This document shows positions 1 to 22,073 of a stretch of DNA of 22,073 nucleotides, piece after piece. Origin of the DNA: a virus. Positions within the stretch are counted from its first letter, which is position 1. Every line of letters begins with the position of its first letter. A program made the position numbers and the translations under genes. The DNA is taken from positions 1-22,073 of the IMG/VR virus record IMGVR_UViG_3300030085_004610; one strand, 5' to 3'. The notes beneath the pieces were generated by a model, which was not told the origin of the DNA, did not search any database, and was given only the letters and a program-made list of their open reading frames with translations.

Positions 1-74
1 GCTCCCTCGAGCCGAGCTTAGCAAAAATACAAGTGTGTGCAGCCTAGAGTTTTGACAAGGCTGGAATACCAAAA

Positions 75-485
75 GTGTTTCATTGCGAGCAAGATCTATT
101 AGTCAATCTCATTGTTCTTAGTCCTAAGGACGCTCGAAAGAAATTCAGAAATTATATATTTCAATCTTGGAACTGGGAATGTGCTTATTGCGGTAAAAAG
201 TTGACACCAGATACAGCAACTATTGATCATATTTTGCCAAAACATAAGGGTGGACACAATGTCAGGTCGAACATGGCCTGTTGCTGTAGTAATTGCAATC
301 GATCTAAAGGCTCTAGTTTGGTAGAGAATTGGTACACTGAAACCAATATGCACTTCACAAAAGAAAGGTTTGATAAAATTAACGTGTGGCTCGAACAAAA
401 GCCAAATTCTATAAAGCTTCCAAGTGCTGATTGTGCTCAGCCTTACATAGACAATGACTTCTTCATCAGCTGGATCGCGGCCTAA
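75..485 (+). CDS. HNH endonuclease, free-standing
   Basis: Small HNH (beta-beta-alpha metal finger) nuclease of about 136 residues. The core is clear: zinc-knuckle CAYC at 36-39, catalytic DH at 51-52 (TIDHILP), N66, and the second knuckle CSNC at 71-74 followed by NRSK. The SPKDARKKFR lead-in and the WNWECAYCG stretch are typical of the free-standing HNH nucleases scattered through marine cyanophage genomes, where they behave as homing-type selfish genes; that role here is inference. The start is uncertain: the GTG at 75 is used, an in-frame stop lies at 45-47, no ATG precedes the conserved part, and related proteins as I recall them start close to the LSPKDAR stretch (about residue 15). The 3' end overlaps the next small gene by 32 bases. 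Confidence 0.85.
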   Translation: MFHCEQDLLVNLIVLSPKDARKKFRNYIFQSWNWECAYCGKKLTPDTATIDHILPKHKGGHNVRSNMACCCSNCNRSKGSSLVENWYTETNMHFTKERFDKINVWLEQKPNSIKLPSADCAQPYIDNDFFISWIAA

Positions 486-621
486 TTCAGAAGAGTTTCT
501 TTCCGGCTATCTGGAGGGTCTCAAAAAAGAGCGTATTCCAGGCTCGGGTGATACTGCCATGAAGGGTGAAGTCCGCAATGACATTGTCGGCAAGGTAGAT
601 CGAGGCGTCTTGAAGGTCTGA
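454..621 (+). CDS. small unknown protein (55 aa)
   Basis: A 55-codon ORF running from ATG 454 to TGA 619-621, starting inside the 3' end of the HNH gene in another frame and ending one base before the ATG of the next gene. The protein is hydrophilic: a Ser-rich start (MTSSSAGSRP), an acidic/hydrophobic helix (EEFLSGYLEGLKKER) and a C-terminal segment ending GKVDRGVLKV. I do not recognise a family. The case for a real gene is the exact end-to-start packing with the 95-aa gene downstream, the lack of any other ORF across 486-622, and protein-like composition. No Shine-Dalgarno is visible. The large overlap with the HNH gene would fit insertion of the nuclease just upstream of this gene, but that is speculation. 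Confidence 0.6.
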   Translation: MTSSSAGSRPNSEEFLSGYLEGLKKERIPGSGDTAMKGEVRNDIVGKVDRGVLKV

Positions 622-622
622 A

Positions 623-910
623 ATGGCTGACCGTGCAAAGGCTAAGCGCTTGGCGAAAGAGCGCATGAAGTGCAACAAACCAAAGCGCACTCCTGACCAT
701 AAAACAAAGTCGCATGTGGTCAAAGCATGTAAGGACGGTAAAGAAAAGATTATTCGGTTCGGCCAACAAGGCGTTAAAGGCGCTGGTAAAAATCCAAAGA
801 GTGCAAAGGAAAAGGCACGTAAGGCTTCTTACTACGCCCGTCATAACGCACAAGATTCTAAACCTGACAAAATGTCAGCCCGTTACTGGAGCCACAAGGT
901 GAAATGGTGA
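623..910 (+). CDS. small basic protein, DUF6321-like
   Basis: Lys/Arg-rich protein of 95 aa. The region from about 18 to 95 (CNKPKRTPDHKTKSHVVKAC, then IIRFGQQGVKGAGKNPKSAK, RHNAQ, and the terminal ARYWSHKVKW) matches from memory a small basic protein family found in many marine phages that I associate with DUF6321; the number should be confirmed. Function is unknown; the charge suggests nucleic-acid or capsid-interior binding. The ATG at 623 is preceded by GAAGG at about -12, a weak ribosome-binding site. It sits one base after the 55-aa gene and five bases before the DUF6496 gene, so the three probably share a transcript. Confidence 0.75.
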   Translation: MADRAKAKRLAKERMKCNKPKRTPDHKTKSHVVKACKDGKEKIIRFGQQGVKGAGKNPKSAKEKARKASYYARHNAQDSKPDKMSARYWSHKVKW

Positions 911-915
911 TTTGA

Positions 916-1062
916 ATGGAAGATAAAGTAAAAAAAGTAATGTCAGAGTTCAAAAAAGGTGAGCTTAAATCAAGCAGTGGCAAGAAAGTGACGAGCCGCA
1001 AGCAGGCTTTGGCCATCGCACTTGCAATGCAACAAAAAGCCAAAGGAAGAAAGAAGGGTTAG
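916..1062 (+). CDS. DUF6496-like small protein (48 aa)
   Basis: A 48-codon gene too short for routine ORF cut-offs. The pattern VKKVMSEFKKGELKSSSGKK followed by VTSRKQALAIALAM is the signature of the DUF6496 family (KVM-EFK-G-L-SG-GKKVTSRKQAIAIAL), found in bacteria and many phages; function unknown. The C-terminus is very basic (QQKAKGRKKG). ATG at 916, stop TAG at 1060-1062. Its stop overlaps the stop of the opposing oxygenase gene within the four bases TTAG at 1059-1062, leaving no space for a terminator. Confidence 0.8.
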   Translation: MEDKVKKVMSEFKKGELKSSSGKKVTSRKQALAIALAMQQKAKGRKKG

Positions 1063-1856
1063 ACCAAAGGCCAGCTTCTAAACCATTTTGTAATTACATA
1101 CTTATCACCTCTGATGGGTGGCAGCGCTTCGTGCAAAGTCTTGAAATTAGGTATCCCATTTTTATAGAGATTGTTCCATAGCAAAAGCTGTCCCCGTCTG
1201 GGTTGAAAAGATTTGTTGAGGAATTTGAATCGGGTTTCTCCACCAGACTCGACATCATTTAGGTAAACCATCGCCGTCCAAGTCCGTTGCCCCATCCACT
1301 CGCAATAGACTTTGAACTCCTTAGTGTGAGGATGAAAAAAGTCACAATGCTCTTTGTAATACTGACCTGGTTTGTATTTCTGAGCTTGCAAACTTTCGCC
1401 TAAAAAAGGATCAATTCCCATAAATTTTGTGATCTTTTGATCAATATTTAAGAAGAATTCGTCGTCAAGAAAGTGTAAATTTGCGGTACTGCTTGTTCTG
1501 TAAGAAGAGACAAGCCCGCTGTCCGTCTTATCTGCCACTGTTGATGGACCTAGGCTGGCATCAATAAAATCAATTAATTTCGCACACTCGTCTTCATTCA
1601 AAAAATCTTTCTTCACATACATCTGTGTGAATGGGTAAGGCATGCGCGTTGCACAATCCTTGAAGGGCAGGTTGTTGAAGTACGAATAGTCGATTTTTTT
1701 TGGTTTCTTTTTAAAATCAATCAAATTCAGTACATCATCCAATTCCTGATCTGTCCACCCATAATCTCGTTGAAAGGTGCGGCACAGCTGTGTTTTACTT
1801 GCGCCAGCTATTGCGCCCTTAAAAAAATAATCAACTAAAAACTGGTCCAAAACCAA
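1059..1856 (-). CDS. Fe(II)/2OG-dependent oxygenase, prolyl 4-hydroxylase type
   Basis: About 265 aa. Residues 75-262 form a P4H-type double-stranded beta-helix: QAQKYKPGQYYKEHCD with iron ligands H170 and D172, YLNDVESGGETRF, distal iron ligand H242 (TLHEALPP) and 2-oxoglutarate-binding K252 (GDKYVITKWF). All catalytic residues are present, so it should be active; the substrate (protein prolyl or lysyl residues, or something else) cannot be told from sequence. Residues 1-70 look like a helical extension. The start is TTG at 1856 directly after an in-frame TGA; a TTG at 1850 is also possible and no ATG precedes residue 72. Related oxygenases are common in T4-like cyanophages. The gene stands alone on its strand. 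Confidence 0.88.
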   Translation of the reverse strand: MVLDQFLVDYFFKGAIAGASKTQLCRTFQRDYGWTDQELDDVLNLIDFKKKPKKIDYSYFNNLPFKDCATRMPYPFTQMYVKKDFLNEDECAKLIDFIDASLGPSTVADKTDSGLVSSYRTSSTANLHFLDDEFFLNIDQKITKFMGIDPFLGESLQAQKYKPGQYYKEHCDFFHPHTKEFKVYCEWMGQRTWTAMVYLNDVESGGETRFKFLNKSFQPRRGQLLLWNNLYKNGIPNFKTLHEALPPIRGDKYVITKWFRSWPLV

Positions 1857-1931
1857 TCAGAACACTTCACGTACAATATATTAATAGAACATTGTTGTAA
1901 CGTTGGAACTCTGTGCCTTAACGTTTGTTTT

Positions 1932-1979
1932 GCTTTACGGAGCAGCGTTCGGGCTTGGTAACTATGCGTTGCGTAAAGC
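1932..1979. repeat. imperfect inverted repeat in divergent intergenic region
   Basis: GCTTTACG (1932-1939) pairs perfectly with CGTAAAGC (1972-1979), and CAGCG (1943-1947) can pair with CGTTG (1967-1971) after a 3-base bulge, leaving a 19-base loop. It lies in the 134-base gap between the divergent genes at 1856 and 1991. There is no following T-run, so it is not an intrinsic terminator; an operator or 5' UTR structure for the gene at 1991 is possible. It does not have tRNA arms. Confidence 0.5.
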
Positions 1980-1990
1980 CAGTATTCATC

Positions 1991-2158
1991 ATGTTGGACC
2001 CAGCGACAGAATTTCTCACAAGATTCGTCAGAGACAATCAAGACGTCATCGATGACAGAATGCTTGATCCGGAAACTGGTATGCCAAAAGACAGCATGGA
2101 GACAGGTATTTTCTTCACTAGAAGAAGGCGTGATGATAACGCTGATGATGATGAGTGA
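1991..2158 (+). CDS. small acidic protein of unknown function (55 aa)
   Basis: The reading frame is open from 1925, but the first ATG giving protein-like composition is at 1991 (MLDPATEFLTRFV...). The 55-aa product holds two LDP motifs (residues 2-4 and 25-27), a basic patch RRRR at 44-47 and a strongly acidic tail. No family recognised. The ATG at 1967 would add eight residues of unconvincing sequence; no Shine-Dalgarno marks either start. It lies directly upstream of the NblA gene in the same direction, 63 bases apart, but a promoter candidate in that gap suggests NblA can be expressed separately. Confidence 0.5.
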   Translation: MLDPATEFLTRFVRDNQDVIDDRMLDPETGMPKDSMETGIFFTRRRRDDNADDDE

Positions 2159-2170
2159 GCTCTCATAGCT

Positions 2171-2199
2171 CTGACAAGTCAATTCAGCGCTGTTAGGAT
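2171..2199 (+). promoter_or_regulatory. candidate sigma70 promoter for the nblA-like gene
   Basis: CTGACA at 2171-2176, 17 bases, then TAGGAT at 2194-2199: five of six and four of six matches to the -35 and -10 consensus at ideal spacing. A transcript would start near 2206, about 16 bases before the ATG at 2222. This would let host polymerase express the gene early. Pattern match only. Confidence 0.4.
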
Positions 2200-2221
2200 A
2201 CCTTTAAGATTGAGAATTACC

Positions 2222-2437
2222 ATGGATGCATTAGAGCTTCCCGTGGACGTGGAATTTCAAATCCACGCAGCATCAATTGCCATTCAAGGAATGGATCGTG
2301 ACGAGCTCGAAGAAGCGTTTATTGAGATGCTCCATCAAAAAGCTGTCGATAAACAAATGTTCCTAAGCGTTCTCAAGGATCACGGCATTGATGCCGATAT
2401 CAAATTCAACTTCTCCACTATTGGACAAATCTCCTAA
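2222..2437 (+). CDS. nblA: NblA-like phycobilisome degradation adaptor
   Basis: 71 aa. Residues 5-55 follow the NblA family pattern without gaps: a short N-terminal helix (LPVDVEFQIHAASIAIQ), then MDRDELEEAFIEMLHQK in the place of the conserved SREQ/SREDLE...L..RQK stretch, then a terminal helix (MFLSVLKDHG). NblA proteins (about 55-70 aa) are helical-hairpin dimers that bind phycobilisome subunits and deliver them to the Clp protease, which bleaches the antenna. Phage copies are known from freshwater cyanophages such as Ma-LMM01 and from an uncultured marine cyanophage. A 16-residue tail (ADIKFNFSTIGQIS) extends past the usual end. An in-frame TTG at 2210 is possible, but the ATG at 2222 fits the family length. 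The gene ends 5 bases before the next ATG. The presence implies a phycobilisome-bearing host, not Prochlorococcus. Confidence 0.8.
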   Translation: MDALELPVDVEFQIHAASIAIQGMDRDELEEAFIEMLHQKAVDKQMFLSVLKDHGIDADIKFNFSTIGQIS

Positions 2438-2442
2438 ATACC

Positions 2443-2826
2443 ATGGCTGATCGCATTATTCACGGTACGCTTGATACCTTCAACGTGGATACAGGTTCTG
2501 AAATCACCTACAAAGGACCTGGAGCCGGCATTGACCGTGGTCTAAATATCCGCAGTTTTGAGATTAACCCGGCTGCCACAGGTAACCACATCGTTAACCT
2601 AAAGCGTTCTACGGGCATTGTCAGTATGGAAATCTTTCAGGATGATTCCTACACTGCAGCAAATGCTCCGACCGGTTATCAAAAGTCTTTCAACGTGGCG
2701 AAAGCGGGCAAGGGAACCGGTGCTATTGGCGTCAACGTGACTGATGCGTCTAAAAACTATCTTGTGCAGTTGACTTTAGACGGCTATTCTGAGGTCAGCT
2801 ACGACATCTTAGTTGAGATCCCGTAA
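2443..2826 (+). CDS. unknown protein, possible virion or decoration protein
   Basis: 127 aa, beta-rich, with almost no Cys and many Gly, Thr and Asn residues (for example GAGIDRGLNIRSFEINPAATG and the terminal LDGYSEVSYDILVEIP). The composition and the alternating hydrophobic pattern resemble small phage virion proteins, but I do not recognise a family, so that is inference. ATG 2443 follows the NblA stop by 5 bases, so it is likely co-transcribed with nblA. The 3' end overlaps the TTG start of the lysozyme-fold gene by 14 bases. Confidence 0.65.
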   Translation: MADRIIHGTLDTFNVDTGSEITYKGPGAGIDRGLNIRSFEINPAATGNHIVNLKRSTGIVSMEIFQDDSYTAANAPTGYQKSFNVAKAGKGTGAIGVNVTDASKNYLVQLTLDGYSEVSYDILVEIP

Positions 2827-3562
2827 GAAACAGCGGACTTGGAAAGAGTTTCCTTTTCTTACGGAAGCAGGAATTCAACTAATCAAAATTCACACCAAGC
2901 CTCGTACCTGCTTAGGTATGGGGCTTTTTGGTTCGTACAAGGATTATGGCGAGTCGGATTACCGAATCGGCTATGGGAGTATCAGCCTTTGGAACAGGCG
3001 CGTCGGTATGCATGATAAGGCAACGCGACAGGAAGTTGAGGCACAACTCATTGAGGATCTTAAAATCTTTTCGTGTCAAGTAGCAGAGTATGTCTATGTA
3101 CCTCTTAATAGATCACGCAAAGGAGCAGTTCTTAGCTTTGCTCACAGCGTCGGTTTGCTTGCTTTTAAAAACTCTAAATTGTTGAAGCTGATCAATAGCC
3201 ATGCATCTAAGACAGAGATTATCAAAGAGTGGAGCCCATACATCAATAGGTATTGGCTTTCAGGGGGTGCCGGCATGCGTGATCGAAGACGTGCTGAGCT
3301 AGATCTTTTTCTCTCTGCAGACAAAAAAATCCCAACCTTCACAAAACACAAGTGTCATACTCCCGTCTGCCTGCTCAATCTCCCAGATACTTATACAGGG
3401 GCACCGAATCAAGTTAAAGCCGTTGAATATTTAGAGAAGAAACTCAATGAATGGGATCCTACTGGCCATGTTATTCGCCGCTTTTATCGACTTTGGTCCC
3501 AAAATCCAACTGGTCTAGGGTCTCCAAAGCCTCAGGAGAAAAATGCTTTAGAAGATCAATAG
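2813..3562 (+). CDS. GH24 lysozyme-fold protein lacking the catalytic Glu
   Basis: 249 aa. Residues 15-168 follow the phage-type (T4/lambdoid GH24) lysozyme layout: FLTEAGIQLIK, then SYKDYGESDYRIGYGSI (the YKD...IGYG stretch), EVEAQLIEDL, VPLNRSRKGAVLSFAHSVGL with KLLKLIN, and the closing GGAGMRDRRRAELDLFL. However, the catalytic Glu that should precede YKD is absent: there is no glutamate between residues 19 and 46, and the family's catalytic Thr position is R51. D44 is kept. So it may have lost muramidase activity, or use another residue. Residues 170-249 are an unassigned extension. The only start that keeps the N-terminus is TTG 2813, overlapping the previous gene by 14 bases. Roles could be structural (tail or virion) or a divergent endolysin. 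Confidence 0.7.
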   Translation: MRSRKKQRTWKEFPFLTEAGIQLIKIHTKPRTCLGMGLFGSYKDYGESDYRIGYGSISLWNRRVGMHDKATRQEVEAQLIEDLKIFSCQVAEYVYVPLNRSRKGAVLSFAHSVGLLAFKNSKLLKLINSHASKTEIIKEWSPYINRYWLSGGAGMRDRRRAELDLFLSADKKIPTFTKHKCHTPVCLLNLPDTYTGAPNQVKAVEYLEKKLNEWDPTGHVIRRFYRLWSQNPTGLGSPKPQEKNALEDQ

Positions 3563-3606
3563 CATCTAGAAGCTGAAGGTTGTAGTCGTAGCAATCGACA
3601 AATTCT

Positions 3607-3894
3607 TCATACTCCATCATTTGATTTGCGTCTTAAAGCTATTTTAAGCAGTACTAAATAACCAATCAAGTCCACAATTACATCTTCATCCTTTGCGAGA
3701 AGTCCTGCACCGTGTTTAATTCTGTTGAGTTTGTCGTCGATGCGAACAAGAATCTGCTCTACATCATCCGATTTACTGAAAACACGCATTGGTTCGAGCG
3801 CAGAGTTTCCGTACTTCTTGTTTTTGTAAAGAAGCAACTCCTTAATGTCGTCGCAAATGCTGCTGATTTGGAGTTGAGTATCTGTGAGGGTCAT
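3607..3894 (-). CDS. Nmad1 (DUF1599)-like / MazG-like protein
   Basis: 95 aa from ATG 3894 (the frame is open up to 3918, but the added residues look wrong and would run into the neighbour's start). Helical, with KNKKYGNSALEPMRVFSK at 24-41, a basic helix RIDDKLNRI and the acidic EDVIVDLIGYLVLLKIA at 70-86. This arrangement (helix, KYG loop, acidic helix EDV..DLIGY) is that of the DUF1599/Nmad1 family, related to all-alpha NTP pyrophosphatases, many of which lie next to nucleotide- or DNA-modifying enzymes in phages. Probable role: hydrolysis or handling of a nucleotide; substrate unknown. Its start is only 12 bases from the divergent gene at 3907, so its promoter must overlap that gene. Confidence 0.65.
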   Translation of the reverse strand: MTLTDTQLQISSICDDIKELLLYKNKKYGNSALEPMRVFSKSDDVEQILVRIDDKLNRIKHGAGLLAKDEDVIVDLIGYLVLLKIALRRKSNDGV

Positions 3895-3906
3895 TAGAAT
3901 AGTTTG

Positions 3907-4167
3907 ATGAACGACCAACTAAGACAAGCATACGATATTGATAATCGTCGTGCAGGAACATACACGGAAAGAGCCGGTCAGCCTATTTCGGCTACTGACA
4001 ATGAGAGGGCAAAGAAGTTTTTGGCTGAATTTACGGCTAGAGGAAGATCTGAACAAGAACCCAACCTCAGTGTAGAACGCAGTCAGGAAGGTCGTTTTGT
4101 TATAGATATCGGTGGGTCTTTCCCAAGCAGTAAGGTTGGTTTTAGAAATAGCTTCCGAGCTAGGTAA
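3907..4167 (+). CDS. unknown protein (86 aa)
   Basis: Hydrophilic protein starting MNDQLRQAYDIDNRRAG, rich in Arg, Glu and Gly, ending GFRNSFRAR. No motif or family recognised. ATG 3907 is directly preceded by an in-frame TTG (3904). It is a single gene on its strand, lying between two opposite genes: 12 bases from the divergent start at 3894 and overlapping the convergent methyltransferase stop by 8 bases. The composition resembles the other plus-strand genes in the window (6251, 9404), which may be virion-associated; that is inference. Confidence 0.6.
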   Translation: MNDQLRQAYDIDNRRAGTYTERAGQPISATDNERAKKFLAEFTARGRSEQEPNLSVERSQEGRFVIDIGGSFPSSKVGFRNSFRAR

Positions 4168-4783
4168 TTACTTGCCCCAGCTCTGAGAACACCTCGACAA
4201 AACGATCGGTTTGGTTAAAACCGTATTCCATCTTTGGTAAGTAAACAAAATATCCCCAATACATGGGTTGTTTTTGAGTAAAGTACTTTCCACCGTGGAT
4301 GAGACGTGCCCTGTCCTTTGGAAAACATACAGGAAAGTCCCACATTTCAGGGCAGATTCGAAGCATTTCAGGGTACACAGTGTAGAAAATTGCTTCAGGT
4401 ATGTTCCTGAGTTTCCACTCCCGTAATAGACGTCGGAACCAAATCACTGAGGGAGTGCTGCCGTGAGAGCCACCTCGAGCACTCCACCGCCATGTACCTC
4501 GTTTTTTACTGAAAGAGCATCTGCCGTATGTGGGCGGAAACAAATAAGTCTTTCCCTTCCATGGTTCTTCCATGTTCAGGCCATCGTCGTTCAGTGTATA
4601 TATTTTTTTGGCTTGTAAGAACTGCTGATTCGCATCGTGTGTGGAGCATGGATCTAGATCAATCTCACCTAACACGTCATAAATCAGTGGTAGATACTCC
4701 GTCGGAGTCAACCAGTCATCTTTGACATGGTGGATCTTGCCGACAAGATGTCTAAGTTGCTTCCAGCTACGCTTGGCTGTCAC
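4160..4783 (-). CDS. Dam-like phage DNA N6-adenine methyltransferase, altered motif IV
   Basis: 207 aa. The N-terminal half follows the phage Dam-type family (PF05869): KDDWLTPTEYLPLIYDVLG, IDLDPCSTHDANQ (DLDPC at 42-46), IYTLNDDGLNMEEPWKGKTY, and then FPPTYG (82-87) where the catalytic NPPY/DPPY motif belongs. An Arg/Gly/Ser-rich stretch (FSKKRGTWRWSARGGSHG, 91-108) follows, then helices and DRARLIHGG. The family transfers methyl from SAM to adenine N6. Here the first motif residue is Phe and a Thr sits between PP and Y, so activity is uncertain. GTG start at 4783 overlaps the upstream stop as GTGA. Convergent overlap with the gene at 3907-4167. It may protect phage DNA or regulate it; inference. 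Confidence 0.75.
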   Translation of the reverse strand: MTAKRSWKQLRHLVGKIHHVKDDWLTPTEYLPLIYDVLGEIDLDPCSTHDANQQFLQAKKIYTLNDDGLNMEEPWKGKTYLFPPTYGRCSFSKKRGTWRWSARGGSHGSTPSVIWFRRLLREWKLRNIPEAIFYTVYPEMLRICPEMWDFPVCFPKDRARLIHGGKYFTQKQPMYWGYFVYLPKMEYGFNQTDRFVEVFSELGQVIT

Positions 4784-5178
4784 ATCATAAGAAACTCGCT
4801 GTTGATATCTTCGTTCTTGTAATGGACAAGTGCAAGCTCATTTTCGTCTTGGATCAAGAACAGTGACTCTTTCATAGGGTCGATTTGCTCAGCACGACGG
4901 ATCGCTCCTCGTAAGACTTCTGAAATACTTTCCTGATCTTTATTGTCTTCTAAAGCTGTGATTAAGGCGTCAACAGTCAGATAGAACATACTATCTTTCT
5001 CTTCTGCTCCAGGTTTGAAGACCATCACGCCGGGGCCTTCAAATGTATAAAACTTTGCGTAGTGCTCACACATGTCAGAGCAGATCCGCTCAATTGTAAG
5101 CTTCATCAGCTTCTCTTCTGTCTCGCCCGTGGTGTTAGCCATGAGGCGCTTAAGCAGTTTGTTGCGTCGGCTCGACAT
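4780..5178 (-). CDS. unknown cyanophage-type protein (132 aa)
   Basis: Mixed alpha/beta protein with a basic N-terminus (MSSRRNKLLKRLM) and an acidic C-terminal half (EDNKDQESISEVL, NEDINSEF). The middle, MCEHYAKFYTFEGPGVMVFK and FYLTVDALITALEDN, looks like a folded domain, but no family is recognised. The start at 5178 is well supported by GGAG about 8 bases upstream. It ends in a 4-base GTGA overlap with the methyltransferase gene, so the two are translationally coupled and may act together. Confidence 0.7.
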   Translation of the reverse strand: MSSRRNKLLKRLMANTTGETEEKLMKLTIERICSDMCEHYAKFYTFEGPGVMVFKPGAEEKDSMFYLTVDALITALEDNKDQESISEVLRGAIRRAEQIDPMKESLFLIQDENELALVHYKNEDINSEFLMM

Positions 5179-5200
5179 AGAATTCTCCAGTTGCTTAATA

Positions 5201-5797
5201 TTAGCAAGACTCCGAGGTTGGTTCTTGCTTTTTGTCTTGAGTAAGTTTTATAAAATGACTTAGTCCAGATTTTTTAAGTGTCTCCAGTAATTTAGGGAGC
5301 GGTTTATACAACACGACGGCTTTCTGCATGTTACCGATTTTTTTTATAAGTTTTCCATTTTCGTCACGTAGCTTCGTCAACTCACCTTGTCGGATGAGGT
5401 ATTCTGCCACACAGCGGTAACGCCTCTTTTCAGCGAGGTTAATATCTGGATAACGATCGCAAATGGTGCTGATCTTCATGTCGCTAAATGTGATTCGAAT
5501 CTGATCCGCCAAGGAGAGACCCAACACAAGGTCTGAGGTGCTCGTTTCATAGCCACAAACGAGTTCGAGGTATCTGCGCAGGTCTGGAGTTTCAAAACTC
5601 CCTGAGGGTGGTATAAACATCTCTACCTGGTTAGCCAGGGAAGCGACCAACAGTTCCTTGTAGTTCTCAATGGTCACAGAATTAATATCGAGATCTACAA
5701 ACCGGTAGCTTTGATATGAATTACTAGAGGAGGAATTAGGCTCGAAATCCGTTCGTTCTAAGACGTCTAGCCAATCCTCGTCAGGAACGGAATTCAT
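5201..5797 (-). CDS. unknown protein (198 aa)
   Basis: 198 aa with an acidic, Ser/Asn-rich N-terminus (residues 1-35), a central helical part (YKELLVASLANQVEMFIPP; LVLGLSLADQIRITFSDMK) and a basic C-terminal half (CVAEYLIRQGELTKLRDENG; KLLETLKKSGLSHFIKL). Residues about 95-140 could hold a helix-turn-helix-like segment (ICDRYPDINLAEKRRYRCVA), but I would not assign it. ATG 5797 overlaps the upstream stop as ATGA. It precedes the 132-aa gene by 22 bases and is clearly part of the 6195-4160 operon. Confidence 0.65.
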   Translation of the reverse strand: MNSVPDEDWLDVLERTDFEPNSSSSNSYQSYRFVDLDINSVTIENYKELLVASLANQVEMFIPPSGSFETPDLRRYLELVCGYETSTSDLVLGLSLADQIRITFSDMKISTICDRYPDINLAEKRRYRCVAEYLIRQGELTKLRDENGKLIKKIGNMQKAVVLYKPLPKLLETLKKSGLSHFIKLTQDKKQEPTSESC

Positions 5798-6195
5798 GAG
5801 AGGCTATTTTCTTGATTAAGCTTAGCGACTTTTTTATAACCGTCCCATTGTCTTTGATGCTCGAGTATGAGCACTAATTCGTAGTAGTCCCTGATGACAG
5901 CAAAATGGTCTTTGAAAGAGACTGTCTTGAACCACTGGGGTCCGTGTGTTTCTGATAGACGTTTTTTTGCTTTCTCAGTGCAGCCGCCGTAATTTTCTGC
6001 CTCCCAAATTGCTTTAGCCAATGCCTTCTGTTGGTTCGTCATCAGATCCCCCAACTCACGCATGGACAGATCTTGGATCAGTTCGCTAAACTCTTCAATA
6101 TAAGGGTATTTTTTACCATGCGCCGTTCTATCACCTATGCAGAGTTGCTGCTCGTCCTGATCCTTGCTCCTGTCGGGGTCTATGGTGCCCAACAT
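5794..6195 (-). CDS. unknown protein (133 aa)
   Basis: First gene of the minus-strand operon 6195-4160. The frame is open to 6261, but ATG 6195 (MLGTIDPDRSKDQDEQ) gives a hydrophilic, protein-like start and leaves 55 bases to the divergent gene at 6251. The C-terminal 80 residues look conserved in style: MTNQQKALAKAIWEAENYGG, a basic stretch KAKKRLSETHGPQWFKTV, and a Tyr-rich helix (DHFAVIRDYYELVLILEHQ). No family recognised. Ends in an ATGA overlap with the next gene. Confidence 0.65.
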   Translation of the reverse strand: MLGTIDPDRSKDQDEQQLCIGDRTAHGKKYPYIEEFSELIQDLSMRELGDLMTNQQKALAKAIWEAENYGGCTEKAKKRLSETHGPQWFKTVSFKDHFAVIRDYYELVLILEHQRQWDGYKKVAKLNQENSLS

Positions 6196-6250
6196 TTGTA
6201 CGGGTTTGTGACAGATAGAATCAGTATAGAAATTAAGTTGAAATAAAACA

Positions 6251-6799
6251 ATGGGCGGCACACCTCCCTCCTATACGCAGCAAAAACTTTATATGCCTAA
6301 GCCAACGGCTCCTAGGCAGTACAGGAAATATGTCCCGTATGAGGACATGCAGAAGGTTGCAGATTTTGGCAAGAGGTTAGATGAGCAAACTGCAGCCCTC
6401 CAGCAAGATCGATTTAGGGAAGTAGGTACACCTGCCGAGCTCGGCGCAATGGCTCGAGGAAGAGAGTTACGCGAGAATGCGGCGTACCTTGCGTCCTTGC
6501 CCGGACAAATGAAAGATCCTGGCTTAATGGGTATCAATAAGGATAAATTCCAAAATATGGTAGGGCAGCAGCCCTCACAAATGTTCCAGGCTGGATCTAC
6601 CGGGCAAGCGATTGCTTCGGCTAAAGAAAATTTTGGAGCAGCGAAAACTGCATTTGATAAGGCTCAGAAAGTTAAAGGTGAAAAAGCGAAATCTTTGGTT
6701 GATCCGTCAGCATATAAACCTATGTACGCTGCTGGCACTAAGGAAGAATTTGATGAGGTTTATCGTATGAGGGATTTAGGCGAAACCAAGAAGGCTTGA
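6251..6799 (+). CDS. unknown Gln/Ala/Lys-rich protein, possible virion protein
   Basis: 182 aa. A Tyr/Pro-rich N-terminus (MGGTPPSYTQQKLYMPKPTA, PRQYRKYVPYED) is followed by helical, Ala/Lys/Gln-rich sequence (KENFGAAKTAFDKAQKVKGE). No family recognised. The style is shared with the plus-strand genes at 9404, 10282 and 10698: low complexity, many Gln, Gly, Met and Pro, almost no Cys. Such proteins are often carried inside virions or ejected with DNA in marine phages, but this is inference. It is a single gene on its strand; its stop TGA (6797-6799) abuts the stop of the convergent gene at 6800. Confidence 0.65.
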   Translation: MGGTPPSYTQQKLYMPKPTAPRQYRKYVPYEDMQKVADFGKRLDEQTAALQQDRFREVGTPAELGAMARGRELRENAAYLASLPGQMKDPGLMGINKDKFQNMVGQQPSQMFQAGSTGQAIASAKENFGAAKTAFDKAQKVKGEKAKSLVDPSAYKPMYAAGTKEEFDEVYRMRDLGETKKA

Positions 6800-7465
6800 T
6801 TAGACAGATCCAAAATCAAGAGCGTCTGTCTCTGCCTGCGTAACTAGACCGAAATCTAAACTATCAAGAACTGTTTCGTCTACGAAACGCCAGTCAATAA
6901 CATTGACATTGATGTTTATTAAGTAAGTTGTTTCAAGATATCTGATATCATTAGTAATTAAAAATAAATAAGTCCCCTTCTCTAAAATTGTTGAAGGATA
7001 GTCTTTGACGGTCAAATTTTCTTCGTTGTAGTCGATCGAGCTAACGGGTGATGCGTAGCCCTGATCATTGATGGGTAATTCAGTCCGACGACCATCATCT
7101 TCGAGCTTATAAAAAGCAATAAGTGTATTACGATTTGTTTTTTTCTCGTAGCTGAATTGACTGAACCCTTGAGTAAATTGTATTGATCGAGGTCGACTGA
7201 TTGAAAGCTTATAGAAAGTGGTCTGCTTGCGAGACAGGCCGCCGTGAGAGTTGCTTAATGTGAGCGAACGAAATGGAGAAGAGAAATCGCCCAGATCAAT
7301 AGCAGTATAAAGGCTGTCTCCAGGCTCCGCAGGGCGTGGATCAGAACCAAAGTATGAGGTAGGGCCATAAGCTGTAGGCCCTGTACCTCCAGTGGGATAA
7401 GACTCAACAGTTCCAAAATTTACAAAGCCGGAATTACTCGGGATTGTCGTCAGAAATCTCGCCAT
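6800..7465 (-). CDS. beta-rich protein, PPC-domain-like, probable virion or secreted protein
   Basis: 221 aa. Residues 50-180 have the look of a pre-peptidase C-terminal (PPC-like) beta-sandwich: LYTAIDLGDFSSP, TTFYKLSISRPRSIQF, TLIAFYKLEDDGRR, and TILEKGTYLFLITND, which resembles the D-x-Y, aD-x-L-x-L-y and aGtYyl strands of that fold. In cyanobacteria and cyanophages this fold occurs in extracellular and tail proteins. The C-terminus carries two DxLDFG.V motifs (LDSLDFGLV and TDALDFGSV), a short repeat. No signal peptide is visible. ATG 7465 lies 32 bases inside the upstream gene. The annotation is a weak fold-level call. Confidence 0.55.
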   Translation of the reverse strand: MARFLTTIPSNSGFVNFGTVESYPTGGTGPTAYGPTSYFGSDPRPAEPGDSLYTAIDLGDFSSPFRSLTLSNSHGGLSRKQTTFYKLSISRPRSIQFTQGFSQFSYEKKTNRNTLIAFYKLEDDGRRTELPINDQGYASPVSSIDYNEENLTVKDYPSTILEKGTYLFLITNDIRYLETTYLININVNVIDWRFVDETVLDSLDFGLVTQAETDALDFGSV

Positions 7466-7787
7466 TTGCGTTCATTAATCCGTTGAAGAGACCGTTGGTC
7501 CTTCCAGATTGTTGATATTTTTCTTCATTCATTATAGACCGCTCAGGATAAAACCCTTCATCGGCCATTGTGTCGATTAATTCGTAATTAAGGTTGTTGA
7601 TCATACAGCGCAGATCAGAATCGGCTTCCCCGAAATCCTCTTGCCACTCAACCCCCCAGTACACATCACCCCCGATTTTGACACAAGCGCACCATTTGCG
7701 CGTTGAAGGATCAAGGTGATAGTGACTCGGAACTATCTCCGCCGACTTGGTCGTTGGCTTTTTTGAAGTGCTCGAAGATGTTGACAT
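7434..7787 (-). CDS. unknown protein (117 aa)
   Basis: After a Ser/Thr/Lys-rich start (MSTSSSTSKKPTTKSAEIVP) comes a compact part: YHLDPSTRKWCACVKIGGDV, YWGVEWQEDFGEADSDLRC and MINNLNYELIDTMADEGFY, probably one small domain. No family recognised. ATG 7787 lies 77 bases inside the 3' end of the double-HNH gene and its own 3' end overlaps the next gene by 32 bases, an unusually long chain of overlaps. A later start is possible (the low-complexity first 20 residues may not be translated), but no good internal ATG precedes the domain. Confidence 0.6.
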   Translation of the reverse strand: MSTSSSTSKKPTTKSAEIVPSHYHLDPSTRKWCACVKIGGDVYWGVEWQEDFGEADSDLRCMINNLNYELIDTMADEGFYPERSIMNEEKYQQSGRTNGLFNGLMNANGEISDDNPE

Positions 7788-8853
7788 AGTTCAGCTGAAT
7801 GTCCTCAATTTTAGAAGGGATAGGAACATCGTCAAGTCCGCGAGCTTCTAAATGCAGTGGATTACAGCAAAATTTTTCGCAAGTCTTTTTTGTATGAATC
7901 CTGTACTTTCCTACAAATCCCCTGCTCAACCAAAAGGCAACACGCATTGCAGATTGTGTAGCTCCAGAGTGGACCGGAGATGGGCAGTAAGCGACCGACT
8001 CTGTCCCACCCTTTTTTGTAGCTCCTAACCACGGCCAACACTCATCCTCCCCACGGACATCAACTTGGTCCCAGAAACGCTTGACGGTCCAGTACCAGCG
8101 GTAATCGAACTGAGTGACGTCTACGGTGCATTTCCCCTGCCTGAGCTCCTCTAGACAATCCAGGCACTCTCCCATGTGGCCGAAACGACCTTTGTGCTCA
8201 GTTGTTCCGTTTCGATGCCAGGGGCATTCCTTTTCGTTAGCCATGTGGAAGTCAAGCTCGTAGCGGCGAACCTCTTCAGGGTGATTGGAAGCGACCGTTT
8301 GGAGAACGGTATTGAAGACGCTCCAATCCTCACCGAGGTTAGTGCTGTTATGTGCTTCCTGCATCCCGTCAAAGGTGTAAGACCTACGGATTTTTCTTAC
8401 CCTTTGGTATGAAAGGTTAAAAGCGCGGGCAACTTCTTTGTTTGAAAGGTGTTTATCTACTGATCTGATCTCAGCAAGAAGTTTGGGAGTTAAGGCATCG
8501 CCCCTCCTTTGATTCGTTTCGAGACGTACATCGGCCATCGTTCCGTAGTAGTAATGCGATGGATTCAGGCAGTACTTGCAATCGCAAGTGTGTCTTCTAA
8601 CGATCACATTATTCTTTTCATCAGGGAACTGACCAATCATTGCCAACAACAGCGGCCTGGCGTCCAGAGTTTTGTAGTACAGGTGGTTTCGTTTGCTGTT
8701 GACAAAACCCGAGAAGATGCTGTGCCGAGATTGGTTCAGGTCCCAGCAAGAGGTTTTGCCTTTCATTTTCATAAGGACTTGAAAGGCTTTGGCGAACACC
8801 ACCACGTCAGGAGCGATCAAACCCTTGTCGAGGAAGAATTCCAGGGTTTTCAT
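7711..8853 (-). CDS. double HNH (His-Me finger) nuclease-like protein with helix-turn-helix
   Basis: 380 aa from ATG 8853 (the frame is open to a TTG at 8907, adding 18 residues). Two modules resemble the phage HNH layout CW.W...H.C...C.NP.HL. Module 1 (about 36-110): CW at 36, VRRHTCDCKYCLNPSHYYYG with H88, N97 and H100. Module 2 (about 270-340): ECWPWLG at 271-277, then RIHTKKTCEKFCCNPLHLE with H320, N331 and H334. Between them lie a helix-turn-helix (NKEVARAFNLSYQRVRKIRR, 138-157) and a further Cys/His group (CPWH at 210-213, ECLDC at 229-233) that could bind zinc. Free-standing HNH proteins usually have one nuclease module plus an HTH; two copies suggest an internal duplication with both metal sites kept. 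Could be a homing-type nuclease or a transcription/DNA-processing factor. The last 77 bases overlap the next gene. Confidence 0.7.
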   Translation of the reverse strand: MKTLEFFLDKGLIAPDVVVFAKAFQVLMKMKGKTSCWDLNQSRHSIFSGFVNSKRNHLYYKTLDARPLLLAMIGQFPDEKNNVIVRRHTCDCKYCLNPSHYYYGTMADVRLETNQRRGDALTPKLLAEIRSVDKHLSNKEVARAFNLSYQRVRKIRRSYTFDGMQEAHNSTNLGEDWSVFNTVLQTVASNHPEEVRRYELDFHMANEKECPWHRNGTTEHKGRFGHMGECLDCLEELRQGKCTVDVTQFDYRWYWTVKRFWDQVDVRGEDECWPWLGATKKGGTESVAYCPSPVHSGATQSAMRVAFWLSRGFVGKYRIHTKKTCEKFCCNPLHLEARGLDDVPIPSKIEDIQLNYVNIFEHFKKANDQVGGDSSESLSP

Positions 8854-8972
8854 TAGGGGGATTCCGCCGTAGAGCCGCACGGTACCGAGAGAACCCAGCT
8901 GTGTCAACGGTTCTTCTTTGGCCCACCAAACATGATTTCAGGATGCCCTTTTTACTTCTTTCTATAGAAGAG

Positions 8973-9024
8973 GGGCCTAGGACATTGTGCGTTCATTTTT
9001 TATCTCACAATCACCTAGACCCCC
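8973..9024. repeat. long imperfect hairpin
   Basis: GGGGCCTAGG (8973-8982) pairs with CCTAGACCCC (9015-9024) over ten pairs with one mismatch on this strand (a G-U wobble on the minus-strand RNA). After a 2x2 internal loop, ATTGTG (8985-8990) pairs with CACAAT (9007-9012), leaving a 16-base loop with a T6 run. No T-run follows on either strand, so it is not a standard terminator. Confidence 0.65.
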
Positions 9025-9072
9025 GTCCTATACGTCTAAGTAAAAAGCCGGTCTTAAAATTGTTTTTGGAAG

Positions 9073-9112
9073 GCCAACCACCAGAGGCATTGCGCCGCAG
9101 TGGTTTTGGCCG
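9073..9112. repeat. hairpin with two-base bulge
   Basis: GGCCAA-CCAC (9073-9082) pairs with GTGG-TT-TTGGCC (9101-9112), ten pairs interrupted by a 2-base bulge, with an 18-base loop. Read on the minus strand it lies shortly after the stop of the 64-aa gene (9158) and could slow or end transcription, although only scattered T residues follow. Confidence 0.5.
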
Positions 9113-9157
9113 GCAGAGAAGCAGCTCCGCTGGAGTCCCCCTCTAAAAATTTACATC

Positions 9158-9352
9158 TTAATTGGGGTTTTTACGGGGACTATGGTTGTAATAATCCTCA
9201 TATAACTGAGCAAAGTTCATCGCTCGGTCAAAACATTGGTTATAGGTACACAAACCGCCTGAGGGACAGCATGTTCTATATTCCTTACGATTGAAGCCAC
9301 GGTGGAGTAACACAACAGTCGAACCTTTTGGAAAAGTTTTGATGTGCTCCAT
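9158..9352 (-). CDS. small Cys-containing protein of unknown function (64 aa)
   Basis: The frame is open to 9448, but ATG 9352 (MEHIKTFPKGSTVVLLHRGF) is the likely start: it leaves 51 bases to the divergent gene at 9404, whereas earlier starts overlap it. The 64-aa product has four Cys in RTCCPSGGLCTYNQC (residues 28, 29, 35 and 40), suggesting a metal-binding knuckle, and an aromatic/acidic tail (FAQLYEDYYNHSPRKNPN). No family recognised. Supported by composition and by filling an otherwise empty stretch. Confidence 0.5.
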   Translation of the reverse strand: MEHIKTFPKGSTVVLLHRGFNRKEYRTCCPSGGLCTYNQCFDRAMNFAQLYEDYYNHSPRKNPN

Positions 9353-9403
9353 CAATCTGCTAGCGGATGTTACTATTGTAAGTAAGACAAATTTGTTATG
9401 TAA

Positions 9404-10285
9404 ATGGCATATTCGCCCCAAGGAGAGCAGGGTCTTACTCGTGCTCAAGTAAGACCCACTAAGCCTATTGTCGATAAGACCCTTAAAGATGTGCCTAATT
9501 TGGTTAATGATCGGATTGCACCTTTCTTACGTTCTATAGGTGCCCTAAACCCCTTTACAGCACCGTTGGTTATCCCGGGCTTTTATGGTCAAGGGATGAT
9601 GGAAGCTGCGTTGGACGCGCAGAAGCGTGGTTCACGCATTCCAGGCCTTCCTGAAATGGGCTTAAGTGAAGCCGGTAGCTCTTTGCTGTCACAATTAGGT
9701 GCTGATTTAAAAGCTGCGGTTTCAGGAAGAGGAAATACAGCGGAAATCCAAACTGCGCCTGAGACTGCGCCTGAGACTGCGCCAAAACCTCAACGTTTCG
9801 ACAACACTCTTGAAGGACAATATCAACGCTATTTCAAAACGCCTGAATTCGACAATGTTTTCGGTGCAGGGGCAAGGGGACAAGCTGCACCCAAAGATGC
9901 ATCTGCAATGCAGGTATTAGGTAATCAGCTTCAAGCACCTGCAAAAGATACCAATATCTCTACGCTGTACGCGGCGCAAAGTGCCATGGGGCGTGTGAAT
10001 GAGGATGCGATTCAGGATTATTTTTCGGATCCTAATCTGCCTGGCAATGTCAAATTAAAAGGTGGAGGCACTGCTTTGCAGGAATGGGCAAAAAGAAACC
10101 CGATGCTTGCCCAGCGTGAGTATCTCAAAGCTGAGCAACGGCGAGCCAATGAGATGCCGCTAGCACTTGACAATGAGACTGTCATGGGTGATTTAGGTAG
10201 CCGGGCTCAAATGGATAATCCCATGGGGCAGGAGGCTTATGATCTTATTAAGAAACAATTACTGAATAAAGCGACTGCGAAATGA
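9404..10285 (+). CDS. unknown protein with TAPE repeats, possible virion-internal protein
   Basis: 293 aa. An N-terminal part of about 110 residues has hydrophobic stretches (APFLRSIGALNPFTAPLVIP) but no clear membrane segment; then come a TAPE-TAPE-TAPK linker (117-128), a Gln/Ala/Gly-rich middle and a helical, charged C-terminus. No family recognised. It is followed by two similar genes in the same direction (10282 overlapping as ATGA, then 10698). The four plus-strand genes of this style may encode virion or ejection proteins, but nothing in the sequence proves this. The start at 9404 is the only ATG compatible with the divergent neighbour. Confidence 0.65.
   Translation: MAYSPQGEQGLTRAQVRPTKPIVDKTLKDVPNLVNDRIAPFLRSIGALNPFTAPLVIPGFYGQGMMEAALDAQKRGSRIPGLPEMGLSEAGSSLLSQLGADLKAAVSGRGNTAEIQTAPETAPETAPKPQRFDNTLEGQYQRYFKTPEFDNVFGAGARGQAAPKDASAMQVLGNQLQAPAKDTNISTLYAAQSAMGRVNEDAIQDYFSDPNLPGNVKLKGGGTALQEWAKRNPMLAQREYLKAEQRRANEMPLALDNETVMGDLGSRAQMDNPMGQEAYDLIKKQLLNKATAK
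9752..9783 (+). repeat. 12-base in-frame tandem repeat
   Basis: The unit ACTGCGCCTGAG occurs twice in a row and is followed by a third partial copy (ACTGCGCC). It encodes the TAPE repeat in the 293-aa protein, so copy-number change would lengthen the linker by four residues without shifting the frame. Confidence 0.8.
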
Positions 10286-10695
10286 TGTACAACCCCGCAG
10301 GATTTAACCCACAGGGTCTCGATATGAACGCCGACCTCGGCGATCCACGGCGTCAAGAGAAGCTACCCGGCGGCTATGCCACACAGGGACAGGCTGTTAG
10401 CGCTCCTTACGCTGAGGCCAATATGAAGGCAGCTGAGAAGACTAATCCTATGAATGCCGCTTCTCAGGAGCCCGGTAAAGATTTTCTTGCTGAGTATTTA
10501 CAGAAGGGTGGAATGGAGCAGGGTGAGACAGCCTTCAATCCATTCAAGTTTTTCGGCGGTCAGGCTGTAGAGCAAGGTGACAAAGCTCGTGAAGGTGAGC
10601 TGATGGAAGAGCCTGACACTGGTCTAGGCGTCGGGAACGCAATTCTGCGCCGCAGGCAGCGGGAAGCTGAACTGATGAGGCAATTAGGAATTTAA
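10282..10695 (+). CDS. unknown Gly/Gln-rich protein (137 aa)
   Basis: Starts with two Met codons (10282 and 10285) overlapping the previous stop as ATGA. Pro/Gly/Asn-rich N-terminus (NPAGFNPQGLDMNADLGDP), a Lys/Gln-rich middle with KDFLAEYLQKGGMEQGETAF, and a basic helical C-terminus (LRRRQREAELMRQLGI). No Cys and no family recognised. It is the middle gene of three consecutive plus-strand genes of the same composition; the pattern suggests a disordered, virion-associated protein, an inference only. Confidence 0.6.
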   Translation: MMYNPAGFNPQGLDMNADLGDPRRQEKLPGGYATQGQAVSAPYAEANMKAAEKTNPMNAASQEPGKDFLAEYLQKGGMEQGETAFNPFKFFGGQAVEQGDKAREGELMEEPDTGLGVGNAILRRRQREAELMRQLGI

Positions 10696-10697
10696 TT

Positions 10698-10967
10698 ATG
10701 GGTGACAACGATTTCCCGGTGAAGGGTTTCTTGCAGACCTATGTGGAAGGTATGCAGAACTACGAGCAAGCTGGTGATGGTATTGCAGATTTCAGGCTGC
10801 AGAATCAGTACGCACAGGAGCGTGGGGGTCCTCTCATGCAGCAGATGATTGCAGGGTCGCCAAGTTTTGAGATCCCCGGTGGTAAGAGCTATTACCGTAA
10901 ACCGGTCTTACCTGGTGAAAGAAGTCCTGAAGAAGATATTCCTTTCATCCCCCTCCCTAGAGCTTAG
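10698..10967 (+). CDS. unknown protein (89 aa)
   Basis: Last of the plus-strand trio, ATG 10698 two bases after the previous stop. Contains FLQTYVEGMQNYEQAGDG, a Gln/Arg-rich helix and a Pro-rich end (KPVLPGERSPEEDIPFIPLP). No family recognised. Its stop TAG overlaps the opposing gene's stop in the four bases TTAG at 10964-10967, the same arrangement as at 1059-1062. Confidence 0.6.
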   Translation: MGDNDFPVKGFLQTYVEGMQNYEQAGDGIADFRLQNQYAQERGGPLMQQMIAGSPSFEIPGGKSYYRKPVLPGERSPEEDIPFIPLPRA

Positions 10968-11146
10968 TCTCGCCACTTAAGGGGCTTCTCGTTTAGCGGG
11001 CAGCCCTTGAAGTCTTGTATCTCGTCGACCGCAAGGACAAACATACAGGTGAATCCGAGTATGAAAGCGAAGAGGACCTGAGGAAAGTTGTAGTTACAGT
11101 CGTTGGCTGTCGGATCTTTCTCATCGTCGTGAGGATGCCAGCTCAT
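10964..11146 (-). CDS. small single-span membrane protein (60 aa)
   Basis: Hydrophilic N-terminus (MSWHPHDDEKDPTANDCNYN), one hydrophobic segment at about 21-40 (FPQVLFAFILGFTCMFVLAV) and a short C-terminal tail with a Cys (GCPLNEKPLKW). The layout fits a one-pass inner-membrane protein. Small phage membrane proteins include holins and spanins, but one span and no lysis neighbours make that only a possibility. ATG 11146 overlaps the upstream stop as ATGA. Confidence 0.6.
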   Translation of the reverse strand: MSWHPHDDEKDPTANDCNYNFPQVLFAFILGFTCMFVLAVDEIQDFKGCPLNEKPLKWRD

Positions 11147-11340
11147 TTATCATCTTTCTCCATGGTGAAGATGCAGTCCATGTAGGCACGGAAGAAACCG
11201 TTCTTGAGAATGCGAAGATCCTCTTGTTCCATAGGGTGGCCACCGGACCACTCTTTATGGGCATCAATCAACAGATCAAGCAGTAGCTTTACTGCTCGAC
11301 CGTTAAATTTCATAGTGACCTCGTGCTTTTCGAAGCCCAT
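11143..11340 (-). CDS. unknown protein (65 aa)
   Basis: Basic/helical protein: MKFNGRAVKLLLDLLIDAHK, then EQEDLRILKNGFFRAYMDCI. An ATG at residue 10 is an alternative start. No family recognised. The start ATG overlaps the stop of the upstream 54-aa gene by one base (TAATG) and the stop overlaps the next start as ATGA, so it is tightly coupled to both neighbours in the tail of the replication operon. Confidence 0.6.
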   Translation of the reverse strand: MGFEKHEVTMKFNGRAVKLLLDLLIDAHKEWSGGHPMEQEDLRILKNGFFRAYMDCIFTMEKDDK

Positions 11341-11504
11341 TACTCAGGCGGCTCAAGCTCAGTAAGAGGTGCTAGCAATTGGATTGGGTCTTTTTTACCC
11401 TCAGTGATCGCTTTGGCTCTGATGTAGTAGTCGTTGTCTGTAGCGCCTACTTTTTCAAGATGCCTTGCGATCTTCTCCCAATTCTCTTTCTGAAACTTGT
11501 CCAT
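11340..11504 (-). CDS. small unknown protein (54 aa)
   Basis: Starts at ATG 11504, 50 bases inside the 3' end of the primase-helicase gene, behind AGGAGG (11508-11513), the strongest ribosome-binding site I saw in the window. The frame is open to 11603, but that extension is antisense-like noise inside the primase gene. Product: MDKFQKENWEKIARHLEKVG, then DNDYYIRAKAITEGKKDP and an acidic end. No family recognised. The good site inside the upstream gene implies independent initiation, not just coupling. Confidence 0.65.
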   Translation of the reverse strand: MDKFQKENWEKIARHLEKVGATDNDYYIRAKAITEGKKDPIQLLAPLTELEPPE

Positions 11505-14091
11505 TTGCCTCCTGATGGCGGTTTTCGGGAAGAATGGTCGGGACACTCTTGAACTTTTGGTCAGAGTTCCGCAAAGCGATACCTTTAAGGTAGGGCTTTC
11601 CAAGTCTTGTGAAACCAGTTACAGAGTCAGTACCAAGCTGATTCTTCGTACAGTCAAGGAGAAGTGCGATGAAACGCTTTTGACCGACAGGTTTCGACCC
11701 CGTATCTTCACAATAGGATGCGTAACTCGCGTATAGGTGAAAGTTACTGTTGCAGTACCGTTCCTGTGCATCTTTCGCAGCAGGAATTTTCTTGCCAACC
11801 GGGGTTACGGCTTTCTCATCGAACACGACCTCCGACTGGAGCCACTCAACAAGGTTATTGCTGTTGAGCATGATCTCGTTACGGACGCGCTTCAGGGAGG
11901 GCACCATTTCATAGGTGTCAAGTAGGTACTGACGCATTTCAGCGTCGGTCATCTGCAGCACCCAGTTCACTAACCCGGGTAAACAATGCTTCCATAGTCC
12001 CTTTATGACTCCGTTGTCGACCTTGATCATCTCTTTCGCCTCTGAGTTTTTGTTGTACAGAGGGCGGTTGAATTCGATGGTGAGACGACGGCGAGTTAGT
12101 CCTGAAGTGTTGTCAGTAGTCTGGATCGGTTCGTTCGCACAGACCATGACCATGCCGGTGTAGACGAAGGGCTCACCAACGTTCTTGTTTTTCTCCTCGA
12201 AGCGAAGATTGTCGCCACCAGTCAGTGCCTTAAAAATCTGCGCTGATCCGCCGTAACGCTCGGAGTCGTTGATCAGTGTTAAACGCTTGCCTTTGATTGA
12301 GGCGACCTCGAAGCGGGATTGCTCCAGCTGGTTGAGCGTGGTGCTGGCGTAGTTTCGAGCACCAACAAGGGCACAGCAAAGGTTTGCGAAGGTGGACTTG
12401 CCTCGACCACCGGGGCCGATGACCTCCATAAAACGCTGGATTTCGTGACCCTGGCCAACCAGACAGGCTTTCAGCCAAGCCCGCAAGACTTGCACGCGGT
12501 CAGTATCTCCGTATTGAGTCCTGAGCAGCCACTCAATGATCGGGCCGGGATCGGCGTGCGGATCGTAGTCAAAATCAAGTCCCCAAGTGATGTAATGCTC
12601 GGGGCTGTGCTCAAGGAACTCACCAGTCGAGAGCTCGAGAACACCGTTTGTAAAGGCCAGTCGATCGTCGTCGTCATCCCAGTAGGTGTGAGTGATGTAT
12701 GCCTGGGTCAGGCTCACCACATCATTAATCAGGGTGTTGTTGAAGCCTGCAGGAAGAGGAATTCGCTCACGCAGGAAGAGATCTTGGATGAAGTGCTTGT
12801 ACTCATGCTTGTATTCTTCTCGACGCCAGACACCTTTGGATCTCTGGTAAAACATGAAGACTTCAAAGCGCGGATCGTAACGCCATCCGCACTGGATGAC
12901 CATTTCGGTAGCGAACTCCGCAAGTTCGTTGTTAGGGGGGTTTTTGGGTCTCCGCTCCCGCTTCTTGCGCTCATTGATTTCATCGCGCATCCCTTGATCT
13001 GGGAGCCCCAGGATGCTTTCAAACACTGATTCAGCTGTCTGCTCCTCACTCATAGTGTCTTGTCTATCGGCAAAGTATTCTTGAGCTTTCTTGACGAGAG
13101 TCTCAGGGGACTCAACGACATAGTTGCCAAGTTCGATATATCCATCTTCCTTCGCCTTATACCTAAGTTGATGTAACCCGCAGGCACCTTCAGGCGAGGG
13201 TCCGCCATCAAGTCTTTTGAAGGACCGCCATTTAGCTTCGCAGGCGCCTTCTTCAAAGTTGTCTGCTTTTTGGGACCATTCGATCCAGTCAGGCAGAAGA
13301 GTGTCGTCAACTTGGTGAAGACACATGCCAACCTTCAGCCACTCTTCGTAGTCAGCGCAGCGGTCGACAGATAAGTGGTCGAGGTAAATTTTCGCTTCCG
13401 CGATCGTTTCTTCTTGCTGATATACCGATCCCTCCTCGTAAGCAATGTTGATGTGCTGAGTAACCAGACCGCTTGTAACAGGCTTGCGATACTTGTTAGT
13501 AGGGAATGCCTTTTGGATCTCTTCGTAAAGCCACTCAGGCAGCTCAGGGGGGTTTTTGGCGTGCTCAAATCCACCATGGGTTGTGGTGAAATAACCCTCA
13601 GTATCAGGGTGCGAACCCATGATCGCCCCTTGACGACCACGAAACAGGATTTCAAAGGTGGGTACCCCAATCTTGATCGTGGACTTGTCAGGGAGAAGAG
13701 AGATTTTTGATGACGGGACGCTATAAAGCATCCGCTGACGACCTTCTCTACCGGAGGAGATTGTTAGTGTTGAAGGGAAGATAGCGTCGAGCGGCCCACC
13801 AGCAAGTGCTTCAAGAACTGGTATGGCTTCAGGACCATCAATATCAACCCAAATCAAGCCACCTTCGTTAGACCATTGGCCGGACATCAGGCCGATTCCA
13901 GTCGCCCTTCCCTCTTCGAATTCTCTTTCGATTTGCTCTAAAGAGAAGGGAGTAGACGACCAGCCTGGTACATATGCACGCTTACCACGCAGAGGAGTAA
14001 GCGCCCAATCTTGCGGAATAAAGTCGAAATTGACCTCGCCGGGGGCGATGTGGAGGTGCGGTCGATTCGGTTCAGGAGCTGGTGTCGTCAC
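11455..14091 (-). CDS. AEP primase / SF3 (D5-like) helicase, bifunctional replication protein
   Basis: 878 aa. N-terminal archaeo-eukaryotic primase (prim-pol) domain, about 20-195: metal-binding DID at 83-85 (WVDIDGPEA), EILFRGRQGAIMGSHPD with the S-x-H-type histidine at 161. PriCT-2-like domain at about 230-312 (YEEWLKVGMCLHQVDD; DNFEEGACEAKWRSFKR). D5_N region from about 390. SF3 helicase: Walker A GPGGRGKST at 559-567, Walker B TLINDSE at 605-611, motif C MVMVCANEP at 647-655, and arginine finger TRRRL at 666-670. It should prime and unwind DNA at a replication origin as a ring helicase. The only upstream start is GTG 14091, as an in-frame TGA lies just before it. Large relative to many D5 proteins because all modules are fused. 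It replaces the separate primase/helicase genes of T4-type cyanophages. Confidence 0.92.
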   Translation of the reverse strand: MTTPAPEPNRPHLHIAPGEVNFDFIPQDWALTPLRGKRAYVPGWSSTPFSLEQIEREFEEGRATGIGLMSGQWSNEGGLIWVDIDGPEAIPVLEALAGGPLDAIFPSTLTISSGREGRQRMLYSVPSSKISLLPDKSTIKIGVPTFEILFRGRQGAIMGSHPDTEGYFTTTHGGFEHAKNPPELPEWLYEEIQKAFPTNKYRKPVTSGLVTQHINIAYEEGSVYQQEETIAEAKIYLDHLSVDRCADYEEWLKVGMCLHQVDDTLLPDWIEWSQKADNFEEGACEAKWRSFKRLDGGPSPEGACGLHQLRYKAKEDGYIELGNYVVESPETLVKKAQEYFADRQDTMSEEQTAESVFESILGLPDQGMRDEINERKKRERRPKNPPNNELAEFATEMVIQCGWRYDPRFEVFMFYQRSKGVWRREEYKHEYKHFIQDLFLRERIPLPAGFNNTLINDVVSLTQAYITHTYWDDDDDRLAFTNGVLELSTGEFLEHSPEHYITWGLDFDYDPHADPGPIIEWLLRTQYGDTDRVQVLRAWLKACLVGQGHEIQRFMEVIGPGGRGKSTFANLCCALVGARNYASTTLNQLEQSRFEVASIKGKRLTLINDSERYGGSAQIFKALTGGDNLRFEEKNKNVGEPFVYTGMVMVCANEPIQTTDNTSGLTRRRLTIEFNRPLYNKNSEAKEMIKVDNGVIKGLWKHCLPGLVNWVLQMTDAEMRQYLLDTYEMVPSLKRVRNEIMLNSNNLVEWLQSEVVFDEKAVTPVGKKIPAAKDAQERYCNSNFHLYASYASYCEDTGSKPVGQKRFIALLLDCTKNQLGTDSVTGFTRLGKPYLKGIALRNSDQKFKSVPTILPENRHQEANGQVSERELGEDRKAS
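11508..11513 (-). promoter_or_regulatory. strong Shine-Dalgarno site deciding a start
   Basis: AGGAGG on the minus strand, three bases before ATG 11504. It fixes the start of the 54-aa gene within the primase coding region; most other genes here have weak or no such site. Confidence 0.7.
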
Positions 14092-14238
14092 TAGGTATAT
14101 TCAGCGGTTTGCTCCGGACAAAGATTAGTCAGCTGGTGACTTGACGGAAACTGGTTATCCGGATGTCTTCCAATTTCTGTGTAGGTTTACATTAATTTAC
14201 GTGGAATGCATTTGCACTTGACGTGCCGGATTTCCGCG

Positions 14239-15057
14239 TTAGTTGTCTTCAGAAACTGCTTCCATTTCCAGCTCTGCTGCCTTCTGTGCAGGCAAAATCT
14301 CGGAATAGTACTTCTCGACAGTGCTCAGCCATTTCTGTTTGTACTTCTGAATTGTTCCTGCTTGAATTGCAAATACCTGTACTGTTTCGCGGGTGGCCAC
14401 AAACGTCATGCAGATTTCAGGGACAATGTTGACCGTGTGCTCGAGGCCCAAAGCGTAAGCAGCCAGTTGTAGCTGACACTTTTGGTACTTCATGAATCCA
14501 GCACGACGCATCCCATATTGATTTTTTGGTGTCTCAGGACCGGGCCATTTCGAATAGTAAGGGCCATTACTTGTTTTCAAGTCCCCTAAAACAATCTTGC
14601 CTTTGTATTCGGCAACGATGTCAGGTGCTCCAGCCCAGCCCCAGTTCTCCTCTTCATTGACGCCTGGATGCCAGACACGAGAGATGCCGTCGCCACCCAT
14701 CGTCCAGCCAAAATCGCCCTCCTTAGCAGGGTTTTCAGCCCAAATTACATTCTCCAGCTTCTCAAGATTTTGGGGTAAGCCTTCCCAAAATGATGCGATT
14801 TCAGGGTCATCGATCACAGGATCACGGTCAATCCCAAGGAGAAATTCCTCCATAAGAGAGTGGACTTTCGTGCCGCGTGCTGCTGCAGCTTCACGGCCAC
14901 CGGGATTCTTTTTGGCCCAGCGCTCAAGTGCAGCCTTATTTCCACCAGTCGCAGACAGGATTGTTGTCACTGATGGCAACGCACCATACGGAGTCTTGTA
15001 ATGCCGAGACCCATTAATTACGAGTCGGGTATCACCCTCAGACCGATAATCGAACAA
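14239..15057 (-). CDS. PD-(D/E)XK nuclease, RecB/Cas4-like exonuclease
   Basis: 272 aa. Motifs in order: LPSVTTIL (28-34), AARGTKVHSLMEEFL with H66, AGAPDIVAEYKGKIVLGDLK with D146, D159 and K161 (GDLKTS), and QLQLAAYALGL with Q195/Q197 and Y201. This is the RecB-like (PDDEXK_1) arrangement; such phage nucleases process DNA ends in recombination or degrade host DNA. A 30-residue Trp/Gly/Asp-rich insert (117-143) precedes the first Asp. Start is TTG 15057; no ATG or GTG precedes the conserved region. It lies upstream of the primase-helicase on the same strand, separated by 147 bases. Confidence 0.85.
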   Translation of the reverse strand: MFDYRSEGDTRLVINGSRHYKTPYGALPSVTTILSATGGNKAALERWAKKNPGGREAAAARGTKVHSLMEEFLLGIDRDPVIDDPEIASFWEGLPQNLEKLENVIWAENPAKEGDFGWTMGGDGISRVWHPGVNEEENWGWAGAPDIVAEYKGKIVLGDLKTSNGPYYSKWPGPETPKNQYGMRRAGFMKYQKCQLQLAAYALGLEHTVNIVPEICMTFVATRETVQVFAIQAGTIQKYKQKWLSTVEKYYSEILPAQKAAELEMEAVSEDN

Positions 15058-15109
15058 CCGACTGTTGCAGTTGTGAGGAGAGTATCTCCCCTAAATCTAC
15101 GATTAGGTC

Positions 15110-15415
15110 TTAGTAGTGCTCAGTTTCTGGTGGTTTTTCCTGGAAACAATCTTCGATGTTAGCTTGAAACTGCATCGATTGAAACTGATGGACGTGTCTT
15201 TGAATGCGTGAATGGATGTCAAAAGCCGATTTCACTGCATCCTCAGGGCCAATCATCAGTTTGTTATTCGCCAACAACCCAGCTGTCAGAATGGTTATCG
15301 CGAGTTCTTGTGGGTTTGTTGTAAAAGCCCGAAGAGATTTGCCGTTATCGGTGAACGATGACAGCAGAAAGTTGATGATCTCCAGATTTCTTTCACTATT
15401 TGGCTGTTCGCTCAT
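15110..15415 (-). CDS. unknown protein (101 aa)
   Basis: Helical protein: EIINFLLSSFTDNGKSLRAF, TNPQELAITILTAGLLANNK, then a His/Gln-rich part (SRIQRHVHQFQSMQFQAN). No family recognised. ATG 15415 overlaps the stop of the winged-helix gene as ATGA, so the two are coupled and may act together. Confidence 0.65.
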   Translation of the reverse strand: MSEQPNSERNLEIINFLLSSFTDNGKSLRAFTTNPQELAITILTAGLLANNKLMIGPEDAVKSAFDIHSRIQRHVHQFQSMQFQANIEDCFQEKPPETEHY

Positions 15416-15657
15416 GCCTGATCCTCCAGGTCTTTGACCTCGTAAAGGGTGATGGTTTGTCTTTTAATGACAGGGACAAGAATCCCCTCATCTTTTAAAG
15501 CTTGAATCCGGCGTTGGATGGTGCGGTGATTACGACCGAACTTTTTTACGACTTCGGTAACAGGGATCAATACGAAAAAAGACCCTGCATACGGAGTCGC
15601 GATCTCCAACAGGTACTCGTGAATACCCATTGCAAGATCATCCATGAGGTCAGTCAT
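15412..15657 (-). CDS. winged-helix DNA-binding protein
   Basis: About 81 aa from ATG 15657 (a GTG at 15672 would add 5). The segment VTEVVKKFGRNHRTIQRRIQ followed by ALKDEGILVPVIKRQTITLYEV is a helix-turn-helix plus wing: turn after VVKKFG, recognition helix NHRTIQRRIQALKDEG, then two beta strands. Small winged-helix proteins in phage replication operons may act as regulators of early transcription. Target not predictable. Followed by a coupled unknown gene. Confidence 0.7.
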   Translation of the reverse strand: MTDLMDDLAMGIHEYLLEIATPYAGSFFVLIPVTEVVKKFGRNHRTIQRRIQALKDEGILVPVIKRQTITLYEVKDLEDQA

Positions 15658-15687
15658 TACGGGACGCACCACCTTTACCGATTACCT

Positions 15688-15957
15688 CTAACTAACTTTT
15701 GATTCTACGGGACTCTTACCCTCATTTTTTTGGGTATTTTCCTGCTTGGCAAGATACTTTGTCACGCCATTCTTGGCGGTCTGGAGATCCATTGTCCAGC
15801 AAGGTTCCCAGTCATGGGCTTTGCTCGGGAATTTATAGAGAATGTGACCCGTGTTCCCATGTTTGAGGCTCTTAATCTCATAGCCTTCAAACATGATCGA
15901 GTCGAGAATCTCAGACTTTTCGCCGCGATACTTGAATTTCTTGGCTTGCCTCATCAT
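15688..15957 (-). CDS. unknown protein (89 aa)
   Basis: Two ATG codons in a row (15957 and 15954) begin a basic protein: KKFKYRGEKSEILDSIMFEG, GNTGHILYKFPSKAHDWEPC, WTMDLQTAKNGVTKYLAKQ, with a Lys/Glu/Ser-rich tail. The beta-strand/loop pattern around GHILYKFPS suggests a small folded domain. No family recognised. It lies 30 bases upstream of the winged-helix start. Confidence 0.6.
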   Translation of the reverse strand: MMRQAKKFKYRGEKSEILDSIMFEGYEIKSLKHGNTGHILYKFPSKAHDWEPCWTMDLQTAKNGVTKYLAKQENTQKNEGKSPVESKVS

Positions 15958-16001
15958 TGAGGATGCAACAACGGGACAAGCTTAATTACCCTAATCCTGA
16001 A

Positions 16002-16181
16002 TCATTCAAACATTGCGTTGAGTGATTGCTTACGGATGTCTGCACGCAGCTGATTTTCTTTAGCAGCGGCCAGATGCATGGAGCTGACAATCGCGCATGC
16101 AGTGAATCCGTCCTCTGTCAGGCAGACATGCACACATCCATCATCAAGAGTGCTCATTTCGAGATTGTAACCAGTGCTCAT
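16002..16181 (-). CDS. small unknown protein (59 aa)
   Basis: ATG 16181 to TGA at 16002-16004. Begins MSTGYNLEMSTLDDGCVHVC, continues LTEDGFTACAIVSSMHLAAA and ends with a basic helix. Three Cys (16, 20, 29). No family recognised. Overlaps the upstream 56-aa gene by 38 bases in another frame. Without it 15958-16143 would be empty, and composition is protein-like on this strand, while the competing plus-strand frame here is not. Confidence 0.55.
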   Translation of the reverse strand: MSTGYNLEMSTLDDGCVHVCLTEDGFTACAIVSSMHLAAAKENQLRADIRKQSLNAMFE

Positions 16182-16314
16182 AATTTTCAGTTTGTCGTTC
16201 TAGTTCCGTCAGCCTCTTTTGGTACAGGTTGCTTACCCACGAGAGTTCGTCACGCTGGAGTTTTGCGGCGTTCTCGATCATGTCGAGATAGGACTGGCGC
16301 TTGTCTTGTTTCAT
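16144..16314 (-). CDS. small helical protein (56 aa)
   Basis: ATG 16314 overlaps the stop of the AbrB-like gene as ATGA. Highly charged and probably one or two long helices: MKQDKRQSYLDMIENAAKLQ, then DELSWVSNLYQKRLTELERQ. Coiled-coil character with regular Leu/Tyr/Trp spacing. No family recognised. The coupling to a probable DNA-binding protein is the best clue to its role, for instance as a partner or regulator; inference. Confidence 0.6.
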   Translation of the reverse strand: MKQDKRQSYLDMIENAAKLQRDELSWVSNLYQKRLTELERQTENYEHWLQSRNEHS

Positions 16315-16547
16315 TGCTTGTTAATTTTAACTAGAAGAAATTCGTCAGCCCCAGTATCGAACCACTCCAGAACATCATCATGTCGCCAACCAAGGCGTTC
16401 CAGAAGTTCTTTGGGGAGCTCGATGAGTCCGTCACCATCGATACTAAGTCGCCATCTTTTTTTGAAGACTTTGTCATAGTCGTACTCACATTTGAGTTCG
16501 GCTTCATACTTGTCCTGAGAAAGGGATGTGCAGCGCAGGTAGGGCAA
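16311..16547 (-). CDS. AbrB/MazE (SpoVT-AbrB)-like DNA-binding protein
   Basis: 78 aa. Residues 32-76 follow the swapped-hairpin AbrB pattern: WRLSIDGDGLIELPKELLER, then LGWRHDDVLEWFDTGADEFL and LVKIN, that is, xxxDGxIxLPxELLExLGWxxGDxLE...LxK. Such proteins act as dimeric DNA-binding regulators or antitoxins. No toxin gene is recognisable beside it; the coupled partner is the 56-aa helical protein. The only start is TTG 16547, since an in-frame TGA lies just upstream and no ATG follows. Confidence 0.7.
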   Translation of the reverse strand: MPYLRCTSLSQDKYEAELKCEYDYDKVFKKRWRLSIDGDGLIELPKELLERLGWRHDDVLEWFDTGADEFLLVKINKQ

Positions 16548-16602
16548 AACGAGTCAAGCGGCGAACCAAGAGTATCGAGCCACAGTTCGTGGTCAACCCT
16601 TG

Positions 16603-17205
16603 CTATACACCCCGTTTTAAACGTTTACGAAAGCCGTACGAAAGTGAGACTCTCCTGACAAGACGAGCCGCCTCGGGCGCCTGGCCTGGGTTTTGCATCA
16701 GGGTTTGGCGCAGCTCTTCTTTGTCCGCGTAGACATCCTCGCGTTGTTTGATGACTTCACCGTCACGGATTGTTTCAACAGTAAGAGTCTTTTTGATGCC
16801 GAACTTTTGCTTTTCGTTATCACTCCAGTCAGAAAAGTTTTCCTGTACTTTAGGAAGGACATTTCTGATCGTGGCTTGATACTTTATACCCGTCGGTTTT
16901 GAGCTTATCAATTGGTTTTGATAGGCCGCTTTAATGATGTTAATAACATTTTGCCGCTTGTTTTTCCAGTAAGAAACGCTCTCCTTCAGCTCATCCAATT
17001 CGCTTGTAAATTGTTCAATGCAGTTATCACATTCACGGATGACCGAGATGATGGCATCAAATTTATAGGCTTCCCTGCTTTTGAGATCCTGCCAAAGATT
17101 TGCAAGCTCCTCCCGTTCCTCTTCATCCGTGTTGGGAAGATCAATCAGCTCTTGAATCATCTTCTGGTCTTCGAGGATCTCCCTGTAACTTTTGGGGTCA
17201 GCCAT
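16603..17205 (-). CDS. siphovirus Gp157-like protein
   Basis: 200 aa from ATG 17205 (the frame extends to 17277, but that would overlap the upstream gene by 80 bases). Layout of the Gp157 family: acidic N-terminal half (NTDEEEREELANLWQDLKSR), a long coiled coil (FDAIISVIRECDNCIEQFTSEL; DELKESVSYWKNKRQNVI), then a beta part (GIKYQATIRNVLPKV). Residues 130-200 carry a basic end (SYGFRKRLKRGV). Gp157 proteins occur next to SSB, primase or recombination genes in siphophages and are implied in DNA replication or recombination; the precise role is unknown. It shares 8 bases with the oxygenase gene upstream. Confidence 0.65.
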   Translation of the reverse strand: MADPKSYREILEDQKMIQELIDLPNTDEEEREELANLWQDLKSREAYKFDAIISVIRECDNCIEQFTSELDELKESVSYWKNKRQNVINIIKAAYQNQLISSKPTGIKYQATIRNVLPKVQENFSDWSDNEKQKFGIKKTLTVETIRDGEVIKQREDVYADKEELRQTLMQNPGQAPEAARLVRRVSLSYGFRKRLKRGV

Positions 17206-17689
17206 TGTAGAGGTCACGCAAGGAACAGTAATCCTTCTCCTCTTCGAAGTAGAGAGAGAAAAGGTATCGAGGGCCACCGAGGTTGATGACCGTATGAGGC
17301 ATTTGATTGTTGAACAAGTAAAAGGTGTCGGCTTGATACTTCAGCTCGATCACGTCTTTGTTCAAGGCATCGCGCTGCTCACCAAAAAGAGCGTGGCTGC
17401 TGTCATTTGTGCTGTACAGCATGTTGACGCAGGATAGGCGATATTCGTCTACATGCCAGTCGTAGACAGACATCGGCTCCACGCGAAGCAGGCCCAGTCT
17501 TTTGATCTGCCAAATCTTGTCCAGCTCTTGTAGGGCTGGTTCTATCTGGATGAAATCAGAGGGAAGCGGAACAGCTCGAAAACCGAAATGCTCTGCCCAT
17601 TCGATGTCCTGATCGAGGAGCCACTGGATGTAATCAGGTAGCTCTACTGCTTTGTGCCGGAGCGGGGTAAAGCAGTCCTCCTGATTCAC
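17198..17689 (-). CDS. Fe(II)/2OG oxygenase, second, short cyanophage type
   Basis: 163 aa. Beta-helix oxygenase motifs: YDWHVDEYRLSCVNMLYS with H79 and D81, LFGEQRDAL, and TFYLFNNQMPHTVINLGGPR with iron ligand H132 and 2OG-binding R141 (PRYLFSLYF). This form, with Arg rather than Lys as the 2OG anchor and the FNNQ-PHTV-N motif, recurs in marine cyanophages; the substrate is unknown. It differs from the P4H-type enzyme at 1059-1856, so they are not recent duplicates. GTG 17689 overlaps the stop of the small basic gene as GTGA. Confidence 0.8.
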   Translation of the reverse strand: MNQEDCFTPLRHKAVELPDYIQWLLDQDIEWAEHFGFRAVPLPSDFIQIEPALQELDKIWQIKRLGLLRVEPMSVYDWHVDEYRLSCVNMLYSTNDSSHALFGEQRDALNKDVIELKYQADTFYLFNNQMPHTVINLGGPRYLFSLYFEEEKDYCSLRDLYNG

Positions 17690-17823
17690 TTGCCTTGTCC
17701 TCTGTAAGGCTTCTGCCCTTTGACTTTGAAGGAGCCCCGCTTGCGGCGACCGTCACCGATCGAAGTCTTTTTTGGCGTGGCAACAATGGTTTTTGTGTTT
17801 GTGAACGTCTTGCGTGCAGCCAT
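17686..17823 (-). CDS. small very basic protein (45 aa)
   Basis: ATG 17823 to TGA 17686-17688. Sequence style: MAARKTFTNTKTIVATPKKT, SIGDGRRKRGSFKVKGQKP, ending YRGQGK. This Lys/Arg-rich pattern (TKTIV.TPKKTSIG..RR..S, then Y-RGQG-K/R) matches a tiny protein I recall from many cyanophage genomes; function unknown, likely nucleic-acid binding. It is the first gene after a good sigma70-like promoter and is coupled to the oxygenase by a 4-base overlap. Confidence 0.7.
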   Translation of the reverse strand: MAARKTFTNTKTIVATPKKTSIGDGRRKRGSFKVKGQKPYRGQGK

Positions 17824-17844
17824 GGTGCCAACTTGGATAGTCAG

Positions 17845-17872
17845 ATGATAGAAGGCAGTAAAGGGATGTCAA
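17845..17872 (-). promoter_or_regulatory. sigma70-like promoter for the large minus-strand operon
   Basis: On the minus strand TTGACA (17872-17867), 16 bases, then TATCAT (17850-17845): six of six and five of six consensus matches. Transcription would begin near 17838, about 15 bases before ATG 17823. It is placed to drive 17823 onward through the oxygenase and perhaps the replication genes, using host polymerase. Confidence 0.65.
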
Positions 17873-17911
17873 TACAGAAAAATGTATAAAGATTGTGTAT
17901 GTTTCCTAACA

Positions 17912-17917
17912 TATAAT
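17912..17917 (+). promoter_or_regulatory. candidate -10 element for the 17958 gene
   Basis: A perfect TATAAT at 17912-17917, in AT-rich sequence, about 40 bases before ATG 17958. No good -35 element lies 16-18 bases upstream, so this is a partial match; it could also be a phage-modified promoter. It is divergent from the minus-strand promoter at 17845-17872. Confidence 0.35.
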
Positions 17918-17957
17918 TTTACTTTCGTTGTTAGAATAATCATTATGCAATAACTCG

Positions 17958-18215
17958 ATGTCAGAAGAGTTTGAGATTATTGAAATCCCATTCGAGGATT
18001 TAGAAATTTCCAAATCTTTAGAAGACGAGTTTTTAGAGACACGAATTGCATCTGAGATTGATGCAGCAACAAGTGTCGAAGAATTGAGAGAGGCGTCAAA
18101 AAACCTACTTAAGGTGTGTATTGCACGCCAAGCTGCGATTCGTGGGCTTTGTAAGCGTCTTGTTCAATACGAAACATTAGCTTTACAAGGATTCCTGAAT
18201 GATGAAACCAGCTAA
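17958..18215 (+). CDS. unknown small cyanophage-type protein (85 aa)
   Basis: Acidic N-terminus (MSEEFEIIEIPFEDLEISKS) followed by a helical region, EIDAATSVEELREASKNLLK then VCIARQAAIRGLCKRLV. The helical part (xEELREA-KxL, then RQAAIRGL) resembles small proteins of cyanophages of unknown function. ATG 17958 has no clear Shine-Dalgarno. The 3' end overlaps the next gene by 14 bases. Confidence 0.65.
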   Translation: MSEEFEIIEIPFEDLEISKSLEDEFLETRIASEIDAATSVEELREASKNLLKVCIARQAAIRGLCKRLVQYETLALQGFLNDETS

Positions 18216-18348
18216 GTACTCCAAGAAGTACGCCAAGATCCAGTCAAAGGCGGAGCTCTGCACCACCCGTGAGGAGGCGCTTGAGCTTTTGGACAAGGCT
18301 GAAAAACTGCAGAAAAAAACGAGGGTGTTTACCCCCGCTTACGACTGA
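18202..18348 (+). CDS. small basic/helical protein (48 aa)
   Basis: ATG 18202 to TGA 18346-18348, in another frame and overlapping the previous gene's end by 14 bases. Sequence style: MKPAKYSKKYAKIQSKAELC, TTREEALELLDKAEKLQKKT, a Lys-rich helix. No family recognised. A hairpin terminator begins 4 bases after the stop, which supports this as the true last gene of the pair. Confidence 0.6.
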   Translation: MKPAKYSKKYAKIQSKAELCTTREEALELLDKAEKLQKKTRVFTPAYD

Positions 18349-18351
18349 ACT

Positions 18352-18377
18352 TAAGACGGCCTGAACGTCTTAGTTTT
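18352..18377 (+). terminator. intrinsic terminator after the 17958-18348 pair
   Basis: TAAGACG (18352-18358), 7-base loop, CGTCTTA (18366-18372), then GTTTT. Perfect 7-pair stem, short T-run, so moderate strength. It directly follows the stop at 18348. Confidence 0.55.
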
Positions 18378-18456
18378 GGACCACATTTGTAGACGGGGAC
18401 CTACCCAGCCCCCGCACGGTATGTAAGAGAATCTGTTAAAAGATTCCGAACAAACT

Positions 18457-19395
18457 TTACTTCAGCCCACCTTCAATGGCCCCGGTCTCATCCTTGGCCG
18501 CCAGCATGGCGCGGATGCCACCAGATCCTTCGGGCACAGGGAGGGTGAGGTTGGTCAGGTCAACACCGGGTGCGATGGCGTTGATGCCAATCTCCTTCTC
18601 GCATTGCTTGAAGAACTTGGCGCAATAAACCTCCATGGTTACGCTCTCGTGGACTTCCTCGATGTAATCGATGTCGTCCCCTTTCTTCGGAAAGAAGTCC
18701 TCAAGATTCTTGGCGGTCGGTTCCTTCCAGGTCTTGGGCACCGCGATTGCAGACTTCTGCTTTTCGCCGTACATCACAGTCCCGAAGGTGGGAGTGAAGA
18801 TCGCAGCAGCAGCCTGCTTCGGGTCAAATCCTGTGGCGCTTTTCAGGTTGTACTTATCACTGAAAGCACCCTCGAGCTGTTCAAGAAAACGCCCGTATGC
18901 AGTGACGAATTCACGAGACGCACCGCCGTGCAGTGAGAGGATCAGTGGCTTCTTGTGTGCGGCGACACCGTCCTCGTTCACGAGGTACATCAGGATCAGA
19001 CGACGACGCTTGTACGGACAAGGCTGACCAGGGTTCTTCTCTTCCCAGTCGTCGTACAGGTAGTTGTCTTGCGGGTAGATACCAACGATCTCGCCCTTGT
19101 TTTTGGAGTTCTCGATGAAGGTGGTGTCCTTCGGATTGCCGCCGTGGATGATCAGCATCCGAGGGCTTTTGAAGAACATACCTCTTTCGGTGTCTCCAGT
19201 GTTGAAGACATGCTCGTAGTCGGCTTCCGCATTAGGGAAGTCGTCAGCATCGCCAGTGAAACCACAACGGTCAAGGGCGTTTTGCTTGATGAAAAGACCG
19301 GGCTTGGTCTTCTCGTTCAGGATTTGTGCGATGGCGAGCTCACGCATCACACCCTGGTACTTCTCAGTGTTCAGGTAGCGGTCAAGAACTGACAT
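18457..19395 (-). CDS. DUF5895-like protein, replication-associated
   Basis: 312 aa from ATG 19395 (MSVLDRYLNTEKYQGVMREL). A TTG 99 bases further up would overlap the SSB stop as TTGA, but adds unconvincing sequence that spans a hairpin. Conserved-looking parts: KPGLFIKQNALDRCGF, TERGMFFKSPRMLIIHGGNP, GEIVGIYPQDNYLYDD, RRRLILMYLVNEDGVAAHKK, PLILSLHGGASREFVTAYGR. The order (large-scale SPR-L-I, then LVxFLDxxxxxLHxxPLxLxxxGAxxxxF) recalls DUF5895, known from cyanobacteria and cyanophages; tentative. Placed after SSB and dCMP deaminase, so a role in replication or recombination is likely. Possible stop-side hairpin at 18429-18446. Confidence 0.65.
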   Translation of the reverse strand: MSVLDRYLNTEKYQGVMRELAIAQILNEKTKPGLFIKQNALDRCGFTGDADDFPNAEADYEHVFNTGDTERGMFFKSPRMLIIHGGNPKDTTFIENSKNKGEIVGIYPQDNYLYDDWEEKNPGQPCPYKRRRLILMYLVNEDGVAAHKKPLILSLHGGASREFVTAYGRFLEQLEGAFSDKYNLKSATGFDPKQAAAAIFTPTFGTVMYGEKQKSAIAVPKTWKEPTAKNLEDFFPKKGDDIDYIEEVHESVTMEVYCAKFFKQCEKEIGINAIAPGVDLTNLTLPVPEGSGGIRAMLAAKDETGAIEGGLK

Positions 19396-19418
19396 AAGTT
19401 TCAACGGTTGGGACAGAG

Positions 19419-19442
19419 AAAAAGCCCTGGTTTCCCAGAGCT
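19419..19442 (-). terminator. intrinsic terminator or attenuator between SSB and DUF5895-like genes
   Basis: Minus strand: AGCTCTGG (19442-19435), GAAA tetraloop, CCAGGGCT (19430-19423), then TTTT and C-rich sequence. An 8-pair stem with one G-U pair and a GNRA loop, followed by a T-run. It sits 49 bases after the SSB stop (19491) and 24 bases before ATG 19395, so it would lower transcription into the DUF5895-like gene. Confidence 0.65.
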
Positions 19443-19490
19443 CCCCTCGTGATATGAAGTTAGCGACGGCGTCAATCCGGCGCCATAAAA

Positions 19491-20186
19491 TCAAAACGGA
19501 ATTTCGTCACCCTTAGGGACGGGTTGGGGAATCACAGTGTCTTGAGCAGACCGAACAGTAGCCTCGACCTTTGGTTCTGCTTTGTCCGGTGAGTTCTTTC
19601 CGAAGAAAGTGTATTGTCCGCCACGGACCTGAACCTTATATGCGGTACGGGTCTCTCCGTTCTTACCTGGCCAGGACTCGTACTTAAGGCGACCACCGAT
19701 TGCGATCTGCCTTCCTTTATAGATGAACTTGCGGAAGCGAGTTGCATCATCACCCCAGGCATCCAGTCGGAGGGGAACACTGTCGTCCCAGGTGAAGTTC
19801 AACAGCTTCTGCGCTGGAGCCTGACAGAGCATTCCGCAACCGAACAGATCTTCGCGACGTTGCTCAGCGATGAAGCCGACGCCACCTGCAGCCGTCACTT
19901 GATTGACGATCGTGTTGGCCGGGACAGTTTGGAACGGTGTTGTGGGAGCGATGTACATTTTGTAGTCGCTCTTGCTCGGATACATCCGACCAGTGAACAG
20001 CAGGTGGGTGCCTGGTTCATAGGCATCGATCACGAAAGTGTCACCGGCAGCCCTTGTGGGGATGAGGTACACCGGGACCGGCAGCGCCTTGGCCCCTTGG
20101 TTTTGGATTTCGACGTGCATGCAACGGACACCGCTCTCGGTTTGAGCGGATCCGATGAATTTTGCAGAAGCGAGGAGGAGGTTCAT
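19491..20186 (-). CDS. ssb: single-stranded DNA-binding protein with two OB folds
   Basis: 231 aa. The C-terminus PKGDEIPF is the acidic, hydrophobic-ended SSB tip (E. coli DDDIPF type) used to recruit partner proteins. Two OB-fold-like segments can be seen: one at about 5-90 (SAQTESGVRCMHVEIQ; GTHLLFTGRMYPSKSDYKMY) and one at about 135-197 (PLRLDAWGDDATRFRKFIYK, GRQIAIGGRLKYESWPGKNG, AYKVQVRGGQYTFFG), the second giving the typical GR-L-xxW--KNG---Y-V-V pattern. Ordinary SSBs have one. Role: protects ssDNA during replication by the D5-like machinery. ATG 20186 overlaps the deaminase stop as ATGA. A terminator follows. Confidence 0.8.
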   Translation of the reverse strand: MNLLLASAKFIGSAQTESGVRCMHVEIQNQGAKALPVPVYLIPTRAAGDTFVIDAYEPGTHLLFTGRMYPSKSDYKMYIAPTTPFQTVPANTIVNQVTAAGGVGFIAEQRREDLFGCGMLCQAPAQKLLNFTWDDSVPLRLDAWGDDATRFRKFIYKGRQIAIGGRLKYESWPGKNGETRTAYKVQVRGGQYTFFGKNSPDKAEPKVEATVRSAQDTVIPQPVPKGDEIPF

Positions 20187-20644
20187 TTGACGTTGGGATC
20201 TACAATTTCGTGACCGATTCCGGCCTCATTGAGAAGTGATGCGGCAAGTCGGAAGCTGTCCAGCCACCTATCGCAGTTGATGTCGTGGGCTGAAACAACC
20301 ACGGTAGAGACACCAGCATTAATAAGTACAGCAGCGCAGCGACTGCATGGATGGAAAGTGACGTACGCAGTGCAGCCAGAAGTGCTGACCCCATGCAATG
20401 CAGCAGTTGTAACAGCATTGACCTCTGCATGGACTGTCATTTCGTACTTGAGCTCACGGTCTGTCAGGCGTTCGATGGAGTCCTCGATGCCCATGGGCAG
20501 ACCGTTGTAGCCCACGCTGATGACTTTCTTGCCTTTGACAAGCACGCAGCCGACTTTTGTGCTGGGATCCTTACTCCAGCTGGCAACTTCGTGGGCCAGT
20601 TTTAGGAAGCGGACGTCCCACTTCCCTTGCTTAAGAATGTTCAT
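20183..20644 (-). CDS. dCMP (deoxycytidylate) deaminase
   Basis: 153 aa, zinc-dependent deaminase of the dCMP/ComEB type. Zinc and catalytic motifs: VHAEVNA with H72 and catalytic E74, and HPCSRCAAVLINAG with C100 and C103. DPSTKVGCVLVKGKKVISVG and GYNGLPMG are also family features. It converts dCMP to dUMP, supplying precursor for dTMP during rapid phage replication. Full length for the family. ATG 20644 overlaps the stop of the upstream 57-aa gene as ATGA, and its stop overlaps the SSB start likewise, so the three are translated as a unit. Confidence 0.92.
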   Translation of the reverse strand: MNILKQGKWDVRFLKLAHEVASWSKDPSTKVGCVLVKGKKVISVGYNGLPMGIEDSIERLTDRELKYEMTVHAEVNAVTTAALHGVSTSGCTAYVTFHPCSRCAAVLINAGVSTVVVSAHDINCDRWLDSFRLAASLLNEAGIGHEIVDPNVK

Positions 20645-20814
20645 TTCTTCAAAAGGTTATCTTCGATACGCTTTTTGATTTCCTCTTGGATTTGAGTCAG
20701 CCTGTTTTGCCAGACCTCCATCCATTCTTCAAGATCTTCGTGCATCTCGACAAGATCGAGGTAACTGAATTTTTCGAGAGCCCCTTGGCTGATTGCGGGC
20801 TTAGGTGATTCCAT
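20641..20814 (-). CDS. small coiled-coil protein (57 aa)
   Basis: ATG 20814 to TGA 20641-20643. Mostly one acidic/basic helix: MESPKPAISQGALEKFSYLD, LVEMHEDLEEWMEVWQNRLT, QIQEEIKKRIEDNLLKK. Heptad-like spacing of Leu/Met/Trp/Ile fits a coiled coil. No family recognised. First gene of the deaminase-SSB operon; coupling is by ATGA overlap. It was found from the overlap with the deaminase start, as it is short. Confidence 0.65.
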   Translation of the reverse strand: MESPKPAISQGALEKFSYLDLVEMHEDLEEWMEVWQNRLTQIQEEIKKRIEDNLLKK

Positions 20815-20843
20815 GGTGCTTCTGAGGAGCGATCAAACTTTAG

Positions 20844-20872
20844 TTGGGTCCTCTAGAATTACCATATATAAA
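20844..20872 (+). promoter_or_regulatory. candidate promoter for the fibre gene (sigma70-like or T4-late-like)
   Basis: TTGGGT (20844-20849), 17 bases, TATAAA (20867-20872); the -10 is good and the -35 is poor. The same AT-rich core TATATAAAA (20865-20873) also resembles the T4-type late promoter TATAAATA, in line with expression of a virion gene. It lies 29 bases upstream of ATG 20902, within the 87-base divergent gap. Confidence 0.4.
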
Positions 20873-20901
20873 AGTGTTAAGAAACATTCCGCAATAGAGA
20901 A

Positions 20902-21711
20902 ATGAGTCAAACACGCGCCCAGCTGGTCAAAGGTTTTAGCAATACGGAAGCATCGGCTGATGCAATCACGGTTGATAGTGGTGGGAATGTAGGCATCAAT
21001 GCAACGCCTGAAGCTTGGTCTGGTTTTGATGCTTTAGAAGTAAACGAGGCAAGCATTGTTTCCAGCGGTTCCGGTGATGCCTTTTTTACTGCCAATGCTT
21101 ACTACGACGGTGCGTGGAAGTACAAGGATGCAGGGGTAGCAAGAAACATCTACATGAACTCAGATGGAATCGTTTTCAGGACGGCACCTTCTGGTTCAGC
21201 TGATGGCGCGATTACATGGACAGAGTGTGGACGTTGGCGTGAAGGTGGCGGCTTAACTTTCAACGGCGACACGGCTGCTGCAAACGGTTTAGACGATTAT
21301 GAGGAGGGCACTTGGACGCCTGTAATTAAAAGTGGAACCAACACTATTAGCTACTCAGGAGGAAATCAGGTCTTTAGATATACAAAAATCGGTCGCAAAG
21401 TAACTGTTTTCTTCTCTATGAACGGAGTCACAACGTCAGGAACAACGGGCGGTAATTGTACTATTGAGGGGATGCCGTTTGCCATGGCAAGCGATGTTAC
21501 TCAGGAAAGAACAATGGGAAGTATCTTTATGTTTTATAACAGTGGATTTAGATTGGCCTCGTTTCCAGCTTGGCCGCACATGAATTCACCTAACACTAAG
21601 GTAGAGTTTTACAATAAAAGCGCTCATGACGCTCAATATGCCGGAACAAATGTTAATCAGGTTGGATCAGACACCTATTGCTTCTTTCAAATTACGTACC
21701 AAGTTGCATAG
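20902..21711 (+). CDS. tail fibre or virion structural protein
   Basis: 269 aa. The N-terminus SQTRAQLVKGFSNTEASADA and the DSGGNVGINATPEAWSGFDA stretch resemble the repeated VGIGTxxP segments of phage fibre and host-binding proteins. A module GLTFNGDTAAANGLDDYEEG, then TWTPVIKSGT, is known to me from cyanophage virion structural proteins; after it the protein is Gly/Ser/Thr/aromatic-rich beta sequence to the end. Length and the composition fit a short fibre or decoration protein. ATG 20902. The following gene in the same direction is 61 bases downstream. Confidence 0.8.
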   Translation: MSQTRAQLVKGFSNTEASADAITVDSGGNVGINATPEAWSGFDALEVNEASIVSSGSGDAFFTANAYYDGAWKYKDAGVARNIYMNSDGIVFRTAPSGSADGAITWTECGRWREGGGLTFNGDTAAANGLDDYEEGTWTPVIKSGTNTISYSGGNQVFRYTKIGRKVTVFFSMNGVTTSGTTGGNCTIEGMPFAMASDVTQERTMGSIFMFYNSGFRLASFPAWPHMNSPNTKVEFYNKSAHDAQYAGTNVNQVGSDTYCFFQITYQVA

Positions 21712-21772
21712 CGCACTGCCCGCAACGGCTTAAAACTACGCTTAAACCTGTTTCGTTCGGAGAACGTCCCTA

Positions 21773-22018
21773 ATGGCCATCACAAAGCGCACTGAACTCA
21801 AAGAAGAGATTCTGCCTAATCAAACTATCCAGATTCGCACCACCACAGTGGTCGAAGAGGATGGTGTTGAGCTGGCGCGTAACCACCACCGCCACGTTGT
21901 TGTTCCTGGTCAGGATGTGACAGCTGAACCCAATGAAGTTCAGCTGATCGCGGCTGCACTTTGGACACCTGAAGTGGTCGCTGCATATGAGGCCTCTATC
22001 GCAGAAAGCGAGTCCTGA
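21773..22018 (+). CDS. conserved small phage protein of unknown function (81 aa)
   Basis: Reading MAITKRTELKEEILPNQTIQ, IRTTTVVEEDGVELARNHHR, HVVVPGQDVTAEPNEVQLIA, AALWTPEVVAAYEASIAESE. The pattern IQ-R--T-V-EDG-E--R--HR-V-PG-D followed by WTPEVVAAYEA recurs in many marine phages, usually beside virion or tail genes; no function is established that I know of. ATG 21773 is preceded by GGAG at about -12 inside a small hairpin (CGTTC-gga-GAACG). Confidence 0.75.
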   Translation: MAITKRTELKEEILPNQTIQIRTTTVVEEDGVELARNHHRHVVVPGQDVTAEPNEVQLIAAALWTPEVVAAYEASIAESES

Positions 22019-22043
22019 TATCAGTGAGTTTCCATCCAATTGT

Positions 22044-22073
22044 GCCCCACCCTAGCCTCTCCGGTCATGGGGC
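22044..22073. repeat. partial hairpin at the window edge
   Basis: GCCCCA (22044-22049) pairs with TGGGGC (22068-22073) around an 18-base loop, 25 bases after the last stop. It could be a terminator, but the sequence that would show a T-run lies outside the window. Confidence 0.3.

Follow-up and report, generated by a model that had tools for sequence, protein, structure and literature searches.

The 71-residue protein encoded close to the start of the window (the whole stretch of 22,073 nucleotides analysed here, which covers the first 22 kb of a virus record 28.6 kb long) is, on the evidence of profile searches, a well-supported divergent homologue of NblA, the adaptor that delivers phycobilisome proteins to ClpC (PMC7966870). 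The open reading frame is real, and its product is MDALELPVDVEFQIHAASIAIQGMDRDELEEAFIEMLHQKAVDKQMFLSVLKDHGIDADIKFNFSTIGQIS (MDALELPV...GQIS). It is likely that this divergent viral NblA is a stable, near-core gene of S-EIV1-like cyanophages and that it acts in antenna breakdown. The features of the locus are collected in Table 1.

Table 1. Features of the nblA-like locus, in window coordinates. E-values are those of the Pfam matches.
Feature	Position	Strand	Remarks
2OG-Fe(II) oxygenase	1059..1856	-	PF13640, 1.4e-15; faces away, conserved upstream neighbour
-35-like hexamer CTGACA	2171..2176	+	weak; read from the sequence
Conserved box TTCAGCGCTGTTAGGATA	2183..2200	+	holds extended -10 TG-n-TAGGAT, with the -10 at 2194-2199
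nblA-like gene	2222..2437	+	ATG 2222, stop 2435-2437, 71 aa (coding 2222-2434)
NblA core, residues 5-53	2234..2380	+	predicted helices 8-22 and 26-53
Conserved C-terminal tail ADIKFNFSTIGQIS, residues 58-71	2393..2434	+	kept across the family; no confident predicted structure
127-aa protein	2443..2826	+	no known family; follows nblA immediately in almost every relative
Phage lysozyme (endolysin)	2813..3562	+	PF00959, 3.6e-15; phrog_7; true start uncertain

Homology to NblA and predicted structure

Direct scans with the single window protein gave no Pfam and no PHROG match, and weak matches of single members to the FF domain, DUF3231 and NinB were not supported by the profile searches. When the window protein was compared with the PDB by phmmer, the two best matches were two NblA structures, with poor E-values (0.018 and 0.066); residues 5-52 align to residues 9-56 of 3cs5 without a gap, as the earlier note had read the NblA core. 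A profile of 25 diverse family members, searched against all PDB chains, found the NblA structures of S. elongatus (3cs5, 1.1e-6) and Anabaena (1ojh, 5.1e-4), the next chain following at 0.2. NblA is thus found by the family profile, even though the single sequence has no Pfam match. Profile-profile comparison with 33 cyanobacterial NblAs agreed (94%, E-value 1.4e-7). The narrower first profile scored 29.4, with a maximum of 22.6 in 200 column shuffles and 13.8 for the reversed profile.

The family profile was also searched against 386 cyanobacterial genomes, where the seven best matches (E-values up to 0.0021) were all NblA genes, called as such by an independent NblA profile; one of the six weaker matches was an NblA as well. 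The identification as NblA made in the earlier note is therefore borne out, since profile searches rank NblA on top both in the PDB and in cyanobacterial genomes. When the NblA profile was applied to 7455 ORFs from 81 viral sequences, each of the 40 best matches listed was a member of the window family. A side observation concerns a cyanobacterial genome with two ordinary NblA matches, which also carries a very divergent 64-aa NblA-like gene (G148:C1:2669066-2669227, L437), possibly of phage origin.

The relationship is a distant one. The core shares only about 20% identity with cellular NblA, and one branch of the tree (97/99) separates the phage family, together with S-EIV1, from all cellular NblAs. 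The best relatives match Pfam NblA at 4e-4 and 21.2 bits; because the curated cut-off, a detection threshold, is 25 bits, we treat the protein as a divergent homologue of NblA that falls outside the curated Pfam family. Low identity, the Pfam score below cut-off, the conserved tail and the separate clade are the points in which the phage family differs from cyanobacterial NblA (PF04485). Common to both are an ungapped 50-aa core starting with L-[SP]-x-[DE]-x-[EQ]-F and a helix-loop-helix with a conserved Lys at the end of helix 2, the nearest cellular type being S. elongatus NblA with RE-LE-LFIE--RQK----F. In the phage proteins this residue is Lys52, invariant in the 25 diverse members and aligned with Lys53 of Anabaena NblA, whose role was reportedly described by Bienert in 2006. 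Searches of phage records by tblastn, with the window protein and Anabaena NblA as queries, gave no match, which is weak evidence since known freshwater phage NblAs were missed as well.

AF2, run on the diverse alignment, predicted helices at residues 8-22 and 26-53 with a mean pLDDT of 81, and gave low values for the tail (49-62). This helix-loop-helix, which the earlier note had anticipated, matches the two-helix, short-turn layout of about 60 residues that is typical of NblA. Comparison of the models with the PDB by Foldseek returned no NblA among its matches; the result is uninformative, because two-helix chains are too small for this method.

The conserved tail, the gene block and its promoter

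Scanning IMG/VR with the family alignment yielded 256 matching stretches, and stepwise searches from divergent members widened the family further. In all, 78 distinct proteins of 69-74 aa were gathered. They share both core and tail (tail consensus DHGIDAxIxFNxSTxxQIS), so the tail is a family trait. It had been described as an added oddity of one phage, 16 residues long; it comprises 14 residues and is fixed and conserved across a large family, which rules out a tail specific to the window phage. The tail does extend past the NblA core, as claimed, and cellular NblAs have no counterpart to it. Some cellular NblAs are 65-71 aa, as long as the window protein, and hence the length of the tail is not exceptional; the conservation of its sequence is. 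In 73 distinct coding sequences pN/pS was 0.149 for residues 1-53 and 0.152 for residues 54-71 (the ratios are approximate, pS being near saturation), and with equal values in both parts selection maintains the tail no less strongly than the core.

The gene heads a block with the conserved order nblA, 127-aa gene, lysozyme. The 127-aa gene, which belongs to no known family by Pfam and PHROG scans, lies downstream of nblA in 286 of 292 loci, and lysozyme is the third gene in 278; the oxygenase, facing away upstream, was found in 206 of the 292, many of these loci being incomplete. The 292 loci are redundant and partly incomplete, and represent 146 distinct contexts. In the main class, nblA is the best conserved gene of the block, with a median identity of 83% versus 59% and 62% for the 127-aa gene/lysozyme pair. 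The earlier note had placed the gene beside virion-like genes and a D5-type replication module; the D5-type primase (PF08706) is present but 9 kb away, and the immediate neighbours are the 127-aa protein and the lysozyme. A terminator-like hairpin at 2897-2926 was discarded (one found versus 1.4 expected, inside the lysozyme reading frame). The window holds a second 2OG-Fe(II) oxygenase (17198-17689), with a weak Pfam match (0.033).

Upstream of the gene, CTGACA and TAGGAT are present with the 17-nt spacer that had been reported, and a TG precedes the -10. A generic sigma-70 scan gave six matches versus 3.1 ± 2.0 expected, about chance level. Despite this we take the element as real, because the extended -10 is conserved in relatives: TGnTAnnAT occurs at -40 to -14 in 58 of 60 dereplicated upstream regions, compared with one of 60 in a control stretch of equal width, and the promoter stretch carries 1.27 bits of information per column, versus 0.14 further upstream. 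The -35 hexamer as first read did not stand, since most relatives keep another register, in which a spacing of 16 nt rather than 17 separates a -35-like TTG from the -10; within the 71/72-aa class, 34 of 37 dereplicated relatives have a TTG in that place. The window counterpart of this register is TGACAA (2172-2177). The box TTCAGCGCTGTTAGGATA is single-copy in the window at up to three mismatches (0.02 expected) and therefore looks like a dedicated host-type promoter, conserved and belonging to the nblA-like gene itself, and not like a phage-wide motif. From its position a transcription start is predicted near 2206, 7 nt past the -10.

S-EIV1-like cyanophages and other phage-borne NblAs

Of the 39 window ORFs, ten have a match in Synechococcus phage S-EIV1, including a primase (33% identity over 98% of the length), an exonuclease (42%) and a pair of small proteins (about 51%). 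The S-EIV1-type terminase, at 60-83% identity, is present in 17 of the 20 long nblA-bearing contigs and absent from the 28.6-kb fragment that holds the window. Seven of these 20 contigs carry psbA, and eight have a domain resembling hli, which in most cases scores under the Pfam cut-off.

In S-EIV1 itself the corresponding protein is AHV82245.1, hypothetical by annotation (KJ410740.1 73902-74222; L433 28902-29222), which is the top S-EIV1 ORF for the family profile (1.4e-6) as well as for the NblA profile (3.5e-5), and whose best Pfam match is NblA (0.014). By these sequence matches it looks like an unrecognised NblA homologue. The protein is 106 aa long and carries an acidic C-terminal extension; it shares about 30% identity with the closest of the family members tested. 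It shares the neighbourhood beside lysozyme, although it follows the lysozyme gene, whereas nblA of the window family precedes it. In an earlier survey this lineage, listed among the environmental cyanophage groups (G238, S-EIV1), was recorded with hli and ptoX, and without nblA (PMC5332604).

Three further observations were made in these genomes. The S-EIV1 terminase (L433 9080-11617) holds an insertion, about 330 aa long and possibly an intein, since residues 1-198 and 531-846 are matched by relatives without interruption. One 88-kb contig (G391; L078) has a terminase closest to that of S-EIV1 (79-83%) and yet, unlike S-EIV1, an ordinary 71-aa nblA near its end, either by mosaicism or because the contig is chimeric. 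In another relative psbA is split into two overlapping reading frames (G398:C1:63595-64498), which may reflect a frameshift, the trace of an intron or an assembly error.

Marine phage NblA is said to be widespread and functionally proven, according to work by Nadel in 2019 and 2025. NblA had been taken to be rare in marine phages; this claim is outdated, since phage NblA, marine included, is well known: 11 marine and 4 estuarine isolates with nblA were on record by 2022 (PMC9602691), and PMC12892361 cites work on oceanic viral NblA that appeared in Nature in 2025. The marine proteins (S-TIM5, podoviruses, ORF237 of S-SCSM1) resemble the window family in being cyanophage homologues that simple searches hardly detect. 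ORF237 differs in its length of 54 aa, the absence of the C-terminal tail and its assignment to another PHROG, and it was missed by the same NblA profile that finds the window family. The freshwater phage NblAs (Ma-LMM01, MaMV-DC, PaV-LD type) are likewise phage-borne homologues with an expected bleaching role, but sit in other phage lineages. The PHROG of this freshwater type is likely phrog_23930, which catches cellular NblA and not the window family. Within the literature consulted, and Nadel et al. 2025 aside, S-EIV1-like phages with a divergent NblA lineage of their own, a conserved tail and promoter, and a fixed gene are new.

Proposed function

Homology to NblA implies that the protein should act as an antenna-degradation adaptor during infection. 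Host RNA polymerase would transcribe the gene from the extended -10 promoter, and the product would take the NblA helix-loop-helix form, as a dimer by analogy. The end of the second helix would bind phycobiliproteins, which would be brought to the host ClpC protease and the antenna dismantled; its loss would free amino acids and change the light input during infection. We infer dimerisation, phycobilisome and ClpC binding, bleaching, the timing of expression and a role for the tail, probably as an extra docking arm for the phycobilisome or ClpC. A less probable reading is that the tail makes a functionally distinct adaptor, for instance one aimed at another antenna protein (phycoerythrin-rich rods) or acting on ClpC itself, so that the whole lineage would have a re-aimed NblA as a core infection gene.

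A repurposed NblA homologue, binding ClpC or phycobiliprotein as an anti-adaptor with the new function carried by the conserved tail, appears improbable. Such a protein might occupy ClpC to spare phage proteins, or protect the antenna. The separate clade means that function could have shifted, the tail is without counterpart in cellular NblAs, and the presence of psbA in several genomes with this nblA points to continued photosynthesis. However, core and helix layout are NblA-like, those phage NblAs that have been tested lead to a loss of pigment (PMC9602691), and psbA and nblA co-occur elsewhere: psbA is annotated in S-TIM5, a phage listed with nblA (PMC9602691). That the protein is instead a small helical virion or lysis-block protein, a partner of the 127-aa protein or the lysozyme with a chance or convergent likeness to NblA, would fit its near-constant place beside these two genes and the weak scores of the window protein alone, but is very improbable and largely refuted: the PDB search is topped by NblAs alone, NblA genes rank first in the search of cyanobacterial genomes, no column shuffle attains the score of the real profile, and within the S-EIV1 genome the homologue comes out, independently, as the best match to NblA.

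Overall, the nblA-like gene is fixed and strongly conserved in a widespread S-EIV1-like lineage, and standard annotation misses it. If the protein bleaches its hosts, counts of nblA-bearing phages that are based on Pfam or BLAST would be underestimates, and S-EIV1 together with its Synechococcus host would provide a cultured test system.
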